This document shows positions 1-64,000 of a stretch of 64,000 nucleotides of DNA, piece after piece (position 1 is the stretch's first letter; each line of letters begins with the position of its first letter). The notes under the pieces are model-generated. The model saw only the letters and a program-made list of their open reading frames with translations. It had not been told where the DNA came from and did no database searches. This stretch comes from Magnolia sinica (lineage: Eukaryota; Streptophyta; Magnoliopsida; Magnoliales; Magnoliaceae): the NCBI RefSeq assembly GCF_029962835.1, contig NC_080582.1:16996032-17060031 (forward strand), written 5' to 3'. The translations under genes were made by a program, and so were the position numbers.

Positions 1-997
1 CGTGCTGACCGGATTCCATGCTGCGATCTCTTGGAAAGTCTCTCACGATTCATCATCCAGGTACTATCTTCCCTTCACTCTTTCTTTACTTTTGTTGTCC
101 TATGCGCATTCCATACTCATATCCTTTACATTGAGGACAATGTAGCTTTTAAGTTGGGGGTGGGAGATTAGGTTACCTAATCAGTATTTTCTTGAGCAAA
201 AATTGTGAAAATTTTTAAATTTTTTCTGGACTTTCTGGTGAATTCAAAGTGATTGGACGACCATCTTTGATTTAGAATTACAGGATATGGAATGTTGGTG
301 ATTTACTGCTCTTGGATTCAGTTGCTCGTTAGATTTCACAGTTAAGTTTAATTATTAATCCATGATTAGAAGTTGTAAACATTGATTGAGTCATGATTTC
401 ACATGTCACATCTCGCTTACACATTAAGATTTCAGTTTGAAACTGATGGGTTAATTTGGTGATCAGTAAGCATAGAAGGAACCAACTTGAACAATTGCCC
501 GTCAAGATCAATAAAAAGGAAGAGATACCATTGAAAAAGGTTAGGCAAAGAATCTTCACTATAGGTTTGCTCCCTATAAGTGTGGACTTCATTCCCCTTC
601 TTGGTTTTCAGTCAAAAAAAAAAAAAAAAAAAAAAAAACTGAAGGAATGAAAAGATGATCTTTGAGGCAAGCTTTGGTTATTATGAATTCTCTTGTTGAT
701 TACTAACGATATCCTGAAATAAAGAAATGAATATTAATGATGAAAGTTGGGATTACACTTTACATCTGTGGAACTCAATGTTTAGGATTATTTCTAATTA
801 AGGGACTAATACTTTGAATGAAGTTTATCGTATGTTTGAGTCTAGGAGAGAGTAAGGCCCAACATTCATGAATTGTTGAATTCTGAATATCTAGATTGTT
901 TTCCAAAATCACTCGAGTTCATAGAAATTCTCCTGTAATTCTCAACTTATTTTTCGCATACTTTGCTCGGGACTAGCAAAATGCTGGTTGGGGGTTG
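1..997 (+). mobile_element. 3' internal region of a Ty3/gypsy (Tat/Athila-like) retrotransposon
   Basis: Positions 131-170 carry the phrase 'TTGAGGACAATGT' followed by a G-rich 'AAGTTGGGGGTGGG', a pattern I know from the region after pol in Tat/Athila-type plant elements. No protein domain can be read here; the coding part would lie left of the window. A poly(A) run sits at 614-638. The segment ends with the G-rich 'GGTTGGGGGTTG' just before the LTR start, which would serve as the polypurine tract. The element type is inferred from these signatures, not from a domain match. Confidence 0.6.
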
Positions 998-3207
998 TGT
1001 TGAGGGTCAAATATTGCATATCAGACCCATTTATTGCATAGATTTACAAGCATGACACCGTTTAATAGCCTAATTTAATTGAATTTGTGATGCAGGGCGT
1101 CTTCATGAGCTTGGACTGAGAAAGGACACTAAAAAGCATGGATTTACCGATCTGATGACACTAAAGCATGGGACGGACTCTAGAAGACCAAGAGCGACGA
1201 AATTATACACCAGGGGTCCGCAGAAATCGAGGAATCGAAGCTCAAGTGGCCTGAAAAGTGTCCAGAACGCAAGATCACGGGGTTCCTGTCATCTGATGGG
1301 TTCGAAACTCCATACGTGGCCTGAGGACCATAAATGAACCGTACACGTGAAATTTCATCCATTGGATCTCTCTGGAAGTGGTCCAATGCACAGATCAGCC
1401 CCTTTAATTGTTATGTGGGACCCGCCTGATATCTGTATATGCTTCAAAGTTGGTCTAGACGGTCTAAATGAGATGGCAAAGCGGATGGATGGATTGGATT
1501 TTGCTGACACATCAAGGTGGGGCCCGTATGCGATGTGTGTGTGCACAGAACATACAGACCCGAGCCGCACCGAGTCAACAGACGCGGGTCAGCAGCGCTG
1601 ACCCGCGTTTCCTTCCCAAACACGGCAGCAGCCGTTTCGCACCGCGTACGAACGGACGACGTCCGTTTTACGGATCGTTGTGGGCCCCACTCAACCCCCA
1701 GTTTGATGATCCAAACCGTCCATTGGATCCGTAGGATGGCTAAGACCCTCACCTAGGTGTTTTTTCTCCACCATGCAACCTATCGCGCGTTCCTAGCCGC
1801 TTAACGCAGAACGGGCGGTGAAATTCAAAAATACAGTGGACCGCATCAACGGACAACCAAAACCGTCCATCTCCAACCAGAATTCCGAGACGAATCCAAC
1901 CGACGGAGTGGATTTCCTCCCCAGCATCATTCAGGGCCTCCACCAACATCCCAGCCGAGCTCTGTTCGCGCAGCCGGGACTTCCGGGCCGTTCCTTGATC
2001 AAGACAGCGATTGAATCAGCAATCCAGACCGTTCATTCGCATCAACAGGAAGCCGTGACCACCACCAAGAAGGCCGATTTTGGTTTTGGACAATCAGTCC
2101 TCCAAAATCTCAAGCAAAACGCGGGTCCTCCGCCTGTCACTGCGAAACGTGTTTATTTCCGACTCCAACACGGCTTCTGGTGCGGAAGGCTTCCGCATGG
2201 AGGATGGAAAGCGGGCTCGGACGAGAGTACTATATAAAAACGAAGGAAGAAAGGAGAGGAGGGAAGTTTTTTTTGAGTTTGGAGGAGTGGGAGAGGTGGC
2301 TGCCGAACGTGGAGCAGGAAAAAGGAAGAAAGAGAAGACGTGAGGGAATGAGAGAGAGGTGTTCGGTTTGAGGGAAAAACGGAAGCAGCAACGGCTGTGC
2401 TTCCTGCGGGACGGACGGCTGGAGAGAGAGGTTTTCCTTTTTGTTTTTCTTTTATTTCCTTCCTTTAATGATTTTTTTCTTCTTCTCCTTTTTAGTTAGA
2501 ATTTAATCCATATCATGCTCGGCTAAACCCCTTAGCTAGGGCTAAGGGGAGAAGCTTGTAGCGTGATGGGAAGATTTTTTTTGCCTTTAATTCTATTTTA
2601 AACTGAATAGATTTGGTATTGGGTTGATTTTATGGGAATATTTTTTTGTTTTCTTTAATGGCATGTTGTGACTGAAATTACAATGGGTTTGCAATGGCTT
2701 TGAATATTCCTTTCCTTTTTATGTTTATGAAGTCAGGAACCCCTGTTGTTCATCATTGTCCCATGGGCATGGTAGGATGACAGTACCCCTTCCTAACCTT
2801 CATAATCATGTTGATTGATTGGTAATTAGATTAATTCTGTTGTTTGCTTTGTCTCATGGGCATGGTTTGGTGATGGAATCCATTCTAATTCATCCATTCT
2901 TCATCTCTTGAAACCTATATCAATGGCAGTACAGTAAATTCTCATAATTTGTGATCCTGGCATACGATCTCCCTGATCTCTACAAGTGGATCCTCTGAAT
3001 CCCTAGTTCCCTTTCTCTGAATTCCTGAAAGTCTTAGATAATTCTTCCACAATTATTCCTTAAATTATATTTGGTTTAAATCACATCTTAGTCTAGTTCT
3101 AGTTCTACTTGGTTTCAGATAACGTACAGGTATCAGTCCCTGTGGATTCGACCTCGGTCTTACCGAGTTTATTACTACATCACAACCCTGCACTTGGGGT
3201 GTGAACA
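998..3207 (+). mobile_element. 3' LTR of the Tat/Athila-like element
   Basis: The 2.21-kb segment starts TGTTGAGGGTC and ends GTGAACA, giving TGTT/AACA inverted ends. It follows a polypurine tract, contains a TATA box ('CTATATAAAA', about 2229-2238) with a GA-rich leader after it, and ends with the phrase 'CCCTGTGGATTCGACC' (about 3139-3154) typical of the ends of such LTRs. The right end cuts directly into a LINE endonuclease reading frame, which supports the boundary. The left LTR is outside the window, so no target duplication can be tested. Confidence 0.65.
1582..1608. repeat. Perfect 12-bp hairpin in the U3 region
   Basis: ACGCGGGTCAGC pairs exactly with GCTGACCCGCGT around a 3-base AGC loop. 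It lies about 650 bases upstream of the TATA box. About 100 bases downstream is the phrase 'GATGATCCAAACCGTCCAT', which recurs after a similar hairpin in the LARD LTR. Confidence 0.7.
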
Positions 3208-3528
3208 AAATCATCGCAGATAGCATTCGGACCTAAAGCAAGGGATTCCATGGAATCCCAGAGAAATCTCCTACTAAACCTAGAACACTTAGCATATACA
3301 AACGATAGATGGCAGGAAGCAAGAAAATTTAGCAGAGAAACATCTATGGAAACAATTTGGTTAGTCATACCAATAACCGAAACAGAAAGAACATCCCTGT
3401 GAAAAATCCATATTTTACCCCCCTCATCAACATTGGAGATGGAAGAGTGGAACCCAAGTTTTAAACCAATGCCCACCCTCTTCCTATTCGAGGTCATGGG
3501 CTTAAGGATGGCTACCATCTACGGGTTA
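3208..3528 (-). pseudogene. LINE (L1-type) endonuclease domain fragment
   Basis: The reverse strand encodes a stretch resembling the apurinic/endonuclease domain at the start of plant L1 ORF2. Visible pieces include GKIWIFHRDVLSVSVI, SFVYAKCSR and 'RRFLWDSMESLA..GPNAICDDF'; the last matches the family block around the GDFN active-site region, with the family's G-D-F-N changed to D-D-F. The reading frame ends abruptly at the Tat LTR end (3207) on one side and at the LARD LTR start (3529) on the other. It is therefore a relic trimmed by two neighbouring elements. Not functional. Confidence 0.7.
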
Positions 3529-4625
3529 TGTAACGCCCTGTACCTTCAGTACTCGGGAGTTGCCACGAAGACATAGATTAGTATAAACACAAACCTAACT
3601 TACATCTATAAATTCGGCTCTTGATCTATAAGATCCATTGATCATTGAGTCCACAACATCTTGCATAGTGATCCGGTATATGAACACACTAACCAAACAA
3701 TCTAGGTACTGGGTCGAGCATTTTAGTTCATCAGGATAGCTCTTAGGACTATTAGATCAATGATAAACAATTTTGAGACAAACCAAACCATCCAATCGAT
3801 TTATTCTCCAGATGGACCTCTGCAGTAAAGAAGAAATCTATTTTCAAGATTTTCATTTCCTGGTTAGACTAACCTAAACATTCATCTTAGGTTTAGAAGT
3901 CCGAACCACGAGATCCATCGTTCACTAGGTCTATAATGCTTCCGCTGTGACCCATCTAACACTTGATTTTCCCTAAGTCAACTAGTGGGCTACGAAATCA
4001 ACTTTTAAGCCGCAATTAGGCAGTCCTCTTAGCCATCAAAACCATCCTATGTGGGCCATGGAAGGCCTTGATGATAAATCATCTTAAAGATGAGAACAAA
4101 TTCGCCAAATCCATTGATCTAGCACGACCTTCATTCATAGAACAAGCCGCCCATCCAAGTGGCCTTCAAATAATCCATCACCACTTCAAAGGCACCTATT
4201 TTAGGATTTCAATCCCCTGGGTAGACAAACCTAATAGTCCATTTTCAATATCAGGCTCTGTGTCATCAGACTCACCGTCCGGCAGGCCACGGGGCCAAGG
4301 ACCTATGATATGAGCTAATTACATCCTAAACAAAAAAGTAAACCATCATACTTCCTCTAAACTAGGTGGGGAGCCCCAAACATCACTGATGATCAAATTT
4401 GGATGAGATCTCACCGTTGAATGGATGAATATCACCATAGGGAATGCAAATCGTTAATTAAGGCCCACCTAGGACTTAGATATACCTGATCCTTAGTCAG
4501 GGGACCCATTTAGACTCATAGAGCACCATGAATGGAGCAGATTTCTCAAAAACACCACTATGGACCCCGCCTTAGTCGTGCATGAGCACAGATCATGTGT
4601 ACCAGATGTGCACTGGACCAAAAAG

Positions 4626-4651
4626 ACACGGTCAAACGGATTTGACCGTGT
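4626..4651. repeat. 11-bp hairpin in LARD U3 (also at 11232-11257)
   Basis: ACACGGTCAAA pairs exactly with TTTGACCGTGT around CGGA. The same hairpin is unchanged in the 3' LTR copy. 'ATGATCCAAACCGTCCATCTG'-like sequence follows about 90 bases later, as in the Tat LTR. Confidence 0.7.
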
Positions 4652-5694
4652 TTTCCCGCAATGGGGAGCACCCCCTTTTTCACAGCAACGGACGAGGGAC
4701 GCCCGTTTCTTTGATCAATGGCCCACCTATACTGGCATTTAGGATGATCCAAACCGTCCATCTGACTCGGGCGGTGGGCTCGACCAAAACCCAGTAATTT
4801 CCACGTGTTGGTACATCCACGAAAGCACACAGATTCCGGCGCAAACAGGGCCTGGAAGCACATAGTTTCCAAAAAAGGAAACTGTCCATTGCCAGCTGAG
4901 TAATCCGGGTGCGCCCTCATCCTCGGATCTCATCCGTCCATGGGAAGAATATCCTAGCCGTCCAATGCCATCTGATCGAGCTGTGTGAATAAAAGGAAAA
5001 AAAAAAAAGAAAGAAAGAATGAGAGGGAGAGAAAGAGCAGCCGAAAATCAGCTCCCTCCTATCCGGTTGAAACAACCAACCAAACTTCCCTGAAGCTTCA
5101 AAAATCCATGTCTCTAAGCTCCTCTGAGCCTATACGCACCACCTAAAACAGTCGGCTCGAAGAAAAGCCCATCGATTCGTGATCCGCCATTAGAGCTTGG
5201 AGTGTCTTCCTCGAATGCTCGTGCCGCACCGAACCACTGTCGAGTCTCTATGTTGACTCGGCTCATCGTGCTGCTGAGCCTGGTTCGGTCCAAGTCATCC
5301 TAGGAGAGAGAGCAGAAAGAAAAGAATAAGAAGGAGAGAGGAAAAGAGACAGAGAGAGGTGCGGCTACACCAAGCGGCTGTCCGACTCAGTCGGGTCATT
5401 GCTGGATCGAGTCCAGAGGTTGTCGGACCCCTCTGAGTGAAGAAGAAGGTGAGAGGAAGTAGAGAAGGAAGGAAAGAAAAGAAGGGAGAAAGGAAGAGAA
5501 GCGAAAAGAGAGAGAGGTTGGCTGCTTGGTGCGGCAGCACTTAACCGAATCGAGTTTGGGCCGAGTCAGGCCAAGCTCGGCACCCATTGCTGGAGTTCTA
5601 GCACACACGCACAGACAGAGAGAGGAGGAGAAACGAAAAAGAAGTGAGGAGAAGAAAGACGGAGAGAGATGGAGGAGAAACGGAAAAGAAGTGA

Positions 5695-5696
<2 letters not shown>

Positions 5697-5737
<41 letters not shown>
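5697..5737. repeat. (GA)n microsatellite
   Basis: Uninterrupted GA dinucleotides of about 40 bases inside a longer purine-rich stretch (5295-5740) within the LARD LTR. A second shorter GA run is at 6029-6052. Confidence 0.9.
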
Positions 5738-5740
<3 letters not shown>

Positions 5741-7139
5741 GTGGCTGGCAAAACCGGCCGAGTCAGGTTCGAACCGAGTCGAGTCCAGCTGGGTCGGGTT
5801 AGGTTTGGTCTAGCCCAAAAACCCCACTGGCCTAGCTGTGCTAGCAAAGAAGAAGCTTAGAAGGTGGAGGGGTGTATGCGTTGTGGCTGTTTAGTCACTC
5901 CTGAGTTGACTCAGCGAGTTGACATGTTGCATCAAGTGGGCCAAGCCTTGAGTTGAGCACGGCTGGACTGAGTTTAGACTCCATTCTGGCTCACCCCTGA
6001 GTGAAAGAAGAAGAGAGAAAGAAGATAGAAAGAGAGAGAGAGAGAGAGAGAGTGGGAGGAAGCTGAGTCAACTCGACTCGAACCGAGTCGACAAGGTGCG
6101 TCCACCTTTACTTCCCATATTTAATTTATTCCAATTATCATTGTTACTATTCTTACCATTTTTGGATTATTAAAATTAGATATGATTGACCATTAGTAAA
6201 TTATTCGTTTGGGTATTAGTTGATGCATATAAAAATTATCATTATTAAAATATTAATATTTTACCTTGTTGTTCTTAAAATATTATTATTAATGCTAGAA
6301 CACACTATTATTTTCATCAAAATGACTATTAGTGTCACATTGGCTAAATGTTAAGTATATTATTAATATTAATGATTGTTTTGGAATTATTATTATTATT
6401 ATTCATCGTGGGTTGTATTAGGTAATTTAATATAATAGTAGCCATTGTTAATATTCCTAAAATTAATAACCAATTCACTTGATTAATTTTATTCATTTAT
6501 TCTTTCCATTGATTGTATCATAAATGGCCACACAAAATAGGGTTCAAATCCCATAACCGAAGCTTAAAAATCTAGCCTAAGCCTAAACCCTAGGGTGAAA
6601 CCCTAAACCTAAGTGATCCAAACCCTAGGTTATAATCTCAACCATAAAAAGTATGTAAAACTTGATCTAACCATACAATTTCATTATTCATGATAGGACC
6701 CGATTCTAAGGGCGCAAGCACTTAGCGACACTAAAAGGGAATTCGAAGTATAAGGTGATGATTTCTTCCCCTTGAGCTTTCTATCTTCCCATTAGCTTAA
6801 GTTATAGTTTTATTTTAATTTATAATTGATATCTCCCTGTTATAATCACATGTATTAGCTGGTGGAAATTAAATTGCTATATTACTTACTTAATGTTCAT
6901 CCTGTATATTTGTTCATGCTTATGGATTAATTGCGGATTGATTATGGAACTTAAACTGGTACATCAGTGAAAAATCTCCACCTATATGTGTACACCCATA
7001 CTTGGGATGTAACCCAACTGGTTGTGATAGTAATGGACCTTCTGCTTAGTGGTTTTTGAATGATGGTTTGAATTGACCATTGATGTGGGCCTACCATCTA
7101 GGGTTGTTGTGTCCAATGGTCTTCAAAGATGGTCTTTTA

Positions 7140-7260
7140 TCGCATGGTTTTGATACTCGCCTTATGTGGCATATTTTAATAATTGTCATATGTGGCTTGT
7201 TTTGATATCGCCTTATGTGGCTTGTTTCTGGTATTTGCTCTATATGGGTTCGACGTTTTG
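7140..7260 (+). repeat. Short tandem repeat in LTR (unit about 33 bp, containing 'CTTATGTGGC')
   Basis: Three to four imperfect units share 'TCGCCTTATGTGGCTTGTTTT'-like sequence. The reverse complement of the same unit is repeated at 63,440-63,560, which ties the LARD LTR and the terminal reverse-strand LTR to one family. Confidence 0.6.
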
Positions 7261-8249
7261 TACTACGTAACTATGTGATGGTAAACCTCATATATTGTAA
7301 TATGATTGGCCACCAGTTAACGGAGTTCCATTAAACATCCTAAGATGGTAGTCTCATGAGCTGAGGATGGTGGTATAGGATCTATGCCCGAGTTGTCGGC
7401 TTACGCTGGTGACGAGCTCCTATAGTGACCTTGAGCTTATCTAAATTGGTTGATTGTAATTGGACTAATAATGGTTTGGCTAATCATATATCCATAGCAT
7501 ATTGGGGATGACGAGTGGCTAATTCTGGATGCTATAACACGTGCCCTTAGGATCATCGGGGTATCGTTTCGCTAGCTCCCAGACCACTGACTATTGATCT
7601 ATTGTTCCGACTGGATGATTTTCCCAGGTCAATGATTTGTATGGATGACAAGCCCAACTTCTGCACAGATGTGCATCCCCGGGGCATGACTGCATTCACG
7701 CATCCATGCATCTAATAAGACCTGCATCGTGTATTGTTTTGTATGCTTTGCTTTTATACTATTTTCAGCCTGATGCAGCGGTGTATAATCTTGAGGGGAA
7801 TTCGCACTGAGTTGGACACTCATTCATCAAATATATAACCGTACAGGTAGCACAGGTGGCCCAAATGATGTTCACATTCATACTGGTGAGGAGCAGGCTA
7901 TGGTTGACATGGGTGCATGATTGTATTTGCTAAGGGCTGCTACAGGATTTCAAAGCTCAAGATTGTTGCAATTTACTTTGTTTCACATGTAATGTTATTT
8001 CATTTTGTATTATAAGAATGGGGACATTGGTTTGTATAAGTCATTATGGGCTACCTCTTGTATATTCTAAATGTAATTGCCAAATTTTCCTTTATGCATA
8101 CTTGTCCATTCTATGCTCATCTGTTTACTCTGATAGTTGAAATACACACACACACACACACTCGAATTTGACCATCCTTTAAGGTTAACACTTGGGTTTT
8201 TGGGAAACGAGTCATATACTCGGGTCCTGAAAAGTCAAGGCATTACAGT

Positions 8250-8261
8250 TGGTATCAGAGC
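8250..8261 (+). other. Primer binding site (initiator Met-tRNA)
   Basis: TGGTATCAGAGC, the standard plant Ty3/Ty1 primer binding site, lies two bases after the LTR end. It fixes the 5' LTR right boundary at 8247. Confidence 0.9.
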
Positions 8262-10134
8262 ATAGTTTGGACAAACTTGGCCTTGGGAAATGATCTTATA
8301 CAACTTTAATGTCTCAAGTTAGGATATTTAAATTAGAAAGTTGAACTTAGCTGAAATTCCCTTAGACTTAGAAAAGTGATTGAAAATGTAGAAATCCAAA
8401 CTTAGGTTCCCCCGAGAATTATTAGATTAGTCATTTGAATGTATGCAAGATTCCCTTAGAATAAGAGAAAATTTGAAACGTAGAAATTTCAAACTCTAGA
8501 TTCCCTTGAGAATTTTATGTTAGACCGCTGGACTTTAAACTTATGTAAAAGTCCCTTAGAAATGATTAGAATAACCATTTGAACTTATGTGAATGTCCCC
8601 TGTAGTTAGGAGAAACTGGGAACATAGGAACTCGAAATACTAGGCCCCTAGAAACTTGTTGGATGCCCAAAAGACTTAGAAATGAACTTAGGTCCCCTTC
8701 AAACGTTTTAGCCTTAATCAATCGAACTTGGAAATGGAACCTTTGGTTCTCTTGCAAACTACCAGGATAGTCGTCTAGACTTAGAAACTAAGCTTAGGCA
8801 TTGTAGAAAACAAGTGCCTGCCATGATGCAAATGGGGATTATTATGAACATTCCCTGAACCTGACACTCGATGAAAAACCCTTAGAAACCTAGAAATTAA
8901 ATTTTCCTAATCTGCATTGTTAGAACATTTGACAAGTAAATGAGACTTAGGCATCGTAGTAATTTCCCTTGACTACCATGATTGTCATTAGGTTGCACAT
9001 AAGCACTCCTCGACCTGAGAAATTGTACGAAGGATTAAAATTTTAACTTCCTAGTACGTCTCCTTACTTATAAATAATATTTCCTGCAAATCCTAGTACA
9101 TGAAATTAATTAGAGAAAGAATTATATAATTTCAACCCTAGGTTGAACTTATAAGGACTAGGATTGGGAATCTGGATAAAATTTCAAATTCAGAGTTTCA
9201 CGTAAAAATTTTGGTCGTAAATTTTTTTTTTTTTAAGTGCATTAGGTGACCAGAGTGCGCACTGGAAGCGTAATGGTTGTTCACGTCTATTCACATAGAG
9301 TTCGGATGTTCTCATTGAAAATAAAAAAGAAAAAGACAAAAAAAACTAGTATGATTACGTGGTATTTCCCATGAGTCTAGAACAACTGGGATCACGGATT
9401 GATGGAACCATTTTTAGATGAAGCTTACGTGGTTTGACTCAAGTTCTAAGTCCTATCAAATCTCAATAATTTCAATGCCCTAATCAGGTAGAAGATCGAG
9501 ATCTACCAGGACTAGGAAACGATATAGTAAATCCTCTGTTCTGTGCAAACATAGAACCCATGCATCGAGCTCAAACCTACTACGACCATCTATCCGTGAC
9601 AGCTCGAACACTGAAAACCAGAAGATTGTGTCATACTTTAGATAGTGAGGAACTATCATTAAAGGAAAAGGAAAATCATGAGAAAGGTATGAAATAGTAT
9701 AAGAAATTTTAACATTGATAAGCATTAAAATGAATCATTAGGTTTAGAATGATTCCTACCTTGAGTGGGGCTTAGACACCTTAATTGAATTGCTAGACAA
9801 GAAACCTAGGGGTTGTGAGCAATTGAGATAAAGCTCGCTAGGATTTCATACATAGATGTAGGGCACATCTTTCGGATAATTGAACTGCTCATAACGTTAA
9901 CAATGGGTACGTATATTATTAAATATTGAAGTAGAACTTTATTTATTTTTCTTTAAGGGGGGTACATTGCAATGACCTTGGTCCTAGTAGTAAGTCATGA
10001 GCGCTTGCATATATAAATAAACTTAGCGTGGAGAACTAACAAATGCATACGAACACCATAAGGTGGGTTGTTGTCCATATTCATAGTCGAAGTGTTGAAT
10101 TTCCAGGGCGAAATTCTCTTTAAGGGGGGTAGAT
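8262..10134 (+). mobile_element. Non-coding internal region of the LARD-like element
   Basis: Only 1.9 kb separate the primer binding site from the 3' LTR. No gag or pol reading frame is visible in any frame. From about 8290 to 9060 the sequence consists of degenerate repeats built on 'CCCTTAGAA...CTTAGAAA' blocks. The region ends in the polypurine tract 'AAGGGGGGTAGA' just before 10135. Lack of coding sequence means it would depend on proteins of another element. Confidence 0.7.
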
Positions 10135-11637
10135 TGTAACGCCCCATACCTTCAGTACTCGGGAGTTGCCACGAAGACGTAGATTAGTATAAACACAAAC
10201 CTAACTTACATCTATAAATTTGACTCTTGATCCATAAGATCCACTGATCATTAAGTCCACATCATCCTGCATAGTGATCCGCTACATGAACACACTAACC
10301 AAACAATCTAGGTACTGGGTCGAGCATTTTAGTTCATCAGGATAGTTCTCAGGACTACTAGATCATTGATAAACAATTTTGAGACAAACCAAACCATCCT
10401 ATCCATTTTTTCTCCAGGTGGACTTCTGCATTAAAGAAGAAATCTATTTTCAAGATTTTCATTTCCTGGTTAGACTAACCTAAACATTCATCTTAGGTTT
10501 AGAAGTCTGAACCACGAGATCCATCGTTCATTAGGTCTACAATGCTTCCGCTGTGACCCATCTAATACTTGATTTTCCCTAAGTCAACTAGCGGGCTGCG
10601 AAATCAACTTTTAAGCCATAATTAGGCAGTCCTCTAAGCCATTGAAACCATCCTATGTGGGCCATGGAAGGCCTTGACCACAAATCATCTTAAAGATAAG
10701 ACCAAATTCGCCAAATCCATTGATCTAGCACGACCTTCATTCATAGAACAAGCCGCCCATCCAAGTGGCCTTCAAATAATCCATCAACACTTCAAAGGCA
10801 ACTATTTTAGGATTTCAATCCCCTGGGTAGACAGACCTAATAGTCCATTTTCAATATCAGGCTCTGTATCATCAAATTCCCCGTCCATCAGGCCACGAGG
10901 CCAAGGACCTATGATATGGGCTAATTACATCCTAAAAAAGAAAGTAAACCATCATACTTCCTCTAAACTGGGTGGGGAGCCCCAAAGATCACTGATTTTC
11001 AAATATGGATGAGATCTCACCGTTGAATGGACGGATATCACCATAGGGAATGCAAATCGTTAATTAAGGCCCACCTAGGACTTAGATATAACTGATCCTT
11101 ACTCAGGGGACCCATTTAGACTCATAGAACACAATGAATGGAGTGGATTTCTCAAAAACACCACTGTGGACCCCATCCTAGTCGTGCATGAGCATAGATC
11201 ATGTGTACCAGAGGTGCACTGGACCAAAAAGACACGGTCAAACGGATTTGACCGTGTTTTCCCGCAATGGGGAGCACCCCCTTTTTCACAGCAACGGACG
11301 AGGGACGCCCGTTTCTTTGATCAATGGCCCACCTACACTGGTATTTAGGATGATCCAAACCGTCCATCTGACTCGGGAGGTGGGCTCGACCAAAATTCAG
11401 TAATTTCCACTAGTTGGGACATCCACGCAAGGACACAGATTCCGGCGCAAACAGGGCCTGGAAGCACATAGTTTCCAAAAAAGAAAACTGTCCATTGCCA
11501 GCTGAGCAATCCGCGTGCGCCCTCATCCTCGGATCTCAGCCGTCCATGGGAAGAAGATCCTGGCCGTCCAATGCCATCTGATCTAGCTGTGTGAATAAAA
11601 GAAGAAAAAAAAAAGAATGAGAGGGAGAGAAAGAGCA
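10135..11637 (+). mobile_element. Truncated 3' LTR of the LARD-like element
   Basis: It starts TGTAACGCCCC right after the polypurine tract and follows the 5' LTR (3529-5039) closely, roughly 95% identical by eye. Similarity stops at 11637, after the GA-rich leader start; the remaining about 3.2 kb of LTR are missing. Sequence after 11637 is host intron of the COQ10-like gene. No 5-bp target duplication links 3524-3528 (GGTTA) to 11638-11642, consistent with a deletion at this junction. Confidence 0.75.
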
Positions 11638-11993
11638 TACCCCTTAAAAATTGGGTAAGATTTGTGCCGTGAGCCTTTGACTCTCAACACATTTCTAAGG
11701 AACTCAGTGGTAGTTGTTTCCTTGTTGAAATCTGTGTTCCACCAATTTAAACTTCATGTGCAACGTCTCTTCCGGAATGTAGATTTAATAAAGCACACTC
11801 CGATGCTGACGTAAATCATGTTGGATCTGAGTTCCAATGGCTATTAGTTGAAATTTACAGCAGATTTTGAGGTGTCAGTTTTAAAATTGAAATAAATAAA
11901 TGGGTGTTGTCTTTCCATTCTTCATCATAGAAATGGTTTACTCCATGCTTCAGATTTGATTTTCATATGGCATTTGGTGCGTGTTGCTTGCAG

Positions 11994-12125
11994 ACGACTG
12001 CATCAGAAAGTGGCATTTTCGACCATTTGATAAATGTATGGGAATTTAATCCCGGACCCATTCCAGGAACTTGTGACCTTTATTTCTTGGTGGATTTCAA
12101 GTTCCAGTCACTGCTTTACCGACAG
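11994..12125 (+). CDS. COQ10: Coenzyme Q-binding protein COQ10-like, penultimate exon
   Basis: COQ10 is a mitochondrial START/polyketide-cyclase-fold protein that binds coenzyme Q and supports respiratory electron transfer. This 44-codon exon, with an AG acceptor at 11992-11993 and donor GTATTA after 12125, encodes the conserved block read as ESGIFDHLINVWEFNPGP, then LYFLVDFKFQSLLYRQ. It is open and splices in phase to the last exon at 16353. Upstream exons are not in the window: the preceding intron runs into the truncated LARD element at 11637. Either the 5' exons lie more than 12 kb away, beyond the window, or this copy has lost them. Family assignment is from remembered plant COQ10 sequence. 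Confidence 0.8.
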
Positions 12126-12856
12126 GTATTAACTTCTGCTTGCAGTTTTGATGTTATTTCCCCCGTTTTTTTTTTTTTTTTTTTTTCAGAATCCTAACAA
12201 TTTTGATTCTTGATTATGCCATTTTATTCTCTTGTTTGTGCAATTTTTTTTTCTCTGAGAGTTATTTGTGCAAATTCATCATCATCATCATTTCTACATG
12301 AATCCTGTTCTACCATTCCAACAAGGGTTTGCGCAAATTGTTAGAAAAATTTAATTGCCGGTGCACATAAGTGAGATGTAGTCAAAGTCGAACATTGGCA
12401 GAATGCAACAAGGTTTTGTTCTCACAGCTGCTGATAGCCTGATCCACAAATTATGAGTTTGGAGATCTGTGCATCTGCAAATTGCAAATTGCCATGTGGC
12501 GCCCAAAAATCAGGTTTGGCAGAAAACAATGTTTATGGGGATTGTGGAATCCACCATCTCTTCTTTCTCTACACGAATTTGGTGCATCCATGAAAAACAG
12601 GGTCTCTGGTTCAACACTGCTGTTTCACCTGAGTTTCCTACCCAATTTACAGATGGGATAATGATAGATGTCATTTCCAACTTTGGTAGCCACCCAATTG
12701 TCCCATCTACAAGGGCTGTAAGATTTAGAGAAATAAACTTTAGAGCATATGAGAGATGGTAAATTGTGTTGCATTGCTGAGAGGTCAATGACCTTTGCAG
12801 ATAAAGAATAGATAGGACATATCCAAAGCTTGGATACCAAAATATTTTTAATGACC

Positions 12857-13330
12857 TTAGGACAAGGACTCGGTGAAGATATCAACAATGCGTTGTCTAG
12901 AAAAGATATACATGAGCTTATCTTTCAAAACAAAAAAGGGTGTAACTGAACCAGCTGGACATTCCATGGCTCCCCTTTGCCTGCTTGCCATTTGGGGTGT
13001 GCAAGTATTGGTTGGCCCAGGGATTATCTCTGGGTGGGACTGTTTATTCATTTTTCTAAAAGCATGGTGAGCCTCTTCCATGGTCGGTTCTGAAGCCCTG
13101 GTGAATGATGAAGGTTGATGTCTGAGGGGGGAGCTGACTGTAAAACTTTTACCAATATACCATTCAAAAGTTGATGCGATATTTGGAGGCAGCCAAGGCG
13201 ATGATGGGAGGAGGAGACGATAATGATGACACTGGTGAACTTCAGAAAATGCTACATGTACAAAGTGATAGTCAGTTTCAATGTGGTTAGTATGTTCATG
13301 AAAGGCATGATTTATGAAACGATAAAAAAG
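12857..13330 (-). pseudogene. Ty1/copia RNase H end fragment, interrupted
   Basis: The reverse strand reads INHAFHEHTNHIETDYHFV (13312-13259) and then, about 330 bases later, KDKLMYIF..IVDIFTESLS (12928-12860). Together these match the copia C-terminal RNase H blocks 'NPVFHERTKHIE.D.HFV' and 'QLADIFTKSL'. The intervening stretch has no copia similarity, so it looks like an insertion; TTTGT occurs at both junctions and may be its target duplication. Although the frame stays open, this is a relic and not a gene. Confidence 0.5.
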
Positions 13331-14789
13331 TACATGATTTATTGACATTACCATTGTATTCCTGTTGTCACCTAAATTTGAAAACTCGAGAAAACTTGAC
13401 TCGACTTGGTCGAGTTGACTCAATTGTATAAGATTTCATCAAGACTCCAATTCAATTTAGGCGGAACTTCGTCAGGATCAGTTCAAGACTCAAATCTAAT
13501 TGACTCGACAAAACTCAGGGAAAAATGCAATATAACCGGACAGCACAACTCGACTTACTGAGATGCTATAAAATTTAGAAGTGTTAAATGTTACTGGGTT
13601 TTGGTTTTCAAGACTCAAAATGACTCAACTAGAGCTACTCAACTTGACGAGACAGATGTTTGAGTTGGGCTGGGAAGGGATATGAAGATTTGTTCCTTTT
13701 TTTGGTCTGGACTTCTTGGGGCCTCACTTTGAGGAATCCCGTGGGCTCTTGAACCTGGGTCATGGCTGGTGAGAGTTGGGGACTGCTTGGACAACTTCTG
13801 TAAAACCCCTTTTCCTGCTAATGCATATTTTCGGTTGACTCGCCGAAAATCAATCTAATTGGTATTTGACGAGTTGGTTTTTTATCACATGTCTCTTCCA
13901 CTGGAGAATAAAACAGTGGCAGCAGAAATTCGTCCAAATGCACGACTCGGTAAGGGGTTTGTCATTTAGGTGTCAAAACTACCTTTTGAGGGTGTGTCCA
14001 AACAGGCCCTAGGTGACATCTGCGCCATCCAATTAGAGACGGATATGAAGGTTTGTTCACTTGCTAGGTATAGGGACTAGGATAGGTTTGACTGGAGAAA
14101 CAAGATTCATAAACCTGACCCCAAATCTTAGGAGAAGGCTTTGATGATGGTGATGACAAGAAATCACAAAACTAATTTGTTGAGATGATGCTTTTGGGAG
14201 ATTCAACTTCTGTGAAACATCCTAGGGGATAGACCTAACGACTGGCTGATTGTTAGGTGAGTGGAAGCTGACAGTTAACTTTGCAAAGCATGGGAAAAAA
14301 AAACGAGGATTGAATTGGGAGGCAACAGCCTGAGGCAGCAATTACCTATGGGCTGGGCATGGTCGGGATGGAGAAATTCCTGCTAAAAGAGGAGAGAGTT
14401 GAAAATTCTTATCAGAAGGTGTGTGGGGCTGCTGTTTTGATGGTTAATCCCTGGCTTGGAGAGAGAAGCTGTTGAAGGTGGTGGTTGTTGTGAAGGATAC
14501 TTTGGTCATTTACTGGAAGCTGATGCTTAGGGCACGCTAAGTGGGCAAAGATGGACTTTGGAAGTTTTTCTTTGGAGGCTGTAGAAAAATGGGCCAGTGA
14601 TAATTGGAAAAAGATGATCAATGGTTAGGGTAAGGATGGTGGATTGGTGCTTAGTCCTGTTTAATTGCAGTCAGCGGAGCAAGCGGTTAAGTGTCTTGAT
14701 TGGAAGTTGGGTGATTCTAGGAAGCTTGATTAAATTGCTTTAGAAATGAAGCTTGATTAAATCACTCATTGGGAAGAGTGATTTAGTTG

Positions 14790-16122
14790 GAGATTTGGGG
14801 TGTTCTGTTGCATGCTTCAGACGTAGGCACATTCATGGCAATAACTTCCTGCATTGGCACCATTCTTGGAAGTGGACTCCGAGATCCTTTTTTTTTTTTT
14901 TTGAAAGGTTACTCAAAGATTGCATGTACTGAAGAAATTGAAGTCGAGAGAGTTAAAATCCTGTTTGACAGTGTCGCTGATCCAAATCACTCCATTCCTA
15001 TCTTGGTTGAGGGAGAGGTTAGGAGGAGGGGATCTGTAAGAGGCCAGGAAAGATTTCTTTTCTTTTTGGATTTTCCCACCTTCTAGTGGGAGATATTGGT
15101 GTGATGTATGGTTAGATGATGCATCACTTGTAGAAATTCTTCCCTTACAATTTTCACCTACCAGTTAAGATAAGAAGCTAAACTCACCGATTGTTATGAT
15201 GATGCTAGGCGTTCTAATGCAGGAGCATTTTCACACTGGGCTCGAGTGGGGTCGCCTGTGGGATGCAAGGGCACATTCGGAGTGGGTGACCCATGTGATT
15301 TGGGGTCCACGGGGGAGGTCTCGTGTTCGAGACTCCTCACCAGGGGTGATTAATGTACATTTCATACTGGGCTTGAGTGTGGTAGCTTGTGGGATGCGGG
15401 GACACACTCGGGGTGGGCGGCATACGTGATTTGGGGCCCGCGAAGGGGGTTCGGCTGAGGTCCTAAACCCATGAGATGTGGGGCCTAGGCTATGAGATAA
15501 AGGGATTAATTCATCATACTCTAACAGTTTGAGCTTTTAGAGCAAATGGTTAATTGTCCTGCATCACATTCTATGGTATGTAATGCTTTCGAGAAATATT
15601 CACAAGGACAACATAAGATCGATGTGGCTTTGGATTTGGGGTGTTCTGTTGCATGCTTCAAATATAGACAGATTCATGGCAAACGAATCCGCATCAGCAC
15701 TATCCTGAAAGTGACTTCAAAGATTGTACTTAGGAGAAGAAATCAAAGTCGAGAGTGAAAAATCCTGTTCGACAGTGTGGCTGATCCAAGCCTCTCCATC
15801 CTTCTTGCAGTGTGAGTTCTTGAAGAACGAGAGCTGTCAGAGGCCAAGCTTCAAAGATTGTACTTGGAGAAGAAATCAAAGTCGAGAGTGAAAAATCCTG
15901 TTCAACAGTGTGGCTGATCCAAACCGCTTCATCCTTTATTGCAGTGTGAGTTCTTGAAGAACGAGAGCTGTCAGAAGCCAAGAGAGATTTCCTTTCTTTT
16001 CTGATTGGCCCACCTTCCAGGATCAGATTGATGATACACTGCACAGAATTCTTCCCTTCCCTTTTTAGCCTCTCAGTTAAGGAGCCTGAATTCTCTGATT
16101 GTTATGATAATGCCAGGGACTC
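14790..16122 (+). repeat. Large imperfect tandem duplication in the COQ10-like intron
   Basis: Unit one (about 14790-15215) and unit two (about 15629-16122) both start with 'TTTGGGGTGTTCTGTTGCAT' and both end with 'GATTGTTATGAT.ATGC'. Unit two also has an internal 134-bp tandem duplication: 15717-15850 and 15851-15983. Unit one carries a T-run at 14887-14901. The spacer (15222-15440) is itself a pair of about 130-bp repeats with a tRNA B-box-like 'GTTCGAGACTCC'. Confidence 0.7.
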
Positions 16123-16352
16123 TTATGGTCTGGATTGCATCACTTTACAGAAATCTGCATGAGGACAATGTTGCCATTCTTTCGGCCATCCATTGTTTTA
16201 GCAATTTTTTTCGTGTTGGTTACAGGGGAAAGCTTGTTTTGTTTGGGATGTTTATTTCTTTGCTTTGGGGTGATCTTTCCTCATCTACCTTCAACTCTTG
16301 TTTAGAAGAAAAAGACTGAAAATTGTGCTTATGTGGCTGTTTTGTGTGGCAG

Positions 16353-16478
16353 GTGGCATCCATGTTCTTCAAAGAGGTGGTTTCTCGGCTCGTCACCTCA
16401 TTCAGCGATCGCTGCCGTATGATTTATGGGCCAGGCATACAAGTCCTAGAAAATTCTTACGGGGAGCAGAGGTCATAA
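16353..16478 (+). CDS. COQ10: Coenzyme Q-binding protein COQ10-like, last exon with stop
   Basis: This 42-codon exon starts after the acceptor GTGTGGCAG and ends in TAA at 16476-16478. It encodes VASMFFKEVVSRLV..FSDRCRMIYGPG and a short tail, which is the C-terminal helix and end of COQ10-type proteins. Phase is zero, matching the exon at 11994. The reading frame has no stop or frameshift, which favours a working gene if the 5' exons exist upstream. An alternative is a 5'-truncated copy created when the LARD region was rearranged. Confidence 0.8.
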   Translation: MASMFFKEVVSRLVTSFSDRCRMIYGPGIQVLENSYGEQRS

Positions 16479-17814
16479 CAACACTTCAGTCACACCCTGT
16501 ATACAAAGGCAGATGCAAATGCCCTCCACAGCTTGTTGGTTGGAGCACTTTCCGCATCTGTTCAGTCATAGAAACAAACTTATTGTATTTCACTCACGCC
16601 GCCCTCTTTTGCCTTCCATTTTCCCTTGAGCTATTGTCTGCTCTCATTTAAGAATAGATTTATGAAATTTTTGATGTGTAACCATAAGATAAAATAACTT
16701 CTTAACGCATTTGATTACAACTTAACAGCTCCAAAGTGATGTTCTTACTTCACCATGGAGTGGTGATTCATTCATGGATTTTATTCATTTTCTGTATCTA
16801 GAGATCATATTACATTGATAAAGCATAAGCTGTACAAATCTAGAAAATCTCAGATGTGTGATGTAATATTATCCATGGCTCTAAAAACTAGTTGAGTTAC
16901 ACTCGTACTGGGCCAAGTCAAGATGAGATTTTGAGCCAGTCTCATGGAAACTCTCGTACAGGTAACTTGGTCAGGTTTGGACAGGACGCCTTGAGTCGGC
17001 TCAAAAACTCTGCATGACTCGCCGAGTCATTGGCCCAGTCAGCTGCTTTGTGATTTAAAACCAAAAAAAGAAAAAAAGAAAAAGAAAAAGAAGAAAAAAA
17101 AGAAGCTTGAGCTAAGATTCAAAGGGGCAACATCATGCTACCACCAGACTAAAATTGCACAGATGTGTTTACCTGTTTGAATTAGTTTATCCATTCCTAA
17201 TAATTTTAAGTATAGAGTTGAGTTGATTAAAGACTCGGTTTTGAGTCTTTGAGTTAACCCGACTGGCTGGACATTGGGTTGAGTTTTTGAATTTTTGGTC
17301 TTATCATTGCTAATTTTAAGGGCCATAAAGAGAAGAAAGGATCGAACCATTTAAAGGGGTGTAGTAGGAATCTTGAGACCATCTCCTAATCTGAATCTTT
17401 CAAAATCCAATTTTGAAATGCATGCTAAAATTCTCGCCTGGTGTTTGATATTGTGTTTTTGTGCTTGGGGGCTGGAAGCATCCATCTGGCGGGTCCCACC
17501 TTGGGTGGTTGGCTGGCATAGCAGGATCCTACCAATTGGACAATGCAGTGGTTCACACCATGGCTTGCAAACCAACTGGTAGGAGTAGAATATGGCTAAC
17601 TGTTCATTTTCAATGAGCTGAGTCTACTAAAGATGAGATCTTTAGGCCCACCTTGGAACGCAGCACGTGCCATGCTGCAAGTGTGTGAGACATCTTGTTG
17701 GTGCGTTAGGTGGACAACATCAGTCTTGTCATTTAACAAGCATGTAGCAGGTTAAAATCCACATGTAGAAAATTTAAATATTTCTGATATTCGTAAGAAC
17801 TAGGGCCGTTTTAA
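16479..17814. other. 3' flank of COQ10-like gene, no further gene seen
   Basis: Holds the probable 3' UTR (to about 16,700), then a degenerate stretch of GACTCG/GAGTC words (16,890-17,040), an A-rich run (17,060-17,104) and unremarkable intergenic sequence. No coding sequence is supported. Confidence 0.5.
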
Positions 17815-18175
17815 TCAGGTGGATGGTCATCTTCAATTTCAGCACTACAAATTGCTCATCTTTAATATCTGCTCAATTGAACCGTTCATCTTTGACATTG
17901 GTCCAATCGGATCGCTTCATCTAAAGTATCACTTGAATCAGACCATTTTCCTTGGTCCAATCTAAATATTAGCCCAGATAGACCAAGCATCTCCGGTTTT
18001 AGCACTATTAGACTGTTCATCTTTATTACCAGTGTAATCTAGCTGTTGATCTTCAATTTTGAATTGATTAGACTGATTGTCTTTGGTATAGATCTAATCT
18101 GATAATTAATCTTTAATATCATTTTAATTGGACCATTAGGCTTTGACATTGGTCTGATGAAGCTCTATATATCAG
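17815..18175 (+). repeat. Degenerate minisatellite (unit about 35-40 bp)
   Basis: About nine to ten units alternate 'TTCATCTTTGA.ATTGGTCC' with 'AATC.GACCGTT' variants, for example near 17890, 17935, 18000, 18060 and 18115. Units have diverged strongly, which suggests an old array. It is not coding. Confidence 0.6.
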
Positions 18176-18324
18176 CTTAGTTGTAACAGTCACTGACAAA
18201 TACTAATTTTGGATTAAAGGTGTGGCCCATGTGAACTTGAACTATCCATCATGTGTGCCCAACAGTTGCTTGGACTAACAAAGAGAGAAGCAAGCCTTGA
18301 AAGCTATCTAAGGAGTATTTACAC

Positions 18325-18690
18325 CCAATCACTATTCTTTCTTAAGCCATTCAACCATACCATAGGGAACAGCGGTGATTGAAGGCTTTATCATTAAAAA
18401 CTTATTAGGGCGCACATTAATGTTTTCGCAGTGTTTATTTGCCATTCAATCTGTTGATAAGGTCATATAAACCTAGATGAAGGGAAAAGCCAAATACGAG
18501 CTTGATTCAAAACTTTTGTGGCCCATTCATGGTCCATTACCACTGTTTTCCGTGATACAGTCCACCTGATAATTGGATCTGCTTCATTTTTAAGATAATG
18601 TCCTGAAATGATCTGTCAAAACGGATGAATGGTGTAGATACATAATTAATGCATTGAAGTGGGACCCATGGAAAGGGCAACTGTGTCTTC
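18325..18690. mobile_element. Fold-back element, 5'-truncated copy
   Basis: It carries the internal body of the fold-back family (repeat words 'CATTAAAAACTT', 'GATGAAGGGAAAA') and the right arm ending 'AACGGATGAATGGTGTAGAT...TGGGACCCA'. The left arm is missing. Confidence 0.5.
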
Positions 18691-18879
18691 GATGAGTTCA
18701 TGGTCTACTTAATCCACTCCCCTTGGAATCATGAGCTAGATGTTAAACACACTCTTTCTGCCACTGAGCCATGGGTCAAAATCCCCTGTTTTACTGAGGG
18801 TTGACATGTTTGAGGTTGACGTGTGTTCCCGAGGTAACGTGCAAGTGCAATCTAGGACGTTGTGTGTGTGTGTGGAAGA

Positions 18880-19135
18880 TTTTTTGGAGAATGTTTAGGA
18901 TATGCTTAAGACTATAGCCTGCAATAATGTGATAGTTTGAGTGGATTTCAAATAATCATCATATAAAAATCAAAGGGGACATCTCTCTTCTGACTGTTTC
19001 CTTTGGTATAGTCTACCTGAACCGTATATCATCCTGATTTTTTGGCGCCGAGCTTAACATGGGATTACACATTTAATGGTTAGAGTGTGGATCTCCCGTA
19101 AATATTATGGTGGGCCCTGCCAATAATAAAGGGTG
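18880..19135. repeat. Dispersed repeat, copy also at 57,107-57,345
   Basis: The two regions share 'GAGTGGATTTCA.ATAATCATCA', then 'ACATGG.ATTACA.AT..AATGGT.AGAGTG' and a 'ATGGTGGGCC' end. At 57 kb the same repeat is the sequence into which the CACTA element was inserted. Confidence 0.5.
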
Positions 19136-19375
19136 GGTGTTCCCTGCATGTATGTGGCCTTCCGTTTCTTTTATTTCATAAACTGTACTGGCTAGGGCCT
19201 GAATTCTATGGTGGCGACATGGCAGGATCTACCAATGGAGGGGTTGGTACTCTAGCGGCCAGCAACATGTTAATGCGTAGGTGGGCCACTTGATACATGC
19301 ATCTGTGATTAATAACTCCATAGAAAGAAATCAGGCGTGGACTGTGTATGGAGTAACACCATGCTATAGCGTGGT

Positions 19376-19671
19376 GTGGTGAGCAAACTCTATTGGGCCA
19401 CCATGATGTTTGTGTCATTAACCATACCGTTCATTTGTTTTTCTGGATCATTTCATGCTGTGATCTCAAAATTGAAGCAAATCCAAAACTCAAGTGGATC
19501 ACACCACAAAAATACAGTTGGAAAATGTAGTTTACTGTGGTGTGGTCCACTTGAGCTTTGGAAATGCTAGAATTTTGTGCTCATATCCTAAATGAGTTGG
19601 AAATGGACCATGGATAAAATAAATACATTACACTGGGTCTACAGTGTTTACTCACTGTGCTGTAGGGCAGT
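19376..19671. mobile_element. Fold-back (MITE-like) element, short form
   Basis: Left end 'GTGGTGAGCAAACTCTATTG' and right end 'CAGTGTTTACTCAC' are inverted matches. Each arm continues with 'CACCATGATG', the CCGTTCAT core and 'AAGTGGATCACACCACA'. The body between the arms is deleted, leaving a near-palindrome of about 290 bp. Confidence 0.65.
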
Positions 19672-20261
19672 GGGTTACTGCACAATCGGCCTCTAAAAAC
19701 ATGAGAGGAAGCGTGGTCAAGTCAAGATGATACATATGGATCAACTCCTCCTTCTCGCGCCAAAGATCTTACCATTTAAGAAGGAATTAGAGTTACATCT
19801 CTTTCAATTTTCATTCAAGAGTTTTTATGTGTTTCCACGCTTGGTGGTGCACAATTCCTCCCTTCTGGAGAATATTAACATCCCTTATCAACAAGTTCAG
19901 CTCGATCAAAAACTTCTAAGGCCCCAAGAAGTTTTCAACAGTAAGAGTTTAATCCCCCATTGTGTGGTCCTCCTGTGTCATGGATCTACCTCATTTTTTG
20001 ATCTTTATCCAAAAATAATATGGAAAAATAGATGGACGGTGTGAATAATATCCATACATCACAGTGGCCACTCAAAGCTCCTGCCCATTCCCCCTGGACC
20101 GGCAGAGTTAGGACCCAATCCGCATTCTAACAGCTTGGTGAGACCCTGAACGTAGGCCCCCTCGCTGTACGTGTTGCATATGCATTCCAACAAAAAGGAG
20201 AGGATCCAACGTGTAGGGACGCGGATTGCATCCTACCCCCGCCGGGGCGATAATCCGTCCA
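19672..20261. other. Intergenic; fold-back right-arm fragment at about 19,955-20,070
   Basis: A partial right arm with 'AAATAGATGGACGGTGTGAA' lies at about 20,020-20,045. A 105-codon open frame at 19,727-20,044 runs into this repeat and has no recognisable protein feature. Nothing else is seen. Confidence 0.4.
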
Positions 20262-20696
20262 GGGTTCTGTGGGAACTACCATGATGTAAGTGTTTTATCT
20301 ACGCCGTTAATCTCTTTTCTATGATTACTTTAAGATATTATCCAAAAAAATGAGGGTGTTATAAGGCTTAAGTGCACCACAAAGTGGGGATTGAACATCC
20401 ACCATTAAAAACTTCTTGGGAGCTGGAGAAGTTTCGGATCAAGCTGATATTTGTGTTTTCACTTCATCCACGTCTACATGACCTTATGAATAGGTTCGAT
20501 GGTAAAAAACCATCACGGTGGCCCTTAGAAATATTTCAACGGTGGTGTCATTATCGCTGCAGCTTCCTTTGGTTTGGTCCAGTGGAGCTTTGGACCTGCC
20601 TCCTTTTTTGCGTAATACCTTAAATTGTTATGAGAAAAGAGATTAACGGTGTTGATAAAACACTTGCATCATGGTGGACCCCACAGATCCCTACTG
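20262..20696. mobile_element. Fold-back element, full-length form
   Basis: The arms 'GGGAACTACCATGATGTAAG' and 'TTGCATCATGGTGGACCCC' are inverted. The body contains the family words 'CCACCATTAAAAACTTCTTG', 'GATCAAGCTGATATTTGTG' and 'TGACCTTATGAATAGGTT'. Confidence 0.65.
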
Positions 20697-20814
20697 GGTA
20701 TAATCAATCCGCATCTCGACGTGTAGACCTTTATAAAGTTTTTACGACGTACACCTACCCTCCGTCTTTTATACACGTCCCAAACTTTACTTTCCCAAAC
20801 TAACTACTCTGTAC

Positions 20815-21003
20815 GGACATACTATTTGCATACGAAAATACCTTGCATTTAGGGCTCCTATTTTCAACGGCTACGGTTATAAGTCATTGATTTGGCTCGT
20901 TGAATTTCATATTTTGCTCGTTGAAATTCATCTTTTCCTATGGCTGTGGTTATAATTCGTAGCCATAGGTTAAGGGTATTTTCGTCTGCAAATAATATGT
21001 CGC
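20815..21003. mobile_element. MITE with about 30-bp terminal inverted repeats
   Basis: The left end 'GACATACTATTTGCATACGA' continues AAATACCTT; the reverse complement of the right end reads GACATATTATTTGCAGACGAAAATACCCTT when written in two parts. The pair differs at only a few positions. The 190-bp body is rich in 'GGCTACGGTTATAA' and its complement and has no coding sequence. Confidence 0.6.
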
Positions 21004-21129
21004 TGGGGTTTACAGTCGTAAATTTCTTATCGAATTCCTAATATAAAAACTTCCCCGGGCCGTATTGTCTGTCAAGTGAAGATGCGATTTAATTGCATGT
21101 GCACTTGGGGTAAATTAATGGGTGTTTAT

Positions 21130-21575
21130 CTTTACATAATGTGCCAACCTTGAAGAATTTTTTGTATATCCACACCATACATCGGTTTTCTCAGCTCATT
21201 TTAGGATATTATCCCAAAATTTAAGAAAATCCAAATCATTGATGGATCATACCATTGGAAAAAGTGCTAAATGATGATTAAAAACTTATTGTAGGGCATA
21301 AAAGGTTTGAATCAAGCTGATCTTTGTATTTTATCTTCATCCACTTACTTTTGACCTTATCAACGAATTGGATGGAAAATAAAATTTATGTATCCACTTA
21401 TGATTGGTATGCGAAGTTTTTAATGCCAAGCGTTTAATAACCACTGTTTCCGGTGGTGTGGTTCAATTAAGCTTTAGATATATCTTGTATTTTGGTTCCA
21501 TGACAAAAAGTAATCTGTAGGAATTTATGAAAGGAGTGGATATCACTTATAGATCACATCGGACCCCGCTGATCT
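21130..21575. mobile_element. Fold-back element, diverged full-length form
   Basis: Both arms and the body words ('GTATATCCACACCATACATC', 'AAAAGTGCTAAATGATGATT', 'AATCAAGCTGATCTTTGT', 'GTGGTGTGGTTCAATTAAGC') follow the family order. The right end is 'CATCGGACCCC'. Confidence 0.55.
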
Positions 21576-21829
21576 TAGGCTACAAGGATGCAATATGTGT
21601 CAGTGCAAATCACTCCATAAGTGGAACCATCGTAATTTTGGTAGCCATTGTGTATTTACATACATTCCAGTCTCACTTTCAAATAAAAGTTAACAAAGAA
21701 GGAGAAGCCATTACACGTTAGAGGGTAATACCCATGAAGACATCCAAAATTAGGATGATGCCAAATTATGATTGTGCCACATATCACATCAGACCCCACA
21801 GATCTTAAGATACAAGAGAATGCAATCTG

Positions 21830-21931
21830 ATCCATAGCTCAAGTGGTAGACTAAGTGAAAGATACCTCGTTTCAACAACGAGGTCATGGCATGTGTACTA
21901 ACAAGCTAAAAAATAAAAAATAAAAAATCGT
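21830..21931 (+). mobile_element. tRNA-derived SINE, internally deleted
   Basis: The head 'CCATAGCTCAAGTGGTAGAC' is A-box-like. It then jumps to the tail 'TGTGTACTAACAAGCTAAAA' followed by an A-rich end; the B box seen in the partner copy is missing. Confidence 0.55.
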
Positions 21932-22055
21932 GAGTTCCAAAGACTCCACACCATCGTAAAAGCCACAAGCAGAGGATCCCTGTTGGGCTATAACAGAGGA
22001 TCCAGACTCTGCCTGTTAATACCACAATGGCTACCAAAATTACGATGGTATGGAG

Positions 22056-22202
22056 TTTTTTTTTTTTTTTTATTAGCTTGTTAGTACACCCCATTGTCAG
22101 TTCACACTTCACTGTTAGCCACCCCTACTAGGATCGATACTAAGACCTTTGTGTTGAAACAATGTATCTTTCACTCAGTCTACCACTTTAGCTATGGATC
22201 TT
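22056..22202 (-). mobile_element. tRNA-derived SINE, complete-looking
   Basis: Read on the reverse strand it has an A-box-like 'TAGCTAAAGTGGTAGAC', a B-box-like 'GGTCTTAGTATCGATCC', a short body and the tail 'GTGTACTAACAAGCTAAT' with a poly(A) run. The same tail occurs at 30,437-30,472 inside the solo LTR. Confidence 0.6.
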
Positions 22203-22362
22203 GAGTGTTGGTATGTAGTCTTTTGCACTAACAAGATTGCATCCTTGTATCCTAAGATCTGTGGGTCTGATGTGATATGTGGCACAATCGTAATTGGCAT
22301 CGTCATAATTTTCAGTGTCTTCATGGGTATTACCATCTCACATGTAATGACTTTGCCTTTGT

Positions 22363-23390
22363 TACTACAAAAAATTGGATTTTTACTGACGAATTTTTTT
22401 CGTAGGTAAAAAGGACTTGTAGGTAAAACTTTTACCTATGAAATTGTAATTTCATAGGTAAAAGTTCTTTTTACAAACGAAAATTTCGTCGGTAATGTCT
22501 GTTTTGAATTTTTGAAAAAAAAAAATCGAAAAATTTACTTTTACTGACGAAATTTAATTTTTGTAGGTAATAGTGTTTTTCCCGACGGACATGAACCGTC
22601 GGAAAAAATCTGGTACGATGCAAGTACCAACGAAATCTATCTTCGTCGGTTGAAGTGTTTTTCCCAACAAATATAAACCATTGACATAAATCCCATACAA
22701 TGTTTCTATTGATGACAAATAGTTTTGTCAGTAAAAGTGTTTTTTCCTACGGACATGAATCGTTGGCACAAATCCGGTACAATGTTATTACCGACAAAAT
22801 GCATTTTCGTTAGTAAAGGTGTCTTTCCCAACGGACGTCCACCATTGGCAAAAAATTAGGTACAATGTTATTAGCGACGAACACGTTCGTTGGTGAAAGT
22901 GTTTTTTCCAATGGACTTAAATTGTCGGCATAAATCCCGTACAATGTTATTACTGACGACAACTAGTTTCATCGATAAAAGTGATTTTTCCGACGGACAT
23001 GAATTGCCGGCACAAACACAGTACAATGTTATTACCAATTAAATATATTTTTGTCGGTATGTGTCTTTTCCGACGGACATGAACCGTCGGCAAAAATCTT
23101 TCTTACCAATGAACACTACATTGATAAGTGTTTCGGTAATATTACTTATTACCGATGAACTAAAACCGTTGGGAAAAGGTTCCCGCCATAGACGAAAACT
23201 TTCGGCCACGAACAAAAACACACTTTTACAGACGAAATGGGTTTTCATCGGGAAAAGTGTTTTAACTGATGATTATGTGCGCCGCTAAAAATAAATATTA
23301 AAATTTTTCCTGACGGCTGATAACTGTCGCTAGTGGTTTTTGCCGATGAACAAAGGCCGTCGGTAATAATCCTCTACTTTTCTATATATA
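22363..23390 (+). mobile_element. CACTA transposon terminus with subterminal repeat array
   Basis: The left end reads TACTACAAAAAATTGG, a CACTA end whose first C is T. It is followed by short inverted 'CGTAGGTAAAA' words, then seven copies of an 80-82-bp unit containing variants of 'CCGACGGACATGAACCGTCGG' (at about 22582, 22664, 22746, 22828, 22908, 22990 and 23070). Such arrays bind transposase in this superfamily. No matching right end was found before 24.5 kb, so this is probably a fragment. Confidence 0.65.
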
Positions 23391-24479
23391 TATATTTAGT
23401 CTTTATATCATATGAGTGGAATTTTTTTTTTTTGTTTTTTATAATTAAAAAGTAATATTTAAATGATTTGTAATATCACATGAAAAAGAATACTTAGAAG
23501 TTTAAATATTTTAACAATGTTTGAGAAAATTTGAGAAAACAAAATGATGCTTTTGAAAAAAAAATTTTGAAATTTTGAAAATAAAAATTCAGAATTTGTA
23601 TGAATTTTTTTTTTGAAATAATTTATAATAAAAATGTTATTTTGTTAAAATGTTTTTCAAAAATATACATTTTAAAAAAGAATGTTATTTTTAAATGGAA
23701 ATTGAAATTTATGTTTGAAAAAAAATTACTGAATTATTAGGCACATCCACTAATTTTACCTTTAACCATTTTTGGACAATCTAATTAGTCCAGATTGAAG
23801 AGTAAATAACTTCAGATGTTTAAATCAAATTTCACTAAAATTGTTGATCAATCTTGTATGCCCAATATCTTTTTCATATGTAACCTGATCGGGACGAGTA
23901 ACTAGTGAAATTGAGTATTGATCAGAAAAAGCTTAGGAAATGCCCATCATTGAAAGGTTCAAATTTCCTATTTATGAGGTTGCCCTTTGGGTCTTGGTCT
24001 AAGAGAGTCCTCATTTTAATTTATGTCTAAGGTAGGAGTTAATAAATATCTTAATAGATCATCCTAAAAAGGTTTCTAATAGTATCGAATTGATAAGGCT
24101 TCTATTAAGTTCGTATTTAACGAGCGAATTTGTGGATACACTGACCTCGGCTATTGTAATTCAGCTCATACCCATTGTTAGGCCTTTTCTTTAATATGAA
24201 TTAGTTTAATACTTGAACCCTAATTGCTTTCCTTCCAGTAACTTCATTATTGACATTCTAAGGAAGGTTCAGCTCCTATTTAGTGACCTAACCTTTTGCA
24301 TAACCTAAATTAATTTCCTTCGATCCTGGGCTAGTGGGCTATTAGCCCACCAAGCTTCCGTTGCACCTTTGAGCGGGTAGACTATTAGGTTAATGCGCCT
24401 ATGAGCGGGTAGACTATCAGGTCAATGTAGAGCATGATACTATCGAAATCGGTGTCCACTAACAGGAATACAAGTGTAC
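23391..24479. other. AT-rich, no gene recognised
   Basis: The first part (to about 23,740) is very A/T-rich with many A and T runs. The rest is unremarkable apart from a short tandem pair containing 'GAGCGGGTAGACTAT' at 24,373-24,417. No coding sequence could be supported. Confidence 0.4.
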
Positions 24480-25820
24480 CTTACATGTGGGTAGTGACTT
24501 CAAAGGCTAAGGGCGCTGTAGTTGCTGTCTCAAATGCTCCAGCCGCTAGTACATGTACATGTGCTTGTTGAGGACGATCTAGTTGCGCTGCCATAGGTCG
24601 TTGAAGCGGCCTATTCCGAGGTATGGGCGGTCGGTAGAATGGTTGCGCTGGTGGTGCAGATTGTAGAGGTGGAGTCATTATAACACATGGTGCCTGATGG
24701 TCGATCTTCTGAGGTAGCGTGAAACCGTTGTCTTTCTTCTTAGTAAAATAGAAGGGGTCAGTGTGTCCCCCTTTGTCGCAATATGTACACCAACGTTTCG
24801 TTCGCCTTTGCTGGGGCGGCAGAGCCATGAGCCTGAGAGGCGAGTCTAAAGGTGGCCTCTTACCTCAAACTGGCCGGTGCTATAATTCGGGACGAGGCCT
24901 CGGGCACATTGGGATACTTGTCTGAGAAACTCCGTCTCCATGTTGTTCAGCTCGTAGAGACATGTTAACTAGCTTGGCGTAATTGAAAATGCTAACGCAA
25001 CTCATCTTAGTGCAGATATCGGGTCGCAGCCCATCTGAAAAATGCCGCATTTTCATCAGCTCGTTTGCTAGGATCAAAAGAGCGTTTCTGGCTAGCTCCG
25101 TAAACCTGTTCTCATACTCAGACACAGTCATTCCTTCTTGACGGAGGTGAAGGAATTCACCCTCATTACGATATATGAGGGGAAAGTACTTCTCATGGAA
25201 GCGGGTCTTAAAGGCGTTTCAAGTCCACACGTGTTCTTCAAGAACTGTCCGTAGGATGCTATCCCACAATAGACTAGCCTCCTTCTCGAACATATAGGTG
25301 ACCATCTCAACTTGCTCTGCCTCAGTGCAGTGCAACGGCTTCAACATCTTAGAGATGCGGTCAAGCCAGTATTCGGCCTTATTGGGTCTGTGAGTACCTG
25401 CAAAAGTGGGAGGTCGGAAGTGCTAGAATTGCTCAAATAAACCGCTGGCATTCATGTTTCCAGCAGGGTGCACAAGTGGCGCAGGCGGAACCACGTTCAT
25501 GTTCTGAGCAAGGCCCCTGCAATAGTGGTCCAAATCTTTTGTTGTAGCTGTATTAGGAGCATCATCTACTCCAACCTATTAGGAGGAGAAGCCTCCTGAG
25601 GCATGTGTGACGTTGGAGTAGACGCACAGTTCTATTTTGGAACCGATGGTGCAAAAGGTTTTGGCCTATTGGTGGGGCCAGTGGCCAGCTATGAATCCGG
25701 CATTGTGTCACTGTCAGGGCCCAAGCTGGGGTCCATGTGGCTATCGCTCAGGAGAGGTGCCCCGTCAAACGATCCGCCAAGTGCCATACATGTTGTATTC
25801 TGAGTGACTTTCGGAGGCAT
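24480..25820 (-). pseudogene. Ty3/gypsy gag (Del/Tekay-like), degenerate
   Basis: A start MPPKVTQNT is readable at 25,820 on the reverse strand. Downstream the retrotransposon gag domain is recognised from 'YWLDRISKMLKPLHCTEAEQ', 'FKTRFHEKYFPSYI' and 'MTVSEYENRFTELARNA' followed by 'LRPDI..KM'. A zinc-knuckle relic CTYCDKGGHTDPFY follows, whose last cysteine is changed, and a weak protease start ('LVSG..F') sits at the end. Several stops and frame changes break the frame, for example after 'EEHVWT'. Gag would form the particle; here it is dead, and protease to integrase are missing to the left. Confidence 0.75.
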
Positions 25821-26552
25821 TCCCTATACACAACATATGGTGCAACACGTGTAAGATTTAGCATAACAACACTCCATGCATCAAGCATTCTACACATTCC
25901 ATAATAAAAGATGAGATGGGTTGGTGGATTGGAGGTGTATGAAACACAAAGATAGATGTGTGCTCAAATGAGCGGAAATAAGGGAGATAGAAGGTGGTAG
26001 GAGATGGGTTTTGAGGGAAATTATGGCGGGTGTATGAGTATTGAAGAAGAAGAAGAAGATGGAGTGTGGAATGAAGGTTTGAGAGAGAAAAATCAGATTT
26101 TGATGGGTTTTGAGAGCTTGGAGGGGTGAAATGGAGTGGAAAGGGGGCTAGGGGACATATAGGGTGGTCTCACATGTGAGGGGGACCCACCAGATGCGTG
26201 TGGAGGGCGGTGGCCTCCCCCCCGGGTTCCAAAAATGTGCACTGTTTCATGTGGTTTGGGCCCCAAGGCGGTTTCGGGTTCCATCTCGCGCATATTCATG
26301 CCTTTTGGCGTGTTTGAGTTCCGGATTCGCCAACTAATGCCTTAAACCCGTCGTTTGACGGCTTAGGAAGGAGTTAGGATCATTTTACATGGTCTCGGTC
26401 TTGTACGGGCTATACTTCGACTGTCAGTTTCACCCGTCGGTGAAACTTGGAATTCTAATGTGGTTTCTAGATTCCATCGCCCCCTCCTAAGTTAGAGTGC
26501 GTCAGAGTGCGTCATGTTACCTATAACCCAGGTCCAGTTTAATACAAATCAT
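25821..26552 (-). other. Untranslated leader of the reverse-strand gypsy element
   Basis: Lies between the primer binding site and the gag start. It contains a GAA-rich run at 26,043-26,060 and no open frame with a recognisable domain. Confidence 0.55.
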
Positions 26553-26564
26553 GCTCGGATACCA
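26553..26564 (-). other. Primer binding site of the reverse-strand gypsy element
   Basis: On the reverse strand it reads TGGTATCCGAGC, one base from the usual TGGTATCAGAGC, three bases after the LTR end. Confidence 0.8.
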
Positions 26565-29233
26565 TCTTGTAACACCCTGAAATTCGAGGGTCAAGCAAAG
26601 CTCTACTCCCGAGTTCCAACGCATCACTTATGTAACATGGATAATGATGTTTAGATGTCGTCCATAGCAATGCATTCAACATGAGTGGGATTATACTAAA
26701 ACAGCATATCATATTCCAGAGTTAATGTAATTAGGCAAGCGGAAGACTGCGATAGATATATAAAGTATGTTTGTGTGTGTGTGTGTGTATATATATATAA
26801 GTATTTCACAATTTCCAGAGTATGAGTATGTCACCAGGCTGAACATATACATGTATTATTTCAAAATTTACAAAATATCAACTGTGAATGTCTAACTAAT
26901 CCAAGTAACCATATAATGCCGTCGAATCAAAACAAGGTCTACGAAGACCTGCCCGATAGCTGGACATAGGAGAATTCCTCCTCCTCATCTACGAAGTCCA
27001 TTTCAGTTGGATAGAGACTCATTACCTGCATCTACAACAAAATCTGGTTGGTGTTTTAAAACACCATCCTAGGTGGGAATTAGTAGCTAATTCAGTGGAA
27101 CTATAAAACAAAGGTTAACATATTATCAAGTTAGTCAAGCAGTAATGATAAAGCAGTACAACAAGCATTTCCTAACTACTCTTATTAATGCAGGGATGAT
27201 ATGCAGTAATGATGCATGCCCTCGCCTGCACTCCCTCAACGACATCATCTCACGATCGCGCATGCAACACTTTCACTGTGCTCTTCCTCGCCAAAGGCAC
27301 ATTCAATGCGGTGCATGGTCATATTAGCTAAGTTCTTAATTAGACCTATTCAAATAGCAGATTCGGAATGCTAAGGTACCTCCCTTTATATCATTTACCT
27401 AAACAAAGATCTATCTAAGGTCGTCAATTCTAATTAGTCACATACGATAGGCAAGTTGCAAGGCATCACCCCTAATGAACACAGTAGATAAGCAAGTTCA
27501 AATGTTTATACTCGAGGTCACTCCACCAACGCCCTACCAACTAGAGCGTTATTTTCGAAGGGGGTCCGGATCAGATGGTTTACCCCAACCCACGCTGGGA
27601 CCGCAGCCAGGTTACGCCGGTGTATGTTGACAGCTCGAATACAGTGTCCCATCCACTGTATTCGGATCACGAGTTTGGGTTGCTCACTGGTCACTACAGG
27701 GAGGCTCGTCACCCCAGCGTAGGCCGACAGCTTGACCACGGTGTCCCATACCACCATGCCCGACTCATGAATCTTAGCGAATCGAGGTACCATGGTTGAA
27801 ACGAGCTTTACATTGGTAAGCGGTATCTTAGATTCAAGCAGGAGTGTCCATACATGGTAAACACATATTAGGCCAATCGGGTTATTTGACAAGTTCGATT
27901 AGTACGAGCACACGCTGAATTAATCGACATGGAGCGCATAAGCACTCCATATGACCTAACTACTGTTAATAATCGTCGTGCAACCCGGATTCATCGAACA
28001 TATCTAATGTGGCGAGACTGGTTCAGCCACTCAAACAGGAATTGTTATCGATTGCCTAGACTACGTAATAGTCCCAATCATACTCAAATACAATAGGTAT
28101 TCACATGTGATAGTCATAACAACATTTAACAAACAATTCAAATATAAATCCCATTGTAGCATTTTAACAAACACATTAAACATGTTATTATACATATGCA
28201 TTTCATCCATAGATCACGTAGTAGCAATTTAGATTACATGAAAGGAACTATAAATATTGATAAGGTAGTTGAGAATCCCATCTCAACACCCTCATTAAAT
28301 ACAATTTATCAAGCAATTTCTCATTCCGACATATTATCAAACACTTATACTACACCTTTCTAAATACATAGACTAGATTAGTTACGACATGAACTATAGC
28401 AATTTCCTACACAACATAGGTTATAAAACATGTAACAAATATGGATCTAAGGTTAGAAATCATGACAAGCATAATTCACCATTTTATGTTCATTCAAACA
28501 TTTCAACAAACACATGGAATGCATTTTGTATTATACATATACTAAATTAGTTACGACATATGTTCTGGTAAATCCTTTCACGAAGGAGTTGTCGTACATG
28601 CAACAATCATGTATTCTAGGTTAATAGTCATGGCAAGCACAAATCATGATTTCATATTTATTCGAACATTTCAACAAACACACGGAATGCATTATATATT
28701 CAAATAGTTCACACACATGTATAAATTTTCGAATACATTGTAACTAGGATCATATGGTAGCAATCAAGTCAGACATAAATCATTAGCTGACATTGAAAGC
28801 CTTGAAAACCATAACCTAAATGTTTATAGTCTGCACTTTTCATCGGTACACCCATTACGAACTCGGTTCGTACACTACGTTCCTAAATACAGCACAATGG
28901 TCACCTAAATCAGGAAATCCATTAGCTAGGTTGACAAACAACTATTCTATACCTTAACTACAACGTTAGAGTTTAGATTTCTTACCTAAATCGTCGTTGA
29001 AACAGGTTGTGTAGCGTAGAAGAGTGGCGAATCGGTGTGTGGAGTTGTGGGAAGGGATCCCCACAACGATTCCAAGAATCCTCCTCCCTTGCTTCCTCTT
29101 TCTTCTCTCTCTCTCTCTCCTAAGGTTTTTAGAAAATTTGTATGAGGGAGAGAAGGGATGGTTTAAGGGCTATTTATAAGCCCAAAACTGATGTCAATGG
29201 CCCCAGGGCCATGGTATACTTATTTCATAACCA

Positions 29234-29238
29234 AAGGG
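29234..29238. repeat. Target site duplication AAGGG, left (pair at 33281-33285)
   Basis: AAGGG precedes the TGTAAGACCCG end of the solo LTR and is repeated immediately after its TGACA end. Confidence 0.9.
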
Positions 29239-30201
29239 TGTAAGACCCGTGTCCTAGTCCGTACTGTTCCGTTGGCTTCCGCGGTCTTTCCGGTCAAATT
29301 CTGGCAACATTCGCACCATATCCGGTGTTTGCGCACGATCCTAAGCCAGGTCCCACGCACCGACGTCGGCTTGATCCGAAAGTTGTATCATAGCGACCGC
29401 GTCGTCGCCGCGGTTCCAACGCCGTGACTTGCGCACCGAACCGATACCCAGGCAAGAAGATGCCGATCTGCGTTTATTCCGAAGAAACACTGCGCGTTGT
29501 GGATTTCGAGGGAATCTCTACAATTAGTCCCATCAATCAACCATAAATACATCCCATTACATCAAGTACTACAACTCATTCCCTCATTTTTCAAAAGTTT
29601 ACTCTCTTTCCACCTCACCACTCCTCTTTTTCCCATTTTCAACAACAACCATACCACTTTTACAATTTTTCAACCCAAACCATCACCCATCATACCTCAC
29701 CCATCCATATCACCCCTCTCTCTCTCTCTCATTTCTCAAATCTCCAAGCAACTCAAGCCTCTCAAACGTCCAAGCTTCCTCTCCCTCTCAAGTGTGGCCC
29801 ACCTTCCATCTTCCATCTACACCCTCCCATCTCTCATCCACACCATTAATCTCCCATCAACCTCCATTAAAGGCATAGGCAAGGTGCATTTGAAGCCAAG
29901 GGATCAAGAAGGAGGCCAACGAGGTGGGTGATTTGCCATTATTTTAAATTTTTGGGCCCACTTGTTGGTGGGACCCATTTGGATGTATGTGATTTAATCA
30001 AGAGGGCCCATAGTGGCGGGGTTCCTCTATCTCACCGTATATCTCTCTCCCTAGCTCTCTCTCTCTCTCTTTCTTTGTAATGGTGTGGATCCCACCAATA
30101 TGTGTTACATCTACTCCGTCCATCTACATCAGACGGAGTGGCCCACTCTATTACATGTGATGATCCACACCATCCACTGTTTGGATGGGTCCAATGCATC
30201 T

Positions 30202-30345
30202 TTATATATATATATATATGTATATATTTATATGTGTTATATTTTATATATAATATATATATATAATATAATATAATATGTATTTATATATATATAATAT
30301 AAGATATATATTATATGTATATGCATATATATTGGTGGGCCACGT
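30202..30345. repeat. AT-rich microsatellite tract
   Basis: About 140 bases of TA/ATA words with few interruptions, inside the solo LTR. Confidence 0.9.
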
Positions 30346-31139
30346 CCACATGGGACACACCACGATGATGTGATTTTGTGAGTCATCTAGCGTCACTGGA
30401 CGCTGGACGTTGCAAACAGCATGTGCACTAGCAATGGGTGTGTACTGACAAGCTAAAAAAAAAAAACTTATTACTTTTAGGGTGGACTGCTCCTGCAGAC
30501 CCCACCTTGATTCATGAGCCTGATCCACGCCGTCCATTCCATTCTTCAGCCCGTTTTAGGCGTTGAACCAAGAAATGAAGTTGATCCCCTTCCTTGGCGG
30601 GCCATACCATAGGAAACAGTGTTCCTACCTTCGATTTACTCCCTAATGCTCCTGTATATCAAAAATAGCCCAATATTGGACTCTATGGGCTTGTATCAAG
30701 CCACAGGGGGCAATGGCTGGAGTGGATATTGCTGATGTGGGCCCTACCATAGGAAATCCATAGAAAAACGGTTCTCTTTAAAAAAAAAAAAAAAAAACAA
30801 AGCAGGGATGCAGCAGCGCTGACGCTGCTGCTGCCATCAGCGCTGGCCGCTGACGTACGGACGTGCTGGGGCTCATGGCCCTAGCTGTGGGCCCCACCTT
30901 GGTTCCTTTCGACCATCAACACCGTGCATTTGATGAGTCCCCTCGGTCCACACGTCCACCCCGAAAATCAGCCTTATACGGAGCTCAGGTGGGCCAAACC
31001 ATTTAAAATCATGTGAAGACATGCCAAAACATATAACATCACTTGGTGGGGCCTACCTGATTCTTGGATTTACTGAAATTTGGTCTAGACCGTTAGTCCA
31101 GTGGGACACACAAAATGGGTGGGCTGGATCTGTGGACCA

Positions 31140-31560
31140 CATCACGGTGGGCCCTAAGTTTGGGTGGCCTCATCAACGTTAAATGGCAAATAAACATTTC
31201 TGTGGGGCCTAGTCCACGAGACCTTGCAACGCTGACAGGTAGCTATCACGGTGGGCCCTACCCAGGTCCACGTGACCTCGTGAATAGTCGGATGGTAAAT
31301 AAATGTGTAGTGGGCCCTAGTCCAGTGGGCCCTCCTCTGGTCCAAGTGACCTTATGAATAGATTAGATGATAAATAAATATTATAGTGGGCTCTACCCTG
31401 GTCCACATGGCCTTATGGATAGTTGGTTGGAAAATAAACATTATTTTGGGCCCTAGGTTGCTTGGAAAATAAACATTTCTGGGGGGGCCCTGGTCTGAAT
31501 GACCTTATCAATGGGTAAGATAGGAAATAAACATTATGGTAGGCCCCACATGGGACCCAC
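31140..31560 (+). repeat. Tandem array derived from fold-back element body
   Basis: Five or six units of about 60-90 bp combine 'GTGGGCCCTA', 'GGTCCA.GTGACCT' and 'GG.AAATAAACATT'. The same three words in the same order form the body of the fold-back family, for example at 49,690-49,760, so an internal piece of a fold-back element seems to have been amplified here. Confidence 0.6.
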
Positions 31561-34500
31561 TTATGTATGTGTTGTAAACCATACCCTCCATTAGAGTGGG
31601 CTCCATCATGATGCATGTGTTTCATCCGACTATCCAACCATTTTGGAGATAATTTAAGGCCCATTTTATGAGGCCTATTGTGATGTATGCAAGGCCCATG
31701 TGACTAGGCCCACGTGGATGCATTGGTGGCCCGTCATTGAAGCCTACCTTGATATATGTATACGAGACCCATGCATAAGGCCCATTTGATGTATTAGAGG
31801 CCCAATGGGATGTGCATGAGGCCCATACCATGATTTATGTGTTGACCCTTATAACGGCAGTGCCTTGGGAGCAATGATGGTTTGATGTCCACATTGTAAG
31901 GTTAATGTTGGTTAAATGTCCGCATTACGACTCTCCCTAAGGCCCATTAATAGGCCTATGTCTATAGTATATAGGCCGTCTAGGCCCATCTTCATGTTGA
32001 TCAGAGCCCATCACCACATAACATGTATAACATAAATCCATGATTCATGATCATATGCATCATATGTATGCTTGATATGAGAAGTGAGTGATCATAGCAT
32101 ATGCCTTTGGGCAGATCGTTATGGGCTCCCTGATAGGCGGAGTCGCCCCACATGAGCGCTCGGTATGCGCGGGATTGTTGCATGTTTGGTAGTGTGATTC
32201 ATGCAATGCATCTGTGTGATCATGATTATTGTATGCCCTAGCAACATCGGGGCCATATCCTCCACAGACACATCGTGGGAGGCTGAGTTGGATACCGAAA
32301 ATGTTTGGTTCTAGCATACGGGCACCATAGATGTCCTTGGGTGAAAATTTCTAAACCCGATGGTACCAGATGATGACTCCAACGTCGAGACTGAGTGGAT
32401 ATATGAGCGCACGAGGGCCGAATACCAGGAGGCCGAGTCTCCCACTGTGTCGTGTTCGGTTGGAAGGGAGTGTGGCCTTATTCGCCCGAGGGTAGGGGGC
32501 AACACTAGGCTGAGTTTGACTAGCTCGCGAATGGGTCCGCTATCGATGTGCCGGATAGGTATTGGCAGACTATTGGCCTGGCGGATAGTGAGGTTTCTTA
32601 CGCTCACTTGGACTGTGCGGCTAGGAGAGCGACAGTGCCATCTGGAGTGTATTGAACCCCAGTGATTATCCAGAATGAGAACTGTACTGATACATGATGA
32701 GGATTGACATGCTTGAGTTGCATCTCGCATCGCATGGCCGTGTTATGGCCGATGACATTCATATATTGCACCACATAGCCTTGGTACGGCTGATTGCATT
32801 CATGTACTCATCACCATGATTCCGCATTACTCTGACCTTGCATTTTGAGCACGCTTATATTGCGCACATACTTACACCACCCTCTAAGCTTTCTATAAGC
32901 TTATGCACGATTGATGTGTGCAGGTGACGCAAGGACGCAGTCGCAGCCATAGTCTCGCTGTAGTTGGAGCGTGCAGCCGAGCTTCTGGAGTTTTGTTTCT
33001 TTTGTTACATTGTATTTCCTCTTCTGTCGCATTGTACTAAAAAGTTTTTGATCATAGTGGATTTTGTGGTGGTGTTTTTGTGGTTATTGTTGTGGGTTAT
33101 GCTTTTGTTATGCTCATTATGAATCAGACTGATGATTTGAAATCCTCCTTATAGTATCCCAGGATCGGAACCTGGTGAATGGGTGCCGGGATCCGAAAAT
33201 GAGGTTCTACGGAGGCTGTCGGCGCTGGATTCGGCGATCGGGAATTTTGTGAGCCCGGTTTCCGAGTTCGGGGCGTGACAAAGGGTGCCTGTTTCTAATG
33301 AATGTGGCCCATCTGGAGGTTCATTACTCACCTACGGTGTGGGGTAAGTTCCCTGACCATGGATCTAGGCCAGGTTATGATTTCAGTACAATCGGATTAG
33401 CAGATCGACCGTGGAGGACCCATTTCAGTTCGACAATTATCGTCACTCGATCAGAGCCACAAGTACACTGACATGTGTAGAAAATTTTTTCTGATCCAAG
33501 GGTGTAGTTGGGTCAGAATCTGACAGTCTGAAACCTTAATTTTGGCCTGCAAGCGAACGGTCCAATTCACTTAAGTTTGAGTTCATTTTCTAAAGATATT
33601 CGCGTTTCTCACACACTTCGATCCAGGCTCAAGTTGTACGTTTTTAGATACTATTTGGACTTGATTCCCATGATGGTTGTCAAGCCCAATAAGGTGGTCA
33701 TAACCGTATAGTTTTGCGGTCATCAAACTTTTGATGTGCGGTCTAGGTCCGATACGGAGTTTCGATGTGCTCCCGAGGACAACTGAGTTTTGAGATTGCT
33801 CCTAGGTTTTTAAGTAATGTAGAGTTAGTGATTTTAATAGTTTTAGGTCTTATAATTTGTGTAGAAAGTGGTTCAAGCTAATTCCACTACTTATTTAGTT
33901 TAGTACTTAACTAAATTATGCCCTAATTATGACAGAATAAGGTCCTAGGGTAGTCCTACGTCCCTTTTTAGTACTTTTAGTTAGTATGTTATTTTAATTA
34001 TTTTTCTACTAGTTTTTCATCAAGTCTACTTCATCTCTAACAAATTTTATTAGATTTTGTGTTGTAGAAAAATTCTACAAATTTTAGAAGCAGCAGCTAT
34101 CCAAACTAATAATTTTCAGATAGTTGTCACAATAACCTCTATTTAACTATATTAAAATTTTTATTATATTTTTCACTTATTTTTATATGAAACTAGACTT
34201 ATTGAGTTTCAATCTGGCTTTTGAATCACCTAATTCGGATTTATATTGAGGGAGACGACTTTTTGAAGTTGGTCAAAAATTACAGAAAACGGGCCCCTTA
34301 CGCATGTGGGAAGGGCGGCCAGCTGGACCCGACCGCAAGGCCTCACGGTAAGCGCGATGGCATCGCGGTCCGCTGGACCATCCAGTGGGGATTCTGCCAC
34401 GTGATTTTTACAATGATCATATGTTGCAAACTGAAATGAGTTATTCAATGTGCAATATATGATTTTGGAGTAGGAGAAGCTGATCTATCCAAATAACCTA

Positions 34501-34812
34501 TTTACTTTGTCAGATTCCATAAGGTTAATGGTCAAAAATCCATTTTATTTATTTATTTACTATTTATAGTAAATTTTAGTTTAAGTATTGTTCTTCATCA
34601 CCTAAACTTTAAGATTAGTGTCTAATATGAAAGTACTTAGAAAAATTTAAAGAATAAGGTGGTGAAAAATGAGATTTTGAAGGAAATGGGTTGAAAATGG
34701 ATTTTAGACTTTGGGATTGAGTTCTGAGAAGTCAGTAAGGCGTTATGATCGACCCATTGCCTAAAGACATCTATCTCCAAGTTGGCAAAAAAATCCGAGA
34801 CGTTACATTATG

Positions 34813-35030
34813 AGATAGGTAAAAAAATCATCCATATACGAAACTCAGGTGGGTCATGCCATCTAAAACCATGTGAAGACATCCTTAAAAATATAAAAGA
34901 ACTTAGTGGGGCCCACGTGAGTTTTAGATGCGACTGAAACTTGGTCTGACCCCTCATCCAAGTGGGACACACATAATGAGTGGGTTGGATATCTGAATCA
35001 CATTTAGGCAGGCCCAATATATAATTATGA
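34813..35030. repeat. Repeat also present in the solo LTR (30,960-31,155)
   Basis: The two regions share 'ACTCAGGTGGGTCATGCCAT', 'AAACCATGTGAAGACAT', 'CTTAGTGGGGCCCACGTGA' and 'AAGTGGGACACACA.AATG.GT' in order, with scattered changes. Confidence 0.6.
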
Positions 35031-35204
35031 ATGTTTTAAGGAAACCTCTCTTTCTACTACATTTAGGGCTTGTTTGATTTTCCAATTCAGAAGTAAATGC
35101 AGTGTAACTACATAATGATCATTTCCTTGTGTATTTATGGCACTCTTCCCAGTATTTGATTTGACCGCTTACTTTTTGTACACGAAAATCGAAAAAGCTG
35201 CAAA

Positions 35205-36955
35205 ATGGTTGTGAGCCCCACCGTGATGCATGTCACTTATCCACACCGTTCATCCATTATACCAGATGAATTTATGGCATGAGGCAAAAAATGAGGCATA
35301 TCCAAAGCTCTAGTGGACCACGCCACAAAAAAAGTGAATCAAATACTTGTCGTTAAAAACTTCTTAGGGCCATTGTTTCTTTTGGTGTGGGTCACTTGAG
35401 TGTTGGATCTACATAATTTTTCAGCTCATATCTCAAAATGTTATGGTAAAACGGATGGACGGAACAGATATGTCATATATATCACAATGAGGTTCAAAAA
35501 TTTCAACTAGTACTTTTGAATGGTTTCCAAGGTAGGAATTTCCAAAAATTTCCCAACGGGTGAAAGGGTCATAATTGCCCATTCACCTAGTATTTACGCT
35601 TGCAATGAGAAATCAAACAGGCTCTTAGGTGAGTTACTCATTACGCTTACTAGAGTAAACCTTGTGGGGTCCACTGTTTTTTATTTATTTTATCCACTCC
35701 ATTAATCTATATTAATAGATAATTTGAGGTATAAAGAAGAAATAGAAAGCATATCAAAAGCCCAAGTGGACCACACCACAAGAAATAGTGTAATTGAACA
35801 TCTACCATTAAAAAATTCTTAGAGGCCATAGAAGTTTTAGATCAAGTTGATGTGTTTGTGTTTTCTCTTTATTCATATCTTTTTGATATTATGAACATGT
35901 TGGATGTCAAATAAAATTACTGTGGACCCATGGGAGGTATCAATAGTTGAAATCATTATTCCACATTGTTTCAAGTGGCATGGTCCACTTGACTTTCAGA
36001 TTTACCAAAAATTCGGGATCAACCCACGCCGTTCATCCATTTTTCCAGATCATTTTAGAGAATTTTTCAAAAAATGAATCATATCCAAAGATTAAATGGA
36101 CCACACCACAAATAAGGAGAACAGATTGGCTACTCCCCTTACACCATCCAATGACTAGTGGGTTGGTGCTCTGCGGGCCCCACCATGGTGTGTGTTTAAT
36201 CCATGCCATCCATCTATTTTTAAAGATCATCTTATGGCATGAGACAAAAAATGAGGCATATCCCAATATGAAATGGACCACGTTACAAGGAAAGAGTGTT
36301 GAATGAGTGTCAACCATTTAAAACATTTTGGGGGCCATAAAAGTTTTGGATAAAGATGATTTTTGTTTTTTCCCTTCATGTAGACCTGTATGACCTAATA
36401 AACAGACTAGATGTCAAATAAACAATACAGTTGGCCTTACGTCAATTTTAATGATGGATAACCAATCACTGTTGTTTTCATGTGGTGTGGTCCACCTCAG
36501 ATTTATATACCTCTAATTCTACCATGATTTATGTTTTATATCCACACTTTCCATCCACTTGGAGAGATCATTTTAGGGGAATATCCAAAGAATGATTTAA
36601 ATCCAAAGCTCCAGTGAACCCCAGCACAGAAAATAGTGGGACCGTGACACCCACCATTAAAAACTTTTAAAGGCCACAGAAGTTTTATATGAAGATGATA
36701 ACTGTGTTTTCCCTTGTTTCATGTATTTTTTAACTTTTGAATAGGTTGGATTTCAAATAAACATTATGATGGGCCTTAAGATAGGTTCAACGATGGGAAT
36801 CACTCTCCCCTCTATTTTCTTTGGTGGGGTCCACTACATATTTATATTTCCTTCATTCTCTGGCTCATGACTTAAAATGATATCTCAAAATGGATGGATG
36901 GTGTGGATATAACAAATACATCGTAGTGGGGCCCACAGAAAATAGATGGACCGAG
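35205..36955. mobile_element. Cluster of fold-back elements
   Basis: Four or five partial or complete copies lie back to back: about 35,205-35,505, 35,631-36,000, 36,003-36,120, 36,155-36,510 and 36,518-36,950. The last is most complete, from 'CTACCATGATTTATGTTTTA' to 'AAATACATCGTAGTGGGGCC'. Each shows the 'CCAAAGCT..AGTGGACCACACCACA' word and its complement. Confidence 0.65.
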
Positions 36956-36987
36956 GGGCATTCTCGTCCGTCCGTATGTAAAAATCC

Positions 36988-37250
36988 ATGAAAAATAGAA
37001 ACCCACTCGCAGCTTCTCTCTCTCTCTCTCTCGCTGTCTCTCTCTTCATCTCTCTGATCTCTTCACCCACCTCGAGCTCTCTCTCGCATCCTCTCCCTCC
37101 TCTGTCTCTCTGCATCTCTCTTCCTCTCTCTCTCTCTGAACTCTCTCGGGCGGACCGTTGCCGAACACCCTACCCACGCCGTGAGAGGTAGGGATTTGGG
37201 GATCGTGAGGTATCTCTCTCTCTCTCTCTCTCTCTCTCAATCTTTCTCAA
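36988..37250 (+). repeat. CT-rich leader-like region with donor-like end
   Basis: Three CT runs (37,014-37,050, 37,085-37,145 and 37,210-37,238) frame a short GC-rich stretch ending 'GATCGTGAG' before GTATCTCTCTCT, which could be a splice donor. The leader inside the CACTA element at 49,060-49,470 has the same layout ('ACATTAG' before GTATCTCTCTCT). It may be the 5' leader of the gene-fragment patchwork that follows. Confidence 0.5.
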
Positions 37251-38900
37251 TCTCAATACCGATTTAGGAATTTGGGGATTTAAGGATTTGGGGATTTAGG
37301 TTACTTATTTTTCCTTTTTGAAAGTAACCTATCATGCTTGGTAGCTCGATTTAGTATTGTAGTATACGTTTATCCATACAGACATACCGTTTCTGTTTGG
37401 TTCTGTAGTATCATGCTTGGTAGCTCTGTTAGGTGTCGTTTGGTCTCTTACAACATGGACTTGATGTTGTTTGGATGCACCATTGAAATCTCTGTTTTTG
37501 TATCTTGTAATATTACCCAACATATATATCTTACATGAGAAATCAAGTGCCTATTCATCATTGAGAGGTAGAAATATGATTCGTAAGCAAATGCGCCCTT
37601 ATTGATGTTGTGAAGGGTCTTTCCCATTTCTGTCCAATAGAGATTTTCTAAACCAGATGCAACCCTGCACCAGACGTGGCCACTTGGCATATGCGTGGGA
37701 CATCCTTGTTGTGTATCAGATGGATCCCAATGAGTAGATGATCCCACTTGGCATATGTTCGGAATTTTGTTTGTAGATGTGGGACCCGTGGTTGTTCTAT
37801 CCAAGCAATTGATGGATGATTCGCAGAGTCCCATCTCGATTGGTCAGCTCTACTAAACTTCTCGTTCTTGGCGTGAAAAATATATGGTTAGAAAGAAATA
37901 CTCAGGCAAACGACATGCAGTGCAGGAAAGGCCGAAGGTTTAATGGCTAGGATCTTCCAATTTGGGAGATTTTGGTGGAATCGTCTATCCATGATGGGGA
38001 TCTTTAGATCAATGGTTTGGATAGATCGTCCATGGGCTCCATATGTACAAACTAAGTTTCGAATTGGAAATTTCCCTGTTCGGAATGAATAGGGAAGTAA
38101 TCCTCTTATTATTATTAGGCCGGGTTATTATATTATCCTTATCGGAATTTTGGAATGGGATGGTGTTTTTTGCTCTGGCAAGCAATGGTATACAGGTGGG
38201 TCCCACGTTTTGGAGATCCTGAGTATATGTCTTGTGGGGCCCATTATGGATGGGAGACACCCAGAATGACTTCAATTGTAGAAAATCCACAACTCGTAGG
38301 ACCAGGATTTGCTAATGGAAATGAGTTTTGGGCAATGTGACCCGCGCATCATGGGCCTTACCTGGTGGACACTTCTGATGATGGAACTGTGGGAGCCACC
38401 AAATGATTTCTGGTCATGGAAATAACATTGTTTTTCTTAGCTGAACATGTTTCCCAAATAGATTTAGATATCTGGGCGTCGTTATGTTATGTCATTCTAT
38501 GGAATTTCTTCACTGCCTAGATGAACTTATTGTCACTGCTCAAAGAAACAGTGTGTAAATGTAGAGGAATGGATGTCTGCAGTTATGATAGTTTGGAGTT
38601 GATATCTTTTAAGGACAAAATTCAGTTGGTTTTTTTCTTTTCTTTTCTTCTGTTTAATTTAATTTAAATTTTTTTTAATTTTTGGAAAATGGTTGTTATA
38701 TCATGGGTGTATGGATTGATTGTAAAAAGCTTTATGCATAAATTTCAGAAATTATGTTATACTATCTAATTTTTTGTCGAACATGCATAATCAAGGCTTG
38801 AGGAAGTGTTTTCATTCATTTCCAATAGAAAAGAGTGATACTTTGAAAGATCATGTGAGATTCTAGTATTAAGTAGTCTAATGGTGCTTCATTTTTTTAG
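37251..38900. other. Intron-like or intergenic sequence, no gene seen
   Basis: Long T-rich stretches and no conserved reading frame. If the leader at 37.0-37.25 kb is real, this could be the first intron before the ENT exon at 38,901. Confidence 0.35.
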
Positions 38901-39819
38901 GTGTTATTGGTGGGAAGTGGCGATGTCTTCCTACAATGAAAATGGGCTTGCTACCAGACATGAGGTTTGTCACTTAAAATTTGTAGTCAATTTATACAGA
39001 TGGCAAAATGGATCTTGTCATGCTGTTGATGAATTGAGAATCATTTGAATAAGTCACTAACATTGAGATTCCATGATTTCTAGGGAAAATATACCGCAAT
39101 TTTTGTATGTTGGCTTTTAGGAAATGGGTGCCTCTTTTCATGGAACATCATATTGACAATTGGAGATTACTATCTTGAATTGTTCCCAGTATGTAGTCAT
39201 TTCCTTTCTTGCAGAATTGCTTATACTATTCTTTTCAGTGTTTTCTATGTGATGCCCTTTTCTCTAAATGATACATGAATCAATAAGATGTAGTAGTGCA
39301 AATAACTCCTTTTACTTGTTTATAGCATGGTAACATTCCTTTTATATGCTTATGATACCCTTATTTTGCATGACAGATTTTTCTTTTTGCTTTTTTCCAT
39401 CAACTTAGATGGTATCTTGATTTGAGGGTTGACCGTTTCATCAGTGTATCCATATTAATATAAATTTTACCCTTTTTTTTATTATTTTTTTATTTTTAAC
39501 ACCCACACACACCACATGGGCACTCGAACCTCTCGGTGTTGAGACTCACGTCTACCACTGAGGCATGAGTAGGGACCCAATACAAATTGTACTTTAGGAT
39601 GGATAGTGGAGGATTTGTACACTGAATTTGATGATGCCTGATGTTTATTTACTTTGGTAGAAGTATCACCCTACTAGAGTACTTACTCTTGTGTATCAAC
39701 CATTTGCGCTTGGAACACTTGCGAAACTAGCATACAATATTAAGGCGAAGATTGATACCATGTAGCGCAATTTAACTGGATATGTTCTTTTCTTCATCAG
39801 TTCGCTGTTAGTTCTTGTT
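38901..39819 (+). pseudogene. ENT: Equilibrative nucleoside transporter (ENT) fragment, first exons
   Basis: ENT proteins are 11-pass membrane carriers of nucleosides. Three exons with canonical borders join in phase zero. Exon one ends at 38,964 and contains a start codon at 38,923 (MSSYNENGLATRHE). Exon two, 39,084-39,188, encodes KYTAIFVCWLLGNGCLFSWN and LTIGDYYLELFP, the first membrane helix. Exon three, 39,661-39,819, encodes YHPTRVLTLVYQPFALGTLA and RNLTGYVLFF, the second and third helices. An in-frame TAG at 39,763-39,765 interrupts exon three, and the remaining roughly 300 residues are absent. XRN exons follow 320 bases later, so this is a captured or displaced 5' fragment. Confidence 0.8.
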
Positions 39820-40138
39820 GTAAGTAATTTTTTCTTAATCTCCGCCTTCCTTTGATACATTATTTGTTTTCTTTAACTTTACTAGCAGTGTCTGATTACT
39901 TCTGTTTAACTTTTCAAATGGGTAGTGCTATGGCTGCTTGTGATTGTAGTAATTCGAATCCTGCTTTCCCCAAATTTGTCTTGATTAAGGTTTTTGGTCA
40001 TGTTGATTCAAGTTTTTATTTTTATTTATATCTATATTTGGTTGTTGAAGCATGTATGTTTCTGGATTTGTTCATCTATTTGTACATTTAGTTTTCCTAG
40101 CTTGATTCTATTGCCACTTGTATGCATGCCATCATCAG

Positions 40139-40582
40139 CTCTTCATTATTACATACACCTGAGATTGAACATGGATCCAGGGTGGCGTGGCATCAAGGTA
40201 CACACAAAAATCTATCTGTTACTATTGATTTATTCTCTCCTATTTCTTCTTTGGCTTTGGAATCTTTATGCAACTCTGACTGCATGAGAATTTCAAAGGT
40301 TATTCTTTCTGATGCCAATGTGCTGGGTGAGGGGGAGCACAAGATAATGTCGTACATTCGCTTGCAAAGAAATCTACTAGGGTTTGACCTGAATACACAA
40401 CATTGCTTGTATGGGTTGGTAAATGTCTCCACCTTTTGTCTCAGATATCTAGCTGTTTGCAAGCTTTTATGTTGATTTTCTTGGCTTCTTGACATGATTT
40501 TCTGCATTTGTCATTTCAGGATGCTGACTTGATCATGCTAGCACTGGCTACACATGGAGTGCATTTTGCAATTCTTAGAGAG
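40139..40582 (+). pseudogene. XRN: 5'-3' exoribonuclease (XRN2/3/4 family) fragment, three exons
   Basis: XRN enzymes degrade uncapped RNA 5' to 3'. Exons 40,139-40,197, 40,299-40,418 and 40,520-40,582 have canonical borders and join in phase. They encode [19 protein letters not shown], then [20 protein letters not shown] and a following block, then DADLIMLALATHGVHFAILR. These are the catalytic DAN-x-PGEGEHK and DADLI motifs of the N-terminal nuclease; the conserved proline is leucine here. The N-terminal quarter and everything after the DADLI block, including the zinc knuckle, are missing. Without those parts no active enzyme is possible. Confidence 0.85.
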
Positions 40583-40830
40583 GTTGGTATGTTAGAAGCT
40601 TTGCTCATTAAATTTTGGTCGGTCGATTCCGATTTGATGCTGGATCATTCTTTGGTGAGATTCTGGTTTCTAAAATTCTGTCATCTCACTATGAAATGTA
40701 TAGATGGTGGATTAGGTTGTTTGTCTTGGGCCACATGATTTGCCCTTTATTTAAGTCATTAATATTCCTAGTATTTCAACATCTTGGAAACACATCTCAC
40801 ATTTAATGCGTTTTGGGATCCATTGTGCAG

Positions 40831-40899
40831 AGAATATCAAAATGGGAGATGATCAAGGTTGATCCGTTGCCAATTACTCAATCTGATAATAGATGCAAG
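40831..40899 (+). pseudogene. Unidentified exon-like segment
   Basis: A 69-base open segment between 'TTGTGCAG' and a GTAC donor-like site encodes RISKWEMIKVDPLPI and a short polar tail. I do not recognise the family. It lies between the XRN and DUF707 fragments and is probably another piece of a host gene. Confidence 0.35.
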
Positions 40900-41007
40900 G
40901 TACAACACTTTCATAGGGGCTCAATTTCGTTGCATTTTCTCATGAATGAAATGTTAGTATTGTTTACTATACTTCGTATTCTTCTGTTGTTTCAGGGCTG
41001 ATGTCAG

Positions 41008-41754
41008 CCTCATTGTATTGATTCATTACCAAAAGGTATAACCTGTGAGACCTCTAACTTAGAGATGCGACCATTATGGGGTTTCCCAAAGAAAAAGGTA
41101 TGTGATACAAATGCAAATTTCAATTGGCGATGGAACCAAAACTGAATTTCCTTCATTGTTAGATACGGATTATTAGATCCCTGTGTTGCTTTTTGTCGTC
41201 TATGGGTGGCAATAAAAACAAGAAAAATGAAAGAACTGTCTGCTAATGTCTTGTTAAATGGACTCTTCGAGCAGTTAGTCATCACGTGCAGTTGCACAAA
41301 CAATCTCCATTGGCATATACAATACACATGTACAAAATCTTGACTGCTCTTCTGGTGTGCCCCACCTTGAATGGGCCTTCAGCCAAAAGTATACCAATTA
41401 GGCAAAATCTTAATTAGATTACAGATTTCAGTTCCATTGATCAGGTGGGCCATGAATGTATGAGAAGATGGTTAGAAAAGAAGGTAACAAACCCTCTATA
41501 TGCAACAAACATGTGTCACGGGTTAGGTCATGTTAACAGTTCTCGTAGCTGAAGAGCCAGGATCATGCACATGTGCCACATTAGCACATATGCAGCAAAT
41601 CACCTCATTAGTATTACCATATTATTTTTCTGGCACTTCATATTGATGTCTTCTGATATTTTTGAATCAGGGGAACGCATATGCTTCGAATAACTTACTG
41701 GCCATTGCAGTTGGAATAAAACAAAAAGAAAATGTGAACTAGATTGTTGAAAAG
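41008..41754 (+). pseudogene. DUF707 family protein fragment, two exons
   Basis: DUF707 proteins are plant proteins, glycosyltransferase-like in fold but of unclear function. Exon one, 41,008-41,097, reads LPKGITCETSNLEMRPLWG, matching the family 'LP.GI...SDLELRPLWG' block. Exon two, 41,671-41,754, reads SNNLLAIAVGIKQKENVN, then a TAG stop at 41,740-41,742, then IVEK; the family has 'YNNLLAMAVGIKQK..VD.MV.KFL'. Both exons have canonical splice borders. The catalytic part that follows in the family is missing. A copia 3' end lies 290 bases downstream. Confidence 0.7.
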
Positions 41755-42032
41755 GTATGTAAGGCTTCAAGAGCTTTTCTCTAAGAGTACAAGTATATGC
41801 AATAGAGCTCATGTACAACACCACACATGACAACATGTACCATTGATCATGAGCCATGGTCTTTTGGTGAAGAGGTTTGTACCATTGACCATGAACCACC
41901 CCCTTTTTTTTTTTCTTATTTTTAATAACCAAGTACAGTTATAAAGAGAGAAACATAGAAAGGATAAGTAGAACTGGTAATGGTGCACCGCTCGAATGCC
42001 CCCTATTATGTACACCATGACATTGCGATTTT

Positions 42033-42330
42033 GCCAACACTCCCACTCAAGCTGGAATGTAGATGTCACACATACCCAGCTTTCCTAAGACATCCACATC
42101 CCTTGTTCATCATCGACTGGTAGCCTTTATAAAGATGTTGGCCAATTGCCTGTTAGAACTGACAAACAACTTTGTTAGTATTCTCTACATCAACTTTTCT
42201 GGAACAAAATAACTATCCACTTAAATATGCTTGGTCCTTGAAAAACCAGATTATTTGCAATATGGATGGAGCTTGACTGTCACAGTGAAGAGTTTGATAT
42301 CTAGCTCTCTTCTTAAATGTATTTCTTTAT
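42033..42330 (-). pseudogene. Ty1/copia pol 3' end and LTR start, degenerate
   Basis: On the reverse strand, frames with stops give 'TLWMELDCHSEEF'-like RNase H relics, 'FKDQAYLSG' and 'RQLANIFIKA', the copia C-terminal blocks. A purine tract (reverse complement of 42,040-42,048, GAGTGGGAG) precedes TGTTGGCAAAATCGC, which looks like the start of a 3' LTR running leftward from 42,039. The LTR end could not be placed. The element sits inside the gene-fragment patchwork, so it inserted there later. Confidence 0.5.
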
Positions 42331-43151
42331 CTTTTCTTTTTTTTCATGATTGTCCCTGGTTAGAACAAGGTCTTACCTTGGACAGTTGCAATATCTGATC
42401 TGTAATTTTTTTTGGCTATGGCATTCCATGGCGGGGCCCAATGGATGGCCGAAAGGGATCTTAAAGAGGCACAAGAGTGTCTCTCTAGGAGTTCTATATA
42501 TCCTGGATATTATAATCTAGAGACACGAGAACCTTCCTAGAACAAGCTATCCATACCCTTGTACTCACATCTTTGCACTCTTGAACTTGTCCTCTTGAGA
42601 ATGTTTTTGTGAGGCATACGGATGTCCACACTTTGAGATTTGTTCAACACTTGGATGTGCAAATATTTCTGGTGAATTTCGGATCCATCTAAAGAAAAAT
42701 AGGTCCAATCATTCTAGTTTTGAGACCTCTCTTGGATTTGTATGGTTCTAAAGAATTGCATTGTTAAGGTTATGCTCCCATTCGGTTGATTGCTCCAAAA
42801 ATAGACATTATAAGAAAAATGGTCTATATTTAGATGATCGGAATCGTCTGGTTGGTCAGGATTCTGCACTGCAGCCTGCAAAGAGTTTGATTCCTTCATT
42901 GTTCATTGTAGACCTGCAACAACTTGTTGTATATGATCTTTCTTCAAATGTAAAATTCTATTTATCTGCAAACTAACCAAGTTATCTTTAGGTTGATTTT
43001 ATGGGTTTATGGGATGGGTGGATGAATGGGTTGCATTGATGAAGCCAAGACTGTGAACTTGCATGCCTGTTACTTGCTACATTTATTCCTTTTACTGAAA
43101 GTTTTATGTTGCTTGAAGTTCAATGTGTGATATATTCTTATTCATGACAAG

Positions 43152-43274
43152 GGAAGTGGATCCGTTGATTCAGATGTGACATCTCCAAAGCAAATCAATC
43201 GAAAATTGCTATTGAAACAGCTAGCAATAGACCTGTGTACTAGTGAGCGGAGGATCCTATTTCGCACCCAATAT
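43152..43274 (+). pseudogene. Unidentified exon-like segment
   Basis: An open 41-codon segment ends at a good donor (GTAAGC). It encodes a serine-rich start (GSGSVDSDVTSPKQINRK) and LLLKQLAIDLCTSERRILFR. The basic, helical second half looks like conserved protein sequence, but I could not assign a family. It lies between the DUF707 and SEC fragments. Confidence 0.4.
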
Positions 43275-44122
43275 GTAAGCTATGTAACTTCCTGACTATG
43301 TTGCACTGATGATTCATTCCAGGATACACAGCACAATTCATCCCCACCACATCAGTATTAAAAGTAGTTATTTTAGTTAGGAAATTAAGAATAAAAAATT
43401 CCTAAGAGTCGTTGACACATACAATGCTTTTTGAATTTGATGGTTGAGTTAGATGGAATTGGTATGACTCAACTTCAGTTTTCAGTTACGGGCTGGTATT
43501 TTTGACAGTCTAAACCATCACTTAGAAAGAGAAAACTTCAACTAAAATGGGTTGCATGGGAAATTCACATGCAACCCAGATCACATGGGTCATGTGTCTA
43601 AGCATATAAGCCTTGCATACGATGGACTCCACCATGAGTCACCAGTCACAAAAATCAGGCTAGTCTACTCATGAGGGCTGGTCGCCTTGTACAAGAAGAA
43701 TGGACAGTCTGATTCAACATACAAATGAGTGCCTATTTGTTGAGTGGACCAGTCTGATTTTTGCATCAGGTCATCTTCATGGTGGATCCCACTGTTTACA
43801 GCTAGATGTATTACACTTGACACATTGGCAAATGAGCTTTGTTGCCTCTGAAGCTCACATGCAACCAATTGTATGCAATCATACAGGTGTTGTCAACCCC
43901 AAGTTGTTTCCAGCAGCAATGAGTAAATCGACTGTATTATCATACCAAGTGATCGTTATTGGCTGGCCCACATTCTTTCACGGATCAGATCTTATGCACA
44001 TTTGACACATTGGTCGGAAAGAAATGGCTGTTATGAACGTTCACATGGAGACATTTAAATTTTTTGTTGATCTTTACCACTAACTAGAGGACAAGACTGC
44101 CTTTCTTATCTGCTTTTTGCGT

Positions 44123-44158
<36 letters not shown>

Positions 44159-44401
44159 GCATATTTATATTTTTTATTCTTTAAGATTTGCAGCTTCGCC
44201 CCAATTTTTGTGATGCGTGATCAAATTTAACTAGTGCATATATGAATAAAGGAAGACTTAATGAGGCAGCCTAGTGTTGTCACTAGGCTCTTGCATTGAA
44301 CCCTCGCTTGGTGAATCCTTGTTTTGTTTTATCATTTAGTTTCCTTCTTTTATTGTAGATGTATTGAAATTACTATTTGCATATCTTCCCCTTATTGGCA
44401 G

Positions 44402-44455
44402 GTTGATGCTCATAGCAACCTTGGTAACCTGATGAAGGCACAAAGCTTAGTACAA
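44402..44455 (+). pseudogene. SEC: SECRET AGENT (O-GlcNAc transferase) TPR exon fragment
   Basis: SEC adds O-GlcNAc to nuclear and cytoplasmic proteins and has an N-terminal array of TPR repeats. This 18-codon exon, after the acceptor TTGGCAG and before a GTGTAAG donor, encodes VDAHSNLGNLMKAQSLVQ, nearly identical to the remembered SEC TPR segment VDAHSNLGNLMKAQGLVQ. No other SEC exon is found nearby. It is the last recognisable piece of the 37.0-44.5 kb patchwork. Confidence 0.75.
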
Positions 44456-44619
44456 GTGTAAGTCACAGTGGATTCGATACATTATTTTCATTGGATGTTC
44501 AGAATTCGAGAACCATGATCCATGACTGGACTGCACTGGGTTGAGCAGTTGTTCTAGTAATGGTGTCTTAATTGTTCTAATGAGCTGTTTTGAAACTATT
44601 TTATGATTTCCTTTGATTA

Positions 44620-44770
44620 AATGAAGGATTGTAGTTGTAATTGATTCATTATAGAATGAATGAATGGTTGTAATTGAATGAAGGATTGCAATTGTAATTG
44701 ATTCATTATTGAATTAATGAACGGTTGTAATTGAATGAATAAATGATTATGCAGGTGATAATTGATGGAA
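44620..44770 (+). repeat. Tandem repeat, unit about 67 bp
   Basis: Two full units plus a partial one contain 'TGTAATTGATTCATTAT' and 'GGTTGTAATTGAATGAA'. Confidence 0.65.
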
Positions 44771-44837
44771 TGAATGATTATAATTTTTTTATTTTTAAAT
44801 ATAACCAATAGCTATAGATAGGGGGGGCAGGGAATTC

Positions 44838-44912
44838 AAATTTATTACCTACGAATCATTTCGTAGGTAATAGTTTCCTAACGGTTTTTAGCTACGAAAA
44901 CTTTCGTAGGTA
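44838..44912. repeat. CACTA-like subterminal words
   Basis: 'TACGAATCATTTCGTAGGTAA' and 'CTACGAAAACTTTCGTAGGTA' pairs resemble the inverted 'CGTAGGTAAAA' words beside the CACTA end at 22,363. A similar word is at 45,288-45,312. No CACTA terminus is present, so this is a possible relic only. A duplicated 'TTGACTCTTGTCTCTCTCAA' follows at about 44,930-44,980. Confidence 0.35.
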
Positions 44913-44984
44913 ACCCCCGCGCCATCACTTTGACTCTTGTCTCTCTCAAGCATCTTTGACTCTTGTCTCTCTCAAGCATGAAAT

Positions 44985-45835
44985 GGGTAGGATTGAGTAC
45001 GCTCTTATCGTACTGAGTAAACTTAGTTGAACCTACCGTGAATGTATGTGGTTTATCCACATCGTCCATTTGTTTTTCCAGATCATTTTATGCGTTCAAC
45101 TCAAAATTGATGTACGGGTAGGATTGAGTACGCTCTTATTGTACTGAGTAAACTTAATTGGACCTACCGTGAATGCATGTGGTTTATCCACACCGTTCAT
45201 TTGTTTTTCCAGATCATTTTATGCGTTCAATTCAAAATTGATGTATATACAAAGCCCAAGTGGGCCATACCACAACCCAGTCTTTCCCTACGGATAATTT
45301 CGTAGGTAAAAGTCTTTCACTTTCTTACTTTTCTCTCTCTCATGGAAGGGGCAGGAGTACGCTCTTATCATACCGAGTAAACTTAGTTGGACCTACCGTG
45401 AATGCATGTGGTTTATCCACACCACCCATTTGTTTTTCCAGATCATTTTATGCGTTCAACTCAAAATTGATGTATATACAAAGCTCAAGTGGGCCATACC
45501 ACTAGAAAAAGTGGAACTACTGGTTTCAACCGTTGAAAATTTTCTAAAGCCCCCAGTGATGTTTATTTGTCATCTAACCTGTTCATAAGATCAGAAGGAC
45601 ATGGATGAAGGGAAAACACAAATATCAGCTTGATATAAAACCTCTGTTGTCCCCATGAATTTTTCAACGGTAGATGTTCAATTCACACAGTTTCTGGTGG
45701 TGTGGTCCATTTTAGGTTTGGATATATTCCATTTTTGGGTTAGAGTCCTAAAATTATATGTTAAAAGATAATGGACGGAGTAGATATAATGCATGAATGA
45801 CACGGGGGCCCACAGAGTTTACTCAGAATGCAATC
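44985..45835. mobile_element. Fold-back element with triplicated left arm
   Basis: The left arm ('GAGTACGCTCTTAT', then GAGTAAACTTAGTTGGACC, then the CACACC core) occurs at 44,985, at 45,116 and at 45,349. The first two are in tandem with a 131-bp period. Only the third is followed by a full body and the right end 'GGGGGCCCACAGAGTTTACT' at about 45,808-45,828. The B3 gene starts about 160 bases further on. Confidence 0.65.
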
Positions 45836-45992
45836 CGCTTCCTAATTTTCTAGCACGATAAAATCATTACATTGTGCCACTCCACGGAGAGATTATTATT
45901 TTTTTTTTAAAGCCATACTTGTCTAAACTTGAAAATTTACCTTCTCTTTTCCTTTTGAGTTCCTTCTTCTTGATTAGAGTAGGCCTTAGAAA

Positions 45993-46553
45993 ATGGCTTC
46001 AGGGCATGGAAACTTCAACATTCTCCTCAACCAATCATTGATCGATCTCGGAGGTGATCCCACAGAATTGGGCCCCTGTTTTGAATGGAACCGCCAAAAT
46101 CAACAGCACCAACGTATCCTGACAGGATTAGGCGATCGAGTGAGCTCGAGGATGCCTCTGCGCTTAATTTATGAGAAGAAGCTGACCAAAACGGATGTGA
46201 ACCATCACCACAATCGTTTCGTTATAGGAAAGCATTCGGCAGAGGAAACCATTTTCCGCTGTCTCACACTCGATCAAAGACTCAGCGTTTCTAATGAAGA
46301 AACGGTCCCGTTGGTCGGCCACGATCCCAACGGAGGGATATGGGACTTGAAATTTAAGTTGTGGAAGCAGGCGAGTAATGGTAGCATGACTTACGTACTA
46401 CTTGGGCAATGGGACCGTATGGTAAGTCAAAACGGTTGGAAGATGGATGATCAGGTCAGTATCTGGGGCTTTCCCTATGCAGGTGTTAAAGATGGATGGC
46501 AGTTTGGACCAGATCACGGCTACAATGAAGTTCACTTTCTGTTCACCGTGTAG
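45993..46553 (+). CDS. B3-like (DUF313-type) DNA-binding domain protein
   Basis: This single-exon frame encodes 186 residues. The start is the first ATG after an in-frame stop, in a good plant context (GAAAATGGC). Residues about 55-180 match the plant DUF313/B3 layout: 'YEKKLTKTDVNHHHNRFVI', then WDLKFKLWKQ, then YVLLGQWDRMVSQNGWKMDD and VSIWGFPY. The family has 'K.L..SDV....RL.I' and 'YVL..GWN.VV..NGLK.GD.I..W.F'. B3 proteins bind DNA as plant transcription regulators; this subfamily is mostly uncharacterised. The N-terminal 50 residues have no domain. The sequence is undamaged, while the copy at 59.7-60.9 kb is broken, which favours a real gene here. Fold-back arms immediately upstream may affect its promoter. 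Confidence 0.7.
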   Translation: MASGHGNFNILLNQSLIDLGGDPTELGPCFEWNRQNQQHQRILTGLGDRVSSRMPLRLIYEKKLTKTDVNHHHNRFVIGKHSAEETIFRCLTLDQRLSVSNEETVPLVGHDPNGGIWDLKFKLWKQASNGSMTYVLLGQWDRMVSQNGWKMDDQVSIWGFPYAGVKDGWQFGPDHGYNEVHFLFTV

Positions 46554-46559
46554 CAGCCA

Positions 46560-48918
46560 AAGGTATGTTTTATCCTTTTATCCTTCTTTCCATTAATACG
46601 AGCTATTAGTTTGGAGAACATATATAGATGAAGTAGATACAAATCTCACGATTGAATTCCCTCCGTTAAAAACTTTTGGGAGATACAAAAGTTTCAGTTA
46701 AGCTACCTTATTAGCCCAGGCTAATGGGAGAGTTCGTCATCATCATCCGCATCTTATACCAACTAATTGGGGTTTGCTAGAAAGTCTATATATATAGCAA
46801 ATATCTAAAATAAATAAATCCTACTCTGCATTTAGTCATGGTTCTAAAACTCGACTCGACTCGACTTTGTGAGTTTCGAGTTGAGTCACTCCAAAACTCG
46901 CTTGGTGAGCTTGACTGGTCAGACTCGTGGAGTTGTACTCTAGCAGCTGATTCAGTCAACTCGATACAACTCAGCATGACTCGATCCATTTCTTTCTATC
47001 TGTTTTTCTCTTTGTTTTTTCAAAACAACAGTAGAACTTTGTGTCATTGTATTAGCAGTAAGGGTGGTTTTAAACACTCAACATGCCTATATAAAAAAAA
47101 CACAAGCTTACTGGTTTTGGAAAAGTAGTTTGCACAAGTACAGTGTTACTACTAATGCAGTGGCCCTTTAAATCAAGGGTCTTGATCCATTTCAGCTATC
47201 TGCATGCACCATCCATTAGGTCAAGCCACCCTTTAAAAAATCGTACTGATTGAATGATCCAACCCATCCATTCAGTGGTTTGAAGAAATTGATTGACAAG
47301 ATTGTTCATTAAAGATAGAACCGTTTGATTGCTACTGTTTTTGCACAATAACAACAGAAGATTAGACTGCTTCTAAAGAACGGACCAGATTGGAGAAGTG
47401 AATGATGACAAGTTCAAATGCAACTATATATGTGTGTTTTAAGGTTTCCATGCACATGGTCCACTAGATAATTTCTCCAGTGAAAATATCCACCAATATC
47501 AGAAGATGCTGCCCAAGTGCTTAGGGTCATGAATTTGAATCTTACAAACTGGAAATTATTTATTTTTATTTAAAGGTACACATTGACTTGGAGTCATGCC
47601 GAGTGTGTTGAGTTGACCGAGTGAGTTGTGTCAAGTTGACCGAGTTGATGAGCTGATGATCATGCCGAGTCATGCCGAGTTGACTGGGTAGATGAGCCGA
47701 TGATCATGTCGAGTCTGAACCAAAGTCGAGCTCGAACAAGTTTCACAGTGACTCAGCTCAATTTCTGGCAAAGTTGAGTTAACTCGGCGGAGTCGAGTCA
47801 CCAAGTTTTAGAATTATCCAGCCACATATGACATATGACATATGAGCAAAACTCAACAGGATTTTTTCTATTAACAATACCGACCATACATATTTCATTT
47901 GCTGTCCAAAAACCCTAAAGTTAAAATCCATGTTTCAATGGTAATTTATGGAAATCATGGTTGAATAATTATTACTATTTCCTTTCTTTTCTCTTGAATT
48001 TCATGTGGAAAATTCTTAGTGGACCAATTATATGGGGGTGACTGTATAACCTAACTGTATGATGTTCGTAGACCATGTGGTTCCCAAAACACCACATGGT
48101 TTGTATATAAAGGCGCTTGGGTTAGAAATGTGGGCCATTTATATAGCTATCACAGAGAAATCTGGCTCAGGTTGAACCCTACCAATCCCGACCCACTTAT
48201 ATATCTATCACAGAGACTGGACCAAAGATCCAATCCTACCCAACCTTTTTATTTATTTATTTATTTAATTCCAACCCGACCTGAACCAAAAAGAAATTTA
48301 TAGATAATAGGTACAAATACATCCACATGACGTATGTATGTTTGCATGCATTCACAAATTGGGATGGATTGGGCATACCTTTATTTCATATTCCATTCTT
48401 AAACTCAAGCCGTGGTTGTGATAGGTCAGGTCGGGTTGATCAAGCCTGACGAGATTATAATTAAATTGATTGGGTGGGGGCTTGGGCAGTCTCAGTGAAT
48501 TTGAAGTGTATTATGTCTGACCATAAGATAAATATGGGTCCCAGGTTGGTTTTGGCTGGAATTCTTAGCCTACTTAGCAAATGAGTCGGGCTTGGGTTGA
48601 CATCATCCTAATCAACAATCCATATATTGCCTTTATAATCACGTAATGCTTTAGGAATTTTACAAAAGAAAACTACTAAATTAATATAGAATTTACATTT
48701 TAATACCTTTTTCAAAATGGTTATCGATCAGTTGCCTCATTGATCTAAGTAGGGTTGGTTCATATGCATAAGGGGCCTGCCTGGGTGGGCCCCACTGGAT
48801 GTTTATGCAAAATCCACCCCAACGACGAGGTGCATAACCTTATTGGTCATAGGGCTTAAATTAATCAGCTCCATCCTGATTCAGGTGAACCACAAGATTG
48901 GAAACATTGTACAGGACA
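46560..48918. other. Intergenic; GACTCG-type degenerate repeats, no gene
   Basis: Two patches of overlapping GACTCG/GAGTTG/CGAGTC words (46,845-46,990 and 47,585-47,815) resemble those at 5.5-6.1, 13.4-13.7, 16.9-17.0 and 61.73-61.90 kb. The remainder is AT-rich and has a short ATTT run (48,250-48,268). No coding sequence is supported. Confidence 0.5.
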
Positions 48919-49397
48919 CACTACAAGAAAAAGGGTCGTAGCCGACCGATGGACCAACCCTTTCCCGGCGGCCAGTTTTAACGGCTGCCGGCAGGGTTTG
49001 TACATATAAAGAGAAAAAAAACAAAAAAACAAAAAACAAAACCGTACATAACCTATCTCGACTCTCTCTCTCCCTCTCTGCCACTCTCCCTCCCTCTGTC
49101 TGCCACTCCCTCTCTCTCTCGCACGCTCTCCCTCTCTCTCCTGCTCCTTCTCCATCTCCGGCCCTCTCCCTCTCCCTCTTCCTTTCCCTCTCCACTCGCG
49201 CTCCCTCTCACCCTTCCTCTCCCTCTCCCTCTCCATCTCCCTCTCACTCTCTCTATCCCTATCTCTCTCTCTCTCTCTCTCTCTCTCAAAACCCTAGTCC
49301 TCTTTCTCTCTTTATCTCCTCGGCCCTTTTCTGGAACATTAGGTATCTCTCTCTCCGCTCGATCTACCGCACATCAAGGAGCATTCTGCTGCAACAT

Positions 49398-49399
<2 letters not shown>

Positions 49400-49461
<62 letters not shown>
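49400..49461. repeat. (TC)n microsatellite in CACTA leader
   Basis: About 30 uninterrupted TC units following GCAACATCAGG; upstream (49,060-49,290) the leader is also CT-rich. Confidence 0.9.
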
Positions 49462-49463
<2 letters not shown>

Positions 49464-50733
49464 TATCTATTCATATCAATTTGGGCATTTTTTGGCATTT
49501 TTTAATCCTTCATGTAACATTGTGCAATGATTTGTGTATTGGGATTTTTTGAGTTTCGAATCCCTAATTAGGGATTTGTAGTGTCGATTCCCTAATTGTG
49601 GATTAGCGTAGAGGTATTGTCTAAGAGAAGACAGTCATGTATCAGAGGTCCATTTGCATGAAGATGCTGATATGGGCTAGAAAAGTTTTGGATTCCTTCG
49701 TCCAGGTCTATTTGACCTAATTAATAGGTTGGATGGTAAATAAAGATTACAGTGGGCCCTGATCTCAAGATGCCTATGTCTACTACTTGTATGAAAATTG
49801 TTGCCAGATTGATCTATTGCCTTTTCCCTCACTGTAACAATCGTTTATCATGCTCTGGGAATAGGCACTTAACTTACAGTATTCTATTTATAATCCTCTG
49901 AAATTGTAATCCAAGAGGACTACAGACCCTGATTTGAACCATCCACTCTATCATTATTTTAAAGAAAAGCTTATGACTCTTGCAGAGTGTGATGGATGAT
50001 GAGCAAGCACTTAGAAATTAATAAACTACATATGTGGCATACTAGTTACATTAAACCGTTCAAATTATAGTATCAAGTGTAGATGTATCATGAATAAAAA
50101 ATTAAGCTTAGTTGATTATGTGACTACTAGATTGGTGGACATTTATTGGATTAGTTTAGAATGAAAATATCCAGCAGTCCTATTTCCACAATCAAGTGTC
50201 TATGAATAAGAGGTTAGGATTGTGACTTGGCAGTAGTATCAAGAATCCATAGTCTGATGGGTATCATCTTTGAGATACATCCATCTTCTGCACAATGCAA
50301 GAGATGAACAGTGGATCTCCTATATGTGTTGCTGCATGTACAAGGACAGAGTTCCTGATTTCTAAGAAAAAAAAAAAGAAGCTTCGAAGATTCATATCCT
50401 TTCTCACAATATAAACAGCTAGATTCAATCCAACTAGTATGCACAAAATCACATTTTAGCTCCCTGAGATCCCTAGCATGGTTGTATCAAATGAATGTCA
50501 CTCAAGCATGATGAAAGACGCAATATTGTAAAAGGATGGAAGCAAAACACACATGCATATTATATACATATCTATCCCCGTCTTGTCACTCGTCCATCTC
50601 AGCATCCTCGTTTCAGCTACACTCATCCTATGGGCATGTTGTCCTTATCTGCCCAACATTCTGTGTCATCAGGCATGGCTGGTCTTATAGCTATCATATA
50701 CCTTTATGAAAAATAAGCAAAAAGACTGTCTAC

Positions 50734-51240
50734 CTTCAACAACTCGTCTCTCCCGCAACCTTGCAGCACCTGCACTTTCCTCCTCGTCCTCTCTTGCAAA
50801 AGGGGCTTCACAACCTGCCAAGAGTTAAGTAACATCCCCATTAGCATGCAAGACAGGCTATGCATTGTTGAAAAGAAAAGGAAAAAATATAAATTTTTTA
50901 GTGAATTAACCAAAAAAATTAGATTTATAACCAGTGGATAATGAGCATGTGGACAGCATGTCTCCTAAGGAAACTCTAAAATAGCTTTTACGTGAAGGCT
51001 ACAATGTGGCATTTTAACTTCTTTTGTCCAAAAATTGAAAATGATGGTTTGCATCTCTTCACTTTCAAGGAAAGAATCTGGAAAAGCATGAAAAGAGTGC
51101 CATTTCTTGAGTTTCTGAATTTTCACTTGGATTAGAATTCAGCAAATGAATGGAAACATCACAATGTGGCTGATTCTATAGCTTTTTTCTTTCCTGAGAC
51201 AAAATTTATCCAAACATGACCTAAAATATAACTAGAAATT

Positions 51241-51289
<49 letters not shown>

Positions 51290-51427
51290 AGAAAATCGGA
51301 TTCAAGGAAAAGCATGGATACTCACCTTCTAAGACGCTGAAAATATATATGGAGCATTAACTATATAATTTGTCTCCATCTTCTCTGGATAATTCAAGTC
51401 ATCGATAGTAGATATAATGGTCAATAG
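50734..51427 (-). pseudogene. SEC14-like (CRAL-TRIO) lipid transfer protein fragment, two exons
   Basis: SEC14 proteins exchange phosphatidylinositol and other lipids between membranes. On the reverse strand, exon one is 51,427-51,326 and exon two 50,814-50,734, with canonical GT/AG borders and phase zero. They encode LLTIISTIDDLNYPEKMETN and YIVNAPYIFSAS, a TAG stop (51,331-51,329), K, then VVKPLLQERTRRKVQVLQG and CGRDELLK. The family has 'YIVN.PYIFSACWKVVKPLL', so the stop replaces the tryptophan TGG by a single base change. The CRAL-TRIO N-terminal half and everything after 'ELLK' are missing. It is the only captured fragment in reverse orientation. Confidence 0.75.
51242..51289. repeat. 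(AT)n microsatellite
   Basis: About 24 uninterrupted AT units; it lies in the SEC14-fragment flank inside the CACTA element (between the first exon and the intron region). Confidence 0.95.
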
Positions 51428-52460
51428 CTGCAATGACAGAGCAAACAAAGAAATCTTAACAAGCTTTCCATTGATTCACAAGTAGATAAATGGAATGTAA
51501 GGTTTTAGAGCAAACATGTTTAGATACAAATATCCATATTTAGGTGAGAAACTCAATACCAAATTTCCTCGTTTACAAAAAAGAATAAACAAAGGCATGT
51601 TCAGAACTACAAAAGAAAAAAAAAGAAAAAAAAAGAAAAAAAAAAAAAGAACAGTTCAAAAATTTCTATCAAGATTCACAAGCCAATGCTAATTGCTATG
51701 AACCACCTTTGAAAAAAAGCATCAGAAAACACAGCAACATTGATGTTCCTTGATTTCCTCCAAACCAATTTGGAATCCTAATGCAGGGCTAAATCCATGA
51801 CAGATTTTAAAATAGCAACTAACAAGGGCACAACATTTTATCTAAAGAAATGACATGTCGAGCACATGCATCTGCCACGTGGATACACATTAGAATACCA
51901 GTCTCTCTCTCTCTTTTTTTTTCTCAGCTATATCTATCTACTGTTCACCTCCAATTTTAATTTTGACATATAAATCTAAATAACTAGATACAGTTTTTCA
52001 TATTCTATACTTGCATAATATGAATCATTATTTGATAATGACAAGCACTTCAATATTACCAATGAACTGCTTGGATGGGTCAGTGTATCTAGTTTTATTG
52101 GGTCATTGTAGCTGACAATTAGATTCCATGCTGACATTCCCAAATCCTCCTTTGCTAATTTAAAATCAAGGATACAGTATACCTGGTTTTCAATTTTGTA
52201 AAAGTTGCATGTTTCAGTGATAGACTGTTGGTCTGATGTATGGTGTGTCATAACAGCCATTACGTAAAGGTAACGGTGGCAACCATCACATAATGGCCGT
52301 CATGGAAAAAAAATGACCTGTAAGAGCTGTTACAGCTCCCTGCAAAGGCCTACCTTGTTGAAATAACTCCTTCAGTTGTTCTACCCCAGAGTTCCGTGCA
52401 TCTAATTTAATGATATGATATTTATGTTGTGCTATTTTATTTATTTATTCTTTCTCACAG

Positions 52461-52529
52461 GCATTTAGAGAGGATTTCTTAGAAGACAAGCTGAAGCCTT
52501 TCTTCATGTCAAACCCAATGCCTGAGACC
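52461..52529 (+). pseudogene. PDIL: Protein disulfide isomerase exon fragment
   Basis: PDI enzymes form and rearrange disulfide bonds in the ER. This 23-codon open exon after acceptor CTCACAG encodes FREDFLEDKLKPFFMS and NPMPET. That matches the block before the second thioredoxin domain of plant PDI ('FGEDFLEDKLKPF.KSDPIPE'). The donor is damaged: ATATAT follows where GT is expected. No thioredoxin CGHC site is present. Only this one exon is recognised. Confidence 0.7.
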
Positions 52530-52959
52530 ATATATAAGTTGTAACATTTTACTTCCAAAGTTTTTTTTTTTGGCACCAAGTGTTATGTTATTCTAATTTG
52601 GCAGATCTAATTGTTCAATCCATGAAGTGAAAGATGGGGCCTAGAAGATGGAACATGATGATGGTAGGCTTATTACTATATTTTCTGCTCCGAACTACTG
52701 TGACTAGGTAATCAAATTGCATGTAGGTATCTCTTAATTATGAAATACGTTTGGTTGTGTGAACATTTTCTGGAATGTGCCTGACTTCTTTTGTTGGGGT
52801 TATTATTTACAGCGTTCTATATCAGTACATTCTTAATGATTTTTAAACTTTATTAGATGCTTTAGTTTCTAGGCACTAGAAATATATGCTCATTACGGCT
52901 ATTTTTCATGTTTCTTGTATTTGAAGATGCATTTAACATCGGTTTTCTAGATATTTGTC

Positions 52960-53177
52960 ATTCTTTATTTATCTATGTAGCTTAGATCATTAGCCCTTCC
53001 ATTCACAGTATTGGAGTGGACGCTTCCAACTTCACCTCGGCCACTTCAAATGGGCCTTCTAGACAATCATCATTATTCTAGGTGCCCCTGTTTTTTGTCC
53101 CAGGGGCACCCAAAATCCCTGTGCTGTATAGGTCGTTCTTAATGAAAGTTCCTCTTTTTGAAAAAAAAAAAAAAAAA
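52960..53177 (+). mobile_element. Probable LINE 3' tail
   Basis: A short segment ends 'AAAGTTCCTCTTTTTG' followed by 17 A residues (53,161-53,177), as in 5'-truncated plant L1 copies. There is no coding part. It sits between the PDI and UBP fragments and may have inserted after capture. Confidence 0.45.
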
Positions 53178-53316
53178 CTATTGTTCGTTCACTTTGATTA
53201 TCGATTGGTGGTTTCACTGAATTCAAGCCTTGTTTCTGAGCATCTTTGAGCCTATAATCATTTTATAATGCTTCTTCCTTGAATTTGTTTCCTGATTAAA
53301 GTCATCTTTGTTCTAG

Positions 53317-53434
53317 GGTGGCACTACAATTCATACATGAGATACAATGCAAGACACAAAAGAATTTCGATGCAAGTAGAGACAGATCATTACCAGTCCT
53401 TGGTTTTGGAGCTTTTATTAATGAGAGTGCTAAG
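53317..53434 (+). pseudogene. Unidentified captured exon
   Basis: Bordered by TTCTAG and an ideal donor GTAAGT, this 118-base segment encodes VALQFIHEIQCKTQKNFD, then ASRDRSLPVLGFGAFINESAK in one open frame (written here in two parts). The sequence looks like conserved protein but I could not name the family. It lies between PDI and UBP12/13 fragments and has the same orientation. Confidence 0.45.
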
Positions 53435-53829
53435 GTAAGTTTTAAGAGCGAGAAATGTTGAACAATATTCTCATGAATAGGATAGAGTGTTTTTTCAGTG
53501 GTACACACAGATGCCAATGTGGCATAGGTGTGTGGTCTGGGCCATTCATCAGGTAGCGCCCTTCAGAATGTTTGCTTGGAATTTCGTGTTATATCGGTAA
53601 TGGGTTCATTCGTCTCATTAACTTCTCTAACAGTTGTTGATGTTAGTTTGGACTGATTAGCATTTTCATATTACAGATGAGATTTAGCAAATGAACTAGA
53701 ATTATTGACTGTTGGCGTTTGGCATCTATGAATGTCCTAGTGTGAGAATGAGTTCATGAAGCTGTTTTCAGTTTGGATAGGAATAGTGCTCTGGGTCCAG
53801 ATGGCCATTGACGTGATTGAAATATCCAG

Positions 53830-54364
53830 GTCAAAGCTTTTCACCTATGATGATGTTGTGGAGAGAGTTGCTCGCCAACTTGGCTTGGATGATCCAACAA
53901 AAATTAGGCTTACTTCTCACAACTGTTACTCTCAACAGCCTAAGCCCCAACCCATTAAGTTCTGGGGTGTAGAACATCTGTCTGACATGCTAGTCCACTA
54001 AAACCAGTTTGTCCATCACAGTGCCTTCCGCTTGTCTTATTGTTTTGTTCATGCTACTATATCTGAGAAATTATATCCAATAACATGTCATGAATGACTG
54101 GAATTTTCCAAGTTCATTTCTTTTGGTGCAGACTTCTGATATCCTGTATTATGAAGTGTTGGACATTCCTTTGCCAGAATTGCAAGGCTTGAAAACTCTG
54201 AAAGTTGCTTTCCATCACTCCACTAAAGATGAGGTGAGATACCAAACCATGAGAGTCATCTAATTCTGGATCAAGTACAAACTTAGGTGTCTTTTGCTTT
54301 CTTTTCAGGGGTTATTCACACTACTAGATTGCCCAAACAGAGTACTGTAGGGGATGTAATCAAC
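53830..54364 (+). pseudogene. UBP12: UBP12/13 deubiquitinase fragment, three exons
   Basis: UBP12/13 are USP7-like plant ubiquitin proteases. Exon one (53,830 to about 54,007) encodes KLFTYDDVVERVARQLGLDD and LTSHNCYSQQPKPQPIK, then VEHLSDMLVH, a TAA at 53,999-54,001, NQ; its donor has lost a G. Exon two (54,132-54,233) encodes TSDILYYEVLDIPLPELQ and LKTLKVAFHHSTKDE with good borders. Exon three (54,309-54,364) encodes VIHTTRLPKQSTVGDVIN but is one base short at its start, shifting the frame. All belong to the C-terminal ubiquitin-like region of UBP12/13. The catalytic and MATH domains are missing. The piece stops at 54,364, 22 bases before the SYP4 exon. Confidence 0.88.
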
Positions 54365-54386
54365 CTCTATGCATTTGCATGAGCAG

Positions 54387-56143
54387 GGCACCATCGTTGA
54401 TCGGATTGACTACAATATACAGAACATTGCAGCTTCAGTGGAAGAAGGCTTTAAAGAGCTGCAGAAGGTACTCCCTCATGTGTTTGTTGGGTGTGCTAAA
54501 ACCTGCAGTGGCATCCCAATGTCATCACACATCTCCCTGTGGAAACCCCTCTCCTGAAAGTAGCTAAGAGCGCCTCTTAGAGGGAACCTCCTGGGAGTGG
54601 TTTTAGCACATCTGCAGAGGCATCCCCAATCTAGAAATGGGATACATCTGCTAGCCCCAAAACCCAGGGAAGGCAACTGCATGTACCATATTGCCTTCAG
54701 AGATAGAGCGCTATTATGCCCATCAAAATTGCAACATGCACCTGCATGCGTCATTGCCTGTCCAAAAGCAGAAAATCTTGCCCTAAGCAAACCTGCAGTA
54801 TGCTCCTGTGCTCTCCACATGGACATGTGTTTGACTTTTGGTCTGTTTTTCTGAGGGTGGAAGCTGTGATCACCCAATAGAGGATTCTCGTGTTTTTCCA
54901 CATGGCAGGAACCCTGCTAGTTCTTGCCCCAAAACAGCCTCCTCTGCTCTTGTTTCTCATCACATCACACTCCTACGTGTGTCATGTGGACGGTATGATA
55001 TCTAGATGTGGATACTGAAACAGCCTCGAATATGGGAACGGGGATACAATTCTCTTCTCAAGAATCCAAGATATGGATATGGGTAATATCCCGTTTGTAA
55101 CATGATATTCATATTTAGTACTGTGATGAAATATTTGACCCAATTCTACTAACTCCTAGTTTTATTAAGAAGGCTAAGACCTTGTTTGGGAGATGCCTAA
55201 AGGTGAGTTCATCCCATTTTTGTTAACAGTAATTATGTATTAGAGATCAAGATCTCTAATACATGATGAGTTCATGTCAATAGTAATCATGCATTAGAGC
55301 ACCTCTCCACACTTTCACCTTCCAAATGGCAACTATCCCCATACAGGCCCTATATTTGCCATGTTTAGTGATGTTCCTCCAAAGAACGTTCTCCACATCC
55401 ATCCAGTCACATGCACCATCCATACACATCATCCCTTGAATGAAGTTTCTCTGGTTTCCTGAGAATCAGTGGCTTTCTTTGGGATATGAACTAATGGCTT
55501 GCATGTCGTGGCCAGGAATGTAAGTGTTCCCACCAAATTAGTATAACCCCATAACTGGTGATTTTTTTTTTTTTTTAAATTTTTTAATTTTTTTTTTAAA
55601 ATTTTCTGAATGTTGCCATAACATGTGATAATGTGGACTTATGCATGTGAATGTTTACTTATTTGTTACAAATCTTAATTATTCCAAGTAGTTCAGATGT
55701 GAAATTTGGCGGCAAGCACAACGCATATATACATGCAATAGATGTATGATGGGAAACCCTTCCCATGCACCTAGTTGGATTCAGACACATGGGAGGTCCA
55801 CACCATCTGGACTGTGCGTTTGGACCAGCCCACTCTTCTTGATCTCCCATTGGCTGCTGGGTGCCTACTATCGTTTTCCGTTGGTCCCATGCTTTCAAGC
55901 TTGAGGATGATAATTCTCATGGATTATGCATCTATTTCCTTGTGTCTGTGTGCGTCTGTATGTCTTCGCATGTTTGCCACTGTTGGAGATATGCTTCTCT
56001 ATTATACAGTTTCATATATGAAGCTTGACTTGCAGGCAGAAAGAGCGCAGAGGAAGGGGGGAATGAAAATGTGCGCGACAGTACTCGTCATCCTCTGCTT
56101 CATTATGTTGGTGCTTCTGGTTCTCAAGACGATATTCTTGTGA
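54387..56143 (+). pseudogene. SYP4: SYP4-group syntaxin (SYP41/42/43) fragment, last two exons
   Basis: SYP4 syntaxins are Qa-SNAREs of the trans-Golgi network. Exon one (54,387-54,467) encodes GTIVDRIDYNIQNIAASVEE and GFKELQK, the second half of the SNARE motif. The final exon (56,036-56,143) encodes AERAQRKGGMKMCATVLVI, then a membrane segment CFIMLVLLVLKTIFL and TGA. Both exons are open, in phase and have canonical borders around a 1.57-kb intron that holds a small inverted repeat (TGTGCTAAAACC at 54,491; complement near 54,597). The N-terminal Habc region and the first half of the SNARE motif are missing. It directly follows the UBP12/13 piece. Confidence 0.85.
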
Positions 56144-56789
56144 TCCTGTGTAATATCAATCCGAATCCGATCTCGAATGGAGCCTTAGTTTTAGTTGCAA
56201 GAATCGCAAAAGTGGATGGCTGTTCTATAAACACATGGAGTTCATATTCACCCTTCCATTGGCCAGTGCGTGTTGTAGCGGGGAAAGCTGATTCGGCGAG
56301 TCAGGTTTTGAAAATGTAAACAAGATTCTCGTACAATCATCAACTCCAAAACTAGAAAAACCAATAGCAAGCAGACAGGGATCCTAAGACAACTAATCCA
56401 AGGCCAAAGGCCCACAACTAGCAACAAAGCAATCCAAAGAGACTGGACCCTGAGCATGAAGGCAGGCTCAACAAGCTAGCTGAATCAAATCTCATAAGAG
56501 CTCTCGGTTTCAGACATTTTTCGGCTCATGCCTAAATGATCATGTATTGCCTTTTTTGTATATACAGGTACTCATAAGAGCTCTGTGAGGAATTTGCTGA
56601 GAATCCTAAAAATACAACTCTTTACATATTTGTAGTGGGATTCCATCGCTATGTTCTTGAATTATTTAGTAGTTTTGCTTGATTAATTTATAGAAAAAAA
56701 AAACTAGGATGTGGGTTACCTTTTCTTTTCTTCTTTTTTTTTTTTTAAAAAAAAAAAAACTTTTTGATAAGAAAGATTTTCTCCATTGC

Positions 56790-57055
56790 TATGGATTGTC
56801 GGTGGCCAGGCCTCTAAGCTACGGTACCAATGGCTACGGTCGTACTTTAGACTTTAGCTACGAATTCTATCCGTAGCCTTTTAGTATGTAGCGGCGGCCA
56901 GCACAACTGTCAGTAAAGTCCTGACCGCCGGCAAAGCCTTTACCGACTGAGGCTTTACCGGCTGTTAGCTGACCGCGGGCAAAGGATTTTGTGGCGGTTT
57001 TTTGGGTCTTTGCCGGCGGTTTTGACCGCCAGTAAAGGCTATTTTTCTTGTAGTG
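56790..57055 (+). repeat. Right subterminal repeats of the CACTA element
   Basis: Contains 'GCTACGGTACCAATGGCTAC', several 'CCGCCGGCAAAG', 'TTTACCGACTG' and 'TTTGCCGGCGG' words in both orientations, ending in the terminal inverted repeat. Confidence 0.75.
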
Positions 57056-57106
57056 ACAACACTCACCCTTCAAACTATTTTCCATGAGATGGCTCACATG
57101 AATCTT

Positions 57107-57345
57107 GGATGGGACTATTTTTTAAGCCCTGTGACATTTTTTGGTTAGAGTGGATTTCATATAATCATCAAGACAAGCCATGTAAAAATTAAAGGTATAC
57201 ATCTTTTCCAACTGCTTCATTTGATGTGGCCCACCTGAATCATGAGTCAACTTAATTTTTTTGGCTCTAGACCTAACGTGGAATTACATATCAAATGGTC
57301 AGAGTGAATTCATGTGCACATCATGGTGGGCCTATCAAAAATCAT
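57107..57345. repeat. Dispersed repeat interrupted by the CACTA insertion
   Basis: Shares ordered words with 18,880-19,135. Left of the CACTA element, 48,780-48,915 carries a matching 'GGTGGGCCCCACTGG' arm, so the transposon inserted in this older repeat. Confidence 0.45.
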
Positions 57346-57889
57346 TTTAGCCGGCCTCTTCCAACTTGATGTTCCATCCTAAAAATATGGCATTTGAATC
57401 CCAAGTCATCCAACACATTCACACCTGGCATGTAGAACCTTGGTTGAATTTTCCAAAACGTATTTATGCACGTGTATGTAGCCAACCGAGTCAACAGATG
57501 AATTAAAAGTGTTCACCTGGAAAATAGGGATTGGGGCCAGGTCCCGTGCTCTGATCAGCTATGTTGGGTTCAGGCCTTGGACATTATACTGTGGGGCCGG
57601 ACGGGCCATGCCATCCAAATGCAGCACATTGCCACACAGAACTAGGATCATCAGTCCATGTCTTTCTACAGTGACCATCCATGGTATGATGAGATATTGA
57701 ACCTGGACTCATCCATCCACAGCCAAATGTACGGTGTTAGGCCGTGATGAACCACAAACGCGCGACTCATCGTGCATAGGGTAGTCAAGGGCCTGGGCCT
57801 GGGCCTAGAGATACAAGCATAGCTCGAACATTTCAAAATCATGGGCCATGGCCCGGCAGGTTGGTTGACTGCCGGGCAGTAAACTCTTT
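57346..57889. other. Intergenic, nothing recognised
   Basis: No conserved reading frame, repeat array or element end was seen in this stretch. Confidence 0.4.
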
Positions 57890-58163
57890 GGTGCTCCCAT
57901 GATGTACGTTCATCATCCACACTGTCAATCCATTTTTCCAACACATTTTATGGCATAAGCCCAAAATTAAAGCATACCCAAAGCTTAAATGGACTGCAAC
58001 ATAGACAACAATGGCAATTGAAAGTTTCCCATAGTGTGGTACACTTTAGCTTTGGATATGCTTCAATTTTGGGATCATATCCCAAAATGAGTTGGAGAAA
58101 CAGATGGACGGTGTGGATAAAAATAAATACATCACAATAGGCCCCACAAAGTTCTCTCACCAC
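57890..58163. mobile_element. Fold-back element, short form
   Basis: A near-palindrome of about 270 bp. Left 'GGTGCTCCCATGATGTACG' pairs with right 'AAATACATCACAATAGGCCCC', and the centre pairs 'AAAGCTTAAATGGACTGCA' with 'TGTGGTACACTTTAGCTTT'. Confidence 0.65.
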
Positions 58164-58261
58164 GTTATAGTGTGTGGCGAGTTATTCATTACACAATCCA
58201 ACTCAGTTCGGTATCTATGGTAGAAAATCCGCCGCTTTGTGCAATACCAAGTTGTACCATG

Positions 58262-59166
58262 AGTTAGTAAACTCTTTAGGGGCTCACCATTATGTATGTG
58301 ATATAATGACAATATCCTAGCTTTGCCAATTTGCTGTTTGAACCGGGAATAATAATACTTCGTTAATCATGCGTATTATCATGACAATATTGTTGGGTTA
58401 TGCTGCGGGTGAACTATTGCGCATATCATTATGGAAATTATTGTTCGGTTGTATTGTGAGCCAACCATGACACATAACATCGTATCATGTATTAAATAAC
58501 CAACTTAAGAATTGTTTGTTTTGTATTACCATCATTGTCTATACTTGATAATGTTGATAACTTGTGTAACTTGCTTATTATTTATGTATTAGAGGTAACA
58601 TGTTTAAAAGTATTACATGTAGTAATATGTATTTGTCGTGAACCTATTTATAACTAAAATGTCTCGAGTAAAATCTTGGGGATATTTCTTTATTATGTTG
58701 ACATTTGAAGCATTCTATTTGACATATCCAGGTGACTTAGGAATAAGACTAGACGGTGGTGCGCTCAGGGCGCCCCAGTAGACTCATAACTCCATCACTT
58801 TGGGTAGTTATATTTTTCATAAATATTGTATTTATTATGATTTATATAATTCTCATATGGGCAGACACTACGTTTGGAATTGTATCTTTGTATATTAGTT
58901 GTATATTTTTGGGTTTTGTTATCTCTACATCGCTTTGGATCCGCTAAGTTGAAATACGTTATTTTGATTATTTGTGTATGGATGAATGTGAACGTAAATG
59001 AGAATATTTGTGCATTTCTCTTTAGCTCATACTCGAGAATTCGGACCAGAGTCTCCATAGTCAGTTGTTGAATTTCGGGTTGTGACAAGAAATATATAGA
59101 CGGTATGGATAAAAAAATATGTCACAATGGGCATCACAAATTTACTCACCAAGGTATAACAATGGT
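58262..59166. mobile_element. Fold-back element split by an LTR-like insertion
   Basis: A left arm (58,262-58,306, 'GGCTCACCATTATGTATGTG') and right arm (59,087-59,166, 'AGACGGTATGGATAAAAAAA') flank a 780-bp segment. That segment starts TGACAATATCC and ends TTCGGGTTGTGACA, like the gypsy LTR ends elsewhere in the window. No clear 5-bp duplication is present and the centre of the fold-back element is missing. Confidence 0.5.
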
Positions 59167-59244
59167 GAGTTATTCCTTAGCGAAAATCTGCATCAACTGC
59201 CCTCGAGGTTAGAAATCTCTTGGATTTTGCAGTGAGTATTTGAC

Positions 59245-59545
59245 CATGCCATTGTGTGGTGAGTAAATTTTTTGGGTCTCATTGTGATATATGTTATTAT
59301 CAATGTTGGTCATCCATTTCTCTAACTCATTTTATGTCATGATCTCAAAATTGTAGTAAATCCAAAGCTAAAGTGGACCCCCACTATAGAAAACAGTAGG
59401 AATTGAAAGTTTCCTATGGTGTGGTTCACCTGACCTTTGGATACACTTCAATTTTGGGTTCATACCTTGAAAGATGCAAAAAAGTAGATGGACGATGTGG
59501 ATAAAATGATGGGTCCCACAAAGTTTACTCACTATGCTATAACTT
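59245..59545. mobile_element. Fold-back element, short form
   Basis: The ends 'GTGGTGAGTAAATTTTTTGG' and 'CCCACAAAGTTTACTCACTA' are inverted, with the usual arm words between. It ends about 110 bases before the B3 pseudogene. Confidence 0.65.
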
Positions 59546-59655
59546 GGTGAGTTACTCACTACACATTCCGCCTACCTTTTTAGTCAAGTTTCTTGTCTGA
59601 TTTGGTGGTGCATTCTTTCTTCTTTGACTTCTTTTCTTGATTTCAAAAAAGTTTC

Positions 59656-60930
59656 TCTATGGCTTAAGAAGATAGCAACCTTGAGGTTCTCCTCAATCAA
59701 GCATTGATAGAACTAGGAGGCGATTTGGCATAGGGCGGGACATGATGAGGTCAATCACTGTCTATCTCAGGGATATCTACTCTAAATCCACGGAACTCTC
59801 TGGACTCCTCACAGAGCTTCCTCGAATCTACGAGGGATAAAAGCATGAATAATTCTTAATAAATTCAAAATAATTTGATTGATGATAAAAAATGAATTTA
59901 CAACCCTTTAAATAATGAGCTTAAACATATAGGTTGGAGTTTTAGACTTAGAATCTTAACTCTAACAACCTAAAAATGTGACTTACTATAAACAATATTA
60001 TTTATAGACAGTCTCTATTCCTACTAGACTTTATGGTTTTTGGCAAAAAAAATAGTTAGTGTCCAATTTGAACCAACCACGTTATTCTCCTAACTTTTCT
60101 AAGCCTTTTTTATGGTGGGCATGACTTCTACAACTCAAAGGATCAAAAGTTATTATTGAACTAAAGCTTACTATTTATCATAAAAACAAAAATAAATGGG
60201 ACTTTTGACCATTGATGAGATGGAATCTCGCAAATCTAGGATGGGCAATTGGCATAGCAGGGTTGGTTGGCTTAAGTAGCTTCTCCTACCCTAAAATCAT
60301 ACATAATATGGTGAAAAACTCATCTTGGTTTGCGAGATACGACTGATTTAAGGTTCTGACGGTCCAGATCATTTCCGCCTCTGATCAAGCCTTCTTTGAT
60401 CCATCTTTCTCATGAAAGTCATGTCTGCGACCCTCTCTACATCACGATCCCATGGAATTGGGCCCGTGCTTCTAATAAGACTGACAAAATCAACGGCACC
60501 AACGTATACTTACATGACTAGGTGATCGAGTGAGCTCGATGATGCCTTTTCGCTTAATTTATGGCAAGAAGCTGACTAGAATAGATGTGAAGCGTCACCA
60601 TAGTTGTTTGTTTATCGGAAAGTGTTCGGTAGAGGAATCTATTTTCCAATGCCTCACACTCGATCAAAGACCATGCATTTGTAATAAAAATGTGGTCTCA
60701 TTGGTGGGCCACGACCCGAACGGATGGAAATGGGACTTGAAATTTAAGTTGTGGAAGCAGGAAAGTAACAATAGCATGACTTACGTCTTATTTGGGCAAT
60801 GGGCCCGTGTGGTCAGCTAGAACGGTTAGAAGACATACAGGAGATCAGCTCATCATCTGCGGCTTCCCTTATGCAGGTGTTATAGATGGATGGCAAACCA
60901 GATCATGCAGTTGGAGCACAAAGAGCATGT
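59656..60930 (+). pseudogene. B3-like (DUF313-type) pseudogene, interrupted
   Basis: It is a damaged copy of the gene at 45,993. The start reads ATGGCT then TAA. 'NLEVLLNQALIELGGD' matches the intact protein's 'NFNILLNQSLIDLGGD'. After 59,732 about 715 bases of unrelated sequence intervene; similarity resumes at about 60,447 ('GATCCCATGGAATTGGGCCC'). CGAT occurs at both junctions. The body then reads YGKKLTRIDVKRHHSC, WDLKFKLWKQESNNSMTYVL and FGQWARVVS before a TAG at 60,818-60,820, with more stops after. The insertion contains no domain I recognise. Confidence 0.8.
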
Positions 60931-61079
60931 TTAATTAGACTCTTTTTTTGGTGAGACCCTTATTATGAGGCTACTTTCATATATGTGTTTTATTACGATG
61001 CCATCCATCATTTTTGTCAGTTCATTTTAGGGAATGGTCGAAAATGAAGCAAATACAAATCTCCGGTGAACCAAAACTC

Positions 61080-61490
61080 TACCGGGCCTGAAGTGAATGT
61101 ATGTGGGTTATCCACACTGTCCATCCATTTTTCTAGATCATTTATGGGGTTGAGACCAAAATTAAAGCATATACAAAGCTCAAGTGGACTATACCACAAG
61201 AAACAGTGGGATTAATGATTCCCACCATTGAAACCTGTTCATAAGGTCGAAAAGACATGGATGAAGGGAAAAAACAAATATAAGCTTGATCCAAAACCTT
61301 AGTGGCCCGTAAGAATTTTTCAACAGTAGACGTTCAATTCACACTGTTTCCAGTAGTGTAGTCCATTTGAGCTTTGGATATGCTTCATTTTTGGGCTCAA
61401 GCCCTAAAATTATCTAGTAAAATGAATGGAAGGAGTGGATAAAATATATAAATCATGGTGGACCCCATAGAGTTACTCACTATGCAATCC
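61080..61490. mobile_element. Fold-back element, full-length form
   Basis: Left 'GAATGTATGTGGGTTATCCA' and right 'AAATCATGGTGGACCCCATA' arms enclose the body words 'GACATGGATGAAGGGAAAA' and 'GCTTGATCCAAAACC'. It is closest in order to the copy upstream of the intact B3 gene. Confidence 0.6.
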
Positions 61491-62161
61491 GCTTCTATTC
61501 GGTGTATGCTGTGAACATCCGACGTCCGTGAGGTCTCCCTTCTTCGACCATTCATTTCTCTCGACCCTTAACACATGACAACCTCAACCCTTAATACATG
61601 ACCACCTCGACCCTAACAACCTCAACCTGACAACCTCTACATTTAATATGACCCTGACAATCTCGACCCTTGATATATGATAACCTCGACCCTGAATGTT
61701 GTTATTTTATAAATATTAGAGCTTTACATGAGTCGAGCCGAGCCGAGTATTACCCAGCTCGTGCTCGGCTTGCACTGCCCGAGTCCTAGCTCGTACTCGG
61801 CTTGGCCTTCGAGCTTGGATGCCCAGCTCGTGCTTGGCTCGTCCGAGTTCAAGCAGATATCGAGCCGAGTTCGAGCAGAGTTTTCAAGTCGAGTAATCAA
61901 AGGTATTTATCGGGTGAGCTGTGGCAGGAACGACCGGCACCGTGCATGGCATGGATGAGCGGCAAGGACGAGCTGTGGCACCGAACGAGCAGCAGGGACA
62001 AGTTACGACACCGGACAGGGGCACCGGGCAGGGCAGGGACAATCGACACCGGACAGGGCAATGTGAGAGAGAGAGAGAGAGGGAAGAGGGAGCACCGGAC
62101 GATCGCTGTGGCCACCAGAAAGGTCGTTGGACAGGTGAGGGAAGAAGAGGGACAGCTGGAC
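61491..62161. other. CTCGG-rich stretch and intergenic sequence
   Basis: A short tandem 'ACAACCTCGACCCTTAA' set lies at 61,560-61,700, then overlapping 'GCTCGGCT/CGAGCCGAG' words (61,730-61,890). A GA run is at 62,063-62,082. Long open frames here are composition effects; none has a recognisable domain. Confidence 0.5.
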
Positions 62162-62764
62162 TGTAACACCTCGGTTCCCGAAACCTAAGTACACTACTCG
62201 TGTTCCAAGAACACGAGCATTAACCTTTGAAAACACTCAAATTCGATGTACATTTTTTTCTTTTTATCTTTTTATCACAGTTAATAAACTCGTGGGACAG
62301 AAACAATTAAGTTTAAGAGTGAGTCCAAATATACACAACTAAATGTTCTTGTGGTTACTCAAAAACTTATACATACCAATCTCTTAATCTTTATAAACAA
62401 AACAGTATAAATTTAATACAAGTAAAATCAGGAATGGAGAGTCACAAGATCATCTGGCTCCTCCCATTCCACATGAACACCAGCATATGCGTCCTCTATG
62501 TATCCTGCACATTGAATACGGTTCGATAGCGTTAATGGCTATCCAGTGAGGTATACCCCTCAAAATTTATCGTATCATCAAGATAATCAAGCATAGTTAA
62601 CAAATGCAGTGTATAACAAATATTACACAATGATTATCATGGAAATCAGATCAGGTTCATCAGATACACATTCATTAAATAAATTTCACAAAGATGATCT
62701 TATTTAAATGCATGGATGCATGCACATGCTCACAGACCTGGGGATGCACATCCAACTGGTAAAA

Positions 62765-63205
62765 AGTCACCCAAGGAGAACTAGACACTCGGAAAAGTAC
62801 TTAAAGGTACGCCCAAGGATATCTAGTCACCCGAAAAATACTATGATATATAAATCACCCAAGGAGGACTAGTCACTCAGAAAAGTACACAAAGGTACGC
62901 CCAAGGAGAACTAACCACCCGGAAAAGACCATAATAATATATAGATCGCCCAATGAGGATTAGTCACTCGAAAAAGTATACAAAAGTACACCTAAGGAGA
63001 ACTATCTACCCGGAAAAGACCATAATAATATATATATCGCCCAAGGAAGATTAGTAACCCGAAAAAATACACAAAGGTACACCCAAGGAGAACTAACCAC
63101 CCGGAAAAGACTATAATATATAGATCGCCCAAGGAGATCTAGCCACCCAAAAAAGTACTCAAGATAAGCCCAAGGAGAACTAATCACCTGGAAAAGACCA
63201 CATGC
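62765..63205 (-). repeat. Minisatellite in the terminal LTR (unit about 92 bp, two half-units)
   Basis: Four to five units alternate 'CGCCCAAGGAGAACTA..CACC' with 'CGGAAAAGACCATAATAATA' and 'AAAAGTACACAAAGGTAC'. Each 92-bp unit is itself two related halves. Confidence 0.8.
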
Positions 63206-63439
63206 CATAAAAATGCATGATTAGCCCAACCATTATTATTCCAATTTCAGACAATCCATTTAAGAAGGCTCAAAGGTCACTATGGGGGATTTGTCACCCA
63301 GCATAGGCCGACAGTTCAGACATAGTATCCCATTCCACCATCCCTGGCTCATGAGACTAACAAATATAGTGTTTAAAGGTAACCTATTTAACTAGTGGCC
63401 AGTATTAATTAAACAAGTGGAACTTACTATCGAAAATCA

Positions 63440-63560
63440 TCCATAAAAGCCACTTAGGGTAATTATTCTATCAAGGCCACAAAGGGCAAACATACAATCA
63501 AGCCACATAGGGCAACTAGCCAATCGAAGCCACATAGGGAAAATATTCTATTAAAGGATA
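63440..63560 (-). repeat. Short tandem repeat in the terminal LTR (unit about 33 bp)
   Basis: Four units of 'AAGCCACATAGGGCAA..ATTC'-type sequence. The reverse complement matches the array at 7140-7260 in the LARD LTR. Confidence 0.65.
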
Positions 63561-64000
63561 CAGAGAAAGGGATTGGCCCCAAAAGCCACAAAGGCATAAA
63601 GATTTCTCAGATAGTAAGTCCACAACAAACTTTGATTTAATTTATTAGATAGAATGACCACTAGTTAGAGGACCTCCATAAACACCGTCATATCATCCCA
63701 AGTAGTAAAACGAGACACGTACAATGTCAATAGTATTCACACATGCAAAATGTACATTTAAAATCAAAACAGGGATATTTGCAATCTAAAGCATGTCCAA
63801 TCATGGAATTTAATTCAGTTATCAAATATTTATAAAGAATCACTCAATTTGAACTAACATTTATCATCATTTCTATATGATATGTTATCAAGAAATCAAT
63901 TAGATAAATGAATGAATATAATTAAACAATGATAACTATCATGATGTAAAAAGGCTTGAAGGGTGATCCTCACCTTTCAAGTCGAATTTTCTTGCTTATG

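Follow-up and report, generated by a model that had tools for sequence, protein, structure and literature searches.

The window, that is, the whole analysed stretch of 64,000 nucleotides of Magnolia sinica DNA (NC_080582.1, positions 16,996,032 to 17,060,031, forward strand), contains a CACTA element that spans 48,919–57,055 (8,137 bp). Its ends enclose a left part with SEC14, PDI-like, protein phosphatase 5 (PP5) and WDR11 pieces and a right part with UBP12/13-type and SYP4 pieces, in the arrangement given below, where L numbers denote other loci of the genome and J numbers denote joins.

48,916–48,918, unstranded: left target site duplication ACA; L054, the related empty site, has ACA once, by eye
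48,919–48,932, forward: 5' terminal inverted repeat CACTACAAGAAAAA; the inverted 3' end matches it at all 14 bp
48,919–49,404, forward: module A, CT-rich 5' subterminal region, 72–95% to related elements
49,405–51,637, forward: module B, antisense SEC14 region, common to L009, L010, L011 (part), L012, L013 (97–99%) and L014
50,735–50,815, reverse: SEC14 (CRAL-TRIO) exon, VVKPLLQERTRRKVQVLQGCGRDELL; reading frame and Pfam CRAL_TRIO
51,335–51,432, reverse: preceding SEC14 (CRAL-TRIO) exon, QLLTIISTIDDLNYPEKMETNYIVNAPYIFSA; reading frame and Pfam CRAL_TRIO
51,638–53,677, forward: module C, PDI-like, PP5 and WDR11 pieces and an exon without family, common to L012 and L013
52,461–52,538, forward: PDI-like exon, weak assignment (PDB best E 0.045)
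52,618–52,704, forward: PP5 exon piece with internal TAG stop, by eye; the L050 version matches PP5
52,981–53,055, forward: WDR11 second beta-propeller piece, LRSLALPFTVLEW... (1.6e-8, above the curated cut-off)
53,315–53,434, forward: exon RVALQFIHEIQCKTQKNFDASRDRSLPVLGFGAFINESAK, open frame, no family
53,675–53,677, forward: J1, 3-bp overlap AGA, L012-type on the left and L025/L021-type on the right; both partners continue collinear
53,675–53,808, forward: module D, 134 bp forming the tail of a longer unit present in L021, L025, L045 and L046
53,805–53,808, forward: J2, 4-bp overlap CCAT (exact base walk)
53,818–54,007, forward: UBP12/13-type exon 1 piece, end of the USP7 ICP0-binding domain (USP7_ICP0_bdg 1.1e-10)
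54,132–54,233, forward: UBP12/13-type exon 2, open, start of USP7_C2 (1.1e-5, below the curated cut-off)
54,309–54,364, forward: UBP12/13-type exon 3, cut off at 54,364, with 1 bp missing from the window copy
54,364–54,365, forward: J3, UBP12 piece to SYP4 intron, overlap 0 (exact base walk)
54,365–56,317, forward: module F, 3' part of a SYP4 gene; donor L039 on C14
54,387–54,467, forward: SYP4 penultimate exon, SNARE motif (SNARE family match)
56,036–56,143, forward: SYP4 last exon, SNARE end, tail anchor and native stop (SNARE family match)
56,318, forward: J5, one filler base (exact base walk)
56,319–56,694, forward: module G (G1 56,319–56,493 and G2 56,487–56,694), sequence that follows the UBP12 piece in L021 and L022
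56,695–57,055, forward: module T, repeat-bearing 3' subterminal region and 3' terminal inverted repeat, 84–85% to sister copies, mostly gaps
57,056–57,058, unstranded: right target site duplication ACA; a single ACA in L054

The original prediction was of a complete Pack-CACTA with these coordinates, ends and ACA duplication, and our observations agree with it. The inverse of CACTACAAGAAAAA terminates at 57,055, so that the two ends belong together as a perfect 14-bp inverted repeat, and a 21-nt motif is repeated three times at the 3' end; the CACTA...TAGTG termini, the 3-bp duplication and the subterminal motifs are those of the CACTA superfamily. Used as queries, the 5' 200 bp and the 3' 276 bp matched at least 41 and at least 55 stretches of the genome, respectively (lower bounds, with 40 candidates scored each), and because both recur at so many stretches, the ends are not due to chance. 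Further copies and an empty site, which the prediction proposed to look for, were both found. The same module order stands at three further loci, whole in L009 and with deletions in L010 and L011, each having its own matching 3-bp duplication, and the duplications at the four insertion sites mostly differ from one another; the four are copies moved as a unit. The related repeat L054, 130 kb from the element, provides the empty site, where ACA stands once. Ordinary genes or pseudogenes, nested or side by side, that carry CACTA-like ends by accident would explain none of this, and the copies, duplications and empty site refute such a reading, as well as one of collinear host genes; we give it practically no weight. 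The outcome named as refuting, gene pieces that run on past the ends in collinear parent loci, was not seen either: the UBP12-type and SYP4 pieces end within the element while their donor genes, located elsewhere in the genome (C6 and L039), continue past the piece borders. Among 18 sequences surveyed for ends (the window and 17 loci of about 10 kb), 11 allowed both ends to be placed, and 10 of these have an identical 3-bp duplication, the exception being L020; L014 and L025, both with the duplication, have one base altered in the terminal CACTA or TAGTG. In the other seven, one end lies outside the stretch, is altered or was not found. Between sister copies the ends are more diverged (module A 91–95%, module T 84–85%, mostly gaps) than the middle (97–100%). 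Taken together, these features identify a complete non-autonomous Pack-CACTA.

The cargo is richer than the five pieces claimed originally: seven were found, with PP5 and WDR11 added. The SEC14, UBP12-type and SYP4 assignments stand, and the PDI assignment is weak, since that exon has no Pfam match, although five of its six PDB matches are PDI. The SEC14 piece lies antisense in the element (CRAL_TRIO E 2.5e-7), and L014 matches module B at 92% as far as 51,619. Outside the fetched elements, the nearest match to the SEC14 region is C10:24420257-24421187 (90%); a CRAL_TRIO genome search did not find the SEC14 parent, none of its 40 listed matches being near that place. The L050 version of the PP5 piece gave a best E of 1.5e-6 with 9 of 13 matches named PP5, and that of the WDR11 piece gave 2.9e-8; the WDR11 piece had no useful match in PDB. 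The exon at 53,315–53,434, noted earlier as lacking identity, still matched no protein family in Pfam and further searches. Module C is partly collinear with L050 on C9, which we considered as the donor gene and rejected: its frames form a mosaic of PDI-like, PP5, LRR, WDR11 and others, and it is therefore only a source-like relative. The L012-type frames present in L050 gave no family match. The proposed alignment to parent genes succeeded for SYP4 and the UBP12-type gene, and the genome comparison did not pin down donors for SEC14, PDI, PP5 and WDR11.

In the right part, module D also occurs alone at 10 other places. The UBP12-type donor gene lies on C6 at about 96.286–96.303 Mb, where three collinear domain pieces are found; the donor piece L041 matches the element from 53,818, and the UBP12 exons gave nothing useful against PDB. 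Module F contains the end of an intron, the last two exons with the intron between them, the stop and the 3' region of SYP4 (SNARE family match 5.5e-17), and matches the intact donor gene L039 at 97.6% over 1,825 bp and 97.6% over 125 bp; at 56,190–56,192 it lacks 97 bp of the donor and has a TTT filler instead (J4). Because the SYP4 intron and 3' region came along, the earlier claim of capture from DNA is supported. L040 likewise has G1 and the beginning of G2 downstream of its UBP12 piece. The 6.1 kb around the SYP4 donor showed no other element piece.

The relatives that lack individual modules give the joins a direction. L012 and L013 run past 53,677 collinear with L050, and to the left of 53,675 a sequence is common to L025, L021, L045 and L046; L022, L040 and L042 extend leftward without module D. 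Beyond the point where SYP4 starts in the window, L021 (5,610–6,408), L022 (2,785–3,588) and L040 (1,494–2,301) remain collinear with L041. A single ancestral capture of all pieces, with later deletion in the relatives that lack some, would be in keeping with the deletions seen within the family (L010, L011). At J1, J2 and the SYP4 insertion, however, the forms without the neighbour carry longer collinear source sequence and no bare deletion scar, and we regard a single capture as highly improbable. Instead, the cargo was put together in three or more polarised steps, of which J1, at least, united two transposons. The element is a late hybrid, its left from an L012-type and its right from an L025-type Pack-CACTA, joined at AGA.

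Much of the order is read directly from the sequence. First, two or more relatives that have a CACTA 3' end (L021 and L022) hold a UBP12-type piece with intron, and in both of these it has stayed collinear with the donor-gene piece. Second, in one branch, the longer unit whose tail is module D was joined to the left of this piece at CCAT. Third, the 1.95-kb SYP4 3' piece replaced DNA between the UBP12 piece and the sequence next downstream of it, which produced the L025-type right part. Fourth, this right part was joined at AGA to an L012-type left part, whose cargo is SEC14, PDI-like, PP5, WDR11 and the exon without family. Fifth, the hybrid, with a short stretch of the SYP4 3' region deleted, lies at four places with separate target duplications. 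Since L023 has SYP4 without UBP12 and a further SYP4 match lies at C6:87975889, there were additional exchanges, and the order may be more tangled. Divergence declines from the SEC14 block (4.1–4.7%, L014 against the others) over the UBP12 donor piece (2.9–3.9%, a distance biased by constraint on the exons in the gene) to the SYP4 donor (1.8–2.7%), which agrees with this order. Distances do not date J1 against the copies, because in module C the window-type copies are poorly separated from L012 and L013 (L009–L013 1.19%, L009–L010 1.38%).

The six joins have overlaps of 3, 4 and 0 bp, fillers of 3 and 1 bases and, at J6 between G1 and G2, an overlap of 3 bp (AAA). Overlaps of at least 3 bp are expected in 6.4% of random joins and occur in three of the six (p 0.0045), or in three of seven (p 0.0075) if J7, kept out of the count for point differences near an A tract, is included as having no overlap; microhomology is only a tendency, because J3 has no overlap and two joins contain filler. 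The joins could have arisen by double-strand-break repair where elements were excising or close by, either through end joining or through gap repair that copies from a template. Alternatively, two neighbouring insertions could have fused with loss of their inner ends, which is possible above all for J1.

As predicted, no transposase is visible: a six-frame Pfam scan of 48,919–57,055 (E up to 0.01) gave WDR11, SNARE, USP7_C2 and CRAL_TRIO only. In a genome search for Transposase_21 (TNP2-type), all 150 candidates scored, out of 1,669, matched. One of them, a candidate transposase frame (C14:18780734-18781366), is on the same strand as L021, with the L021 3' end about 10.7 kb downstream, and L021 itself has a DUF4216 match (1.9e-12) and a sub-threshold Transposase_24 match. 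We infer movement in trans by a CACTA transposase and consider it very likely overall that the element is a stepwise-assembled, non-autonomous Pack-CACTA mobilised in this way.

The UBP12 and SYP4 exons lie on the same strand, and in the window copy the exon 2 donor of UBP and the SYP4 splice sites are intact and the SYP4 frame is open to its native stop; captured CACTA exons are described as spliced into transcripts in soybean Tgm-Express1 (PMC1947982). A functional chimeric gene for a tail-anchored fusion protein could be imagined on these grounds. Against it, the splice donor of UBP exon 1 is lost (GT to TT) in each of the eight element copies that were compared, a TAA stop interrupts exon 1 of the window copy besides the frameshift in exon 3, and L009 has a stop within the first of the two captured SYP4 exons. 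We therefore reject a domesticated fusion gene as very unlikely. As its host-gene frames are decaying, the cargo probably travels as a passenger and has no coding function.

Pickup of host genes by CACTA transposons has been argued from models and a few worked cases. Rice Pack-MULEs are non-autonomous DNA transposons that capture genes and differ from the window element in superfamily, ends and duplication length. That CACTA elements capture several genes was rightly stated in the original prediction: Tgm-Express1 is described as carrying fragments of five unrelated host genes, whose exons and introns are kept between CACTA ends as here (PMC1947982). Unlike that report, ours offers sister copies, module-lacking relatives and an intact donor in one genome. 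Arabidopsis Pack-CACTA and rice and maize Pack-TYPE elements likewise have transposase-free ends around gene pieces, and their AB and BB groups are explained as fusions of related elements (PMC8903248); in contrast to the cases described there, several joins here can be polarised to the base, and the gene piece acquired last took the place of internal DNA. In Chenopodium, host gene fragments occur in CACTA-like elements, also together with transposase domains, and the account describes a single fragment per element, unlike the window element (PMC8978399). We suspect that L021 similarly combines gene pieces and transposase domains. The kind of element is thus already known, and its assembly record is unusually full: one genome retains the product, its copies, module-lacking relatives, the SYP4 and UBP12-type donors and a related empty site, and therefore the order and the precise joins are legible for three or more steps. 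The joins can be compared with the rival mechanisms of neighbouring-insertion fusion and internal gap repair.

L020 is a 5.4-kb foldback whose 2.7-kb arms, 96.8% alike, are built from window modules including UBP12 and SYP4 pieces, and it offers a natural locus for testing silencing by captured sequence. Like maize Mu killer, it repeats transposon sequence, terminal repeats included, in inverted orientation, a layout that could give a long hairpin RNA; it differs from Mu killer as described in that its arms carry UBP12 and SYP4 modules and not transposase (PMC3440606). A broader reading would combine an exon-shuffling family, in which the main step would be exchange between Pack-CACTAs, with halves joined at few-base overlaps and host-gene DNA patched into internal gaps, with L020 as a foldback derivative that acts as a Mu killer-like silencer, restraining the family and incidentally touching the donor genes UBP12 and SYP4 through small RNAs; we consider this joint reading unlikely. 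L020 contains perfect 21-mers to UBP12 and SYP4 exons.

The element named in the original prediction is real. In the window (contig C10:16,996,032-17,060,031; genome of 1.84 Gb in 127 contigs) it runs from 48,919 to 57,055, and its ends, said to be intact, form a 14-bp perfect inverted repeat (CACTACAAGAAAAA from 48,919, with the inverse ending at 57,055); subterminal repeats were found at the 3' end, and the ACA target duplication is present on both sides. The joined flanks of the element (250 + 250 bp) matched C10:16914720-16915193 (89%, query 1-500) and C6:1199603-1200092 (88%, query 1-499) unbroken, with weaker matches at further places. The C10 relative, L054, has the single ACA expected of an empty site (121 bases read by eye): it reads GGACAATACTCACC where the window has GGACA, the element and then ACAACACTCACC. 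The joined flanks match dispersed places without interruption, one of them with a single ACA, so the element inserted into one copy of a dispersed repeat. Left of the insertion, 27 bp (48888-48914) are missing from L054, a difference compatible with change in either direction.

Other copies, which were to be sought with both ends, were found. Genome searches with the 5' 200 bp and the 3' 276 bp gave at least 41 and at least 55 matched stretches, respectively (40 candidates scored each), and 17 loci of about 10 kb each were compared with the window (18 sequences). The window-type module set is also carried by three sister copies: L009 is whole (96.6% over 8,191 aligned columns), L010 lacks 54,624-55,928, and L011 lacks 50,879-51,638 and 54,373-55,130. 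In 11 of the 18 sequences the two ends could both be located; in the others (L013, L021, L022, L024, L026, L028 and L029) one end was altered, was not found or fell beyond the sequence compared. Identical 3-bp duplications flank 10 of these 11, counting L014 and L025, each with one terminal base changed; L020 is the sole exception. Alignment of the end modules showed that the ends of the sister copies diverge more than the middle: the window is 91-95% identical to its sisters in the 5' module, A, and 84-85% in the 3' module, T (44-51 gap columns and 13-16 mismatches), where the sisters are 91-94% identical among themselves.

Between these ends lies the following cargo:

two consecutive SEC14 exons; minus strand; CRAL_TRIO, 2.5e-7
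one PDI-like exon; plus strand; weak assignment (best PDB E 0.045; Pfam without match)
52,618-52,704; plus strand; PP5 piece, whose version in the C9 locus L050 matches PP5 at 1.5e-6
from 52,981; plus strand; WDR11 piece, 1.6e-8, over the cut-off in a six-frame Pfam scan
one further exon; plus strand; name not assigned
three UBP12/13-type exon pieces; plus strand; USP7_ICP0_bdg, 1.1e-10, and USP7_C2, 1.1e-5
last two SYP4 exons; plus strand; SNARE, 5.5e-17

The Pfam matches bear out the predicted SEC14, UBP12/13 and SYP4 fragments; UBP12/13 and SYP4, as names beyond the Pfam families, are putative, by resemblance to plant sequences. The predicted PDI fragment stands as a PDI-like exon, weakly assigned. 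As had been claimed, no transposase is visible: the six-frame scan at E up to 0.01 gave no transposase family. The capturing family is broad: among related elements with other cargo, L014 has LRR frames, L015 a long open frame for which the Pfam search had no match, and L027 a weak RCC1 match below the cut-off.

SYP4 and UBP12 could be traced to donor genes; SEC14, PDI, PP5 and WDR11 could not. On C14, the SYP4-type gene L039 looks intact, its earlier exons, SNARE exon and tail-anchor exon all being in place by eye, and the window matches it at 97.6% over 54,365-56,189 and 56,193-56,317. This match spans the intron, in line with the claim that the fragments keep introns. For UBP12, a PF12436 genome search placed three collinear pieces (profile 1-34, 134-173 and 190-241) at 96.286-96.303 Mb of C6, minus strand, with another collinear set of this kind on C18; the C6 piece, L041, is 96.4% identical over 550 columns starting at 53,818. 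L050 (C9:62293600-62297600), collinear with the cargo of the left-part relative L012, has the look of a mosaic, with PDI-like, PP5, WDR11 and LRR frames. Since its pairwise differences are uneven (3.0-3.8% in one stretch, 5.7-7.1% in another), it is not a simple donor. L050-type matches lie at two places some 380 kb from each other (the other at C9:62.68 Mb).

Three joins could be polarised because relatives run past them into longer shared sequence. The first (J1; 53,675-53,677, overlap AGA) separates modules C and D. To its left, L012 and L013 have 48,919-53,677 in common with the window, beyond which they stay collinear with L050; to its right, L025 and L021 match the window but leftward enter a unit common to L045 and L046. 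A 250-bp stretch (53428-53677) that matches many dispersed places at 92-95% ends exactly here, which makes J1 the edge of a short repeat. Past the second join (J2; 53,805-53,808, CCAT), L045 and L046 go on rightward, and L022, L040 and L042 leftward; as the 13 bases 53,805-53,817 are absent from the C6 gene piece, an older join lies at 53,818. At the third join (J3), the window, L009, L010 and L025 switch from UBP12 to SYP4 at 54,365, and the UBP12 piece of L021, L022 and L040 stays collinear with L041 beyond this point. Modules G1 and G2, downstream of the UBP12 piece in L021 and L022, directly follow SYP4 in the window; a CACTA 3' end is present in L021 and L022. In L025, D, UBP12, SYP4, G and the 3' end are combined with a different 5' part, and 97 bp missing from the window at 56,190 are retained. 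The window type is therefore hybrid, its left part being of L012 type and its right part of L025 type.

Pairwise differences, which give relative age only, fall in the same order as this assembly: 4.1-4.7% for the SEC14 block between L014 and the rest, 2.9-3.9% between the UBP12 donor piece and the elements, 1.8-2.7% between the SYP4 donor and the elements (about the same as the 1.6-2.4% among the elements themselves) and 1.0-1.6% for module C among window-type copies. Contrary to a clean order, L009 and L013 differ by 1.19% in module C, as close as L009 is to its own type; the uneven divergence of L050 and the more divergent ends also depart from it.

The exact overlaps at six joins are 3, 4, 0, filler 3, filler 1 and 3 bases (J7, which ends in an A tract, was left out). 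Random joins at the same loci overlapped by at least 3 bases in 6.4% of 200,000 trials, giving p 0.0045 for three of six joins, or 0.0075 for three of seven with J7 counted as none. Such short overlaps fit end joining or template switching. They leave room for the fusion model of Catoni and colleagues, as described in PMC8903248 and PMC13317346, whereby the inner ends of two adjacent insertions are lost and the pair moves as a single unit; J1 is exactly as that model would predict. Replacement of sequence within the UBP12 block by SYP4 requires one of two things: gap repair with the SYP4 gene as template, or two L021-type insertions, one on each side of the SYP4 3' end. Since the SYP4 gene is intact, the captured piece was copied, or the donor restored afterwards.

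A PF02992 genome search for a transposase source gave 150 matches in the best 150 of 1,669 candidates. One, C14:18780734-18781366 (+), is a Transposase_21 open frame of 385 aa with no stops; on the same strand, the 3' end of L021 (C14:18782600-18792590) follows about 10.7 kb downstream. L021 contains DUF4216 (1.9e-12) and a Transposase_24 match below the cut-off, and is probably part of a transposase-bearing CACTA with a UBP12 piece. It has no SYP4.

The UBP exon 1 splice donor is changed from GT to TT in all eight element copies compared (window, L009, L010, L011, L021, L022, L024 and L025) and kept in L041 and L044, and in L042 as judged by translation. In the window copy, UBP exon 1 contains TAA and exon 3 has lost 1 bp; the PP5 piece contains TAG, and L009 has a stop within SYP4 exon 1; the window SYP4 exons are still open with splice sites intact. 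From the sequences, this pattern suggests passenger DNA that is decaying neutrally.

This kind of element is already known; the completeness of its record in one genome is unusual, and we found no base-level ladder of such joins among the titles and abstract openings listed for open-licence papers. Two derivatives deserve mention. L024 (C8:18820900-18830890), a right-half derivative, matches the window at 99.7% over 1,318 bp; its UBP12 piece has zero differences from that of L010, and it adjoins Copia-type retrotransposon frames on the other strand (by eye). In L020 (C1:9098300-9108290) the right half is inverted-duplicated: a self-alignment pairs 4,187-9,552 with its reverse complement (96.8%, 5,407 columns), the arms are about 2.7 kb long, and both outer ends are 3' CACTA ends. 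Its layout resembles that of maize Mu killer (PMC3440606); it has 229 perfect 21-mers in common with L041 and 385 with L039.
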